IMG/VR virus record: IMGVR_UViG_3300036832_000918
Location: 1 to 41,558 of that record
Length of the DNA stretch: 41,558 nucleotides
Reading direction: 5' to 3' (one strand)
From: a virus
Under the pieces are notes generated by a model. That model searched no databases, had not been told where the DNA came from, and saw only the letters and a list, made by a program, of their open reading frames with translations. The position numbers and the translations under genes are program-made. This document shows positions 1 through 41,558 of the stretch, piece after piece; the stretch's first letter is position 1, and every line of letters begins with the position of its first letter.

Positions 1-127
1 CGATGTTAAACTTTACTGGCGGCACTGACGGCATCACGCATTGCGCTGGCGCCACGACCACGCTTCAGCTCCAGGATATCGGCCTGAACTCGACAACATT
101 GACCGGGAGCTTGCATGGCATCAATGA
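1..127. repeat. terminal direct repeat, left copy (circular contig overlap)
   Basis: These 127 bases are identical to 41432-41558. The reading frame of the tail-spike gene runs through the repeat without a break, so the two ends are the same piece of DNA and the molecule is a circle of about 41,431 bp. A length of exactly 127 equals a common assembler k-mer size, so this is most likely an assembly overlap and not a biological terminal repeat. Confidence 0.95.
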
Positions 128-1196
128 TGCCTCGGCCTATTATGATTACCTGAGAAATGTACAGATCTTGGGGTTCAATAACGGAATTCTTTTCAACAAT
201 CCTGGCGGAACGCGGCTACTGAGCGTATGGGTACAGAATGGTCAACCAAACGGGGTGGATACCACCAGCGCCGGAATCACCTTTACCGGGGCAGGATTCA
301 TCAACCGTATCACTGACACGGTAACGCGGGGTTTTGCTTTCGGCTATGTGTTCAATTCAACGCCCACATCATCCACCGGATTGGAGGACATCCAGGTCAT
401 TAACTCTGTTTGTGGCGACGTGTGGAAATGCATAACGATAGAGAGCACCAATCCAGGGTACGGACCGTTCATTTATGCATTTATAAACATGTCGGTTGAT
501 GCCGCTGGCTCTTTTCTAAATGCTCCACAATGTAATGGTCTTCTCGTATCAGGTGGAAACTGGCTGATGGATCCCACGGTCGGATCATGGACCAGCGGCT
601 TCAATTTGATCGACCTGGGCACCACTGGCAGCGGCTGCCATGGAGTGAGATTGCGCGATTTATGGTTTGGCAACAATGCGGTGGCAGCCCCTAATAGCTT
701 CGTAACAGTAGAGAGCACCACCAATGATGTGATCATCAGTGGCGTGCACATGGAGACCAGTAGTGTAACGGTTGGGACGGCCTGGTATCAGGTGGGGGCT
801 AGCGCCACCAATGTCATCGAGCGCGACACACAATGGTTCAATTTATTCGCGCCGATAGCTCCTCCGGCCAATGCAATCTTCAGCGTAAGTAGCTCGCCGA
901 CCAACCAATTGCAGAGTCTTGTGCTCGGCCGCCCCACGGTGTCGGCCTGCGGAACCAGCCCCACTATCGGGGCCATTTCCAATGGCGAGCAGGGATTCAT
1001 AGTGATGGGAACAGGTTCTCCGACCGGATGCACATTGTCGTTTCCACTTAGCAGATCAGTCGTGCCGTCCTGTATCGTGCTCAGTCGCGTGCCGGGAACT
1101 CCAGTGACGCCGACAACGATTTCTCAATCGCAGATCACATGGACAAACAGCGCGACCAGTAACCTGGTGGTCGACTACAAATGCACTCCATATTAG
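1..1196 (+). CDS. tail spike, C-terminal part (gene begins at 40885)
   Basis: Residues 183-580 of the tail spike whose start lies at 40885 on the other side of the circular join. The sequence shows the short, irregular, Gly/Asn/Val-rich strands of a right-handed beta-helix (for example LLVSGGNWLMD and DVIISGVHME). It ends in a compact Thr/Ser/Pro-rich beta domain with cysteine pairs and a final VDYKCTPY. Such C-terminal domains usually trimerise the spike. The gene is followed after 16 bases by the lysis cassette. No hydrolase active site could be identified by eye, so depolymerase activity is only a possibility. Confidence 0.8.
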   Translation, partial: MLNFTGGTDGITHCAGATTTLQLQDIGLNSTTLTGSLHGINDASAYYDYLRNVQILGFNNGILFNNPGGTRLLSVWVQNGQPNGVDTTSAGITFTGAGFINRITDTVTRGFAFGYVFNSTPTSSTGLEDIQVINSVCGDVWKCITIESTNPGYGPFIYAFINMSVDAAGSFLNAPQCNGLLVSGGNWLMDPTVGSWTSGFNLIDLGTTGSGCHGVRLRDLWFGNNAVAAPNSFVTVESTTNDVIISGVHMETSSVTVGTAWYQVGASATNVIERDTQWFNLFAPIAPPANAIFSVSSSPTNQLQSLVLGRPTVSACGTSPTIGAISNGEQGFIVMGTGSPTGCTLSFPLSRSVVPSCIVLSRVPGTPVTPTTISQSQITWTNSATSNLVVDYKCTPY

Positions 1197-1212
1197 ACGC
1201 GGCACAAGAGAA

Positions 1213-1314
1213 ATGAGCCAGGAAAACGGCGTCGCGCTCGCCGTCCTGCTGTTCGTCATCGCTGCCGTCTTTTTCTTATTTGCCCTGCTGCATTTCGGAG
1301 GGATAATACGATGA
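1213..1314 (+). CDS. tiny single-span membrane protein, holin candidate
   Basis: A 33-residue protein, MSQENGVALAVLLFVIAAV then FFLFALLHFGGIIR. It is almost entirely one hydrophobic transmembrane segment with a short polar N-terminus and a single C-terminal Arg. Its stop overlaps the ATG of the endolysin (ATGA, 1311-1314), so the two are translationally coupled. A purine-rich AAGAGA lies just before the start. Position next to the amidase suggests a pinholin or holin role, but nothing in the sequence proves it. Confidence 0.6.
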   Translation: MSQENGVALAVLLFVIAAVFFLFALLHFGGIIR

Positions 1315-2519
1315 CATGGCGAGGCTGTGACCCTGCTATCGAGATCAGGTCGATCGACGACCTTCGTTCCTACATCCGCGGGCTCAGCTATTCCTGGCGT
1401 CCGTCGAATTTTGTCATCCACAACACGGCCAGCCCGACCTTGTACCAATGGTGGAACAGCGTCCCGCCAGCACAACGCATGGAGAACCTGCGCAGCTATT
1501 ATGAAAACGAGATGGGATGGAGCGCCGGCCCGCATTGTTTCATCGACGGCAAGAGCTGGTGGATTTTCACGCCGTTCAACGTCAAGGGCGTGCACTCGCC
1601 GAGCTGGAATGGGACGATGCTCGGCTTCGAATGTGTTGGCAACTACGACACCGAGAGCGACGAGACCGGCATGGGCGCCCAGGTCATGAAGATGGCGCAC
1701 GCGCTCTCGGGAGAGGTGTGCGCATATTTCGGCTGGGATCCGGGAAACTTGAAATTCCACAAGGAAGACCCGGCGACAGACCATGATTGTCCAGGCCGCA
1801 ACATGGTCAAAAGCGAGTTCATCGCGGACATCGAGCAATACATGGGCGACGGCGGGGAGGATCAAACGCCGCCATTGCAGGCATATCGCGGCGTCGTCAG
1901 CGGCTTGGCCAGCGGTGATCTGCTGAACATCAGGGCCTCGCCGTCCTCCCAGGCGTCAATCATCGGGGAGGCGGACAATGGCGATGAATTGACGATCGTC
2001 GGCGAGGCATGGAACGGCAGCACGCGGTGGCTGCGCGTTCAGTTTGGCCAGGCCGCGGGCGCGGGCGTGGCCATCTTTGGCTGGTGCTCGTCCCAGTATG
2101 TCACCTCGGACGAGCACCCCCCGGCAGATGCCTGGAGAAATGATATCACGGCGACGGTGTTCGGGAATGATGGCGACGATCAGGATTCCGCTTATCCGGA
2201 CATCGATTGGATCGACGACGACACCGAGGGCGTGAGCTTTCCCTATAAGTGGAAGGGCGATCGGCCCAGGATCGAGGTCACCGGTCCGGCAGGGTCCATT
2301 ACCTGTGGCGTGGTGGATGTGGGGCCTTGGAACACAAGTGACCCGAAGTACGTCCTTGATGGTGCCCGCCCCCTTGCCGAGAAGCAATATCAGCTCGGGC
2401 TGACGGCGCAGAACGGGAGGGTGCCGACCAATGATGCCGGGATAGACTTGACAGAGCCGATTGCCAATGCCGTTGGGGTCAGCGGCAAGGGCAAGGTGAA
2501 GTGGCGGTTCGTGCCGTGA
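1311..2519 (+). CDS. endolysin: N-acetylmuramoyl-L-alanine amidase with SH3 and RlpA-like barrel
   Basis: 402 residues, three parts. Residues about 30-175 form an Amidase_2/PGRP-type zinc amidase: H37 in VIHNTA, H150 in KFHKEDP and C160 in DHDCPGRN are the expected zinc ligands. This enzyme cuts the bond between muramic acid and the stem peptide to lyse the host. Residues about 187-263 look like a bacterial SH3 domain (LLNIRASPS, FGWCSSQYV) for wall binding. Residues about 275-402 resemble the double-psi beta-barrel of RlpA-like proteins (DSAYPDIDW, GVVDVGPWN, GAGIDLT-like VPTNDAGIDLTE). No signal peptide is present, so a holin is needed; the 33-residue protein upstream overlaps its start, and a second membrane protein overlaps its end. 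The three-domain build is longer than a minimal phage amidase. Confidence 0.9.
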   Translation: MTWRGCDPAIEIRSIDDLRSYIRGLSYSWRPSNFVIHNTASPTLYQWWNSVPPAQRMENLRSYYENEMGWSAGPHCFIDGKSWWIFTPFNVKGVHSPSWNGTMLGFECVGNYDTESDETGMGAQVMKMAHALSGEVCAYFGWDPGNLKFHKEDPATDHDCPGRNMVKSEFIADIEQYMGDGGEDQTPPLQAYRGVVSGLASGDLLNIRASPSSQASIIGEADNGDELTIVGEAWNGSTRWLRVQFGQAAGAGVAIFGWCSSQYVTSDEHPPADAWRNDITATVFGNDGDDQDSAYPDIDWIDDDTEGVSFPYKWKGDRPRIEVTGPAGSITCGVVDVGPWNTSDPKYVLDGARPLAEKQYQLGLTAQNGRVPTNDAGIDLTEPIANAVGVSGKGKVKWRFVP

Positions 2520-2803
2520 ACCCTGGCCCCCTCGAGGAAGCCGGCGCCACCGCGCGCGGCATTGTCGACGCGCTCAAGGCGCAGCCGGCGGTGCTGGCGC
2601 TGACACTGGCGAACATGGCGTTGCTGATCTTCATCTATTACGCGCTGCATTCCGGTGCGCAATTCCGCGAGAAGCTGGTCGATCAGGTGCTGGACAACTC
2701 CAATTCCATCCACGCCATGCTGCAGCAGCGCTCCGTCGCCTGTCCCGATCCAACCTTTCGCCTGCAGAGCGACGAGAGCAAGCCGGTTGAGCTGCCACCT
2801 TAG
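2516..2803 (+). CDS. single-span membrane protein of the lysis cassette (holin or spanin-like)
   Basis: A 95-residue protein if started at GTG 2516, which overlaps the endolysin stop (GTGA) and so looks coupled; an in-frame GTG at 2501 would add five residues. Residues about 30-48 form one membrane segment (AVLALTLANMALLIFIYYAL). The rest is a charged periplasmic or cytoplasmic tail with an amphipathic helix (FREKLVDQVLDNSN). Size, single span and place directly after an amidase fit an inner-membrane spanin or a class III holin. No lipoprotein partner was found in another frame. It is the last gene before attP. Confidence 0.65.
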   Translation: MNPGPLEEAGATARGIVDALKAQPAVLALTLANMALLIFIYYALHSGAQFREKLVDQVLDNSNSIHAMLQQRSVACPDPTFRLQSDESKPVELPP

Positions 2804-2823
2804 AGCGCCTCCATTCTGCTTTT

Positions 2824-2838
2824 TGGCACAGTTTCGGC
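2824..2838 (+). promoter_or_regulatory. candidate integrase arm-type site, left of attP core
   Basis: TGGCACAGTTTCGGC occurs here and again, identical and in the same orientation, at 3011-3025. The two copies flank the tRNA-like attP core. A partial third copy (CGGCACAG) follows at once at 2835-2842. Arm-type sites bound by the integrase N-terminal domain have this layout in lambda-like attP regions. Binding is inferred. Confidence 0.5.
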
Positions 2839-2914
2839 ACAGATACGTTCCGATGTTCTATTGTTGTTCGCCCTTCGTACACATGTTTTGAGGCGAAAAA
2901 TCGTTATATTTCAA

Positions 2915-2971
2915 TAGAGCGCCTTGTTTACACCGAGAGGGTCGGCGGTTCGAGTCCGTCACCGCCCACCA
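2915..2971 (+). other. attP: attP core: 3' half of a tRNA-Val(TAC) gene
   Basis: The stretch reads like a tRNA from the end of the D arm to CCA: TAGAGC, anticodon loop TTTACAC (anticodon TAC, valine), variable loop GGGTC, T arm GGCGG-TTCGAGT-CCGTC, acceptor strand ACCGCCC, discriminator A and encoded CCA. The 5' acceptor strand and D arm are absent upstream, so this is not a working gene. It is the piece that rebuilds the host tRNA after integration. One anticodon-stem pair (C27-A43) is mismatched, so exact identity with the host may begin only near the anticodon loop. The convergent integrase gene lies about 470 bases away. Confidence 0.85.
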
Positions 2972-2977
2972 ATAAAA

Positions 2978-3439
2978 TCAAACACTTAGTATGGTATCCT
3001 CCCCCAGAAGTGGCACAGTTTCGGCTTTGAATTGTTCTAAAGTGGCTATCCATTCGGTTATTTCACCTTCATTTCTGAACCACTCACCATTAGCTCGCAG
3101 AGCCGAGAACCTGTGATGCAACTCTAATTCATGCGCCCTGCTGCCATGAAAGACAGCGAGCACAACAGGCAATTCTGGCATCGACACCTTGAGGTACTTG
3201 AGGCGCGTCTTAATGCCGACGGAGGTGAATCCAATTTTCACGTATCGGCCCATTGCCACGACATAGATCAGACCAAGTAGATTGCGCCTTTTATCTTTGG
3301 TGTTGGCGATATGCTTCTGAAGAGCGAATTCCGGCTTAATGTCTTTATTTACGCGAATAAATCTCTTCGTATCTCGAATCACCCATGACTTGCGGGTGTC
3401 ATCGAAATAAAGCCGCGCTGGCTTTGCCGGTCTGCCCAT
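2978..3439 (-). CDS. GIY-YIG (T5orf172/MUG113-like) protein with integrase-type N-terminal domain
   Basis: 153 residues. The C-terminal two thirds match the T5orf172-like branch of the GIY-YIG nuclease fold: LLGLIYVVAMGRYVKIGFT (Tyr in the first strand, then VKIG), a conserved Arg (RLKYL), LELHHRFSALRANGEWF with the HxRF and GEWF motifs. The first 45 residues (PARLYFDD then SWVIRD, ending FALQKHIANTKD) match the start of the neighbouring integrase. The ATG abuts the integrase stop with no gap, so the two are co-transcribed. The gene is richer in A+T than the integrase, a sign of separate origin. It could be a homing-type nuclease or a DNA-binding accessory factor for recombination. Function is not known. 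Confidence 0.8.
   Translation of the reverse strand: MGRPAKPARLYFDDTRKSWVIRDTKRFIRVNKDIKPEFALQKHIANTKDKRRNLLGLIYVVAMGRYVKIGFTSVGIKTRLKYLKVSMPELPVVLAVFHGSRAHELELHHRFSALRANGEWFRNEGEITEWIATLEQFKAETVPLLGEDTILSV
3011..3025 (+). promoter_or_regulatory. candidate integrase arm-type site, right of attP core
   Basis: Second copy of TGGCACAGTTTCGGC, 40 bases to the right of the core. It lies inside the 3' end of the GIY-YIG gene on the other strand, so site and coding sequence overlap. See the left copy at 2824-2838. Confidence 0.5.
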
Positions 3440-4453
3440 CTATGTCCGCCGTGACTGATAGTCGGCCTGATGATGGCCATAGGTGCGCTCCAGGATTATT
3501 GCCGACATGCCGAGCTGCTGTGCGGCATCCCAAATATTGACGCCGTCGCGCATGAGCCAGGTGGCGCGGGTATGACGTAGGGTATGGGGCGTAACCTTGC
3601 CGTCGAGGCCGGCACGGCCGACTGCGGCCTGCCAAGAGCGGCGAAGCTTGATGACCCGGCCGCCATTGTAATGGCAGATGAACAGGGGGCGGATGAGTTC
3701 CGGCTCATTGCCAACGGACATGGCATCGATCCGCCACCAGCGGCGCACGTGAGCGAGGATGCCAGCTGCCAGCCGGATCGGCGGTGTGCGCTTGGTACTC
3801 TCGATGGCCCCAGGGGCCCGTCGCCTCATCAGGCCGGTGTCGAGGTCGATCCAGTCCCAGCGCGCGCCCAGGATCGCCCCGGCGCGGCTGCCGGTGTAGA
3901 GGCCGAGAAGGACGAACCGGCGCAGGTGCTCGACATCACGGGCAGCCCATAGCAGGCGTGCCGCCTCCTCGCGGGTCAGCCAGCGCTCCCGTGCCGCTGG
4001 CTTGTCCGGGAGCACCACGAACGGGATCGACGGCAAGGGACCGTATTCGCGATGCCAGTACCGGATCGCGGCCCGCAGCGTTTCCAGGTCGCGGCGGGCA
4101 GCCACCTGGGGCCGTTCGGCGGCATAGGCCCGGCAGGTCCTGGCCGTGACATCGGCGAGCCGTTTGTCGCCCCACCATCGCGCCAGGTTGCTGATGGTGT
4201 GAACGATCTTGCTTGCGGAGCGCTTATGCGGTACGTGTTCCCGGCTATAGGCTAGGAGGACATCGGCAATCGACGGCGTCGGAGTAGGGGCCGGACGGTA
4301 CTTGTTGCCGATGTACTTGGCGAGCGCCCCTTGAGCCCCTCCAACGTCGCTTTCAGGGCAGCCTGTGCGGCCGAAATACGTTCCGTCTCGGATAATCCAC
4401 TCGCGTCTGATGCGATCGAGGACGAGCCTCGCAGGGGACCGTTGACGCGGCAT
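3440..4453 (-). CDS. int: tyrosine recombinase / phage integrase
   Basis: 337 residues from ATG 4453, within the normal integrase size range. Starting further upstream in this frame would add low-complexity shadow sequence of the overlapping excisionase-like gene, so the long form is rejected. Residues 7-52 are a small N-terminal domain (PARLVLD, EWIIRDG, ALAKYIGNKY), likely arm-site binding; residues about 60-140 the core-binding SAM-like domain. The catalytic domain shows R190 (YTGSRAGAI), K221, H290 and R293 (TPHTLRHTRA) and nucleophile Y325 (ERTYGHH). The usual His/Trp position is M316 (QLGMSA), as in many rhizobial integrases of this type. It catalyses site-specific recombination between attP (2915-2971) and a host tRNA-Val gene. 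It is the penultimate gene of the leftward operon. Confidence 0.93.
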   Translation of the reverse strand: MPRQRSPARLVLDRIRREWIIRDGTYFGRTGCPESDVGGAQGALAKYIGNKYRPAPTPTPSIADVLLAYSREHVPHKRSASKIVHTISNLARWWGDKRLADVTARTCRAYAAERPQVAARRDLETLRAAIRYWHREYGPLPSIPFVVLPDKPAARERWLTREEAARLLWAARDVEHLRRFVLLGLYTGSRAGAILGARWDWIDLDTGLMRRRAPGAIESTKRTPPIRLAAGILAHVRRWWRIDAMSVGNEPELIRPLFICHYNGGRVIKLRRSWQAAVGRAGLDGKVTPHTLRHTRATWLMRDGVNIWDAAQQLGMSAIILERTYGHHQADYQSRRT

Positions 4454-4650
4454 TTCTGGACCATCTCGCGGATTTGCTGGGGGGTGGTGAAGAAGCGCCT
4501 GCCGATGCGGAACACTGTCAGGTTGCCACGGTCGATCTCCGAGCGCAGCGTGGCGACCTTGATCTGATTGCCGAACAGCAGGTCGCAGGCATCCTGGAGC
4601 GTCAGCAGGCGGTCGTCCGGGATATCCGGAGGAGATAATCCGGCGGTCAT
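4252..4650 (-). CDS. xis: excisionase-like DNA-binding protein
   Basis: 132 residues. Residues about 13-65 fit a MerR/excisionase-type winged helix: LTLQDACDLLFGNQIKVATL, then RGNLTVFRIGRRFFTT, then PQQIREMVQKCR. This is the common helix-turn-helix plus wing used to read DNA next to integrases. The last two thirds are polar (SETERISAAQAALKATLE) and overlap the integrase start by 202 bases in another frame. That overlap is large; the C-terminus keeps an amphipathic helix, so it may really be translated. The start lies 5 bases after the RecT stop. It probably directs excision or controls int expression; regulator instead of excisionase remains possible. Confidence 0.8.
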   Translation of the reverse strand: MTAGLSPPDIPDDRLLTLQDACDLLFGNQIKVATLRSEIDRGNLTVFRIGRRFFTTPQQIREMVQKCRVNGPLRGSSSIASDASGLSETERISAAQAALKATLEGLKGRSPSTSATSTVRPLLRRRRLPMSS

Positions 4651-4655
4651 GAAAA

Positions 4656-5936
4656 TCACTCCGCTCCGATTTGGCGTTCCCGCCGGGCGTACGCGTCGTC
4701 CAGTTCGGCCACATCCGGCGGGAACATCTTGGCGCGCACCGGCTCGACATAGGTCGCATATGCGGTCGCCAGCTCGTCCAACTCCTTCGCCGCGGCGAAT
4801 TTCGCCGTAACCCACCGGCAGAATGCCTCCGGATCCTCGTGGGATGGCTTGCCGTTGCCGTTCGCGGCGGCGGGCGTTTCGAGTGCTCTGACACGCGTAA
4901 GGGCAAAGTCTTTGAGCGACTTTCGTTCGTCCAGTGTCAAGCCGACACGATTGCGCTCTGCTATCTCTTGCGGATCACTCATCCAAGTTCTGATCCACTG
5001 TGGCTCGGTGGCGATGCGGATTTTATCGCGCGAAACCGCCATGTACTGGAGTGCAGCGGAACGGTCGGCTGGCGGCTGCGCCTTGGGCGGCTGAGCGTTT
5101 ATCGAAGTCTCGATGATGACGCCGTCCGCGTCGTGCGGAGGATCGACAAAAGAAGGCGGCGTTTTCCGGCCTTTGGCCCAGAACCTTTCCTTCGCCCGTT
5201 CCATTTCCTCCTCGGTCGCAGGACCGGGGCGCGCTCGCGCCGCATCGATCATGCCTTGACCGGCGCGTTCGGCCCACGCATCGTGGGCGTGCTCGGACGC
5301 CGCGGCGCGCTCCTCGGGGTCTTCGATGGCGGCGATATCGGCGTTGCGGGCGACGGCGGTGGCGGCCTGCTGCATTTCCTCGGCGCTGTAGAGGCCGGAT
5401 AATTCCTGAGGAAACGCCTTCCTGATCGCCAGGCTCTCGGCGCACTTGGCGATCATCACGTCGCCCATGGTCGACCACATGCGGGTAGGAAAGCCTTCCT
5501 TGCTGCGCTGAGCGTAGCTATCGAAGCGCGCGACGCCCCAGCACGGCTCTTTGAAATCGCTTCGCAGCACGCCGACCTTGGCGGCCGCCGGCGACTCGGC
5601 TGCAAGCCAGACATCACACCATTGTCCATCTTGGCCACACCAGTATGGCCCGACTTGTCCGGCGTATTTGCCGGTGCGCTCGGCGATGAGACGGAGGCCA
5701 TCGATCGAGGTCTGTATTGCCATGACCTCGCGGCGTTCTTTGCTGTCCCAGCGCTTCACGGCATAGATTTGCCGGGCAAGCGGATCGAGGCCGGTGCGTT
5801 CGGCCTGATGCATGAACAGGCGAAGCTCGTCGTCGCTTGCCCCACGAGCAATCGTTCTTTTTATCAGATCGACTTGATCAGGACTGAAGCGGCTGGGCGC
5901 CGTGATCGTCTGCCGGACCGTAACTTGCGTGTTCAT
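4656..5936 (-). CDS. bet: RecT/Bet family single-strand annealing protein
   Basis: 426 residues. The N-terminal 200 match phage recombinase Bet/Rec[81 protein letters not shown] and [14 protein letters not shown], the signature of the family. These rings anneal complementary single strands during phage recombination and replication. The C-terminal 200 residues are a hydrophilic extension with several helices, longer than lambda Beta (about 260). The start at 5936 has AAGGAA 8 bases upstream. No partner 5'-3' exonuclease (lambda Exo, YqaJ, RecE) is visible nearby. It is in the leftward operon before xis and int. Confidence 0.9.
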
Positions 5937-6174
5937 TGGTGCTGTTCCTTGCCTCTGTGAGGGCGATCCTGAGTTGTTTCAGATACTCGACGTTGTCATC
6001 CTGGAGATTTGGTATTGCCTCTAGTTTCTGAATCTCTTCTTCGAGATCACAGATATCATCCGAAAGGTCACCGAAGCAGCACTTGGTGCAGGCCCAGGTT
6101 TCCGTTCCCCATGGCCATCGCTCATGCAGCACGCGATATTTTGCACAACAGTCGCATTGTCCGAATATTATCAT
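5878..6174 (-). CDS. small zinc-ribbon-like protein
   Basis: 98 residues, [18 protein letters not shown] at the start, then WACTKCC, so two Cys pairs (CDCC and CTKC) spaced as in a zinc ribbon. Residues about 45-85 are an acidic coiled-coil-like helix ([18 protein letters not shown]). The start at 6174 is fixed by an excellent GGAGGT five to six bases upstream and by overlap with the previous stop (ATGA). Its 3' end overlaps the RecT start by 59 bases. Function is unknown; early-left position suggests takeover or recombination. Confidence 0.75.
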
Positions 6175-6356
6175 AGATACCTCCGTCCATTTTCTTCGCA
6201 TTGAATGTTGTAATCGAACTGTTCGTCCGTGATTGGGGCCGGCCGCAGGCGGCGGCGCAGCTCCCAGCGCTCGCGGGATTGCCGGCCGAGCGTCTTGGCG
6301 AATTCGATCAGCCAGTCGTCTTCCGGGAAGCGTCGGCGTGGCGTAGGGGCGAGCAT
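6171..6356 (-). CDS. small basic protein, unknown function
   Basis: 61 residues: MLAPTPRRRFPEDDWLIEFA, then an Arg-rich helix (RQSRERWELRRRLRP) and [20 protein letters not shown]. The start shares a base with the stop of the membrane protein before it (TGATG) and its stop overlaps the next ATG (ATGA), so it is coupled on both sides. I do not recognise the family. Confidence 0.65.
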   Translation of the reverse strand: MLAPTPRRRFPEDDWLIEFAKTLGRQSRERWELRRRLRPAPITDEQFDYNIQCEENGRRYL

Positions 6357-6466
6357 CACAGCACCAGCATGATGAAGGCGACGAAAGCCGCGATGCACGT
6401 CAGCTCGCCGATGACGATGAGGCCGATCATGGTGGCCTTGATGAGATCGTGGATCATGGCGTTCAT
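6356..6466 (-). CDS. 36-residue single-span membrane protein
   Basis: MNAMIHDLIKATMIGLIVIG followed by ELTCIAAFVAFIMLVL: nearly all of it is one long hydrophobic segment. Both ends overlap neighbouring genes (ATGA at the start, TGATG at the end), which supports translation despite its small size. It could be a superinfection-exclusion or membrane-targeting peptide, but there is no direct evidence. Confidence 0.55.
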   Translation of the reverse strand: MNAMIHDLIKATMIGLIVIGELTCIAAFVAFIMLVL

Positions 6467-6660
6467 TCCGAATTCGGCGTGGCCGATTCGCCATTGAGGA
6501 AATGCGATCCTCCATTGAGGAAATGCACGCGCCACAGGGCATCCATTTCGTCATGGAAATCGACGATTCCTTCAAATTCGCCGTCAGGCTTGAAAAAGCC
6601 GACGATGTAGACAAAGTGCTCGTCGGTCTTGTTTATTTTGGTAGTGCGATAGACCCACAT
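6463..6660 (-). CDS. small early protein with 7-residue tandem duplication
   Basis: 65 residues from ATG 6660, which has GGAGG at good spacing; an upstream in-frame start is less likely. The protein is MWVYRTTKINKTDEHFVYIV then GFFKPDGEFEGIVDFHDEMD, a compact beta-rich domain seen in small phage proteins, followed by the duplicated HFLNGGS-HFLNGES. The duplication comes from a 21-bp tandem repeat at 6491-6526. Its stop overlaps the next start. Function unknown. Confidence 0.65.
   Translation of the reverse strand: MWVYRTTKINKTDEHFVYIVGFFKPDGEFEGIVDFHDEMDALWRVHFLNGGSHFLNGESATPNSE
6491..6526. repeat. 21-bp tandem duplication inside a coding gene
   Basis: CCATTGAGGAAATGC occurs at 6491-6505 and again at 6512-6526, a 21-bp period that keeps the reading frame and duplicates HFLNG near the end of the 65-residue protein. 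It looks like a recent slippage event. Confidence 0.8.
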
Positions 6661-6661
6661 G

Positions 6662-6856
6662 TCAGACTTCCTCCATCCACCATGGTCGCTGGCGATCTCC
6701 GCCCCGGTTTGCCTGATGGATCGCATCGTTAACCACTTCGTCCTCCTCCATCGAAAGCATGAGACGACAGAAAGGATGATCGCGCTCGTGAGAGCGGAGC
6801 TTGTTGGCGTTCTTCAGTGAGCGGTCGGCTTTGTAAGCGGCTATGAGCCTGTTCAT
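6662..6856 (-). CDS. first gene of leftward early operon, unknown function
   Basis: 64 residues, MNRLIAAYKADRSLKNANKL then RSHERDHPFCRLMLSMEEDE. It is helical and charged, of unknown family. GGGAGACGG sits directly before the start. It is the first gene after promoter pL (6911-6882), so it should be made earliest when the repressor falls. Such first-left genes often encode anti-host or antitermination functions, but nothing here identifies one. Confidence 0.65.
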   Translation of the reverse strand: MNRLIAAYKADRSLKNANKLRSHERDHPFCRLMLSMEEDEVVNDAIHQANRGGDRQRPWWMEEV

Positions 6857-6881
6857 GTCCGTCTCCCGATCTGATGGGGAG

Positions 6882-6911
6882 ACTATATACAGATGTGGAT
6901 AGAGGCGTCAA
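6882..6911 (-). promoter_or_regulatory. pL: leftward early promoter pL with operator
   Basis: On the minus strand a TTGACG -35 (6911-6906) is followed by a good -10 (TATATA at 6889-6884, spacer 16, or TATAGT at 6887-6882, spacer 18). Between them lies operator-like ATACA-GATG-TGGAT (6887-6900), starting exactly 5 bases after the -35. The rightward promoter at 7298 has the same -35, the same 5-base gap and the same operator, so one repressor very probably controls both. Confidence 0.75.
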
Positions 6912-6957
6912 TCAGAAAAATACAAAAATGGATAAAATAAATTCGTTCCCGCTGCGT

Positions 6958-7242
6958 TCACCCTGCCTTTTTCTTGAGTCCGGCGCCGACAGCATTGAGG
7001 AGGGCGAGCAACTGATCCGGGTTTTGCCCCAATAGACCAATTACATACTCATGGGCCAGATGCGCGGTCCGCGGATCGGCGGCTGCATAGCGCAGAAGCT
7101 TGTCCCACGCCGCTTTGGGAATTTCATTAAGCCCGCTCTGCCACCTCGACACGGTCGCTTGCGATGTTCCGAGCGCCGCAGCCAGCTCTTTCTGGCCGAC
7201 CCCGGTGATGCGTGAGATTTCGGAGATTATATCTGTTGCCAT
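6958..7242 (-). CDS. cI: CI-like phage repressor (small HTH protein)
   Basis: 94 residues, MATDIISEISRITGVGQKEL then AAALGTSQATVSRWQSGLNE: a classic lambda-repressor/Cro type helix-turn-helix (GVGQKELAAALGTSQATVSR). The rest is helical (LLRYAAADPRT, LLALLNAVGAGLKKK) and may dimerise; there is no LexA-like protease domain, so induction would not be by RecA cleavage. It is transcribed away from cro with the operator region between, the usual lysogeny switch. The -10 (TATAGT, 7254-7249) puts the transcript start at or next to the ATG, so the message is probably leaderless, as lambda cI from PRM is. A perfect inverted repeat covers the start codon. Confidence 0.8.
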   Translation of the reverse strand: MATDIISEISRITGVGQKELAAALGTSQATVSRWQSGLNEIPKAAWDKLLRYAAADPRTAHLAHEYVIGLLGQNPDQLLALLNAVGAGLKKKAG

Positions 7243-7250
7243 GGGGCAAC
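7235..7250. promoter_or_regulatory. inverted repeat over the repressor start codon
   Basis: GTTGCC-ATGG-GGCAAC is a perfect 6-bp inverted repeat. The repressor start codon (7242-7240) lies in its centre and the repressor -10 box touches its right arm. It differs from the ATACA-N4-TGTAT operators, so it would be a site for another protein or an RNA hairpin at the very 5' end of the transcript. Confidence 0.45.
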
Positions 7251-7280
7251 TATAGCGTTGCGCTGAATACAGTGTCGTAT
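7249..7280 (-). promoter_or_regulatory. pRM: repressor promoter (pRM-like) with operator O1
   Basis: Minus-strand -10 TATAGT (7254-7249) with a weak -35 ACGACA (7278-7273, spacer 18). Operator-like ATACA-GTGT-CGTAT at 7267-7280 (4 of 5 arm matches) covers the -35. Occupancy there by Cro or repressor would shut the repressor gene. The weak -35 agrees with a maintenance promoter that needs activation. Confidence 0.5.
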
Positions 7281-7284
7281 ATGC

Positions 7285-7297
7285 GGGGGGGGGGGGG
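7285..7297 (+). repeat. run of 13 G between the two switch promoters
   Basis: Thirteen consecutive G lie between operator O1 and the -35 of the rightward promoter, ending directly at the TTGACG. A homopolymer of this length is far outside the local pattern. It can slip during replication, and its length would set the distance between operators. It is also the kind of run where sequencing is least accurate. Confidence 0.85.
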
Positions 7298-7325
7298 TTG
7301 ACGGTAGAATACAGATGTGTATACG
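7298..7325 (+). promoter_or_regulatory. pR: rightward early promoter pR with operator O2
   Basis: -35 TTGACG (7298-7303), 16-base spacer, -10 TATACG (7320-7325). A perfect inverted repeat ATACA-GATG-TGTAT (7309-7322) fills the space and overlaps the -10. Transcription would begin around 7331-7334, at the cro ATG, so cro may also be leaderless; no ribosome site is seen upstream of it. Confidence 0.7.
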
Positions 7326-7333
7326 GTTCACGC

Positions 7334-7555
7334 ATGGCGCGGCCGCTCTTCCACATCCGTAAGAAGGTCTTCGGCGTCACGCAGGCCGAGATGGCCCTGA
7401 TCGCCGGAGTGTCGCAGGCGACCATTTCCAGGTGGGAGGAGGGCAGGCAGTCTCCCGACCACGATGCGCTTGCGCGCATTCGCTCCCGCGCCACGAAGCG
7501 CGGCATCCCTTGGGATGATCGCTGGTTCTTCGAGGCCCCGGAGACGGCTGCATGA
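7334..7555 (+). CDS. cro: Cro-like repressor
   Basis: 73 residues from ATG 7334. MARPLFHIRKKVFGVTQAEM then ALIAGVSQATISRWEEGRQS is a helix-turn-helix of the same class as the facing repressor (SQATISRW against SQATVSRW), so the two may read the same operators. The TTG at 7298 in the same frame is the promoter -35 and not a likely start. The C-terminus (GIPWDDRWFFEAPETAA) is short. Opposite orientation to the repressor gene with operators between is the standard Cro arrangement. Confidence 0.8.
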   Translation: MARPLFHIRKKVFGVTQAEMALIAGVSQATISRWEEGRQSPDHDALARIRSRATKRGIPWDDRWFFEAPETAA

Positions 7556-7854
7556 GCCCCGGTCGAATACACGCGAAAGATGACACGCCCCGCGTGTGCG
7601 GGCGTGATGCACGCCAACTTCATGTGGGCTTCCCCGATAAATCACAAGTTGATCTCTTGGATTTGTACCGGCTGCCCGTCCAACATGCCGGTTGTGCGAA
7701 AACATGTCAATTTGACCCACAACCAACAGTAAGTTTCCGTGATGGGGCAATTGTGTTCCGCAATGGAACCCATTGTGAATCATTATGGGCATTGGGGCCT
7801 CCGTGGCTTTCTCGGCTGTCAATCCCCTCATTTAGGGGGAATATTGTCCGATGA
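7552..7854 (+). CDS. possible early-right protein, unknown
   Basis: 100 codons fit exactly between cro and the next gene with ATGA overlaps at both ends (7552 and 7851), the coupling pattern used all over this genome. The predicted protein (MSPGRIHAKDDTPRVCGRDA at the start) has no recognisable domain and a composition that does not look strongly coding. The same stretch holds several inverted repeats (7761-7775 and 7824-7838) and a GC-rich imperfect hairpin near 7581-7602. It may be a control region and not a gene. Confidence 0.35.
   Translation: MSPGRIHAKDDTPRVCGRDARQLHVGFPDKSQVDLLDLYRLPVQHAGCAKTCQFDPQPTVSFRDGAIVFRNGTHCESLWALGPPWLSRLSIPSFRGNIVR
7761..7775. promoter_or_regulatory. inverted repeat, possible protein-binding site
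   Basis: CAATGG-AAC-CCATTG is a perfect 6-bp inverted repeat about 75 bases before the next start, in a stretch that repeats related words (CAATTGTG, CAATGG, CATTGTG, CATTGGGG). It may be a binding site for an activator of the CII type. Confidence 0.35.
7824..7838 (+). promoter_or_regulatory. hairpin covering the ribosome site of the next gene
   Basis: CCCCT-CATTT-AGGGG is a perfect short inverted repeat whose right arm is also the only good ribosome-binding stretch (AGGGGGA) for the ATG at 7851. Pairing would hide the ribosome site, so translation of that gene may be controlled at this point. Confidence 0.4.
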
Positions 7855-8291
7855 AGGTACTATTGACAAATCCGTCGGGCGGACATCGGGGCGAGGAAAC
7901 CCCAGGCATAGTTGCTCATATACAACGCCTGCACGCCCTCATTCACGAATTGTTTCCGACCAAACCAGCTGCCCATTTAGCTGATCTGACGGGGCTTTCG
8001 ATCAGCGCATGGCACAAGTCGTTGCGCGATCGCCGTGATTTCTCCTCCGGTGCCCTGCTGTCTCTTTTCCGCAGTGCATACGGCCCGCGGTTCCTGCGCG
8101 CCTTCATAGGCGAAGACTATCGCGGAGATTGGTTCGTGGAGTTTCAAATTCTCATCCGGCGTGCAGAAATAGAGCAATGGGAACGCGATCTCAGGGGGAT
8201 CGATGAAGGCATTGCTCAAGCGAATTCTGCACGCCGTAACCAAGCTCATGGTGCGCCTCGACAAGTGGGTGCACGGGGCGTGCGGAAATGA
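7851..8291 (+). CDS. early-right regulator-like protein
   Basis: 146 residues. A helical block with a possible helix-turn-helix lies at about 30-60: HLADLTGLSISAWHKSLRDR then RDFSSGALLSLFRSAYGPRF, where the TGLSISAWHKSL segment resembles a recognition helix. FIGEDYRGDWFVEF and a long charged helix follow. The tail is basic and unstructured. Position after cro suggests a CII-like or early regulator. Family not recognised with confidence. Its stop overlaps the next start (ATGA). Confidence 0.7.
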   Translation: MKVLLTNPSGGHRGEETPGIVAHIQRLHALIHELFPTKPAAHLADLTGLSISAWHKSLRDRRDFSSGALLSLFRSAYGPRFLRAFIGEDYRGDWFVEFQILIRRAEIEQWERDLRGIDEGIAQANSARRNQAHGAPRQVGARGVRK

Positions 8292-8914
8292 GGGACGACC
8301 AGGACATCGATGATAGTTTCTGCGGAAGTGCCACTACCGCGGATTCGCCCGTACTGGCGGGCGCAACGGCTGCCGTCCTAGCTCACGACAGCGTATCTCC
8401 CGGGGCGGCAGCCGACCGGTTTCCGAATTTGCTGCCGCGTCCGGAGCAAATATGGCCGCCCGAGCGAACGGCCGAGCTTCTGCGGCTGCGCGAGCGCGCC
8501 ATGTCGGCGAGGCAGATTGCCCGGGAGCTTGGCGTGACGCGCAATGCCGTGATCGGCAAGTTGCATCGGCTGAAGCTGACGATCGTGCAGGTGCGGGTGA
8601 CCACCGACCGGCATCGGCAGCAGCGCCGCGAGCAGGCGGCGCGGCGCAGGGCCAGGGAGCGGGCTGCGAGAGGGCCCGAACGCGATGTCCGGCCTCGTCC
8701 GGCGCGCCAGGGGCCCACCCGTGCGCCCGTCCCCGGCAAGGTGAACATCTGGGGGCTGACGGAGAACGCGTGCCGGTGGCCGCTATTCGGCGGGAACGAG
8801 CCTGTTAGCGAGCAATTTTATTGCGGGGGCGAGGCGGTGCTAGGCGCGTCGTATTGCGGGGTGCACTGCAAGCAATCGTTCGGGCCGAGCCGGCCGCCGA
8901 TGGGGCGGAGATGA
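8288..8914 (+). CDS. GcrA-like cell-cycle transcription regulator
   Basis: 208 residues. Residues 56-98 match the GcrA DNA-binding domain: [20 protein letters not shown] then [20 protein letters not shown], with the family signature [13 protein letters not shown]. The C-terminal region (about 159-200) has the GcrA end: [22 protein letters not shown]. GcrA proteins of Alphaproteobacteria bind the housekeeping sigma factor and activate promoters marked by CcrM methylation (GANTC). Unlike host GcrA, this one has a 55-residue N-terminal extension without clear structure and a very basic Arg-rich linker. It overlaps genes on both sides (ATGA). It probably competes with host GcrA or directs polymerase to phage promoters. 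Confidence 0.85.
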
Positions 8915-9003
8915 TGCGCATTTTCGAGGATCTGTTGCACGCTTTCGAGGATCAGAGGCGGCACAGAGGCATTGTGTTGCATGCTTGGAGCGGGCGGGCA
9001 TGA
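8911..9003 (+). CDS. 30-residue coupled peptide
   Basis: [20 protein letters not shown] followed by [10 protein letters not shown]. It is bounded by ATGA overlaps with the GcrA-like gene and the next gene, so ribosomes could pass straight through. It is an amphipathic helix with no known family. It may act only as a coupling leader. Confidence 0.5.
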
Positions 9004-9602
9004 ACGAACTGGTCCGCTATGACGCGATGTGCCGAGCCATTGAGGAAGCCTATCACGTCGATGAAGTAAAGGACATCCGCGATAAGGCTCGCGCGCTCGA
9101 ACAATATTCGCGCCAGGCTCAGAACGTAGAGGCGGAGCGCCAGGCCTGCGAGATACGGCTGCGCGCGGAGCGCAAGGCCGGCAAGCTACTGGGGGAGATG
9201 GAAAAGAACAATGGGGGCGGCGATCGCAGATCAGATCACCGGTCACATGGTGCTACCGGTGATGAGCCAACCCTGGATGACCTCGGCATATCCAAGAAGC
9301 AATCCTCCGACTGGCAGAAGCTTGCCGCGATTCCACAGCGCGAGTTCGATCGGTCTCTGAAAGAGGCTGAGCGCCCCACGACTGCTGGCCTCATTCGCGC
9401 GACAAGCGAGCCTAAACCGATGCCTGTCCGCAGCGACGCATTGTGGCTGTGGGGACGCCTCAATGATTTCGAACGCGATGGGCTGCTCGAAACCGACCCG
9501 AGGGAAATCATGGAAACCATGGTTCCTCATATGAAAAACACTGTCCATCGACTAGCCCCAAAAGTTTCGGCGTGGCTCAGACGAATAGGAGAAATCGAAT
9601 GA
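9000..9602 (+). CDS. conserved alphaproteobacterial mobile-element protein
   Basis: 200 residues from ATG 9000 (ATGA overlap with the previous stop; a GTG/TTG-type start further up is less likely). [20 protein letters not shown] followed by [20 protein letters not shown] is the hallmark of a protein found widely in phages and integrated elements of Alphaproteobacteria, usually with a long N-terminal coiled coil (to about residue 70), a polar Gly/Asn/Asp stretch and then a small helical domain ([20 protein letters not shown]). The second part looks like a helix-turn-helix. Biochemical role unknown; position before the replication gene suggests replication or segregation. Confidence 0.75.
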
Positions 9603-10048
9603 TGATTGGCAAAGAGGCCAGCGGTTTGATCAGAATTGTCTCGCACATCATCGAGACTAGAGAAGAGCAGAGACTTATCAGCCCATCATGGGTCGCTACG
9701 GAAACCATGGTCGTACTTGGTGCCACTGAATTGCGGAAAACATATCCGGATGTCTATATCGGATGTCATTTGCAAGTCCGACAAATAGCGCGTGGACAAT
9801 TGCGACAACGTTGGGAAAATCCAGAGACTGATGACGATGAACATCCACTTTTTCCAGGATTGCAGCGTCGTTATCCCGTACAGCGCCCGGCCGGCGAGGA
9901 GCCGGAATACATCAAGCTAGAAAATCTTTCGCGACCTGATGCAATCTACAACATCGAGCGCTTGAGATTGGAAGCGCGCTCCAAACTCGAACATGCAGAC
10001 GCACTGCAAAGCTGGCTCGTACATCGCCTGGATGCAGCAGGAGCCTGA
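9599..10048 (+). CDS. hypothetical early protein
   Basis: 149 residues from ATG 9599, overlapping the previous stop. It has an N-terminal helical region ([20 protein letters not shown]) and [16 protein letters not shown] stretch of [18 protein letters not shown] precedes a final long helix ([20 protein letters not shown]). No family recognised. The gene is more A+T-rich than its neighbours. Confidence 0.65.
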
Positions 10049-10076
10049 CATGAGCCGATGGTGGCGAGTATAAATC

Positions 10077-10823
10077 ATGTCTGCGGGCGCCTCGACCAAA
10101 TGGTTCTGGAGCGACTGGCTTGGCGACCAGGAAGTACGCCGGCTGACGCCAGCCGAGCGTGGGGTATGGATTGATCTATTAGGCTTGATGGCAGCAGCGA
10201 GCCCTGTCGGATATCTCTGCGACGGCAAGGGGAACCCAATCTCGGATGCCGAGCTTGCCCGCGTGACGAACGCCGGCACGGTCGAAGAGGTTCGGAAACT
10301 CGTCGACGGGATTCTCGAAAAGGGCGTTGCCAGCCGCGACCGGTCCGGACGGTTACTTAACCGGCGCATGGTGCGAGATGTGACCACGGCTCGCAAGAAG
10401 TCCGAAGCAGGCAAGTTGGGCGGCCAAGCAACCGCCGAGAAACATTGGGGAAAACCATCCCTGCCACAGCACGTGCCACGGCATATGCTACAGCAGGGGT
10501 GCTACGCCCCTATACCTAACCTTAAAGAAAGAAATACTACCTCTTCCTTTGGTGCCGCGCGCGCGAAGAACGCGCACGGTGTGGGGCCGGGTGCCCCAAT
10601 CAACGGGCACAGCCTGGAGAAGCAGCCGAGGTTGAGGGAACCGTCTGCGGATGGGGGCGCCGGCTCGCTCGCCGTTGAAACGGCGAGCCGCCACCCCCAC
10701 GAAACCGCCGAAAAGAAAGCGGCTGCCGAGGAAGAGCCGGAAGTGGCGAGGATACGGGCCAAGGCTCCCGAGGAGCTGACCTTGGCGGAAATCAACATGC
10801 TGCGATTTGGAATTCGCCGATGA
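10077..10823 (+). CDS. phage replication initiation protein (O-like)
   Basis: 248 residues. The N-terminal 105 residues form a winged-helix region like those of phage replication proteins of the O/DnaD/DUF1376 type: TKWFWSDWLGDQEVRRLTPA then ERGVWIDLLGLMA, DAELARVTNA and VRKLVDGILEKGV. The middle is low-complexity and encodes three or four iteron-like repeats in its DNA (10462-10511), as lambda O carries its own origin. The C-terminus is charged (EEEPEVARIRAKAPEELTLA) and may bind a helicase loader or DnaB. No helicase gene is seen, so host DnaB is probably recruited. A DUF1376-like accessory protein is the alternative. Confidence 0.75.
   Translation: MSAGASTKWFWSDWLGDQEVRRLTPAERGVWIDLLGLMAAASPVGYLCDGKGNPISDAELARVTNAGTVEEVRKLVDGILEKGVASRDRSGRLLNRRMVRDVTTARKKSEAGKLGGQATAEKHWGKPSLPQHVPRHMLQQGCYAPIPNLKERNTTSSFGAARAKNAHGVGPGAPINGHSLEKQPRLREPSADGGAGSLAVETASRHPHETAEKKAAAEEEPEVARIRAKAPEELTLAEINMLRFGIRR
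10462..10550 (+). other. candidate replication origin: iterons plus A+T-rich stretch
   Basis: Three direct repeats with an exact 12-base period, TGCCACAGCACG (10462), TGCCACGGCATA (10474) and TGCTACAGCAGG (10486), are followed by a partial fourth TGCTACGC (10500). An A/T-rich, strand-biased stretch then runs from about 10512 to 10550 (CTTAAAGAAAGAAATACTAC). Lambda and related phages keep four O-binding iterons and an A+T-rich unwinding zone inside the O gene; this has the same order and place. Confidence 0.55.
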
Positions 10824-10858
10824 GCATGTTCCTGTTATGTATCAATATGTTCGTGGAA

Positions 10859-10874
10859 TGTTTCACGTGAAATG
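10859..10874. promoter_or_regulatory. parS: parS-like site (ParB/Spo0J binding site)
   Basis: TGTTTCACGTGAAATG differs from the bacterial consensus parS (TGTTTCACGTGAAACA) only in the last two bases and holds the full 12-bp palindrome TTTCACGTGAAA. It lies between the replication gene and the NusG-like gene and overlaps the first possible ATG of the latter (10872). Host ParB nucleates and spreads from such sites. Confidence 0.65.
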
Positions 10875-10889
10875 CACACGGAAAGCATC

Positions 10890-11390
10890 ATGCGCTGGAT
10901 AGCCATCTGCACGTCGGTCGCCGCCCAGCCGCGCATATGCGTGGCGTTGCAGAATTGCGGCCACGAGGTTTTCCTTCCGATGGAAAGCTTCTGGAAATGC
11001 TTTCGCGCCGGCAAGAAATTGAAAGCATTCGATCCGGTGTTTCCGAATTACATTTTCGTCCGGCTCGAGCCGGTTCGCCTCGGCGAAATCATGGACATCG
11101 AGGGCGTCCGCGAAGTGTTGCGATCGGCAGAGTGCAAGCCGGTGGCGATTGCCGACGACATCATCGAGGCGCTGCGGAGCGCGGTGGCCAAGCGGATATT
11201 CGACCGCACTCGCAATTACGGGTTGGCCGCCGGCACCGATGTGCGCATCGTCGATGGGCCCTTCGCCGGCTTCGTTGCCAAGGTCAAATCGGCCAGCCCC
11301 AAGCAACGCGCGCGGGTGCTGATGGAATTCCTCGGCCAGATCGTCGAGGCCGAGTTTAGCGTTGACAAATTGCAGAAAGTGGGGGGATAA
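10890..11390 (+). CDS. NusG/RfaH-like transcription elongation factor
   Basis: 166 residues from ATG 10890, which has GGAAAG five bases upstream; ATG 10872 in the same frame has no ribosome site. MRWIAICTSVAAQPRICVAL, GHEVFLPMESFWK and FPNYIFVRLE give the NGN domain (about 1-95) that clamps RNA polymerase. GTDVRIVDGPFAGFVAKVKS and RVLMEFLGQIVEAEF give the KOW domain (about 113-165). Host NusG couples transcription to Rho or translation; specialised copies such as RfaH suppress termination on chosen operons. A phage copy just before the late genes would suit processive antitermination. Compared with host NusG (about 180 residues) it is slightly short but complete. Confidence 0.85.
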   Translation: MRWIAICTSVAAQPRICVALQNCGHEVFLPMESFWKCFRAGKKLKAFDPVFPNYIFVRLEPVRLGEIMDIEGVREVLRSAECKPVAIADDIIEALRSAVAKRIFDRTRNYGLAAGTDVRIVDGPFAGFVAKVKSASPKQRARVLMEFLGQIVEAEFSVDKLQKVGG

Positions 11391-11395
11391 CCGCG

Positions 11396-11533
11396 ATGGC
11401 GGATGGTTGTGGCACACCACCTGGGTGGCGATCGCCGCCGGCGGCCATGCCTGGGAGTGCTTCTGGCGGACCCGGGCCGCCGCCTTCCGGGGGCTTGAGA
11501 CGAAGTCTCGCCCTGTCACTGGCATGCCCATGA
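11396..11533 (+). CDS. possible Pro/Gly-rich 45-residue protein
   Basis: ATG 11396 opens 45 codons (MADGCGTPPGWRSPPAAMPG at the start) that end with TGA overlapping the ATG at 11530 (ATGA). It would fill the gap between the NusG-like gene and the next gene. Composition is just Pro, Gly, Ser and Ala, so it may be a chance open frame in GC-rich DNA. Confidence 0.3.
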   Translation: MADGCGTPPGWRSPPAAMPGSASGGPGPPPSGGLRRSLALSLACP

Positions 11534-11733
11534 TCACCGACGCCGACAAGCTCAAATGCGCCCAGCGCGAGCTGGCCTTGCGAAAGCGCGTCTACCCCAA
11601 CCGCGTGTTGACCCATCGCATGAAGCCGCGTGAAGCCGATCGGGAGATCGCCATGATGGCGGCCATCGTCCTGGATTATGAACTTCGCACGGCCAAGGAA
11701 GAATTGCCACTGGAGGAGCCCACCCATGCTTAG
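11524..11733 (+). CDS. small helical phage protein
   Basis: 69 residues from ATG 11524 (or 67 from ATG 11530). MPMITDADKLKCAQRELALR followed by KRVYPNRVLTHRMKPREADR and EIAMMAAIVLDYEL is a charged helical hairpin of a type common in rhizobial prophages beside replication genes; function unknown. The stop overlaps the next gene, whose GGAGGA lies within this one. Confidence 0.7.
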   Translation: MPMITDADKLKCAQRELALRKRVYPNRVLTHRMKPREADREIAMMAAIVLDYELRTAKEELPLEEPTHA

Positions 11734-12139
11734 CGCGAAATCTCTACACGCGTCCGGTCGCATCAGCGACAAGCAGATGAAGAAACTCGCCGTGCTGCGC
11801 GCCACCCGTTCGCAGAAATCCAAGATGGCGCCGTTCGAGCAAAAAACCAAGGACGAGGGGCGCCTCGGCAACGAAGGCAAGACGCCGGTTAACGAGATCA
11901 ACAGCCGCGAGCACCAGGATCGCGGCGGCCGCTACGGCACCCCGACGAAGCACGGCCGCGCCGGGTCGGAAGGACAGTTGCACAAAAGCCACATCAATGA
12001 GCCGCAGCACCAGCACCCGAAGTTCCCATCTGGTGGGGACGTCAAGGCCTCCAACCCGAAGACGGGCAACACGAGGATGAAGGGCAAAATTCCCGCACAG
12101 GGCGGCCAGTACGGCGGCGGCGGGCGCAATACGCAGTGA
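11726..12139 (+). CDS. basic, disordered hypothetical protein
   Basis: 137 residues with GGAGGA eight bases before ATG 11726. The N-terminal 40 residues may fold as helices (MLSAKSLHASGRISDKQMKK). The rest is rich in Lys, Gly, Asn, Gln and His (GTPTKHGRAGSEGQLHKSHI) and probably disordered, ending GGQYGGGGRNTQ. It could bind nucleic acid. No family recognised. Confidence 0.65.
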   Translation: MLSAKSLHASGRISDKQMKKLAVLRATRSQKSKMAPFEQKTKDEGRLGNEGKTPVNEINSREHQDRGGRYGTPTKHGRAGSEGQLHKSHINEPQHQHPKFPSGGDVKASNPKTGNTRMKGKIPAQGGQYGGGGRNTQ

Positions 12140-12615
12140 GCGCGACCGAAGTCCAATTGGCCTACACAGCCGGAATCATCGACGGCGAAGGATATTTCGT
12201 GCTCGTTCCGCGCGCGATGAATCATAGGAAGTACGGGAAATATCAGCGATACAATGCTGTCGTCGGAATCAAGCACACCAAAAGAGAACTGCTTGAATGG
12301 ATGAAAGAAAAATTTGGTGGAAATATTTATGGTGTGCCCTGTCGGAGCATAGCACACGCGCCTTCATGGGAATGGCGCGTTACGCATCTGGCGGCAGCTG
12401 CGTTTGTCCAGCAGATCATGCCGTATTTGTTATTGAAGAAACGTAATGCGGAATTGATTTTAGAAGTGCAAGGCACCGCAAAACGGTGGGGCAAGTGGGG
12501 CGTTCCAAGTGAAGTCCTCGATCGCCGCGAAGCCATGTACGCAGAAATGAAAAGCTTGAACAAGCGTGGACCGAAAGATGCCATGGAACGAAAAATCGTT
12601 CAAATCGCGTCATAA
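12136..12615 (+). CDS. LAGLIDADG homing endonuclease, free-standing
   Basis: 159 residues from GTG 12136 (GTGA overlap). LAYTAGIIDGEGYFVLVPR is a textbook LAGLIDADG helix with its catalytic acidic residue (AGIIDGEG), followed by a strand-rich region (YNAVVGIKHTKRELLEWMKE) and FGGNIYGVP as in half-domain enzymes that act as dimers. A second motif is not visible, in line with the short length. It is not inside an intron here. It is richer in A+T than neighbours, so it was probably acquired by homing. It could spread itself, or could once have moved the coat intron. Confidence 0.85.
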   Translation: MSATEVQLAYTAGIIDGEGYFVLVPRAMNHRKYGKYQRYNAVVGIKHTKRELLEWMKEKFGGNIYGVPCRSIAHAPSWEWRVTHLAAAAFVQQIMPYLLLKKRNAELILEVQGTAKRWGKWGVPSEVLDRREAMYAEMKSLNKRGPKDAMERKIVQIAS

Positions 12616-12790
12616 TCACGCGTTAAGCGTGCCGCAAGCCAAGAAGGCTTCGAGCATTGCCAACGCAATCTTGCGTAGTGGCGCATCAGAAAAGATTGCC
12701 ATCGCGACCGCAAACAAGCGGGTTAACAATCTGCGTAAGCGCGGCGTGATCAGTGATCGCCAAGCAGATAAATTTGCCTCTAAACGGTAG
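12578..12790 (+). CDS. small basic phage protein
   Basis: 70 residues from ATG 12578, overlapping the end of the endonuclease gene. MPWNEKSFKSRHNHALSVPQ then AKKASSIANAILRSGASEKI and AIATANKRVNNLRKRG matches a small conserved family of phage and mobile-element proteins (MPWxxxSFxxRHN, QAxxAxxxANAIL, AIAxANKR). Highly basic; probably binds nucleic acid. Role unknown. Confidence 0.7.
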   Translation: MPWNEKSFKSRHNHALSVPQAKKASSIANAILRSGASEKIAIATANKRVNNLRKRGVISDRQADKFASKR

Positions 12791-12821
12791 AGCAGTACAG
12801 CATAGGAGCAATAAAATTCCA

Positions 12822-13166
12822 ATGCCGTTCGTCAAAGGACAAAGTGGAAATCCCCGTGGCCGAGAACCCGGTCGGATGCCGCACCGTGTCGTGCTGTTTG
12901 ATATCAAGCAAGCCGCCCGCAAACATTGCCCCGAGGCAATCGAATTCATCGCCAAGCATATGCATTCCGATGACGAGCGCGTCGCACTCGCGGCCGCCAT
13001 AGCCATGATCGAGCGCGGCTATGGCAAGCCGGAGCAAAAAGTCGACGGCGAGATGACGCACCGGTTTGCGGTCGTTCCGCAAACAATGGCGAAAGATGAA
13101 TGGCTGGCGAACCGCGGCCAGCCGTTGGCGTTGCCGCCGCCTGATCCCGATCGCAAGCTCAATTGA
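12822..13166 (+). CDS. DUF5681-like protein, terminase small subunit candidate
   Basis: 114 residues from ATG 12822, with AGGAG about 12 bases upstream. It opens MPFVKGQSGNPRGREPGRMP, the diagnostic FxxGQSGNPxGR start of DUF5681 proteins, followed by a helical domain (AARKHCPEAIEFIAKHMHSD, LAAAIAMIERGYGKPEQKVD). Proteins of this type often sit just before the large terminase. Helix-turn-helix-like build and place suggest DNA recognition for packaging. Direct proof is lacking. Confidence 0.7.
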   Translation: MPFVKGQSGNPRGREPGRMPHRVVLFDIKQAARKHCPEAIEFIAKHMHSDDERVALAAAIAMIERGYGKPEQKVDGEMTHRFAVVPQTMAKDEWLANRGQPLALPPPDPDRKLN

Positions 13167-13174
13167 GGAAACAT

Positions 13175-13363
13175 ATGGCCGAGAAAGAACGCGTGCGCTG
13201 GCGTGTGCTGGGGCACCAGAAACAGCAGGTGCAAGCCTATGTCGAAGCTTCGACTAAGGAAGAGGCCGAAGCGGCGGCAAAGGATTTGATAAACGTTGCA
13301 TGGGATTTCGAGGACATGCTCGGCGATACCGTGGTCATGAGCGTGGAACCTGTAGTGGAATGA
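13175..13363 (+). CDS. small hypothetical protein
   Basis: 62 residues, GAGGAA eight bases before ATG 13175. MAEKERVRWRVLGHQKQQVQ then AYVEASTKEEAEAAAKDLIN and VAWDFEDMLGDTVVMSVEPV, a beta-alpha-beta-like fold of acidic character. No family recognised. Confidence 0.65.
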   Translation: MAEKERVRWRVLGHQKQQVQAYVEASTKEEAEAAAKDLINVAWDFEDMLGDTVVMSVEPVVE

Positions 13364-13394
13364 TTATGACAACGTGAAAACGGAGGAACCAACG

Positions 13395-13952
13395 ATGTCG
13401 AAGAAAAGCCACTCCTACGACGATACGCAGCCCATAGAGCCACAGACGGCGACTTCCCAGCCCGCAGAGCCCGATCCGCAAACGCGCGCCAGAGACCTCC
13501 TAAAGAGCATGACGGAGGCACAGCGGCACAACGCGCCGGTCACCCCGTTGATGCTCTCGGAACTCGCAGCCATCGTCGGCAGCGTCACCGGTGAGCAGCC
13601 ACAGGCACCCCTGCATCCGATCCTCGATGAGCGCGGCCATCCGAGCACCGTGACATTCAAAAAGCAGGATGGCAGCGTCGAGATCATCGACAGCGCCGAG
13701 GAGGCGCTCGCCTATGTGCGCTCGCTCCCGGCCGACGTGCAACAGCGCCCGCACTGGGTGACCGCGGACGACAGGCTCGAAGAAGCCGTCAAGTCGGTCC
13801 AAGGTTCGGACATCTCGCCTGGCATTCGCGCCTTCGAAGCCGCGCTTGCGGCTGATCGCGATGCGGCGCCGCGGCGTGTCGACATTCCGGCCAAGGCCGA
13901 GCAGCCCAAGCCGGCGCCACAACCGGAGCCCGCCGCAGAATATCGCGCATAG
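13395..13952 (+). CDS. hypothetical packaging-region protein
   Basis: 185 residues from ATG 13395, with CGGAGGA upstream. Disordered ends (Pro/Gln/Glu-rich) flank a folded middle. Residues about 35-65 (LKSMTEAQRHNAPVTPLMLS then ELAAIV) are repeated in the next gene (SQMSVQQAHNAPISPAQLDE), so the two are paralogues in that motif. Function unknown; both may act with the terminase. Confidence 0.65.
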   Translation: MSKKSHSYDDTQPIEPQTATSQPAEPDPQTRARDLLKSMTEAQRHNAPVTPLMLSELAAIVGSVTGEQPQAPLHPILDERGHPSTVTFKKQDGSVEIIDSAEEALAYVRSLPADVQQRPHWVTADDRLEEAVKSVQGSDISPGIRAFEAALAADRDAAPRRVDIPAKAEQPKPAPQPEPAAEYRA

Positions 13953-13961
13953 GGGGCATTC

Positions 13962-14162
13962 ATGGCCAAGAAGCCATCCGATCCGAAGCCGACGCCGCAC
14001 CACTCCCTTGCCGAGATCACCGCGCATCTGCGGGCGCTCTACAGCCAAATGTCGGTACAGCAGGCGCACAACGCGCCGATCAGCCCGGCCCAGCTCGATG
14101 AGCTAAAGGACATGATCGAGGAACTGGAGGAGGAGGACTTGGAGCCGCCGCCAGAGCCATGA
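13962..14162 (+). CDS. short paralogue of the preceding protein's AHNAP motif
   Basis: 66 residues, AGGGGG before ATG 13962. LAEITAHLRALYSQMSVQQA then HNAPISPAQLDELKDMIEEL, ending in an acidic Pro-rich tail. It shares the Q-HNAP-P-L-EL motif with the gene before it. It lies 12 bases before the large terminase start. Confidence 0.65.
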   Translation: MAKKPSDPKPTPHHSLAEITAHLRALYSQMSVQQAHNAPISPAQLDELKDMIEELEEEDLEPPPEP

Positions 14163-14174
14163 TCGACATGAGCC

Positions 14175-15629
14175 ATGCTTGACCGTGCCGTCTGGCAGGC
14201 CCAGCCGGGCCCGCAGACCGCGCTGATCACCTGCCCCATATTCGAAGCGTTTTACGGCGGGGCGAGGGGAGGCGGAAAAACGGATGGGGTATTGGGCGAT
14301 TTCATCCGGCACGCCGACAACTACGGCGCCGATGCCATCGGCGTCATGTTCCGCCGCGAGCGGACGCAACTCATGGAGGCGATCGAGAGATCGCGCGCCA
14401 TGTTCGGGCCGCTCGGGTGCATATTTCATGAGCAAGACAAGGTCTGGCGGTTTCCCAACGGCGCGCGCCTGCGCTTTGCCTACTTGGAGCGCGACGCCGA
14501 CGCCGAGGCCTGGCAGGGTGGATCGTTCACACGGGTCTACATTGAGGAGATCGGCACTTTCCCGAATGAGGGGCCGGTCATCAAGCTAATGGCGACGCTG
14601 CGATCGGGCGCTGGCGTCCCCGTCGGCTTTCGAGCAACGGGCAATCCCGGCGGTTCTGGACATTTGTGGGTGAAGCGGCGATACATCGACCCAGCGCCGA
14701 ATGGTTGGCGCATTGTTGTCGATCCCGATACCCGGCTGGAGCGCATCTATATACCGAGCCGAGTAACAGACAATGCATATCTCGGCCCGGACTACATTCA
14801 GCGGCTTCGCGCGTCCGGATCGGTCGAGCTGGTGCGCGCCTGGCTGGAGGGCGACTGGAATGCGATCGAAGGTGCGTTTTTCCATGAGTGGTCGGCGAAG
14901 AATATCATCGAGCCATTCCGTATCCCTGACGACTGGATACGGTTCCGATCGGGCGACTGGGGCTCCGCATCGCCATTCTCGATCGGATGGTGGGCGGTCG
15001 TGCAGGATGATCATACGGCTCCCGGCGGCGCCGTGCTACCCCGAGGCGCACTAGTCCGCTATCGGGAGTGGTACGGCGCCGATAACCCTGCGGCTGGAGG
15101 GAAGGGGCTCAAGTTGACGGCAGAGCAGGTGGGCGATGGCATTGTTAAGCGCGAAAAAGGTGATCCCAAGCTTGCCTATGGAGTCATGGACCCGTCGGCG
15201 TTCAAGGAAGACGGCGGGCCGAGCATCATGGAGCGATTGAATGGGCGGCTTATCGCAAACGGATGTTGTGCTTTCCGTCCTGCAGATAATACAAGAGTTG
15301 CCGCCAGCGGCAGCACCGACCGCCGCGGGCCGATGTCTGGCTGGGATGCTATGCGTGCTCGTATTCGTGGGACTGGTAATCGTCCTATGGCATACTGGTT
15401 CGATACGTGCGTTGCTTCGATCCGCACGATCCCAGTGCTCCAGCACGACCCCAACAAAGCCGAAGATTTAGATACCGAAAGCGAGGACCATGCGGCCGAC
15501 TGCGCACGGTACGCCTGCAGCTCCCGACCTTGGCGCCGGTTCATAGCGCCGCCCGACCCGGCAAAGGACGCCTATCGCGTGCCAGGGGACGACATGGACG
15601 GCGTGGCCAGCAGCGTGAAATTACTATGA
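14175..15629 (+). CDS. terL: terminase large subunit
   Basis: 484 residues, the expected size. ATPase part: Walker A at residues 28-37 (GGARGGGKTD), Walker B with catalytic Glu at 121-125 (VYIEE), coupling motif near GNPGG (156-160). Nuclease part (RNase H fold): acidic D261 (RSGDWGSAS), D339 (YGVMDPSAF) and D438/D442 (EDHAADCARY). It cuts concatemeric DNA and pumps it into the procapsid through the portal. The ATP-binding and nuclease motifs are intact. The portal here is P22-like, so headful packaging is likely. The next gene overlaps its stop. Confidence 0.93.
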   Translation: MLDRAVWQAQPGPQTALITCPIFEAFYGGARGGGKTDGVLGDFIRHADNYGADAIGVMFRRERTQLMEAIERSRAMFGPLGCIFHEQDKVWRFPNGARLRFAYLERDADAEAWQGGSFTRVYIEEIGTFPNEGPVIKLMATLRSGAGVPVGFRATGNPGGSGHLWVKRRYIDPAPNGWRIVVDPDTRLERIYIPSRVTDNAYLGPDYIQRLRASGSVELVRAWLEGDWNAIEGAFFHEWSAKNIIEPFRIPDDWIRFRSGDWGSASPFSIGWWAVVQDDHTAPGGAVLPRGALVRYREWYGADNPAAGGKGLKLTAEQVGDGIVKREKGDPKLAYGVMDPSAFKEDGGPSIMERLNGRLIANGCCAFRPADNTRVAASGSTDRRGPMSGWDAMRARIRGTGNRPMAYWFDTCVASIRTIPVLQHDPNKAEDLDTESEDHAADCARYACSSRPWRRFIAPPDPAKDAYRVPGDDMDGVASSVKLL

Positions 15630-15826
15630 CCAATTTGGTCATCGACTATCCAGGCGGGCAAGTCGAGGCGCCCGATGATCTCGTGGCTCTTTTTGATGCC
15701 GCTCCGAAGATAAAAACGGGAGGGGTGGCAGGATTTCCCAGCAAGAGAACGCGTGAAGGGCGCGCCTATTATAAGAAGGCGGCAGAGATCGAGGCCGCAG
15801 GCGGCGAGGTTGGCATACTGCTATGA
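15626..15826 (+). CDS. small hypothetical protein
   Basis: 66 residues; ATGA overlap with terL. MTNLVIDYPGGQVEAPDDLV then ALFDAAPKIKTGGVAGFPSK, ending in a basic helix (REGRAYYKKAAEIEAAGGEV). Overlaps at both ends indicate coupled translation. Not recognised. Confidence 0.6.
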   Translation: MTNLVIDYPGGQVEAPDDLVALFDAAPKIKTGGVAGFPSKRTREGRAYYKKAAEIEAAGGEVGILL

Positions 15827-15996
15827 GAGCACCAGAGGAACAACCGCACCTGTGCTTGCACTGCCGCGGGCCGATCATCGGTCGCTACGCCCTGGCAAAG
15901 TATTGCTGCAGTGATTGCCGGCAGAAGGTCAACAATGCCAAATGGGTCAAGACGATACATGACAGGCGAAGACAACCGCAAGAGCAAGCGCGATAA
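15823..15996 (+). CDS. 57-residue zinc-finger-like protein
   Basis: MRAPEEQPHLCLHCRGPIIG followed by RYALAKYCCSDCRQKVNNAK and a basic tail. CLHC and CCSDC form a clear CxxC...CxxC zinc ribbon. The start overlaps the previous stop, and the end overlaps the next gene by 62 bases in another frame. Probably binds nucleic acid. Confidence 0.65.
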   Translation: MRAPEEQPHLCLHCRGPIIGRYALAKYCCSDCRQKVNNAKWVKTIHDRRRQPQEQAR

Positions 15997-16345
15997 GCTC
16001 GTCGATAAGTTGCTGGCCTCGCAGGCCGGCGCCGTCGCCGTCACCCAGGACGATATTCCTCCTGGGATGAACGTGTTCGCCACCATGGAGGCCGCTTGGA
16101 AATCGCTGGCCGAAATGTCGTTTGCGGACCGCCTGACGCCGAAGCAGCTCCAGGACGCCAAGTTCATCTTTTTCCATGGCGTGCAGGCGGCGTCGAATTT
16201 GATGATCTACTGCGCCGGGCAACACAAGTTCGAGGCCGCCGCCGATCAGATCATCAAGGACTGCGTCGAGTACCAGAAAGAGGCGATGCAGGTGCTGCAG
16301 GCGCGCAAGCTGGAGCCGGTGATCAACGGGGCGGATCGCGGCTAG
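15935..16345 (+). CDS. hypothetical protein after terminase
   Basis: 136 residues from ATG 15935 (AGAAGG at good distance); ATG 15959 in frame is the alternative. Helical throughout: KSKRDKLVDKLLASQAGAVA, FADRLTPKQLQDAKFIFFHG, AADQIIKDCVEYQKEAMQVL. No family recognised. Its stop is followed by 70 bases with a TGACC-TGCG-GGTCA inverted repeat (16350-16363) before the BRO gene. Confidence 0.65.
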   Translation: MPNGSRRYMTGEDNRKSKRDKLVDKLLASQAGAVAVTQDDIPPGMNVFATMEAAWKSLAEMSFADRLTPKQLQDAKFIFFHGVQAASNLMIYCAGQHKFEAAADQIIKDCVEYQKEAMQVLQARKLEPVINGADRG

Positions 16346-16415
16346 CGTCTGACCTGCGGGTCAATTCCTGAAGAATTTAGCCAATTATCACATCGCTACA
16401 TCGTGGGGAGGCAAC

Positions 16416-17252
16416 ATGTTGCCTGTCACCAGGCGTTTTTTCTTTGAGACCCAGGAAGTCCGCATCACTGACCGCAACGGTGAGCCATGGTGGGTACTCG
16501 TCGATGTGTGTGGGGTGCTAGAGATTGGAAATTCCTCCGATGTTGCAAGGCGCTTAGATGAAGATGAAAAGGGGGTCGATACTATCGACACCCTTGGCGG
16601 CCCCCAGGGCCTCGTGATTATCAACGAGCCCGGCCTCTACAAGCTGATCGCCACCAGCCGGAAGCCGGAGGCCAAGCGCTTCGATCGGTGGGTCAGGCAC
16701 GAGGTGCTTCCGACCATCCGCCGGACGGGCGTTTATGGGGTTCCGGCCGCGGCCGAAAAATCGGAAATGGCTCAACTCACCGAAATGTTTGTTTCTGGCA
16801 TGAAGGAAGCTATCGCCCCTTTGGGCCTTCGCCTAAGCGAATTCGACCAACGCTTCGCAGGACAAGATGAAGCTCTTGAAAGGGTTGAAACTCGCGTAAC
16901 ATGTTTGGCGGAAGATGTAACTTTCATCAAGAAACAAATAGTTGGGCGCGGCCGTTGTTTGAATTTGGAAACAAAAGCAGAGCATGTTGACGCGATAAGA
17001 GTTATGGGCGGAACATGTCCATGCTGCGGCATCGCAGAAATCATTGAGAATACCCGGAAATCTAAGTTTTCAGATTATGATCATTTCTATCAGAACAGTT
17101 ATCCAAATGCAGATCATACATGGCTGATTTGTAAGCCTTGTCATAGCGACTTGACCTACGGTCGTCGCCCACGCGATGAAGTAGAGCCGATGTTTAAATC
17201 ATATCAAGCACGTCGGCGCCGACTTCCAGGCCGACAGGCATTGCTTCTCTAG
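16416..17252 (+). CDS. BRO-N antirepressor-like protein fused to HNH nuclease
   Basis: 278 residues, GGGGAGG directly before ATG 16416. Residues 1-108 are a BRO-N domain (FETQEVRITDRNGEPWWVLV, DVCGVLEIGNSSDVARRLDE, INEPGLYKLIATSRKPEAKR, WVRHEVLPTIRRTG), the fold used by many phage antirepressors. Residues about 115-180 form a coiled coil. Residues about 198-262 resemble an HNH nuclease: CPCCG, SDYDHFYQNSYPNADHTW, CKPCH and DLTYGRR. The DNA shifts to higher A+T in the nuclease half, which suggests fusion by transfer. It might induce lytic growth by blocking the repressor, or act as a mobile nuclease with a BRO DNA-binding head. Confidence 0.8.
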   Translation: MLPVTRRFFFETQEVRITDRNGEPWWVLVDVCGVLEIGNSSDVARRLDEDEKGVDTIDTLGGPQGLVIINEPGLYKLIATSRKPEAKRFDRWVRHEVLPTIRRTGVYGVPAAAEKSEMAQLTEMFVSGMKEAIAPLGLRLSEFDQRFAGQDEALERVETRVTCLAEDVTFIKKQIVGRGRCLNLETKAEHVDAIRVMGGTCPCCGIAEIIENTRKSKFSDYDHFYQNSYPNADHTWLICKPCHSDLTYGRRPRDEVEPMFKSYQARRRRLPGRQALLL

Positions 17253-17268
17253 AAGAAGGATGGCAACG

Positions 17269-17445
17269 ATGGAGAGCTTTGCTCAGAGGCTTTATCTTTT
17301 TCTAGGAATTTCCATCAGCAGCCGTATGTTGTGGAACATACCTAGTTTTGCCGTTAGGCGGCTACCTGAGCCAGAAACGGGCGAGGATATTTTTGATGAT
17401 GCTATCTCTGGCCTATCTTTAGTTCAATATGAACGACAGCGCTGA
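17269..17445 (+). CDS. possible small protein
   Basis: 58 residues from ATG 17269 with AAGGA eight bases upstream (ATG 17260 is too close to it). MESFAQRLYLFLGISISSRM then LWNIPSFAVRRLPEPETGED, partly hydrophobic. No family. It continues the A+T-rich patch of the nuclease before it. Confidence 0.4.
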   Translation: MESFAQRLYLFLGISISSRMLWNIPSFAVRRLPEPETGEDIFDDAISGLSLVQYERQR

Positions 17446-17472
17446 GATCATGGATGAGGACGAAGACGTATC

Positions 17473-17688
17473 ATGATCGGCACCATCATCGGCCTGATCC
17501 TCCTGGTCATTGTGCTTGGCGTGGTTTATTGGGCCATCCAGCAACTGCTGCCGCTCATCCCGCTCGCCGAGCCGTTCCGCACCATCCTGCGCGTGCTGCT
17601 CGTCGTCCTCGTCGCCGTCATCGCAATCTGGTTCATCATCGTGCTGCTCGGCATGGCCGGCGTTCACGTTCCCACGTTCCACGCCTGA
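17473..17688 (+). CDS. two-span small membrane protein
   Basis: 71 residues with two hydrophobic segments (MIGTIIGLILLVIVLGVVYW and ILRVLLVVLVAVIAIWFIIV) joined by a Pro-rich turn (LLPLIPLAEPF). It matches a family of small alphaproteobacterial membrane proteins and has the topology of a class II holin. It is far from the endolysin, however, so the holin role is uncertain. Confidence 0.7.
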   Translation: MIGTIIGLILLVIVLGVVYWAIQQLLPLIPLAEPFRTILRVLLVVLVAVIAIWFIIVLLGMAGVHVPTFHA

Positions 17689-17697
17689 GGATGCAAG

Positions 17698-18000
17698 ATG
17701 ACAACCGAGACATATGATGATGACTTCCCGGTCAGCGAGCTGGGGCTGTCAGTGCGGTCGAAAAAACGATTAGAGAGAGATTATAGAACCGTTGGCGAAG
17801 TGCGCGCGGCCTCGGATTGGGAGTTGCTGAGAGACTCCAACTTCGGCCGTGTTTCTCTCAATGAGGTGAGAGAACTGCTTGGAACCAGCGCCAATCCAGC
17901 CCCGATCGACGCGGGTTGCATTAGAGACCGCGATGAATGGAGGATCAAGGAAAGGGATAGAAAATACAATTCGCCTTGGTACGAATTCTGTCTGTCATGA
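17698..18000 (+). CDS. RNA polymerase alpha-CTD-like protein
   Basis: 100 residues. Residues about 11-62 match the alpha subunit C-terminal domain: SELGLSVRSKKRLERDYRTV then GEVRAASDWELLRDSNFGRV and SLNEVRELLG (host alpha reads LSVRS.NCL...TIGEL...ELL...NxGRKSLNEI). Of the DNA-contact positions of E. coli alpha, R265 (R20), N294 (N48), G296 (G50), S299 (S53) and E302 (E56) are kept; N268, C269 and K298 are K23, R24 and V52. There is no alpha N-terminal domain. The fold is helix-hairpin-helix-like, so DNA or sigma contact is plausible. It may act as a decoy or adapter for host polymerase. Stop overlaps next ATG. Confidence 0.75.
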   Translation: MTTETYDDDFPVSELGLSVRSKKRLERDYRTVGEVRAASDWELLRDSNFGRVSLNEVRELLGTSANPAPIDAGCIRDRDEWRIKERDRKYNSPWYEFCLS

Positions 18001-18197
18001 TCACCGGCGCGAGAGCGGACACGACCCAAATTGGCCTCGCCAAAAATGCCGATGGCGTCGCATTCCGCTGCGGCACGTGCGAATACTTCGACCGCGGCAT
18101 ATGCCACAACCCCAACCCAAAGCTCGACAGGCGCGAGGTCGGGGCCTACTGGTGCTGCAACCTCTATGACCACAAAGGCATGAAGGTGATCGTGTGA
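17997..18197 (+). CDS. small cysteine-rich protein
   Basis: 66 residues; ATGA overlap at the start and GTGA at the end. FRCGTCEYFDRGICHNPNPK then VGAYWCCNLYDHKGMKVIV gives CxxC, C and CC, a metal-binding set reminiscent of high-potential iron-sulfur or zinc proteins. Its role in a phage is unclear. Confidence 0.7.
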   Translation: MITGARADTTQIGLAKNADGVAFRCGTCEYFDRGICHNPNPKLDRREVGAYWCCNLYDHKGMKVIV

Positions 18198-18421
18198 GCG
18201 ACGACGCTTCCCAGCAGATCATGCGCCAGGTCGACGGCATGACACCGCCGATGCGGGCGCTCGTTTACGAGTACGGATTTTCGATCGTCTACAGCATGCG
18301 CCAGGAAGGCTACACCAGCGCCAAGGCGCTGCGCCCGATCCTCGAAACATGGCGCCAGCGCCGGCAACAGGAATTGCTCGATGCTCGGAATAACGGAACC
18401 GATCGATCCAGACTGGGATGA
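18194..18421 (+). CDS. small helical protein
   Basis: 75 residues from GTG 18194 (GTGA overlap). MSDDASQQIMRQVDGMTPPM then RALVYEYGFSIVYSMRQEGY and a basic helix (WRQRRQQELLDARNNG). Its end overlaps the next gene by 41 bases. Not recognised. Confidence 0.6.
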   Translation: MSDDASQQIMRQVDGMTPPMRALVYEYGFSIVYSMRQEGYTSAKALRPILETWRQRRQQELLDARNNGTDRSRLG

Positions 18422-18938
18422 TGATCCCGTCTGCTACAGGCTACATTTTGAGACACACGATAGTATCGGCGGTTATGAGATCGATGACTGCTCCATCAGC
18501 GGAAAGCTTCCATTTCCACGCGTATCATTAAAAACTGAAGTAAAGACGGAAGTTGAACTCGATTCGCTGCGATCAATCCATGATGATCAAATCAGTGCGG
18601 CGGAAGCCGAACAAAAGAGATATTTGCGATCCTTAGAGAATGAAAAGAAATATCGCTTTCTCCAAGCGGCAAATGAACAAGGTCTGCATTCAAAAGAAGA
18701 TTATATTCAATGGGTTCATGATTTTCTTAGCCGACAAGACCACGAAGGCGCTATTCAAACATGGATAAATTCGTCTGGCCCAAGATTTGATCAAAAAATG
18801 TTCGGGCTCACCAGTGAGGAAATTGCCAATCTATATAATTTTGCTGCGGAGCTGCGGGATAGTTTCATAACCCAACGCCAACCTCTCCACTTTTGGAGAG
18901 ATGAGCATCCGCTGCCGAAGCCATCGGCACCAGCCTAA
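18381..18938 (+). CDS. hypothetical protein, likely moron
   Basis: 185 residues. Beta-rich start (PVCYRLHFETHDSIGGYEID), long charged coiled coil (LRSIHDDQISAAEAEQKRYL) and helical end. More A+T than flanking structural genes. The last codons (PLPKPSAPA) lie in one copy of a 24-bp direct repeat that recurs at 19138. No family recognised. Confidence 0.65.
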   Translation: MLGITEPIDPDWDDDPVCYRLHFETHDSIGGYEIDDCSISGKLPFPRVSLKTEVKTEVELDSLRSIHDDQISAAEAEQKRYLRSLENEKKYRFLQAANEQGLHSKEDYIQWVHDFLSRQDHEGAIQTWINSSGPRFDQKMFGLTSEEIANLYNFAAELRDSFITQRQPLHFWRDEHPLPKPSAPA

Positions 18939-18941
18939 GGT
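18918..18941. repeat. 24-bp direct repeat, left copy
   Basis: Identical to 19138-19161 (begins AAGCCATCGGCACC). The two copies lie 220 bases apart and bracket a small A+T-rich gene, the mark of an insertion or duplication by short-homology recombination. Confidence 0.85.
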
Positions 18942-18973
18942 GTGCTTGGAAATACTAGAGAAAGTATAGAGCT

Positions 18974-19165
18974 ATGTCTAAGGATACAGTTTCAGTATCT
19001 GGTATTCACCTGTGGCGAGATGAGAATCATGTATATGTTTGTGCTGAAATGGATGGACGTTGGGTGACAGTTATAACAGACGTATGGGATAGCCCGTTTA
19101 GTCATATAGTAGAACCTAGTGGTATGCGACGCTGTGCAAGCCATCGGCACCAGCCTAAGGTATAA
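18974..19165 (+). CDS. 63-residue moron-like protein
   Basis: MSKDTVSVSGIHLWRDENHV followed by YVCAEMDGRWVTVITDVWDS is a small beta-strand protein. Its last codons (SHRHQPKV) are supplied by the right copy of the 24-bp repeat, so the 3' end was made by the event that created the repeat. A+T-rich. Function unknown. Confidence 0.55.
   Translation: MSKDTVSVSGIHLWRDENHVYVCAEMDGRWVTVITDVWDSPFSHIVEPSGMRRCASHRHQPKV
19138..19161. repeat. 24-bp direct repeat, right copy
   Basis: Second copy of the repeat at 18918-18941. It is read here in a different frame from the left copy. Confidence 0.85.
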
Positions 19166-19230
19166 ATGTGGACCCAGAAGAGCCATCAAGCGCCCATGAC
19201 GGCATCCTAAAGCCAGAGTAATCCGCTAAA

Positions 19231-21336
19231 ATGCCATCTGCATTCCAACTGCCAGTGGGCCCGCTGGCGCCCTCCCGCATGGGCATGCGCACGACCAAGG
19301 ATCGCCCGCCCATGGCGCGCCGCTCCGAGATCGCGCCTGACAACAGCGACTGGGACGGCGACGAGCAGGGCTACCTGCCGGTGTCCCGCCTGCGCGAGAA
19401 ATACATCGGCTATCTCACCGTGAAGGTGCAGGAATATGAAGAGCAAAAACTCTCCCGCCACTACTACCACGGCAGCCAGTGGACGCCCGAGGAAATCAGG
19501 ATTTTACGGAACAGACGGCAACCTATCATCACATTCAATGAAGTATCTCCAAAAATTGACAATCTGGTATGGATCGCTCAGCGGTTCCGGGCAGACCCTA
19601 AAGCCTACCCACGAACCCCAACGCATGCTTCAGGTGCCGAGGTTGCCACTGAATGCGTGCGGGCCGTGCTGGACGGATGCGAGTGGTCACACCTTGATGC
19701 TTACTGTGCTGGCCAGGCGGCCACGGAAGGAATTGCCGGAATAGAGATCAAGCTGATCGAGGGCGACCACGGCGACCCTGATATCAGCGCGGACTTCATC
19801 TTCGGGGATGATTTCTTCTATGACCCGACATCATTCAAGCCGGATTTCAGCGATGCGCGATACAAGGGGATCAGCAAGTGGCTGCATGAGGAGGCCGCCA
19901 TCGAGCTGTTCCCCGACAAAGAGGATGAGCTGCGATCGCTGATGGTGGAAACTGGCTTCGACCTGACAACTCATGCTGATCGTGAGTTCAAATGGGTATA
20001 TGCGAATGAACACAGGGTTAGACTGGTAGAACACTGGTATAAGAATCGCGGCAAATGGTTCTGGGCATTCTATGTCAGCAACCTGCTACTTGATCAGGGC
20101 GTTTCACCCTTTTTTGATGAGCGCAGGCGCTCTACAGATCGCTTCGTTATGTTCAGCGCTGCTGTGGATCACGATGGTGATCGGTACGGCTTTGTACGAA
20201 ATTTCAAAGGGCCGCAGGATGAAGTGAACCAGCGGCGCTCCAAGGCGCTCTACATCAGCAGCACGTCACGGCTGACGATCGAAAAAGGCGCTGTGGATGA
20301 CGTCGAGACGGCACGGCGCGAAAGCGCCCGGCCCGATGGCGTGATCGAGTTTAACAAAGGCTTCGAGCCGCCGGCCCCGGCGCCAAAGGACGAAGACCTG
20401 CAGGCGCACCTCGCACTGATGCAGGATGCCCGGGCCAAGATCACCGGGTTCGCCAACATCATGCCGGACCGCGTCACCGCGGCCGAGCAGGGCGAGCACT
20501 CGGGCGTCGCCATCGATCGCCTGCAAAAGGCCGCGTCGGCCGATCTGGGCACGTTCCTGCGCAATTACAAATCATGGAAGCTACGTGTCTATCGCGCAGT
20601 GTGGTCGGCGATCCGGCATAACTGGACGGCGGAGCGCTATATCCGGGTGAATTCCGGCGACCAGGAGATCACGCAGTTCCTGCAGATCAACGCGCTCGGC
20701 CTCAACCAATGGGGCCAGCCGGTGATCGAGAACATGGTCGGCTCCATCGATGTCGACATCATCATGGACGAGGGCCCGGACACCGCGAACCTGATGCAGG
20801 ACGCCTATGAACTGATCAAGGACGATCCGACCATCCCGTGGCAGGTGAAATTGGACTTCATGCCGCTGCCGGCGTCGTTCAAGGCGCAACTGCAGCAGAA
20901 GCTCGCCCAGCAGGCGCAGCAGCCCGATCCCAAGATGCAGGTCGAGCAGCTCAAGGCGCAGACCGCGCAGCAGAAGAGCCAGGTCGACATGGCGACGGCG
21001 CAGCACAAGGCCGCCGCCGACCAGCAGAAGGCCACGATCGACCTTCAGGCCAAGCACACGCAGGCCCAGGCCGAGATCGCCAACGCCCAGCAGGACGCGC
21101 TCGCCCGGCAGCAGGACGCCCAGCGGGCCCGCGAGCAGCACGCCGCCGACATGCAGCTGGAAATGGCCAGGTTGCAGGCCGAGCGGCAGAAGCTAATGCT
21201 GGAAATGGAGCAGGCGCGGCAGGAGCATCTGTTCAAGATGCGCGAGCTGCAGGAGCAGCACATCACCACCATGGCCGAGCATGCCGCCAAGCGTAAAGAG
21301 GCTGCGGCGCGGCCAAAGGCAAAGGCCGAGGCATGA
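19231..21336 (+). CDS. portal protein, P22-like
   Basis: 701 residues, close to P22 gp1 (725). Core features: RRQPIITFNEVSPKIDNLVW, AVLDGCEWSHLDAYCAGQAA, GISKWLHEEAA, FVMFSAAVDHDGDRYGFVRN, GPQDEVNQRRSKALYISS and MPDRVTAAEQGEHSGVAIDR, the pattern of P22-type portals. The final 150 residues are a long Gln/Ala-rich coiled coil (QLKAQTAQQKSQVDMATAQH), like the helical barrel that senses packed DNA in P22. Twelve copies form the ring for DNA entry and exit. Start at 19231 is uncertain: ATG 19279 and 19312 are in frame and none has a good ribosome site. Confidence 0.9.
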   Translation: MPSAFQLPVGPLAPSRMGMRTTKDRPPMARRSEIAPDNSDWDGDEQGYLPVSRLREKYIGYLTVKVQEYEEQKLSRHYYHGSQWTPEEIRILRNRRQPIITFNEVSPKIDNLVWIAQRFRADPKAYPRTPTHASGAEVATECVRAVLDGCEWSHLDAYCAGQAATEGIAGIEIKLIEGDHGDPDISADFIFGDDFFYDPTSFKPDFSDARYKGISKWLHEEAAIELFPDKEDELRSLMVETGFDLTTHADREFKWVYANEHRVRLVEHWYKNRGKWFWAFYVSNLLLDQGVSPFFDERRRSTDRFVMFSAAVDHDGDRYGFVRNFKGPQDEVNQRRSKALYISSTSRLTIEKGAVDDVETARRESARPDGVIEFNKGFEPPAPAPKDEDLQAHLALMQDARAKITGFANIMPDRVTAAEQGEHSGVAIDRLQKAASADLGTFLRNYKSWKLRVYRAVWSAIRHNWTAERYIRVNSGDQEITQFLQINALGLNQWGQPVIENMVGSIDVDIIMDEGPDTANLMQDAYELIKDDPTIPWQVKLDFMPLPASFKAQLQQKLAQQAQQPDPKMQVEQLKAQTAQQKSQVDMATAQHKAAADQQKATIDLQAKHTQAQAEIANAQQDALARQQDAQRAREQHAADMQLEMARLQAERQKLMLEMEQARQEHLFKMRELQEQHITTMAEHAAKRKEAAARPKAKAEA

Positions 21337-21791
21337 GAGCCATTGCAATCCTGCTCCTGATGGCGATGCCGGCCATGGCGCAATCGTCATTCCTGACGGC
21401 TGGCGGCCAGACCGTGCCCGGCATCGTCACGATGTGCCTCACGGCCGGCAAAGCCATGCCATGTGTTGGGACTGTTACTGCCGGCCCAGATGGGCGGTTT
21501 GCCACGGCTGGCGGCCAGACCGTGCCGGGCATGGTGAAGATGTGCCTGACGGCCGGCAAGGCCACGCCATGCACTGGGACTGTCACGACGGGGCCAGATG
21601 GCGAGTTCACCACGCCCGGAAATGCGATCGTTCCCGGCATTGTCAGCATGTGTGTCACCGCCGGTAAGGCGGCTCCATGCACAGGGACGGTTCCCGCCGG
21701 CCCAGACGCCGAGTTCACCACGCCCGGCGGCGCGATCATCGGCGGCGCGGTGCAGATGTGCGTCACCGCAGGAATAGCCTCGCCATGCTGA
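21333..21791 (+). CDS. secreted protein of four 36-residue cysteine modules
   Basis: 152 residues: signal peptide (MRAIAILLLMAMPAMAQSS), then three full and one partial copy of a 36-residue module starting at residues 20, 56, 92 and 128. Each module has the form FxTxGGxxVPGxVxMCxTAG then KAxPCxGTVxxGPDG, with one Cys pair. The DNA repeats every 108 bp (21390-21788). The same module opens the next gene. It overlaps the portal stop. Possible roles: export to the host envelope, or an appendage whose module number changes by recombination. No known family. Confidence 0.75.
   Translation: MRAIAILLLMAMPAMAQSSFLTAGGQTVPGIVTMCLTAGKAMPCVGTVTAGPDGRFATAGGQTVPGMVKMCLTAGKATPCTGTVTTGPDGEFTTPGNAIVPGIVSMCVTAGKAAPCTGTVPAGPDAEFTTPGGAIIGGAVQMCVTAGIASPC
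21390..21788 (+). repeat. 108-bp tandem coding repeats (3.7 copies)
   Basis: Four consecutive copies at 21390, 21498, 21606 and 21714 (the last about 75 bases long). They share the words GGCGGCCAGACCGT, GTGCCSGGCAT and GCCGGCAAGGC with third-position changes, so they have diverged under selection for protein. Confidence 0.8.
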
Positions 21792-22732
21792 TACGGGCCG
21801 CCATAAGCGCGCTTTTCGTGCTGGGGGATATTGGCATGCCCCTTGCTCAAAACAGCTTTCCCACGCCGGGCGGCGCGACCGTGCCGGGCTACGTCAATAT
21901 GTGCATTACCGGCAATCTGGCGGTGCCATGCAATCCCAGTGGCGGCGGTGGTGGCGGCCTGCTGCTCGACTCGGTCACCGCTACGGCAACAGCAGCTTAT
22001 TCGACCCGCAAGCTTCGGTCAGCATATGCGGGGGCTGCTATGCGAGTGATCAATACGACCACCACCTCGCAGGCCGATATTGGCTTCACCGGCAATGATC
22101 TGAACACTGCCGCGCTAGCGACTGCCTGCTCCGGCGCCACGTGCAGGATAGTCGAGTGGTACGACCAATCCGGGGCGGGGAATAATACTGGCTTGGACAG
22201 CACTACTGTTGCGGCGGTTGTCAATGCGGGGGTCAATTACACTCTCAACGGACACGTTGCGGTGCGAACTCTGGGAGCTGGGGCTGGGGATTGCCTGGGA
22301 GTCACCATGGCCATTGCTCCGCCGACTACCTTTGGGGTCGTGGCCAACATAACGAGCTACGTCACCAACTCCGCGCTCACGAGTGGCACCAGTGGCGGTT
22401 TCGAGATGACCATGGGGCCTACAGCCACGAGTTGGCAGCTTTATAATACTGGGACAGCATTGAATGGGGGAACGTACACCACTGGGACATCTTATGGGGT
22501 CATCGCGGTCGTTGATGGCGTCAACAGCACGCTGATCGCCAGCGGCGTTGTCAAGATTCCAACGGGAATGAGTCCTGGTACGGCCAGCAGCGCGAGTCAG
22601 CTTGTAGGCGGGGCCAACGGTCCTGCGTGCTTCGATGGCTACATGCCGGAATTCATCATTTTCAATTCGAACTTGAGCGGTGCTGATCGCTCGGCCATGG
22701 CTGCAAACTGGACGGCCTATTGGGGCACCTAG
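21785..22732 (+). CDS. secreted lectin-like (LamG/arabinofuranosidase-like) receptor-binding protein
   Basis: 315 residues from ATG 21785. Signal-like start (MLIRAAISALFVLGDIGMPL then AQ), one copy of the Cys module of the preceding gene (residues 25-49, FPTPGGATVPGYVNMC then ITGNLAVPC), a Gly6 hinge, then a domain like the concanavalin-A-type fold of alpha-L-arabinofuranosidase B: AYSTRKLRSAYAGAAMRVIN, DIGFTGNDLNTAALATACSG, CRIVEWYDQSGAGNNTG (the YDQSG signature). It ends in a strand-rich region (FDGYMPEFIIFNSNLSGADR). Probably binds host or environmental glycans. The signal peptide is odd for a virion protein. Confidence 0.75.
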   Translation: MLIRAAISALFVLGDIGMPLAQNSFPTPGGATVPGYVNMCITGNLAVPCNPSGGGGGGLLLDSVTATATAAYSTRKLRSAYAGAAMRVINTTTTSQADIGFTGNDLNTAALATACSGATCRIVEWYDQSGAGNNTGLDSTTVAAVVNAGVNYTLNGHVAVRTLGAGAGDCLGVTMAIAPPTTFGVVANITSYVTNSALTSGTSGGFEMTMGPTATSWQLYNTGTALNGGTYTTGTSYGVIAVVDGVNSTLIASGVVKIPTGMSPGTASSASQLVGGANGPACFDGYMPEFIIFNSNLSGADRSAMAANWTAYWGT

Positions 22733-25700
22733 TGACTTTTCCCGCCGATATTCGCGTCAATACTACATTTCCGTTTCCAGCCCTTGTGGAGGGCAACGGA
22801 CCGATTACGATCTCGAAACAGTCCGGCATCTGGACAGTCGGCTATGACGCAAGCCGGTTTCCAGCGACCAATGTGCCAGTAGGCTCGCTCCCAACCGACT
22901 ATACGCTCGTCTGGGATAGCGTAGCCAATAGGTACATCAATATTTCGCTCTCAAATCTTATTTCGTCTGGCGGCGGCCCGGCCGGTGCCACCGGCCCGAT
23001 AGGCCCGACCGGCCCGACTGGCCCGCCATCTGGTCCAACAGGCCCGACAGGACCGACAGGACCGGTAGGCGGCGTCAGCAGCGCTCCGGTATTTGCGACC
23101 GTGTCGGAAGCGCAGGGCGGCGCAATTCCTGCCAGCGCGACCAGTATCCAGGTACAAGGATATTATGCCCCTGGAGACAATGGCGGCGGTTTCTATCAAC
23201 GGGTTGCCAGCCTGCCGTCGGTATGGAAGAATGAAACCCTGAATGATAATGCCGTTCCTCCATGCATTGTCTCGGGCGGCGTTCCGATCATGGCGTCCGC
23301 CACGACAACACTTGGCTTTACACCGAATACAATGCTCCCGATTCCCGCGGGATGTCTTGTCTTCATATGTGCGAGAGTGGCCAGTGCCAGCTATCCATCG
23401 ACGATTACCGACAGTGCCGGCAACGTTTATAATATCATAGTGTCGTCGGTTGGTGGAGCAACCAACCATTTGAATGCCGCAGTTTATTACTGTGTCAGTT
23501 CGGTCTTTGCCCCGGTTGGGACGACGTTCGATATCGTCACTCCCCAGCCCAATGTTCAACTATTTGCGTGCTATCTGTCTGGGTTCCCTGGTGCAGTGGT
23601 GGATCAAACGGCCGTCGTGGTCCATGATACGGCGGCGCCCGTATCTATAACGACCGGGACGCTGACTGCCGCGCCCCAACTCGTTATCGGATGGGCCTCC
23701 ACTCTCAATGGTAATCCTTATTCCGTGCCCGCTGGCTGGGTCAGCCTGTTCCCTCCGTTGACATCCGTATATCCGTTGTGCGCCATAATAACGAATAGCA
23801 CGGCTCCGGTGACGTTTGCACCAACTGCTACGGGTGGTGACGACGTCAACACGGCCGTCGTCGTAACATTCAAGACGGCTCCTCGCACCGCTCTCGATCC
23901 GTCGTACTGGCAGCTTGTTCCCAGCTTTCCGCCACATACGGCGCAATTCGGAATAACACCGGGGCCGCACGACAATATGCTCTCGTTTCGCCAATTTACC
24001 AATTGGCTCGCATCCATTGCTCCACCGTCCGGCTCGAGCCTTGGCTTCTCTGGCGCCAGTCAGGCTGCAGGCACATGTACGATTACCATCGGCAGCCCCG
24101 CGGTGATCACGATCGGCACTCCGTACGCTCCGACAATTGCTTCGCACGGATTGCGCAATGGGTCGATGATCAGCTTCGAGACAACGGGGCATCTACCGAC
24201 GGGAATAGTCGCCGGCAAGAGGTATTTTGTCCAGTACGGCACCACCACGACCACGACGGTTCAGGTTTCCGATACATGTATTCTCAGCCCAGTTGTTGCC
24301 AACGGCGGAGTGCAGACGGCCGCCAAGGGCACGCCGATCGCCACATCCGGCACGCAATCCGGCACGCACTCCTACACGACCTATGGCGAGTCGTGGATGG
24401 ATTTCGTTCTCGATCCTGGAATGTATTTTGCGAGCATTAATCAGGCGCCAGGTCCGGGCGCGCCACTCAAGAAGTGGCGCTTGAACGGCTATGGCGCTCG
24501 GTTTCAGACCAACACCTTTTTCACGGGTACGCCATGGGTCGATATCAATGCCAACACGGGCGGCAGCCAGGTCGCATACTCGGCGCAGTTCCAAACCACG
24601 AACATGATCAATGGTCAGAATCAGAACTTTATCATACTGAATACCCCGGCCCAGGCGGTTAATTTCTATCCCGGCAGCTGGGTTGTCCTGATGTGCAACG
24701 AGATGCAGTCGAGCCAGACGGGCAACTGGAACCAGTATATATTCGAGTACTGCAAGGTCGTGCGGGTCAATGCTTCTACCGGAAGGATAGATTTTGGGGA
24801 TTATCTGCAATACAACTATCGGTCGACGTATCCGACGTTTGCCTCTCCGATCGTCGCCTTTAATGGGATCTGTGGTCCGGCCACCATCGTGCAGCTCAAT
24901 GATACGTTCGACCAGGAGATAGTGGTTCGTGGTGTCAATTTCTATGGGATCACCCAAGAGCAATGGCAATCGGTGCTGTCGTTCACGGCCGAGGACTGCG
25001 ATGTGTACGGGTGGGGCTTTAAGACTGGACCATTTCCCACGACCATGAGGAACTACACGTTCAAGAACTGCCGGATACATAATTCCGTTGCTGAAATTGA
25101 TAAGATGATAGATGTAATGGTGTTCGAGGATTGCGAGTTCGACCGCGGCTCGTATCTGCTGGTTCAGAGTGCTAGCGTCAATCGGATGGTGATCAAGGGC
25201 TGCAAGATGCAGAACGGGATGCAGGGCACGGCCAAGGATGTCTATATCGAAAATAGCGATATTGCCTTTGTGCTTCAGGTCGGCCCAGTGTTCGGGGTGA
25301 CCGAACGCATGACGGTTATCAATAGCCGAATTCAGCAGATCGCCAGTCAATTCCAGGAGTTCTCGATCCTTAAGATTCCGGACCCGTCATTTACGTTCTC
25401 CAATGGAACGCTGCAGTTCTTGGTAGGAGTTGCAGGTCCGTATGGAACGTGGAACGGGCCGAGCGCGCAGTCGGTCTGCCCGACGCTGTGGGCGCAGGTG
25501 GGGGCCAAGATAGCGATTTGCGCCTATCAGATAAGCGCAACTGGCATCCCCGCAGGTGGCCTACACCCTGGTGAGACCGTGGGGATGATGCTGGTGTTCA
25601 CAGTTCTCGATGTCTATCACGATGGCACGAGTGGAAATTATTGTGTCGATACCACGCTGTCAGCGATGCCCACGACCAACGTCACGGTGACGGGCACGGT

Positions 25701-26490
25701 AGCGGGAACGACCCTCACCGTTACGGCAATCACGCCATCGGATGCTTGTCTTTTGACGGGCATGAATATTTCTGGTGGCGGGCTGCCAGCCGGGACATCC
25801 ATCACACGGGACCGCGGCATTCCGGGGAGCCAAATAGGGGCTTATACACTCAACAACTCCGCGACGATCTCAACGTCGACAAATTTCACCGCCAGCGTGC
25901 CGATGAATTTTTTGCCACACCCATGTCCACGGGTGAATTTTATCAACTGTACGGGCGGACGAGTGGTATCGGACATGTCGGGGGCGCCGCCAGACAGCCC
26001 GTTGTGGAGCTATTTCCGTCGGGCATGGGCCGGCGTTACGTTCAATATTGGGTTCGCGGCGGAATACGTCCAACTTGCGGGCAACTTGGTATCGTGGACG
26101 GTCAATGTTCAAAAGGCCTATACGGGAGCGACCTCGCCGGCCAATTGCGTCATAAGCATATTCGGATACAAGAACGTAGGCGGGAATCTATACCCAACGT
26201 TCGTTACCCAGACCATCAATCTGGCGGTAGCCGGGGTTCGCAGTTTCACCGCGACCGGAACGTCGACACCGCTGTCAGGCGATACGCTCGTTGCGGTTCC
26301 GTTTTGGTTGACCGGCTCACATCAGATTAGCATGCCAGCATCGCCGGCCGGCACATTGGATAAGATGCCCATAGTCGTCATGCAGGGACAGACGGATATT
26401 GGAAGCGAGACGGCTTCAATGACTCTGAATGGGACCAAATTTGGCGCTGACTTGGTGGCCGATACCGCTACTGGCATGGTCATGGGGTGA
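22732..26490 (+). CDS. large tail spike with collagen-like stalk and beta-helix
   Basis: 1252 residues from GTG 22732, overlapping the previous TAG. Residues 1-80 (ADIRVNTTFPFPALVEGNGP, ISKQSGIWTVGYD, PTDYTLVWDSVANRYINISL) are a virion-anchoring domain shared with the fibre at 40331. A collagen-like Gly-Pro-Thr stretch follows (GATGPIGPTGPTGPPSGPTG). Beyond a small folded domain (APGDNGGGFYQRV) and inserted beta domains, the part from about residue 540 to 880 reads as a right-handed beta-helix (MIKGCKMQNGMQ-like turns, DVYIENSDIAFVL, MTVINSRIQQI). It has no signal peptide. It is the largest protein of the genome and the likely main receptor or polysaccharide-binding spike; enzymatic activity is not shown. 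Confidence 0.85.
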   Translation: MTFPADIRVNTTFPFPALVEGNGPITISKQSGIWTVGYDASRFPATNVPVGSLPTDYTLVWDSVANRYINISLSNLISSGGGPAGATGPIGPTGPTGPPSGPTGPTGPTGPVGGVSSAPVFATVSEAQGGAIPASATSIQVQGYYAPGDNGGGFYQRVASLPSVWKNETLNDNAVPPCIVSGGVPIMASATTTLGFTPNTMLPIPAGCLVFICARVASASYPSTITDSAGNVYNIIVSSVGGATNHLNAAVYYCVSSVFAPVGTTFDIVTPQPNVQLFACYLSGFPGAVVDQTAVVVHDTAAPVSITTGTLTAAPQLVIGWASTLNGNPYSVPAGWVSLFPPLTSVYPLCAIITNSTAPVTFAPTATGGDDVNTAVVVTFKTAPRTALDPSYWQLVPSFPPHTAQFGITPGPHDNMLSFRQFTNWLASIAPPSGSSLGFSGASQAAGTCTITIGSPAVITIGTPYAPTIASHGLRNGSMISFETTGHLPTGIVAGKRYFVQYGTTTTTTVQVSDTCILSPVVANGGVQTAAKGTPIATSGTQSGTHSYTTYGESWMDFVLDPGMYFASINQAPGPGAPLKKWRLNGYGARFQTNTFFTGTPWVDINANTGGSQVAYSAQFQTTNMINGQNQNFIILNTPAQAVNFYPGSWVVLMCNEMQSSQTGNWNQYIFEYCKVVRVNASTGRIDFGDYLQYNYRSTYPTFASPIVAFNGICGPATIVQLNDTFDQEIVVRGVNFYGITQEQWQSVLSFTAEDCDVYGWGFKTGPFPTTMRNYTFKNCRIHNSVAEIDKMIDVMVFEDCEFDRGSYLLVQSASVNRMVIKGCKMQNGMQGTAKDVYIENSDIAFVLQVGPVFGVTERMTVINSRIQQIASQFQEFSILKIPDPSFTFSNGTLQFLVGVAGPYGTWNGPSAQSVCPTLWAQVGAKIAICAYQISATGIPAGGLHPGETVGMMLVFTVLDVYHDGTSGNYCVDTTLSAMPTTNVTVTGTVAGTTLTVTAITPSDACLLTGMNISGGGLPAGTSITRDRGIPGSQIGAYTLNNSATISTSTNFTASVPMNFLPHPCPRVNFINCTGGRVVSDMSGAPPDSPLWSYFRRAWAGVTFNIGFAAEYVQLAGNLVSWTVNVQKAYTGATSPANCVISIFGYKNVGGNLYPTFVTQTINLAVAGVRSFTATGTSTPLSGDTLVAVPFWLTGSHQISMPASPAGTLDKMPIVVMQGQTDIGSETASMTLNGTKFGADLVADTATGMVMG

Positions 26491-26496
26491 TAAAGG

Positions 26497-26649
26497 TCAC
26501 CACCAGGAATATTCGTCGACTTTCCGGTCGCGTTCCTCCTGGCCCAGGCTGCGCCGGAACCGCGCGGCGGCAATGTTGAGCCAGATCACGGCAGCGGACA
26601 GCACCGACACGATTAGGATTAAAGGCGTCAAATCATCAACGGACTGCAT
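26497..26649 (-). CDS. possible single-span membrane protein on the opposite strand
   Basis: 50 residues from ATG 26649: MQSVDDLTPLILIVSVLSAA then VIWLNIAAARFRRSLGQEER, one membrane span and a basic tail. It is the only minus-strand candidate within the late genes. It sits in the 243-base gap between the spike and the repeat gene. No strong ribosome site; could be a chance frame. Confidence 0.35.
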   Translation of the reverse strand: MQSVDDLTPLILIVSVLSAAVIWLNIAAARFRRSLGQEERDRKVDEYSWW

Positions 26650-26667
26650 TCCTAACCCCCACCATTT

Positions 26668-26688
26668 CAAGGTCTCCCAGTGACCTTG
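26668..26688. terminator. perfect hairpin after the large spike gene
   Basis: CAAGGTC-TCCCAGT-GACCTTG forms a perfect 7-bp stem. No U-run follows on either strand, so intrinsic termination is doubtful; it may act as an RNA-stability or processing hairpin. Confidence 0.35.
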
Positions 26689-26733
26689 TAGCACAGCTCG
26701 CCGGCCGGGGCGATATCCGGCCATGACCAGCGG

Positions 26734-26955
26734 ATGGGTCAGCTGCTGATATCCGCCGCGGACGTGCCGCCGAGACAGGCGCAGGCCCCAGTCGATGGGC
26801 CGCTTAAATCGACCGCGGACGAGCCGCCGAGACAGGCTCGAACCTCAGTGGATGGGTTGTCGAAATCCGCCGCGGACGTGCCGCCGAGACTGGCACCGCC
26901 GCCTGCCGTAACGGGCAAATCCCAAGGACATTCACCATGGCTGAACGCACTCTAA
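26734..26955 (+). CDS. Pro/Ala-rich protein of 19-residue repeats
   Basis: 73 residues. The DNA holds a 57-bp repeat (2.6 copies, starting 26751, 26808 and 26865), read as 19-residue units: SAADVPPRQAQAPVDGPLK, STADEPPRQARTSVDGLSK, SAADVPPRLAPPP. The frame is kept and several changes are silent or conservative, which supports translation. Its end overlaps the scaffold start by 19 bases. Function unknown; it may be a disordered linker-like protein of the head module. Confidence 0.45.
   Translation: MGQLLISAADVPPRQAQAPVDGPLKSTADEPPRQARTSVDGLSKSAADVPPRLAPPPAVTGKSQGHSPWLNAL
26751..26910 (+). repeat. 57-bp tandem repeat
   Basis: Three copies at 26751, 26808 and 26865 (last partial), each beginning ATCSRCCGCGGACG and containing GCCGCCGAGACWGGC. 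Period 57 is a multiple of three. Confidence 0.85.
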
Positions 26956-27911
26956 CTGCGAATATGAGCGAGGACGAAGTCCTCAGCGCGCTGGTTGCCA
27001 ATACGCAAAGTGAAATCTTCCAGGCAGCGCTTAATCACGACGATGACTTGGATGGCACCGACACCCGCGCCGATGCCGAGCATGAAACCGACACCTCATT
27101 AGAGGAAATGGAGGATATCCTCGACGAGGATGTTCCCGAAGAGGTGGAGGAAGGCGACGACGAGGCGGGCGAAGAGGGGGCGCCCGACGAGCCGGCCGCC
27201 GAGGTTCCCGCGACAGACGAGGAAGAGCCCGAGCCACAAGCCCGGTTCCCTTCCGGCCGCCTGCGCGAGGAAGCGCTTCGCCGTCATGCCGTCGAGCAGG
27301 AGCGCGATACGCTCCGTGCCCAGGTCGCCGCGTTCCAAGCTCATCTGCTGACGCAACAGCAGCAGCAGAAACCACCGCAGCAAGAGGCGCCGCAGCCCGA
27401 CATATGGTCCGATCCGGAGGCTTGGGCGGCCAATCAGCGCGCGCAGATCACGCACGAGCTGACATCCCGCCACGTCAATGCTGCTCTCGCCGAGGCTCAT
27501 GAGGAGCACGGCGACGAGTTCGTTGCGGCATACAAGACATTGACCTCGCTCAATCCAGGCGATCCGATGGCGCGAGCTGTCGTGCAACGCATCTGGGACG
27601 CGCCCAACCCGGGCAAATCTCTGATGCGCTGGTATGGCGAGCAGAAAATCCTCCGAGAAAGCGCCGGCGATCCGGCTGCCTACCGGCAGCGCGTCGCCCG
27701 CGAGATCATGTCCGACCCCGAGTTTCGCAGGCAAATCCTCAGCGATATGCGCGGCGAAGCCACCCGGGCCGATGGTGGGCGTCCACGAACCTCGACGCGA
27801 TTACCGAAGTCTCTGAACGGAGCCAGCGGGTCCGGATCGATGCACGCATCGAATCCCGACCTCTACGACGGATCAGATAAATCGATTTTCGCCTTTGCAA
27901 TGAGGCCCTGA
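26937..27911 (+). CDS. scaffolding protein candidate
   Basis: 324 residues; AAGGA before ATG 26937. N-terminal half very acidic (LEEMEDILDEDVPEEVEEGD), then a Gln-rich coiled coil (RDTLRAQVAAFQAHLLTQQQ) and a helical C-terminus with basic residues (YRQRVAREIMSDPEFRRQIL). Acid-rich, helical proteins directly before the coat gene are usually scaffolds that guide procapsid assembly and then leave; position and build agree. There is no protease motif. Confidence 0.75.
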   Translation: MAERTLTANMSEDEVLSALVANTQSEIFQAALNHDDDLDGTDTRADAEHETDTSLEEMEDILDEDVPEEVEEGDDEAGEEGAPDEPAAEVPATDEEEPEPQARFPSGRLREEALRRHAVEQERDTLRAQVAAFQAHLLTQQQQQKPPQQEAPQPDIWSDPEAWAANQRAQITHELTSRHVNAALAEAHEEHGDEFVAAYKTLTSLNPGDPMARAVVQRIWDAPNPGKSLMRWYGEQKILRESAGDPAAYRQRVAREIMSDPEFRRQILSDMRGEATRADGGRPRTSTRLPKSLNGASGSGSMHASNPDLYDGSDKSIFAFAMRP

Positions 27912-27960
27912 CGCTTGACGCCGCTAACAGTGCTGGGGCCATACCCGAAGGGGAATGGCC

Positions 27961-28794
27961 ATGGCCATTACGACTGTTCAAAGTAACAACAAACTAATCG
28001 TCTTCATCAAGGAGATCACGCGCGAGTATATCCGCCAAAACCTGTTCTCGCCATATATCGGGGATTCGATGACTGCGATTATTCGCGTCATCAATAACTT
28101 GAAAAATGGCGGCGAGCAGATCAACATCCCGCTGATCGCCCGCCTCAAGAACAACCCCGTCGCCACCGGCACCCTCGTCGGAAACGAGGAGAATATCGAC
28201 AACTACGGCGACAGGGCATGGATCGATTGGGCGCGTAATGCGACTAAAGTCCCGCGGTCGGAAGAGCAGAAGTCGAGTATAGACCTGTTCGCTCAGGCAA
28301 GACCGTTATTGGAAGATTGGGGCAAAGAGCTGCAGCGCGACGAAATAGTGGATGCGTTTTTCGCCGTTCCGCTCGCCTCGACCGCACCGGCGGGCCTCGG
28401 CTCGGCCGGCGGCCAGCGCGTCAATGGCGCGCTGTTCGATCAATCCACGGTAGCCCAGCGCAATACCTGGGTGACCGACAACGGCGATCGGGTGCTGTTC
28501 GGCGGCAGCATCGGAAACTACTCGACGACGTGGGCAACCGCTGCCGGCGCCGTCACCTCGGCGATGACGCTGTCAGCCGCATCGTTGTCGAAGATGAAGC
28601 GGCTGGCCAAGAAGGCCAATCCGCGCATCAGGCCGTACAAGCTGAAAAATGGCAGAGAGTATTTCGTGCTGTTCGCGGGATCAAACTGTTTCCGCGATCT
28701 GCAGAACGACACCACGATCATCACCGCGAACACCATGGCGCGCCCGCGCGAGGGCGCTGGTCTGGACGAAAATCCGTTGTTCCAAGATGGGGAT
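27961..28794 (+). CDS. major capsid protein, exon 1 (N4-gp56-like)
   Basis: First 278 residues of a coat protein of about 382 residues. The start at ATG 27961 is favoured by AAGGGG seven bases upstream; ATG 27955 would place it too close. IGDSMTAIIRVINNLKNGGE, QINIPLIARLKNNPVATGTL, VGNEENIDNYGDRAWIDWAR and ARPLLEDWGKELQRDEIVDA match the N4-gp56/DUF4043 coat family. The frame then runs into an early stop at 28816 inside an intervening sequence. Joining 28794 to 29050 restores the reading frame as FQDGD-LIYNGIII. The early stop is therefore not a true end. Confidence 0.88.
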
Positions 28795-29049
28795 TACACG
28801 GTCCCTCTCGCCGCCTGAAATGGGGCGAGCAGCAAATCGCGTGAATTCGGGGAACGTCTCTCGCAGATAATCCCGAGCCAAGCCGCATATGTAAGGCCAA
28901 TGCCCCAGGGATGCGGAAGGTGTAACGACTAGGCGGTGACGAAAGAATACTCCGCCCACGAGCGCGCGACGCGAAAGCGATGATATAGTCTGAGCTGCAT
29001 GGCGACATGCAGAAGTATCGGATAAAGAGCCGATACGATAACAAATCTG
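28795..29049 (+). ncRNA. group I self-splicing intron in the coat gene
   Basis: 255 nt. P1: exon GGGGAT (28789-28794) pairs with guide GTCCCT (28801-28806), giving the required U-G pair at the splice site. P2: CTCGCC/GGCGAG (28807-28812, 28824-28829). P4: TCGGG/CCCGA (28847-28851, 28872-28876) within AATCCCGAGCCAAGCC, a hallmark core word. Core GCGGAAGGTGTAACGACTA (28913-28931). P7: GACTA/TAGTC (28927-28931, 28986-28990). P8: GGCGG/CCGCC. P9: CTGCATG-GCGA-CATGCAG (28995-29012), GNRA loop. P9.x: GTATCGG/CCGATAC (29015-29036). It ends in G (29049). The core resembles the Anabaena tRNA-Leu intron (subgroup IC3-like). No ORF inside. Confidence 0.93.
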
Positions 29050-29364
29050 CTCATCTACAACGGCATCATCATCCGGGAAATCCCGGAAATCGACATCCGT
29101 ATCCCGACTACCTATGCCACGGCCGGTTCCGGCGGAACCGTCGCGATCGCCCCGGTGTTCCTGTGCGGGCAGTCCGCCATCGCTTGGTGCTGGGGCCGCA
29201 TGCCTATCCCCACGTTCCTGAAAGAAGACGATTATCAATTCTACCGGGGCGTCGGCATCATGATGGCGTATGGCATGAAGAAGATCGCGAAACTCAACCC
29301 GACGGGGGCCTATAAAGAATGGGGGGTGTTTACGGGATACTTTGCGTCGGCGCCGGACGCTTAA
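29050..29364 (+). CDS. major capsid protein, exon 2
   Basis: Last 104 residues of the coat protein: LIYNGIIIREIPEIDIRIPT, VAIAPVFLCGQSAIAWCWGR, DDYQFYRGVGIMMAYGMKKI and the end GYFASAPDA. The frame is open through 29050 with no ribosome site or start codon near the exon edge, so it depends on splicing. Conserved N4-gp56 C-terminal features (IYNGIIIRE, FLCGQSAIAW) lie here, so an unspliced product would lack part of the coat fold. Confidence 0.88.
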   Translation, partial: LIYNGIIIREIPEIDIRIPTTYATAGSGGTVAIAPVFLCGQSAIAWCWGRMPIPTFLKEDDYQFYRGVGIMMAYGMKKIAKLNPTGAYKEWGVFTGYFASAPDA

Positions 29365-29390
29365 AAGCCGACAGTCCCTTCGTCGGCTTT
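29364..29390 (+). terminator. hairpin after the coat gene
   Basis: AAAGCCGAC, nine-base loop, GTCGGCTTT: a perfect 9-bp stem starting in the coat stop codon and ending in TTT before GACC. The U tract is short, so partial termination is likely, as is common after coat genes made in excess. Confidence 0.6.
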
Positions 29391-29450
29391 GACCGGGCGG
29401 TTATCTCCATTTCCGTCCGGTCCCTCATTCCATCAACAAGGATAACCATC

Positions 29451-30011
29451 ATGTGGAAACTTCTTCGGTCCCTGGCGCTTGGCGCACTTGCGCTTTGCGC
29501 TGTCACTGCTCCGGCGCTCGCCCAGCGTACGCCGGCGCCGCGCATGTTTTCCGATCAGCAAACGCATTACCTGCGCTTTACTGTATCGTTCAACTCGTGC
29601 GTTCTCGCTGCTCCTCCGAGTTCCTGCTCGGTGAAAGTCGGAGCAGTTCCTTACAATGCGTTCATGATCCGCGCATATCAGCAGGTCACCACGGCATTTG
29701 CCGGGGCAACAGTCGCCAACGTGGCGTTTGGAACCGCATCCGGTAGCGCCAATCTGGTGGCGGCACAATCGGTGCTGGCGGCAGGTGGCGCGACGGCTCT
29801 GACCATCGTTGCTGCCAACGCCGGCATCACCGTTACCGGCAACGGCATTGCGCAGACCGGCACGCTGGGCGGTTTCGATATTTGGGCCACGATCAACATC
29901 ACCGTGGCGCCTCTGACGGCCGGTCAGGCCACCTATGTGTTCGAGTATATCGCTCCGAATGACGGCAGTTGCACCGCCGTGCCGACTGGCGCTACCGCGC
30001 CGGCCTGCTGA
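29451..30011 (+). CDS. secreted-type beta-rich protein after coat (decoration candidate)
   Basis: 186 residues; AAGGAT eight bases before ATG 29451. Signal peptide MWKLLRSLALGALALCAVTA with PALAQ cleavage, then a Thr/Ala/Val-rich beta domain (YLRFTVSFNSCVLAAPPSSC, LTAGQATYVFEYIAPND). Cys pairs suggest disulfides, consistent with life outside the cytoplasm. By position it should be a head decoration protein, but the signal peptide speaks against assembly in the cytoplasm. It may instead be displayed on or secreted from the host. Confidence 0.7.
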   Translation: MWKLLRSLALGALALCAVTAPALAQRTPAPRMFSDQQTHYLRFTVSFNSCVLAAPPSSCSVKVGAVPYNAFMIRAYQQVTTAFAGATVANVAFGTASGSANLVAAQSVLAAGGATALTIVAANAGITVTGNGIAQTGTLGGFDIWATINITVAPLTAGQATYVFEYIAPNDGSCTAVPTGATAPAC

Positions 30012-30058
30012 TCGTTCCTCCCCGGCCCGACTGTCAAACCTTCAGCTCGGGCTACCTT

Positions 30059-30077
30059 GGCGGCGTTACGCGCCGCC
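30059..30077 (+). terminator. GC-rich hairpin
   Basis: GGCGGCG-TTACG-CGCCGCC, 7-bp stem, followed by ACTTTCC. It lies between two genes of the head module, 24 bases before the next start. It has no clear U-run, so it may cap or attenuate transcripts. Confidence 0.45.
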
Positions 30078-30100
30078 ACTTTCCATCAGGAGAAATCGAA

Positions 30101-30502
30101 ATGACCATCGCAAACGATGCGCTGTTGACCGCGCTTGGAACCAACCAGTTTCCCGTATGGGATAACCAGAGCGCGCCAAACACCACACAAGCCACGGCCA
30201 CCCGATGCACCGGGCAGGTATCGCGCTTTACCAGCGTCCTGGCGTCCGGTGCCGCCGTCCTGCCGTCACTTCTGACGGAAGAGGCGCAATCCATCGCATT
30301 TGTCATCAATGACGGTGCGAATGCATTGGCGGTGTTCCCATTCACCGGAGAAACCCGGAATGGATCGGCCAATTCGGCGCTTTCCGTTCCAGCCGGCCAG
30401 GCGGCCATTTTCATCAAAGTGACCGCGGCCCAGATCGGCAAGGGTGGCGGCATTATTCCCGGCTCATTCGCCAATGACTGGCGCTCGGCCATCATTCCGT
30501 GA
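30101..30502 (+). CDS. head-associated protein candidate
   Basis: 133 residues; AGGAG ten bases before ATG 30101. MTIANDALLTALGTNQFPVW, a middle with AQSIAFVINDGANALAVFPF and an end AGQAAIFIKVTAAQIGKGGG: a beta-sandwich-like small protein common beside coat genes (decoration or head fibre). No signal peptide, in contrast to the protein before it. Confidence 0.65.
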   Translation: MTIANDALLTALGTNQFPVWDNQSAPNTTQATATRCTGQVSRFTSVLASGAAVLPSLLTEEAQSIAFVINDGANALAVFPFTGETRNGSANSALSVPAGQAAIFIKVTAAQIGKGGGIIPGSFANDWRSAIIP

Positions 30503-30509
30503 GGCAATC

Positions 30510-30986
30510 ATGACCAAAGTGACCTATGTCCCGCCGGACGACGGCCAGCACCATCCATCATCGCTGGAATGGAACGGCATTACGTTCCAGGCCAACGTGC
30601 CGCTCGACCTCGATCCGGTGAAACATTCCTATGAGGTGCTGGAAGTCGAGCGCTGGAACGATCCGGTGACGCAGCGGCCGATGTCGAAAACCGTCGAACG
30701 CCGCAAGTCAATGGCGGAAATCGCCAGGACCAACCAGTTTTTCGTGGTCGAGGGTGACGCGCCGAAGGCCAAACGGGGACGGCCGCCATTGCCAAAGACC
30801 CCGGAGGAGTATCGCGCGCACGCGGTCGCCTGGATCACGGCGACCGATGACCCTGACGAGCTCAACGAGCGTTGGAACGCCGAAGACGCAATGCGCGGGC
30901 GCTGCGGCGTCGGCGATGATGATATCGATTATCTACGCCCGATGTTCGATGCGCGGCTTTTCGAACTGAAACACCAGGCGGCCTAA
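30510..30986 (+). CDS. hypothetical head-module protein
   Basis: 158 residues. MTKVTYVPPDDGQHHPSSLE then WNGITFQANVPLDLDPVKHS, a short beta domain of the kind seen in head-completion proteins, followed by a basic linker (KAKRGRPPLPKTPEEYRAHA) with an AT-hook-like KRGRP and a helical acidic end. Possibly a DNA-contacting head-completion protein. Not recognised with confidence. Confidence 0.65.
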   Translation: MTKVTYVPPDDGQHHPSSLEWNGITFQANVPLDLDPVKHSYEVLEVERWNDPVTQRPMSKTVERRKSMAEIARTNQFFVVEGDAPKAKRGRPPLPKTPEEYRAHAVAWITATDDPDELNERWNAEDAMRGRCGVGDDDIDYLRPMFDARLFELKHQAA

Positions 30987-30989
30987 CCA

Positions 30990-31373
30990 ATGCCCGGCGC
31001 ATTCCTCACCCAGACTGATCTCATCAACCAGACGCTCGGCAATCTCAATGCGCTGGAGCCAGGGCAGACGCCGGACGTCGAGGACGTGGAATATGTCGGC
31101 AGGATGGTCGATCCGACCATACGAATGCTGTCCGGGCTCGACATCTGCTACATCGCCGACGCCAACAACATTCCCGGCGCTCTGTTCACGTCGCTCGCCG
31201 ATATCTTGGCAGGCGAATGCGCCGGGCGGTTCACCGCCGGCCCTGACGACTTTACGCGGCTGGTGGCCAAAGGCCTCGGCATGCCGCCCGGCTCGGGCGC
31301 GGGAGCCATGGCGCTCAAGCAGATCAGTCGTGGTCGGCCCACGTTCGAACCGCTGCGCGTGCAGTATTATTGA
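30990..31373 (+). CDS. head-tail connector (adaptor) protein candidate
   Basis: 127 residues. Helical: MPGAFLTQTDLINQTLGNLN, DVEYVGRMVDPTIRMLSGLD, ADILAGECAGRFTAGPDDFT. Size and position between coat and gp10-like protein match adaptor proteins such as P22 gp4 that ring the portal. Assignment rests on context and helical build. Confidence 0.65.
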   Translation: MPGAFLTQTDLINQTLGNLNALEPGQTPDVEDVEYVGRMVDPTIRMLSGLDICYIADANNIPGALFTSLADILAGECAGRFTAGPDDFTRLVAKGLGMPPGSGAGAMALKQISRGRPTFEPLRVQYY

Positions 31374-31384
31374 GAGACGCAGTG

Positions 31385-31633
31385 ATGGACGATACTATTT
31401 CAGATGATGAGCCGGATTATGCGCTGGAAGATGCCGATAAGCTCGCTGATGAAATAAAGAACGCTATCCCTGATGCTCGCATCAGTCGCTATCGAGATTA
31501 CGGATATGCGGTCGACGTATATCTCGGGGATCGAGCGGTGATCGCGTGCCAACTAACAAGCCGATTTCGTCGCGGTTTTATTCACAAAGCGGACGACATT
31601 GTCGCGTTGTTGCTCAACCGTACAACAGCGTGA
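31385..31633 (+). CDS. small acidic protein
   Basis: 82 residues from ATG 31385 (TTG 31370 or GTG 31382 also possible). MDDTISDDEPDYALEDADKL then NAIPDARISRYRDYGYAVDV, ending in a basic segment. Unknown family; higher A+T than neighbours. Confidence 0.55.
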   Translation: MDDTISDDEPDYALEDADKLADEIKNAIPDARISRYRDYGYAVDVYLGDRAVIACQLTSRFRRGFIHKADDIVALLLNRTTA

Positions 31634-31719
31634 GCTGGCATGACCTGCTGATAGCAATGACCGTGATGGCGCTGCTTGTCATTGTCTTCTGGGCCATCCT
31701 TTTCTGGATCATAGGCTGA
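31630..31719 (+). CDS. 29-residue single-span membrane protein
   Basis: From GTG 31630 (GTGA overlap): MSWHDLLIAMTVMALLVIVF then WAILFWIIG. One hydrophobic span. The stop shares its last base with the ATG of the gp10-like gene (TGATG). Overlaps at both ends support translation. Confidence 0.5.
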   Translation: MSWHDLLIAMTVMALLVIVFWAILFWIIG

Positions 31720-33221
31720 TGCGTGGTCCGTTTCCCATCAACTGGCCGCTAGGCTCGTTCCCCGGCGGTACCTCGCAGGAAAGCGCGGGGCGGCTCGTCA
31801 ATTGCTGCGCCGAGCCGCTCGGCCCCGGCGGTCCGTCGCCGGCGACCTATCATCGCCAGCCTGGGCTCATACAGTGGGCTGCCACCACACATAATGGCTA
31901 CCGCGGAGGGCTCATCGTCAACAATCTATCCTATGAAACTTGGGGCAGCATCACGTCGCCAGGCATTGCATCAACGGTCACCAGTGCGGGCGCGGTGACG
32001 GACCTCGGCGCCTTTCCAGGCACCAAGCACGTCTCGATCGCGCGCAACCAGAACGCCACACCAGACGTGCTCGCTGTCGATATCGATAACGGCGCCTATG
32101 TGCTCTCGACCGGCGGCGCACCTGTCGCATTGAATACCGGCGGCATTGTTCCGCAAGCAAATTCGGTGGCATTCCAGGACGGCTATTTCTTTCTCACCAT
32201 CGCCGATGGGCGGGTATGGGCCTCTCCCATCAACTCTATTGCCACCGGGACCGGAGGTTGGAATGCGCTGACGTTCGTCACCATACAATCGCGGTCCGAC
32301 GTTACCTTGCTGCGCGGCATCGCGTTCTCGGGCCTGATGTTTTTCTTCACCACCGGCCACTGCGAGGTTTGGCAGGATGTCGCCAACGTGACGCCGAATT
32401 TTCCCTATGCGCGCCAGGTCGTGTTGCCGTTCGGACTGCTGCAGGCCAATGCCATCGCCGGCTGGGAAACCGGATTCGATGACCTGAGTTGGGTAGCCCA
32501 AGACTTCGGCGTCTGGGAATTGCCCTATGGCAGCCTGCAGCCGACCAAGATCAGCCCGCCAGACCTTGACCGGCTGATCGAGCAGCAGCACCGTGCCGGC
32601 AATGTGCTGGAAGCATCGGTCTATATGTTCTCGGGCAAAAAGTTCTGGGTGCTGTCGTCGCCGGCATGGACGTGGGAATTCAATCTCGGAACGCAGCAAT
32701 GGAACGAGCGGTGGTCGCTGTCACCGGTGAGCGGCCAACAAGGCCGCTGGCGCGGCACCGGCGGACACCCGGCGTTCGGCCGCTGGCTGCTCGGCGATGT
32801 CTATACTGGCACGCTGTGCGCCATTGATGATGCCGTCTATACCGAACTCGGCGCGCCGATGCTGATGCGGCTCGAAAGCGCTCCGGTGACCGCATTCCCG
32901 AACCGCATTCGGGTCGCCAGGGCGGATTTCAATTTCGTGGTTGGCTCTGGGCGGGTGCTCAATGCGGACGGGACACCAGCGCCGATCAATGTGGTTAACC
33001 CGACTGTCGCAATCTCATGGTCGAACGACGGCGGCGTGACCTGGAAAAACCCGCTCATTCGTTATCTCGGCCAGCAGGGCAAGGTAAAGACCACCCGCAT
33101 CAAGGTTTTGCATGCCGGCCTGACAGGACCCCAGGGCCGGCGCTGGCGCATCGACATGACCGATCCCGTTAATGCGCCCTTCATGAGCGCGATGCAATCT
33201 GACAACCCGGCGCAGTTCTGA
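31719..33221 (+). CDS. gp10-like packaged-DNA stabilisation protein
   Basis: 500 residues, near P22 gp10 (472). SQESAGRLVNCCAEPLGPGG, YHRQPGLIQWA, GGLIVNNLSYETWGS and repeated short blade-like strands (GTKHVSIARNQNATPDVLAV, LLRGIAFSGLMFFFTTGHCE, LSWVAQDFGVWELPYGSLQP) fit the P22 gp10 tail-hub family, which plugs the portal after packaging and carries the tail needle and spikes. Trp/Phe/Gly-rich blades suggest a beta-propeller. It directly follows the connector candidate, as in P22. Confidence 0.8.
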   Translation: MRGPFPINWPLGSFPGGTSQESAGRLVNCCAEPLGPGGPSPATYHRQPGLIQWAATTHNGYRGGLIVNNLSYETWGSITSPGIASTVTSAGAVTDLGAFPGTKHVSIARNQNATPDVLAVDIDNGAYVLSTGGAPVALNTGGIVPQANSVAFQDGYFFLTIADGRVWASPINSIATGTGGWNALTFVTIQSRSDVTLLRGIAFSGLMFFFTTGHCEVWQDVANVTPNFPYARQVVLPFGLLQANAIAGWETGFDDLSWVAQDFGVWELPYGSLQPTKISPPDLDRLIEQQHRAGNVLEASVYMFSGKKFWVLSSPAWTWEFNLGTQQWNERWSLSPVSGQQGRWRGTGGHPAFGRWLLGDVYTGTLCAIDDAVYTELGAPMLMRLESAPVTAFPNRIRVARADFNFVVGSGRVLNADGTPAPINVVNPTVAISWSNDGGVTWKNPLIRYLGQQGKVKTTRIKVLHAGLTGPQGRRWRIDMTDPVNAPFMSAMQSDNPAQF

Positions 33222-33457
33222 TGACCGTGCTCGCCCCGCTGCCGCCGCTCACCGCCCGCTGGGTCGAAAGCGCTGGCGTGCCCTCGCAAATCTGGCGGCA
33301 ATATCTGCTTTCGGTCGACCCGTTGCTGCGCGCTCTCGCCGTCAATAAGGTCGGGCCCCTGGTTAGCGCGGCGACCGACGCCGCGGCGGCAACCGCAGGC
33401 GTGCCGATCGGCGGGCTATACCAGAATGCCGGCGCTGTGCGCATTCGGCTCGTATAG
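33221..33457 (+). CDS. small tail-module protein
   Basis: 78 residues; start shares a base with the previous stop (TGATG). MTVLAPLPPLTARWVESAGV then PSQIWRQYLLSVDPLLRALA and a small beta end (GGLYQNAGAVRIRLV). The last part resembles the closing segment of short phage fibres. Function unknown. Confidence 0.65.
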   Translation: MTVLAPLPPLTARWVESAGVPSQIWRQYLLSVDPLLRALAVNKVGPLVSAATDAAAATAGVPIGGLYQNAGAVRIRLV

Positions 33458-33466
33458 GAGTTTCCC

Positions 33467-33898
33467 ATGGCATTCTTTGATCAATTCGGCGCCGGTCAGG
33501 CCAATAATGGCATGGGTCCGGCAAATCCTACAGGCATGCCCAATCCGCAGATGACGGAGAATTTTCGGCTCGGTGGCCCTGGCTATCAGCCGCCTAATCT
33601 GGCCGGCGGCCTGCAGGCTTATCTGGCCAACAGCCAGGGTTGGATGAACAATCCAATCCTGCAGGCATTGTTTCCGGGCCGGTTTGGCGGCCAAGGGGCG
33701 TCGCCTGGGGGCGCCACAGGGGCTCCCTCGGCAGGTGCTCCACCCGGCGCGCCCGGTGGCGCCCCTCCGTCCCCGATTGGCATTCAACCAAGTGCGCAAA
33801 TGGGGACGAGTCTTCCGCTCGGAATTTCCCAGCAGATGAATCAATACGGTGGCAACATGACGAACATGGCAAACGGCATGCGGCCGTTTCTAAGGTAA
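33467..33898 (+). CDS. Gly/Pro-rich internal virion protein candidate
   Basis: 143 residues; GGAG before ATG 33467. MAFFDQFGAGQANNGMGPAN at the start; the middle is a Pro/Gly/Ala-rich disordered segment (PSAGAPPGAPGGAPPSPIGI) and the end Asn/Met/Gln-rich. Directly before the ejection proteins, so probably internal to the virion. No family. Confidence 0.6.
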   Translation: MAFFDQFGAGQANNGMGPANPTGMPNPQMTENFRLGGPGYQPPNLAGGLQAYLANSQGWMNNPILQALFPGRFGGQGASPGGATGAPSAGAPPGAPGGAPPSPIGIQPSAQMGTSLPLGISQQMNQYGGNMTNMANGMRPFLR

Positions 33899-33902
33899 TC
33901 CA

Positions 33903-34586
33903 ATGGGCATCTTAGATATGTTTTCGACGGGGCCGGCGCAGCAGGCTGCCGCTGACCAGACTGCTGCCATCCAACAGGGAATGGATGCGCTCACCAAGCA
34001 ATTTGGGCTCGGCCGCGGCGCGCTCACAACCGACTATGCCAAGGCGCTGGCGCCATATACCACCAATTTCAATGTCGCAAATCAGGGCCAGAATGCATAT
34101 GCCGACTATATGGGCCTAAATGGCCCCGAGGGCAGCGCGCGGGCAGTGGCGGCCTTCCAGGCCAATCCGGGGTACCAATTCCAATTGCAGCAAGGCCTCA
34201 ATTCGGTGATGGCCAATCAGGCGCGCACCGGTCAACTGGCTTCTGGCAATACTGATATCGCCCTTCAACAGATGGGGCAGAACATCGCCAACCAGGGCTG
34301 GGGCAATTTCGGCAGCATGCTGCAGCCGTTCCTAAACGCCGCCGGGAATGCGGCGACCGGCATTGCGGGCGTCGATACCGGCCTGGGCAATGCGATTAAT
34401 CAGAATTATACCGGTCTTGGCCAGGGTCTCGCGCAGGGTTACGGTGCGATCGGCAATGCCGAGGCCAACGCTGCGTTGGCGCCTTATACGGTAGGCGCAA
34501 ATATGCTGGGTGCGCTTGGCGGGGTAGCCAAAGCCGGAACGACGGCCATCCCGTCGACCAGCCTGTTCGGTCGTTTCTTGTCATGA
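33903..34586 (+). CDS. DNA ejection (injection) protein, small
   Basis: 227 residues. Start MGILDMFSTGPAQQAAADQT, then a helical region and the phrase FQANPGYQFQLQQGLNSVMA-NQARTGQLASGNTDIAL, which recurs in internal virion and DNA-transfer proteins of podoviruses. Rich in Gln, Ala, Asn and Gly with amphipathic helices. Such proteins (P22 gp7, gp16, gp20) are packed in the head and released into the host envelope to form a DNA channel. It is the first of three in a row. Confidence 0.7.
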   Translation: MGILDMFSTGPAQQAAADQTAAIQQGMDALTKQFGLGRGALTTDYAKALAPYTTNFNVANQGQNAYADYMGLNGPEGSARAVAAFQANPGYQFQLQQGLNSVMANQARTGQLASGNTDIALQQMGQNIANQGWGNFGSMLQPFLNAAGNAATGIAGVDTGLGNAINQNYTGLGQGLAQGYGAIGNAEANAALAPYTVGANMLGALGGVAKAGTTAIPSTSLFGRFLS

Positions 34587-34600
34587 CGGTGGACTGAGAA

Positions 34601-36301
34601 ATGCCCAGCCTCTTCGATGTCAATCCGCCCCGCAGTGGTCCTGGCGGCTACGGCCCGCCGAACATGGCGGAGCAGTTGTATAACATGATTGGCGGCCTGC
34701 CGGCAGCCTATCAGGAAGGTGTGAAGGCAAAATTCGAGCGCGGCCAGATGGCGCGCACCGAGCGACTGCAGGCGCCCTATACCGGGCCTATGACTGCGGA
34801 GGCGATTCAGCAAACAATCGCCCAGCATGAAGGTGTCGAAGGACTCAAACAATTCTTGACCCAGATATACGGCGCTGAGGCGAACAGACTGGCCGACCGG
34901 GTTGCCGGGGGCGGCGGCTATACAGGCGGGGCCGGCGGCGCGCCGGCGCCGGCCACTGATCACCAAACGCCTGAGAAGTTGAGGGGGGAACAACCTCCAT
35001 CTGCCGCATCGGTGGGGGCCGCATCTCAAGCCGACCAGGCTGATGATACGGCTGGGCCGTGGACTCTCAAAGCTTTGGTGGAGCGGTCCGGATTTACCGA
35101 CAATCCGATGCGCACCGCGAACATGCTTGGCGCCCAGCTGCATATCAACCCGAATACGATGCTCACCCGCGAGCAGGCTGGGCAAGTATCGGCGGCGCTA
35201 GAGAACCAATTTGGCGAGCGCCCCGGAGCGCCCGAGGCGCCGCAAGCCATGGGGTCGCCTCCCGCATCGTCCCCGCCCGCTTATTTCCAAGGCGGTGCCA
35301 CTCCTGGCGCGCAGCCGGTGCCCACACAGACCGTGCGGCCGCCGGGAATGGCGCAGGGATCGCCCGGAGCAGCGCCGGGTGCCGCTCCAGGGGGCTCCTA
35401 TGCGCCGCCCACCCCGTTCGGCGATATTGCCGAGGCCCAGCGGCAGGAAGCCATAGCCCAGCGCGCCCGCAAGGCGATGGGTATTTTCAATCTGCCCAAG
35501 AACAGGGTCGAGGAATTGAAGGCCACCGCCGAGGCCGCCGAGGCGAAGGCCAAGGCCATTCGTGAGGGGTCCGCCGGGATCAACAAAGAATATGTCGTCA
35601 AGGACATGGAAGCCGGCCAGAAACAGCTCGGCAATTTGCAGAATGTCGCCGAGGGCGCGCGCGACGCCAATGCCCAGCTCGCGCTTACGCGCACCGAAAT
35701 GTCAAATCCGAATTTCTATTCGGGCCCGCAAGACGAACTGATGAAGCGCTATAAGCAATGGATTTCGGTACTTCCAGGTGGTGATCCCAATGCTGCCAAG
35801 CCGATGGAGGAATTCCGCAAAAATATGTATGACATGCTCGGCCGGCGCATTGCCGCGATGACGGCAGCCGGCTATAGCCGAATTCAGATTGCAGAAATCA
35901 AAAATCTGCAAAACGCGATGGCCAATCTGTCGAACACCCCGGCGACCAATCGGTATCTGGTCGAGGAGGTCCGTCGCCTCAATGAAAACCAGGTCGGCCT
36001 GCATGATGAGGCACAGAAATATTTACAATCGCATCAATATCTCGACGCCCGCGGCTGGGGTGCGGTGCGTGACCATTATCTGGCGACACATAAATTGTTT
36101 ACAGACAGGGAAATTGCCGATCCGCGACTGATTGCGCCTGCCTATCTGCCTGCCTCGATAGAAAATGATGCTGGCAAGCGCAAGCAATGGGCGCGCAACC
36201 AGGGACTTCAAAAGGGCGATCCCTACATGGTCGATGGCCCTGATCCGCGGTTGCCGGAAGGGCCGAACAACCGAACACATCTGCGCGCATGGCCGGGCTA
36301 G
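34601..36301 (+). CDS. DNA ejection protein, medium
   Basis: 566 residues. Helical N-terminus (MAEQLYNMIGGLPAAYQEGV), a Pro/Gly/Ala-rich linker (about 215-270), a coiled coil (VEELKATAEAAEAKAKAIRE) and a helical C-terminus ending LPEGPNNRTHLRAWPG. No enzymatic motif. Place and build match internal ejection proteins of the P22 gp20 kind. Confidence 0.65.
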   Translation: MPSLFDVNPPRSGPGGYGPPNMAEQLYNMIGGLPAAYQEGVKAKFERGQMARTERLQAPYTGPMTAEAIQQTIAQHEGVEGLKQFLTQIYGAEANRLADRVAGGGGYTGGAGGAPAPATDHQTPEKLRGEQPPSAASVGAASQADQADDTAGPWTLKALVERSGFTDNPMRTANMLGAQLHINPNTMLTREQAGQVSAALENQFGERPGAPEAPQAMGSPPASSPPAYFQGGATPGAQPVPTQTVRPPGMAQGSPGAAPGAAPGGSYAPPTPFGDIAEAQRQEAIAQRARKAMGIFNLPKNRVEELKATAEAAEAKAKAIREGSAGINKEYVVKDMEAGQKQLGNLQNVAEGARDANAQLALTRTEMSNPNFYSGPQDELMKRYKQWISVLPGGDPNAAKPMEEFRKNMYDMLGRRIAAMTAAGYSRIQIAEIKNLQNAMANLSNTPATNRYLVEEVRRLNENQVGLHDEAQKYLQSHQYLDARGWGAVRDHYLATHKLFTDREIADPRLIAPAYLPASIENDAGKRKQWARNQGLQKGDPYMVDGPDPRLPEGPNNRTHLRAWPG

Positions 36302-38608
36302 ATGGCACAACTTCAACCTGTCGATCCGAATTCGCTGGTCGGCTCGAATGCGCCCGACCTGCCACCGATCGATCTTCCGCAGGAAGAGCCGCGCCCGCGA
36401 ACCAGGCTTCGTGTTACCGTATCTCCAGACCGTGATCGCGGCCCATTATGGGAGGATCATGGTGCCGCCGTCGCCAAGCCACCGCAAGATCGGGGCGCGC
36501 TATGGGGCGAGCAGGAACATGAAAAGCCATCCCGTGAGATCGGGGCCTTTGAAAGTGGCCTGATCGGCGCGCGCGAGGGCGTGACGTTTGGTGCCTATCC
36601 GGCCATCCATGGCGTCAGTGCGGCTGGCGAACCAAAGGAACCGCGCAAACCGTCCGAGGGGCTTGGCGACGCATTGAGCCAAGGCGGCGAGGTTGTCGCG
36701 GGTGGGCTTGGAGCATTTGCGAGGGGACTTTACCGCACCATTCGAGGGGATGAAGAGGCTCGGAAGGTCTACGACAAGGAACGCGAAGCGGCCAAGGCCG
36801 AGCAGGAAAGTGCCCGGTTACAAAACCCTAAGAGCTATTTTGGCGGCCAGTTGGCCAGCGCATTTGCGACGCCGATCCCTGGCCTGGGGGCTGCCAAGGC
36901 GGCGACGACGTTGGGCCGGGTGGCGCGCGGCGGTGTTGCTGGAGGTCTCGGCGGGGCCTTGTACGGCGGCGGCGAGGCATTGAGCGAAGGCGGCGACGCC
37001 GGCGATGTCGCCAAGGGTGCTGGGCTCGGCCTTCTTACCGGAGGTGCGGTCGGGGCGGGCGGATCTGCGGCGCTGCAAGGCGGCAGCAGCCTCATCAAGT
37101 ATTTGGGCCGCATCGGTCGCGGCATCGCCAATCCCACCGCCGAGGCCGAGCGTCAATTCGGCCAGGCAATTCGCCGGGATTATCCGGTTGGTGGCTCGCC
37201 ACCCGTGGGCGCCATCGATCCCGAGGCTCATGCCGCCGCGCGGCGGGCTGGCATGCCGGTGCCCAACATCGATTATGCCGGGCAGCACACCATCGAACTT
37301 GCGCGCGCGGCTGCAAACCTATCACCGGAAGCATGGGCCAAGCTCGAAAACGCCAGCAAGGAACGGGTCAAGCAGCGCGGTCGGACAATATCCGAGAGCA
37401 TCAGTCGGCTATTCGGCGGCAGCCTTGACAGCAAGCTGGACCAGGAAAAACTCGAAATCGCGGGTCGGGCCTTCAATCGGCCGCGCTATCTTGCGGCCTA
37501 TCGTGCCGGCGCGGGCGATATCACCTCGCCGCGCCTTGCGCAGCTCATCCGGGACAGCGACGCGCTACCCAAGGCGATGAAAGCCGCCGAGAGCAGCGGC
37601 AAGAACTGGGCGGCCCTTGAGGGTATCCCGTTCGATCCGAACCGGCGCAACATTCAATATTGGGACTATGTGCAGCGCGAACTGCGCGATATGGCGCAAA
37701 AGGCGGAAGGGCGCGAGGGCGGCAAGGCCGCTGTCCTCAACGGCCTGCACGGCGCGCTCAACAGCGAACTGGACGCTGCGGTACCGGCCTTTCAGCGCGC
37801 CCGCGCGGGTGCGGCGACGTTCTTTCGGGCTCGCGACATGAGCGAGGCGGGCCGCAATTTCATCAAGCGGAACGGCGATGCCCGGGAGGCGGCGCGAGGT
37901 CTCGCGAGCGCCAATCCGGCTGAGCGCGAGTTATTTGCGCGTGGGGCCGCTGATGAGCTTGCACAAGCTGTCATGGCGAACGGCAAGATGGGGACCATTG
38001 ATCGGCTGTTCACCTCGCCGCGGGCCGAGGAGCAGATCAGGACCGCGCTCGGGAATAACCCCGCTCGTATCAGAGAACTCGAAGCTCTGTTGAGGGCGCA
38101 AACAGTTGCGCAGCGCAGCAAGGATGTTTTGGCAGGTTCGACTACGGCGAAACAGATGGGCCACATGGCTGCCGCCACTGGACACGGCATTCTCGCTGGG
38201 GGGGGCGGGGCGGGCATGCTGGCCGCGTATGAATACCTCAAAGAAGGCGACGTTAACCCGGCAAGCCTCCTCAAAACTGCATTGCTGATAGGGATCGCCA
38301 AAGGGGTTCACCGCGGCTCGCGGGCCATCGATCAGCGCGTGGCCACCAAGGTCGGGGACATGCTCGCGTCGAACGACCCCGCGATATTGCGTAAGGGCGC
38401 GGCAATCGTTGCGCGGTCCCCTAAGTTGTTTGACGCCCTGCGGCAGGGCACGGAAGCCGGGTCGCGGGTCACGGCGCACGTTCTCGGGCCGGCCGGGGTC
38501 GCCGCAACTGCGGCTACTGCTCTGGAGGCGATATTGTCGGACGAAGCGCACGAGCATGTACCCGACCATGCCAGCCAACAGATAGATTCCGCAATTGACA
38601 ATCAGTAA
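36302..38608 (+). CDS. DNA ejection protein, large
   Basis: 768 residues; ATG follows the previous stop without a gap. It has a disordered Pro-rich start. Several Gly/Ala-rich stretches able to enter membranes follow (GGQLASAFATPIPGLGAAKA, GGVAGGLGGALYGGG, GLGLLTGGAVGAGGSAALQG), then a long helical part (about 330-600) and more hydrophobic Gly/Ala segments near the C-terminus (ATGHGILAGGGGAGMLAAYE, AGVAATAATALEAIL). This is the typical makeup of gp16-like proteins that form the trans-envelope conduit. Third and largest of the ejection set. Confidence 0.7.
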   Translation: MAQLQPVDPNSLVGSNAPDLPPIDLPQEEPRPRTRLRVTVSPDRDRGPLWEDHGAAVAKPPQDRGALWGEQEHEKPSREIGAFESGLIGAREGVTFGAYPAIHGVSAAGEPKEPRKPSEGLGDALSQGGEVVAGGLGAFARGLYRTIRGDEEARKVYDKEREAAKAEQESARLQNPKSYFGGQLASAFATPIPGLGAAKAATTLGRVARGGVAGGLGGALYGGGEALSEGGDAGDVAKGAGLGLLTGGAVGAGGSAALQGGSSLIKYLGRIGRGIANPTAEAERQFGQAIRRDYPVGGSPPVGAIDPEAHAAARRAGMPVPNIDYAGQHTIELARAAANLSPEAWAKLENASKERVKQRGRTISESISRLFGGSLDSKLDQEKLEIAGRAFNRPRYLAAYRAGAGDITSPRLAQLIRDSDALPKAMKAAESSGKNWAALEGIPFDPNRRNIQYWDYVQRELRDMAQKAEGREGGKAAVLNGLHGALNSELDAAVPAFQRARAGAATFFRARDMSEAGRNFIKRNGDAREAARGLASANPAERELFARGAADELAQAVMANGKMGTIDRLFTSPRAEEQIRTALGNNPARIRELEALLRAQTVAQRSKDVLAGSTTAKQMGHMAAATGHGILAGGGGAGMLAAYEYLKEGDVNPASLLKTALLIGIAKGVHRGSRAIDQRVATKVGDMLASNDPAILRKGAAIVARSPKLFDALRQGTEAGSRVTAHVLGPAGVAATAATALEAILSDEAHEHVPDHASQQIDSAIDNQ

Positions 38609-38624
38609 ATACAGGACGGCTGCG

Positions 38625-39659
38625 ATGAAAGCCACGGCGCTACTCCTGACACTGTCGTTTCTATGGTCGTCACTAGCTACTGCCCAGGGCGTCATCCCCG
38701 TCGCCCTGGCGCAACAGTCGGACGCCAACGGCCGCCCCCTGTCCGGGGCATTACTATACACGTATCAAGTTGGCACGGTGGCCACACCGCAGAATTCTTT
38801 TCAGGATTTTGGCCTGACTTTGATCAATCCATGGCCTTTGCAGGCCGACAGCACCGGCCGAATTCCTATGTTTTACTTGGCCAACGGCCAGGTGCATGTC
38901 AGGCTCACGGATAGCAGTGGTGTCGTGATTTTCGACATCCCCAACATGCAGGTGGTCGGCCCGTCCAGCGGTTCAGGCGGCGGTGGGGGCGGTGGCGCCG
39001 ATCCAACTACCATCGCATCGACCGGCGACATTAAATACCGGATAACCGGCGAGACGCTTACGGGGTGGGTCAAAGCCAACGGCCAGAGCATCGGCTCTGG
39101 CACATGCATAGGCTGCAGTGGTCGCGCTAATAACGACACACAGAATTTGTTTACGTATCTCTGGGCCAATTGCACAAATGCGCATTGCCCGGTGAGCGGC
39201 GGACGCGGCGGGACCGCGCTCGCTGACTTCATGGCGAACAAGGCCATCACTCTGCCAGACCTGCGCGGGCGGATGCTCGCAGGCCTCGACGACATGGGCG
39301 CGGCCGCGGCCGGCCGCATTCTGTCGAGCAACGTCACCTCCGGCGGCGGCGATCTTCCGACCACTCCGGCTGCGACCGGCGGCGAGGCCAATCATGCGCT
39401 GACGATCGCCGAGCTTGCCGCCCACAATCACACGGCGACCGATGGCGGGCACACTCATGCGTTCACGTACAGCCATCCTGACAACAATCCTGCGGGTGGC
39501 GTGGCTGGCAACGTCAACATCATTAATGCAACCAGCGGCACCACAACCGTAACGACGCAATCCGGCTTCTCCAACATCACGGTGGCTAATACCGGTGGCG
39601 GCGGGACTCACAACACGATGGCGCCGTTTGCCCTCGGCTCCTGGTACATCAGGCTATAA
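38625..39659 (+). CDS. secreted tail-collar fibre
   Basis: 344 residues from ATG 38625 (AGGA upstream; TTG 38595 in frame is less likely). Signal peptide MKATALLLTLSFLWSSLATA-Q. A conserved fibre N-domain follows (GVIPVALAQQSDANGRPLSG, ALLYTYQVGTVATPQNSFQD), then a Gly8 hinge and a phage tail-collar domain: GWVKANGQSIGSG, ITLPDLRGRMLAGLDDMG, AAHNHTATDGGHTHAFTYSH and GGGTHNTMAPFALGSWYIRL. The HNHT/GGHTH His sets are typical of metal-stabilised fibre tips. It should bind receptors, yet carries an export signal. Confidence 0.8.
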   Translation: MKATALLLTLSFLWSSLATAQGVIPVALAQQSDANGRPLSGALLYTYQVGTVATPQNSFQDFGLTLINPWPLQADSTGRIPMFYLANGQVHVRLTDSSGVVIFDIPNMQVVGPSSGSGGGGGGGADPTTIASTGDIKYRITGETLTGWVKANGQSIGSGTCIGCSGRANNDTQNLFTYLWANCTNAHCPVSGGRGGTALADFMANKAITLPDLRGRMLAGLDDMGAAAAGRILSSNVTSGGGDLPTTPAATGGEANHALTIAELAAHNHTATDGGHTHAFTYSHPDNNPAGGVAGNVNIINATSGTTTVTTQSGFSNITVANTGGGGTHNTMAPFALGSWYIRL

Positions 39660-39662
39660 CGC

Positions 39663-40331
39663 ATGTATGGCAATCCACCAATTTTCCTCCCACCGACGAG
39701 CAACAGGGAAGACCTGTTGATCTCGTGCTCGATCTATGATGATGACACCGGTGACCCGGTCAATCTGTCGGCAACCGTGACCGCGAGCGGGCTGGCATTT
39801 ACCGGTACGATGTGGCAGGTGACATCTGGAATGGTCTCGGCGCCATTCACGGGATCGCTGACCATCCCCGTGCCGCCGATCGGCAATGAACTGTCGGCGC
39901 TCACGATGACAGGCGTCATCGGCGCATTCACGCCGGGCAATGCGGTCAAGATTGCCGACCCGACCGGCGCCAATTACATGCTTGGCACCATCACGAGCTA
40001 CGTCCCGACGACGGGGGCGATGGTGATCCAGGTCGGCGCCACATTCCAGTTCGAAATCCGCCGCGGTGCGCCGCGCAATGATGGCTCCGGATACGTGCCC
40101 TATTATGACTTCGGAACACCGGACACCGCATTGCCCCTGATCAAGGCGGCTCTCGGCACCGGGGTCACCATCATCGACATCGGGTTTCTGCAAATCCTCA
40201 TCCCCGAGATCACGGTGCGCCAGCTCTGGCTCGGCACCTATGACGCATATCTGTCGATGTTTGACGGAACCAACACGCGCCAGGTGTTCATCGCCAAGTT
40301 GCCGATGTTGTACGGCGGGGTGACACAATAA
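39663..40331 (+). CDS. tail protein, unknown role
   Basis: 222 residues. MYGNPPIFLPPTSNREDLLI then SCSIYDDDTGDPVNLSATVT, the pattern of beta-sandwich proteins of tail modules, with a second half VRQLWLGTYDAYLSMFDGTN-TRQVFIAKLPMLYGG. Lies between two fibres, so probably an adaptor or fibre-associated protein. Shares one base with the next start. Confidence 0.65.
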   Translation: MYGNPPIFLPPTSNREDLLISCSIYDDDTGDPVNLSATVTASGLAFTGTMWQVTSGMVSAPFTGSLTIPVPPIGNELSALTMTGVIGAFTPGNAVKIADPTGANYMLGTITSYVPTTGAMVIQVGATFQFEIRRGAPRNDGSGYVPYYDFGTPDTALPLIKAALGTGVTIIDIGFLQILIPEITVRQLWLGTYDAYLSMFDGTNTRQVFIAKLPMLYGGVTQ

Positions 40332-40888
40332 TGGCGACCCCGGCGAGGATACGCGTCAACACGGCGTTCCCGTTCCCGTCGCTGGTGAATGGCAGCGGTC
40401 CCGTCACCATCAGCAAGCAACAAGGCATCTGGACGGTCGGTTATAGCGTTGTGGCGTTTGCCACCCAGGTTCCGCCACCACAAAATTACCCGACCGATTA
40501 TATGTTGATGTATGATTCGGTCGCGAATAGATATTTCAATATGTCGATCACAGCTCTTGTGTCGGCAGCTCAGACGAGCATCACGGCAGGCGCAAGAACC
40601 CAGCGTTCAATCACGACATCGCCGATCGTGATCATGACCAACGATCAAATCCTCAATTGTGCTATCGGCACCGTCGCCACCTGCGCGCTGCCGACGGCGG
40701 CCAGCCGAATCGGCGTGCCGCTGACATTCAAAGACCTCGGCCAGGCTAGCGCGCACAACATCACCATTAGCCCGTCGGGCGGCGACACGATAGACGGTCT
40801 TGCCAGCATCAAGCTCACCAACAATTTCCAGACATTGACCCTGGTGCCGTTGAATGACGGGACCAATGCAGGATGGGCCGTGGAATGA
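40331..40888 (+). CDS. short tail fibre with shared virion-anchor domain
   Basis: 185 residues. Residues 1-75 (MATPARIRVNTAFPFPSLVN, GSGPVTISKQQGIWTVGY, PTDYMLMYDSVANRYFNMSI) are clearly homologous to the start of the 1252-residue spike at 22732, so both attach to the same virion partner. The rest is a beta domain common at fibre tips (RSITTSPIVIMTNDQILNCA, LTFKDLGQASAHNITISPSG, LTLVPLNDGTNAGWAVE). Stop overlaps the start of the tail spike at 40885. Confidence 0.8.
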   Translation: MATPARIRVNTAFPFPSLVNGSGPVTISKQQGIWTVGYSVVAFATQVPPPQNYPTDYMLMYDSVANRYFNMSITALVSAAQTSITAGARTQRSITTSPIVIMTNDQILNCAIGTVATCALPTAASRIGVPLTFKDLGQASAHNITISPSGGDTIDGLASIKLTNNFQTLTLVPLNDGTNAGWAVE

Positions 40889-41558
40889 GACAAATTGTAA
40901 TTGCTGGCCTGTTCTCGTTCGGCATTGCCGCGTCTGCAATCGCGCAGACCAATCCGGGACAAATCCCGCCATGGGGCCTGGTCGGGAATCCGTCAGGCGC
41001 GCCGACCTCGGCTGTATCGTCGGCAACGGTGTCAACGATGCTCGATGGCGCATTTGGCGGATCGTGCGCGGATGGAATGGTGGCGGCCAGATCAGCAGGT
41101 ATTTGGAAATGCTCCGTCCCGTCGGCCAGCTTGTCTTGTTATATCGGCAACGGCGCTACTCATCCATTGTCTAGCGTGACCTCATGCAATGGAGTCAATA
41201 CTACCGGTTATACGCTAGCGCAATGGCAAGTTCTGCTCCCCGCTGCGACATCTCTTACCAATGAAATAGACTGGGCCGTTTTACAGTCGACCATCAACGC
41301 GGCAACTGGTCCTCAAGTAATTCGGCTTCCGCCTGGTACGGCGATGCTCAATCTACCATTATCTGTCTGCGCTCAAAGCATCAGTATATTTGGAGCTGGA
41401 AACATCGCCAGTAATAATCTGACCACCACCACGATGTTAAACTTTACTGGCGGCACTGACGGCATCACGCATTGCGCTGGCGCCACGACCACGCTTCAGC
41501 TCCAGGATATCGGCCTGAACTCGACAACATTGACCGGGAGCTTGCATGGCATCAATGA
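40885..41558 (+). CDS. secreted-type tail spike, N-terminal part (continues at position 1)
   Basis: First part of a 580-residue protein that crosses the contig join; residue 184 is encoded at 41434, which equals position 3. The ATG at 40885 overlaps the stop of the preceding fibre gene (ATGA). The protein opens with a clear Sec-type signal peptide (basic MRQ, hydrophobic core, cleavage probably after ASAIA-Q). After a linker there is a phrase typical of pectate-lyase-like right-handed beta-helix spikes (VIRLPPGTAMLNLPLSVC) and then SISIFGAG. The likely role is receptor binding or capsule depolymerisation at the tail tip. A signal peptide on such a protein is unusual. The call as spike rests on fold-like repeats and position among tail genes, not on a recognised catalytic motif. 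Confidence 0.8.
   Translation, partial: MRQIVIAGLFSFGIAASAIAQTNPGQIPPWGLVGNPSGAPTSAVSSATVSTMLDGAFGGSCADGMVAARSAGIWKCSVPSASLSCYIGNGATHPLSSVTSCNGVNTTGYTLAQWQVLLPAATSLTNEIDWAVLQSTINAATGPQVIRLPPGTAMLNLPLSVCAQSISIFGAGNIASNNLTTTTMLNFTGGTDGITHCAGATTTLQLQDIGLNSTTLTGSLHGIN
41432..41558. repeat. terminal direct repeat, right copy
   Basis: Exact copy of positions 1-127. It should be trimmed once when the genome is circularised. Headful-packaging (P22-like) phages have circularly permuted ends and assemble this way, which agrees with the terminase and portal type seen here. Confidence 0.95.

Follow-up and report, generated by a model that had tools for sequence, protein, structure and literature searches.

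The window analyzed here, a stretch of 41,558 nucleotides that makes up IMG/VR virus record IMGVR_UViG_3300036832_000918, carries a small gene for what, judged from its sequence, is a free-standing phage copy of the C-terminal domain of the RNA polymerase (RNAP) alpha subunit (alpha-CTD), given that it is a phage gene in which the alpha-CTD is present, the N-terminal domain (alpha-NTD) is absent and the equivalent of R265 is kept. The gene occupies positions 17698 to 18000 of the plus strand, from an ATG start to a stop codon ending at 18000, exactly as originally predicted, and its product is a protein of 100 amino acids (MTTETYDDDFPVSELGLSVRSKKRLERDYRTVGEVRAASDWELLRDSNFGRVSLNEVRELLGTSANPAPIDAGCIRDRDEWRIKERDRKYNSPWYEFCLS). 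The alpha-CTD profile PF03118 matched residues 8 to 61 with 37.8 bits and an E value of 1.6e-9 in Pfam, where the gathering cut-off is 23.8 bits, and neither a helix-hairpin-helix (HhH) family (HHH_5 and similar) nor any other Pfam family was found for this protein at E values up to 10. The domain proper (approximately residues 8 to 61) lies at 17719 to 17880, and residues 63 to 100 form a C-terminal extension (17884 to 17997) that ends in SPWYEFCLS and is predicted, with low confidence, to be helical. The NCBIfam rpoA models matched the same stretch as PF03118, solely via their C-terminal part, and the 100-residue protein contains no alpha-NTD, the domain responsible for dimerisation and assembly with beta and beta-prime.

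Comparison with known structures gave the same picture. The matches listed by phmmer against the PDB are RNAP alpha subunits throughout, and the list is headed by the Caulobacter alpha-CTD (9zum; E value of 4e-6). An AF2 model was obtained with an alignment of viral alpha-CTD relatives as input, and is thus partly dependent on sequence evidence; in it the core (approximately residues 11 to 60) has a pLDDT around or above 90, and the tail is poorly predicted. Superposition of this core on the PDB placed an alpha-CTD first (7vpd_S; Z of 10.1 and rmsd of 1.4 over 55 residues), with the top unrelated HhH proteins, Dmc1/RAD51, at a Z of 7.7 or lower. The Pfam result and this structural ranking both favor the alpha-CTD, and an unrelated HhH look-alike was therefore ruled out. 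The claim that the protein copies the alpha-CTD without the assembly domain is thereby upheld: the open reading frame (ORF) is an actual gene, and its product is truly homologous to the alpha-CTD. No real match for the protein was found in PHROGs, PADLOC reported nothing for the window, and profile P0001 had no match in the phages collection.

The gene is part of a tight, translationally coupled set on the plus strand. A Shine-Dalgarno-like GAGG (17687 to 17690), located 7 nucleotides 5' of the ATG, overlaps the stop codon of the preceding gene (17473 to 17688), which encodes a hydrophobic, putative membrane protein of 71 residues that is 96% identical to its counterpart in the related locus L012. 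The TGA of the alpha-CTD gene shares bases with the ATG of its downstream neighbor (ATGA, 17997 to 18000), which encodes a Cys-rich protein of 66 residues (CGTCEYF..CHNPNP..CC; 17997 to 18197), and the stop codon of this neighbor in turn overlaps the GTG start of the gene after it (18194 to 18421; 75 residues, phrog_13882, unknown function).

The phage origin of the gene, also part of the original prediction, is supported by its surroundings. The 41.6-kb virus contig contains genes for an integrase, RecT, a repressor, an antiterminator, terminase, portal and the major head protein, a content from which the carrier is judged to be a temperate, podovirus-like phage; bacterial contamination was rejected for the window, as this is a full phage gene set in a phage record. 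The region that holds the alpha-CTD gene is bordered on the left by the terminase large subunit (14175 to 15629) and on the right by the portal protein (19231 to 21336), and contains a BRO-N/Ant-type antirepressor (16416 to 17252), all on the plus strand. Two small proteins of unknown function encoded between terminase and portal (15911 to 16345 and the phrog_13882 protein) are kept in most close relatives. A promoter and terminator scan of positions 15500 to 19300 gave counts no higher than in shuffles, and a scan of the window for UP-like patterns gave 4 matches at 3 mismatches (overlapping sites) versus 1 in the control, a difference that carries no information. Expression of the gene would probably be late.

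Relatives were collected via portal and terminase. Locus L012 carries an 83%-identical alpha-CTD copy in the same slot, and in L016 this slot, again flanked by the membrane-protein and Cys-rich genes, is filled by an unrelated ORF of 66 residues (826 to 1026), which points to an exchangeable cargo site. PF03118 matches were found in 4 of the 50 related records, many of which are fragments, and 2 of these matches were above the cut-off. Since a minority of relatives carry PF03118 and the content of the slot varies, the alpha-CTD gene is considered, from these comparisons, to be optional accessory cargo between terminase and portal. Further alpha-CTD ORFs are located just 5' of the terminase genes in L040 and L042, an alpha-CTD half-domain is present in L108, and a cousin of 67 residues directly follows the terminase in L079. 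The latter keeps R265, N268, C269, G296, K298, S299 and E302, scores 21.9 bits with PF03118 (below the cut-off) and has a predicted fold that is a near-tie between the alpha-CTD (Z of 6.7) and the RAD51 HhH (Z of 6.3), so that its kinship rests on the residues, the PF03118 score and a tail, PW(Y/F)EFCL, common to this protein, the window protein and the L012 copy. Further scans with profiles P0002 and P0003 gave no additional orthologues. In a tree of 62 domains, built from few columns, the window/L012 pair joins L214 with support of 94/90, just short of the support mark of the tool.

Comparison of the window gene with its L012 orthologue gave dN of 0.10 and dS of 0.30 (NG86). The purifying selection seen in this comparison, with an orthologue 83% identical, argues that the ORF did not arise by chance, and together with the PF03118 E value, the orthologue itself and the operon overlaps led us to drop the chance-ORF reading. 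The dN/dS ratio is approximately 0.33 to 0.5 across three methods, versus 0.06 to 0.16 for the neighboring genes (NG86), which indicates that, as far as substitution patterns tell, selection on the alpha-CTD gene is purifying and fairly loose, looser than on its neighbors. This elevated ratio, together with a third-position GC below that of the flanking small genes, the replaceable slot and the minority of close relatives with a PF03118 match, is what would be expected of a functionless fragment of host rpoA that was captured and is drifting. Such decay is, however, very improbable, given that the ORF has stayed open and under purifying selection since the split from L012, that its ribosome-binding site and coupled overlaps are present and that R265 is invariant across phages.

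The residues by which the alpha-CTD reads DNA are in part retained. In the numbering of the Escherichia coli subunit, R265, N294, G296, S299 and E302 are kept as R20, N48, G50, S53 and E56, and the basic character of K291 is retained as R45; N268, C269 and K298 are replaced by K23, R24 and V52. The classic DNA-binding set (R265, N268, C269, G296, K298, S299 and E302) is therefore incomplete, with 4 of 7 positions kept, and the residues named at the outset as retained and as altered were identified correctly. In the E. coli rrnBP1 complex R265 and N294 insert their side chains into the minor groove, and backbone contacts are made by K291 and K298 (PMC7822876). By comparison with this complex, the core reading pair R265/N294 is intact in the window protein, and one backbone contact, that of K298, is lost. 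Genomes of Planctomycetota and Lentisphaeria also encode alpha-CTD repeats with valine at position 298, so that V298 need not mean that function is lost. In loci L005 and L007 to L011 (Planctomycetota and SZUA MAGs), a single stretch holds two alpha-CTD repeats separated by approximately 100 bases, of which the second has NFGRVSLNE, with Val at 298 as in the window protein.

The changes at 268, 269 and 298, and the maintenance of the PW(Y/F)EFCL tail even where the domain has diverged, raise the alternative that the protein acts mainly through protein contacts and not through DNA, as a decoy or adapter that binds RNAP-associated partners (sigma region 4 or activators of the host) or a dedicated partner via the tail. 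We regard this as rather unlikely, because R265 and N294 are retained and because E261, which belongs to the determinant for contact with sigma, is replaced by Gly in the window copy (it is Glu in the L012 orthologue). Because of this Gly, bridging to sigma appears to be the weakest of the three functions that had been suggested for this protein, the others being competition at UP elements and an adapter role directing the polymerase. The protein is also acidic (pI 5.0), for which reason its free DNA binding may be weak. The sequence changes at K298 and E261 and this low pI caution against assuming strong binding of DNA or of sigma by the window copy.

The original prediction implied that the protein was singular. 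Its homology stood, and the singularity did not: many phages have free-standing alpha-CTDs, a few of them annotated. A scan of IMG/VR with a profile built on alpha-CTDs and the motif N[FL]G[RPK][VK]SL[NKT]E gave 131 viral loci, 80 of which were returned. The ORFs examined among these 80 encode 84 to 306 residues (a few are clipped by contig ends) and carry an alpha-CTD with no space for an alpha-NTD. PF03118 matched all 52 diverse representatives, among which the window family and two phages with names are counted. Ruegeria phage V16 and Bacillus phage Goe8 (annotated as "RNA polymerase subunit alpha") are named examples of the class. The R265 position, which lies outside the search motif, is invariant in 52 of 52; G296, S299 and E302 are favored by that motif, so their conservation among the representatives is less informative. 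Acinetobacter MD-2021a and Salmonella "phage" records were not used, as their alpha matches resemble bacterial contigs with rpoA. Two plasmid records also came to light. A 16.5-kb plasmid of Yoonia sp. BS5-3 (L152; NZ_CP150953.1) carries a complete extra rpoA-like ORF of 389 residues (15259 to 16428) that has no gene entry in the PLSDB table, and a 395-kb "plasmid" of Sphingomonas parapaucimobilis (L154; NZ_CP155752.1) carries rpsM-rpsK-rpoA-rplQ (2248 to 4935) and is perhaps a mislabelled piece of chromosome or a chromid.

In the open-licence PMC literature, no functional study of phage alpha-CTD proteins was found, and they appear there as annotation only. BFVD names Mycobacterium phage Mithril for an alpha-CTD. 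In an Erythrobacter phage paper an ORF of this kind is listed as a component of an RNA polymerase (PMC9127768), a reading that finds no support in the phage proteins examined here, from which the alpha-NTD is absent. The Goe8 protein (210 residues) resembles the window protein in being a phage gene product with an alpha-CTD, no alpha-NTD and no known function found. The annotated genes of Goe8, Mithril and L02, the last two compared by name only, differ from it in size and phage, the window protein being a bare domain with a tail.

In some members of the class the alpha-CTD is joined to a second domain. Sigma70_r4 scored above the cut-off in three alpha-CTD proteins, and other members matched HTH_17, HTH_23 or Mor-like families, mostly weakly. 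The three proteins, which combine sigma-70 region 4 and an alpha-CTD in one chain above the Pfam cut-off, are encoded in L180 (4482 to 5189), L211 (4629 to 5291) and L215 (3384 to 3887). In L169 (4515 to 5207), flanked by RecT and exonuclease genes, a helix-turn-helix (HTH) recognized by eye and an alpha-CTD are present in one chain. The fusions of L180, L211, L215 and L188 have in common with the window protein an alpha-CTD without alpha-NTD and with R265 kept, and differ from it in their HTH or sigma-4 part, which the window protein lacks. Sigma-70 region 4 and the alpha-CTD contact one another at promoters in nature. The repeated joining of phage alpha-CTDs to sigma region 4 or HTH domains points to transcription or to promoter-like DNA.

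The genomic neighborhoods count against a role in transcription. Several phage alpha-CTD genes adjoin genes of recombination and replication (RecT, exonuclease or DNA polymerase) and not obvious transcription genes, and the alpha-CTD ORFs of L040, L042 and L079 adjoin terminase genes. This is in line with a generic HhH accessory: a small minor-groove module recycled from the alpha-CTD fold for phage packaging, replication or recombination, and playing no part in transcription. We nevertheless consider this unlikely, since the features retained are specific to the alpha-CTD and not general to HhH proteins and since fusions to a sigma-4 domain exist.

Our preferred reading, put forward tentatively and with doubts that may well outweigh it, is that the window protein, whose gene the phage carries as accessory cargo, modulates transcription by competing with the host RNAP alpha-CTD. 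The gene would yield an untethered two-HhH minor-groove module, made without the alpha-NTD that anchors the alpha-CTD to the polymerase. This module would take sites of the host alpha-CTD, namely A/T-rich minor grooves 5' of promoters, and might also take sigma region 4 or activators. Such competition would move transcription off host promoters that depend on the alpha-CTD, or tune phage promoters. Relative to the RpoA alpha-CTD, the protein has the same profile, predicted fold, equivalents of R265, N294, G296, S299 and E302 and basic residue at 291; it differs in lacking the alpha-NTD and linker, in the changes at N268, C269, K298 and E261, in having one residue fewer from helix 1 to helix 2, and in its extra C-terminal tail of 38 residues, which may have a role of its own.

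Host alpha is a target of other phage proteins. The Rac protein of phiKMV-like phages cleaves alpha. Phage T4 modifies R265 of host alpha by ADP-ribosylation, lowering its DNA binding (PMC2988020), which makes the R265 DNA contact a known phage target. These strategies bear, as would that of the window protein, on host alpha or alpha-CTD function; the T4 protein alters and Rac cuts the host subunit, whereas the window protein is itself homologous to the targeted domain.

The alpha-CTD is a hub for the action of UP elements and class I activators on bacterial RNAP. It is conceivable, though we would not count on it, that free alpha-CTDs form a widespread and unstudied class of phage transcription regulators, phages of many kinds having acquired the RNAP domain that reads upstream DNA, with R265 kept and the tether dropped. 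Coupled to HTH or sigma-4 domains, coiled coils or tails, these copies would outcompete the host polymerase or redirect it, and the window protein would be a member of minimal form that has a tail peptide of its own. The class, known so far as scattered phage annotations and to which the window gene adds a member, is of greater interest as a whole than this gene alone. If phages routinely make a free alpha-CTD, they would have in it an easy and general means of overriding the promoter choice of the host, and the free domain would be a natural dominant-negative tool against alpha-CTD function.

Follow-up and report, generated by a model that had tools for sequence, protein, structure and literature searches.

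A 255-nucleotide group I intron without an endonuclease frame in the major capsid gene of a tailed phage

The interrupted capsid gene and its intron

The major capsid gene on a viral DNA of 41,558 bases from IMG/VR (the whole stretch analyzed, hereafter the window) is almost certainly interrupted by a complete group I intron of 255 nt at positions 28795–29049, across which the two capsid exons are predicted to be spliced. The intron combines a score above the cut-off of the Rfam model RF00028, a P3–P9 fold with compensatory changes, a U-G pair at the 5′ splice site, a terminal G and empty sites in homologous genes. It has no endonuclease of its own and in that respect does not qualify as a homing intron. 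All exon and intron features of the window given below lie on the plus strand.

A scan of the window proteins identified genes for an anti-repressor and a RecT-like protein alongside those for integrase, terminase, portal, tail, and endolysin functions. By this gene content, the uncultured source virus is a temperate tailed phage. A search of a genome collection for close prophages returned two distant relatives (61–63%), one in Bradyrhizobium sp. and one in an uncultured Rhizobiales, which may be taken as a hint at the host at most. The window also contains, at 22720–26490, a 1256-residue frame with a TTG start, whose first 13 bases also belong to the frame before it and which shows only a weak tail-fiber match.

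The coat frame opens at the ATG at 27955 and ends after 287 residues at an in-frame stop within the intron (28816–28818), its final seven residues being read from intron sequence. The C-terminal part of the coat is picked up again in 29050–29364. Joining position 28794 to position 29050 keeps the frame and yields a predicted protein of 384 residues. Exon 1 (27955–28794) encodes residues 1–280, matches positions 1–267 of the phrog_334 profile on its own and is 86% identical at the amino acid level to exon 1 of L072, the relative with an intron at the same site. Exon 2 (29050–29364) encodes residues 281–384 and the stop codon, and the downstream reading frame matches phrog_334 positions 312–376, a complementary part of the same family. 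The joined protein aligned in a single stretch both with phrog_334 (residues 3–377 on profile positions 1–376, E = 5e-64) and with PF13252 (residues 7–364, E = 1.3e-38). The original prediction of a major capsid gene with an in-frame splice product was thus upheld, as one major-head-protein family is matched by each exon and, over its whole length, by the joined protein. Its assignment of the coat to the N4-gp56 type was not: the score for TIGR04387 was 31.4 bits, below the curated cut-off of 60. The protein belongs to the PF13252/phrog_334 family and bears only a weak resemblance to TIGR04387. Protein matches in known phages reached 26–38% only, for example in the Pseudanabaena phages Pam1, Pam5, and Pan3, and a search of known-phage DNA gave no homologues of the coat gene beyond short matches to the intron core.

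The RF00028 match covered 28785–29012 (model positions 1–253, E = 1.8e-11) with 55.2 bits against a curated cut-off of 50, a modest margin above the gathering cut-off. It was the sole Rfam match in the window, and no riboswitch overlapping the intron was found. As read from the sequence, the base before the intron is U and the last intron base is G29049; the same bases occupy these positions in L072 and L064, two relatives with introns. The longest sense-strand frame within the intron encodes 37 residues and all sense frames contain stops, in agreement with the claim that no endonuclease is carried. No homing endonuclease was found elsewhere in the phage among the window proteins scanned, a set that leaves out some small reading frames.

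Viral contigs of IMG/VR were scanned with the joined protein, which gave 127 relatives, of which 80 were kept. In about 78 of the 80, the sequence runs through the junction without insertion, reading F(Q/V)DGD and then LxY or a slight variant of it. L072 carries an intron at the identical site (83% identity over 244 nt), and L064 a related intron at another site, between residues 340 and 341; both pass RF00028. Because of the intronless relatives and the intron at the same site in L072, the predicted boundaries are right to the base. In a tree of the capsid proteins with moderate branch support, the window and L072 were not sisters, and the intronless L003, L002, and L004/L005/L016 lay nearer. 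Intron presence is sporadic, a pattern that would mean transfer or repeated loss. In a comparison for co-conversion of the flanks, a sign of homing, exon identity to L072 beside the intron was not clearly raised; owing to length differences, the ungapped comparison fails beyond roughly the first 90 nt of exon 2.

Intron fold and covariation

Helices P3–P9 were placed on the window sequence with the RF00028 alignment as guide, and pairs were counted over 18 related introns (alignment A2). P1 (28789–28806) is formed by the exon end GGGGAU (28789–28794) and the internal guide GUCCCU (28801–28806), with the wobble pair U28794-G28801 at the 5′ splice site; it was read from the sequence, forms a hairpin when the fold is predicted and recurs in L072 and L064. 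The domain from P3 to P3′ (28837–28969), which includes P4, P5, P6, the 5′ strand of P7 and a P7.1 hairpin (GGCGG/CCGCC), was supported by the pair counts and by the P7.1 strands of the 18 introns. P8 and the 3′ strand of P7 (UAGUC) follow at 28970–28990, as indicated by the RF00028 alignment and the pair counts. The P9 hairpin (28995–29012; CUGCAUG-GCGA-CAUGCAG, with a GNRA loop) was placed by the same alignment and showed two-sided compensatory change in six of its seven pairs. Downstream of P9 and ahead of the 3′ splice site, the predicted fold has a second, P9.1-like hairpin (29015–29036; GUAUCGG/CCGAUAC), which is matched by a hairpin in relatives. Pairing of P10 with the 3′ exon was weak by eye.

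Standard pairs filled 98.0% of the cells in the 18 introns, a percentage inflated, although hardly to this value, by drawing the structure from one of the 18 sequences. Two-sided changes were present in 22 of the 39 pairs. The covariation score was 0.477, compared with 0.147 for shuffled alignments and 0.04–0.11 (maximum 0.108) for structures slid along the alignment. P7 was invariant across the aligned introns and is therefore uninformative for covariation. The 2-nt gap of P7.1 was misplaced by MAFFT, and this hairpin was therefore compared sequence by sequence and excluded from the pair count. Its strands showed matched substitutions (GGCGG/CCGCC, GGTCC/GGACC, GATGG/CCATC, GAGAG/CTCTC), one-sided changes were almost always answered on the other strand, and fewer pairs were seen only in L121 and L185 of the 18 introns. 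Because the folding energy of the window intron gave a weak signal (z = −2.0), covariation was used as the proof of the fold. Together with the RF00028 search, it bears out the prediction of a group I intron at this place.

Splicing and alternative readings

In the proposed mechanism, the internal guide in the late transcript would pair with the exon end GGGGAU, and a guanosine bound in P7 would attack after U28794. The freed 3′ end of the exon would then attack after the terminal G29049, and the ligated mRNA would be translated into the coat protein of 384 residues, while unspliced RNA would give a truncated coat of 287 residues at most. The intron itself would be a small parasite without an endonuclease. 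We propose that adequate splicing lets it persist and that its lineage has spread sporadically among phage capsid genes.

The original prediction saw in the intron a possible control point for the coat. If splicing followed the state of the cell or the stage of infection, it would set coat production, and the frame does stop inside the intron, so that coat output formally depends on splicing. However, the gene is intronless in 78 of the 80 close relatives retrieved, so that nearly all of them make the same coat without the intron, no riboswitch or other Rfam element lies over the intron, and splicing of the comparable capsid intron in the mycobacteriophage LittleE is presumed to be extremely efficient (PMC3706429). 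We therefore regard regulation by the intron as unsupported and highly improbable. Still less probable is an inactive intron, with a gene that is broken or whose 287-residue product serves as the coat. A contig of an uncultured virus might indeed hold a non-splicing allele, but none of the core helices is broken, the terminal G and the U-G pair of the 5′ splice site are in place, the fold is held by compensatory change and exon 2 is still an intact in-frame capsid segment. Insertion of another kind (an intein, a bypassed gap or a frameshifted duplicate) would account for the interrupted frame and nothing more, and can be practically dismissed, as the RF00028 match and the covariation mark a ribozyme and the stops in all sense frames exclude an intein.

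Relation to known introns

A P7.1 hairpin is absent from IC3 introns, which are located in the anticodon loops of tRNA genes. The window intron had been likened to one such IC3 intron, that of Anabaena tRNA-Leu; both are small group I ribozymes, a likeness judged by architecture and not by sequence. The comparison did not hold, as the window intron has a hairpin in the P7.1 position, with P7 (5′ strand) before it and P3′ after it, which we take to mark subgroup IA, and its relatives in a BLAST search were phage records. That search returned short matches covering parts of the intron from 405 phage records, T4-like genomes being frequent among them; a search of plasmids gave only one 32-nt match to the core. 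On account of this hairpin, and of a 3′ core resembling that of many phage introns, we assign the window intron to the phage subgroup IA type. Core words and the P7–P3′ hairpin are common to the window intron and the phage IA introns of T4 td and nrdB and of Bastillevirinae (PMC11878797). In Bastillevirinae, such introns are found in four gene families, among them DNA polymerase, ribonucleotide reductase, and terminase, and the majority carry a homing nuclease; the main text of that report makes no mention of capsid genes (PMC11878797).

The intron type is already known, and capsid precedents exist in phages LittleE and Tuc2009 (PMC3706429). The major capsid gene of LittleE has a probable group I intron, and both RT-PCR and protein sequencing demonstrated that it is spliced (PMC3706429). 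Like the window intron, it lies in a phage major capsid gene with intronless relatives, follows a U and ends in G. In contrast to the 255-nt window intron, which has no reading frame and interrupts a PF13252 coat, it measures about 820 bp, contains a LAGLIDADG-like reading frame on the reverse strand and interrupts an HK97-type coat (PMC3706429). Its sister, the BAKA/Optimus tail intron, is nearer to the window intron in size with 265 bp (PMC3706429). The capsid gene of the lactococcal phage Tuc2009 also carries a group I intron (as cited in PMC3706429), the shared feature being an intron of this group within a structural gene of a phage.

The intron lineage in phage capsid genes

Relatives of the intron were sought in viral contigs by intron words alone, with no gene as reference, which gave 85 stretches; a second word pattern gave at least 119. 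From these searches and the loci found earlier, a tree of 113 distinct intron cores was built. Host genes were labeled by PHROG scans of representative exons and extended by tblastn, and the label phrog_1357 of L228_395 was assigned by hand from exon order. Host genes in the set include DNA polymerase, portal, tail sheath, tape measure, helicase, and ribonucleotide reductase. The clade of the window holds 27 introns (support 88), and at least 24 of these lie in major capsid genes (phrog_334, phrog_9953, phrog_1357) at many different sites; of the remaining three, two are in a gene of phrog_644, a family without assigned function, and the third has no label. Across the 74 labeled introns, the capsid label required nine changes on the tree compared with a shuffled mean of 25 and a minimum of 19, a result to which near-copies contribute and which shows clustering rather than a count of independent insertions, with 39 introns outside the labeled set. 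BLAST among the capsids of phrog_334, phrog_9953, and phrog_1357 found no significant similarity. The proteins of phrog_334 and phrog_1357 both touch TIGR04387 below its cut-off and may therefore be remote kin.

The capsid bias of the wider lineage was unexpected and is worth following. A small, mostly endonuclease-free lineage recurs in capsid genes, at times with two or more introns per gene, and offers a natural system for the spread of introns without an endonuclease and for their tolerance by a very heavily expressed phage gene. Since annotation pipelines would call such a coat truncated, phage taxonomy based on capsids requires that exons be joined across introns.

With regard to the route of spread, the start of the guide after GGAT is TACACGGTCCC in both the window and L064, and CAATCGGTCCC in both L072 and L228, with differing sites within each pair. 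The sites of L064 and L228 share GGAT/GATTA(T/C) and lie in different capsid families. The recurring guide and site words would fit guide-directed insertion. They are possibly instead the trace of a lost endonuclease, or chance. As a tentative account, for which we would not claim even odds, the lineage may prefer phage major capsid genes and may have jumped from one capsid family to another (phrog_334, phrog_9953, phrog_1357) and to sites that are not homologous. In this account, spread would most likely proceed by reverse splicing of intron RNA at short guide-matched sites such as GGAT, favored by abundant late capsid mRNA, and not by endonuclease homing.

Several further loci were noted. 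A related intron clade (L085, L089, L109, and about 10 further loci) lies at the start of a large gene of 500–700 residues, for which the representatives scanned gave no PHROG or Pfam match. The N4-gp56-like capsid gene of L228 (5507–8014, minus strand) contains three RF00028 matches (7585–7864, 6248–6507, and 5959–6175) and has three, perhaps four introns, with one very short intervening exon; a LAGLIDADG-like reading frame (6804–7352) lies between exon pieces. The phrog_9953 capsid genes of L105 (6576–7466, minus strand), L121, L104, and L112 have two related intron cores each, the second of which lies just upstream in L104 and L112, and an upstream reading frame in L104 resembles a GIY-YIG endonuclease by eye. 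Distant PF13252-type capsid genes adjoin intron cores in L133 and in L167 (MW202512.1, phage ctDrO704; 2460–3903). The reading frame near the core is HNH-like in L133 and an "icea protein" in L167, and the annotated capsid of MW202512.1 may miss its first exon.
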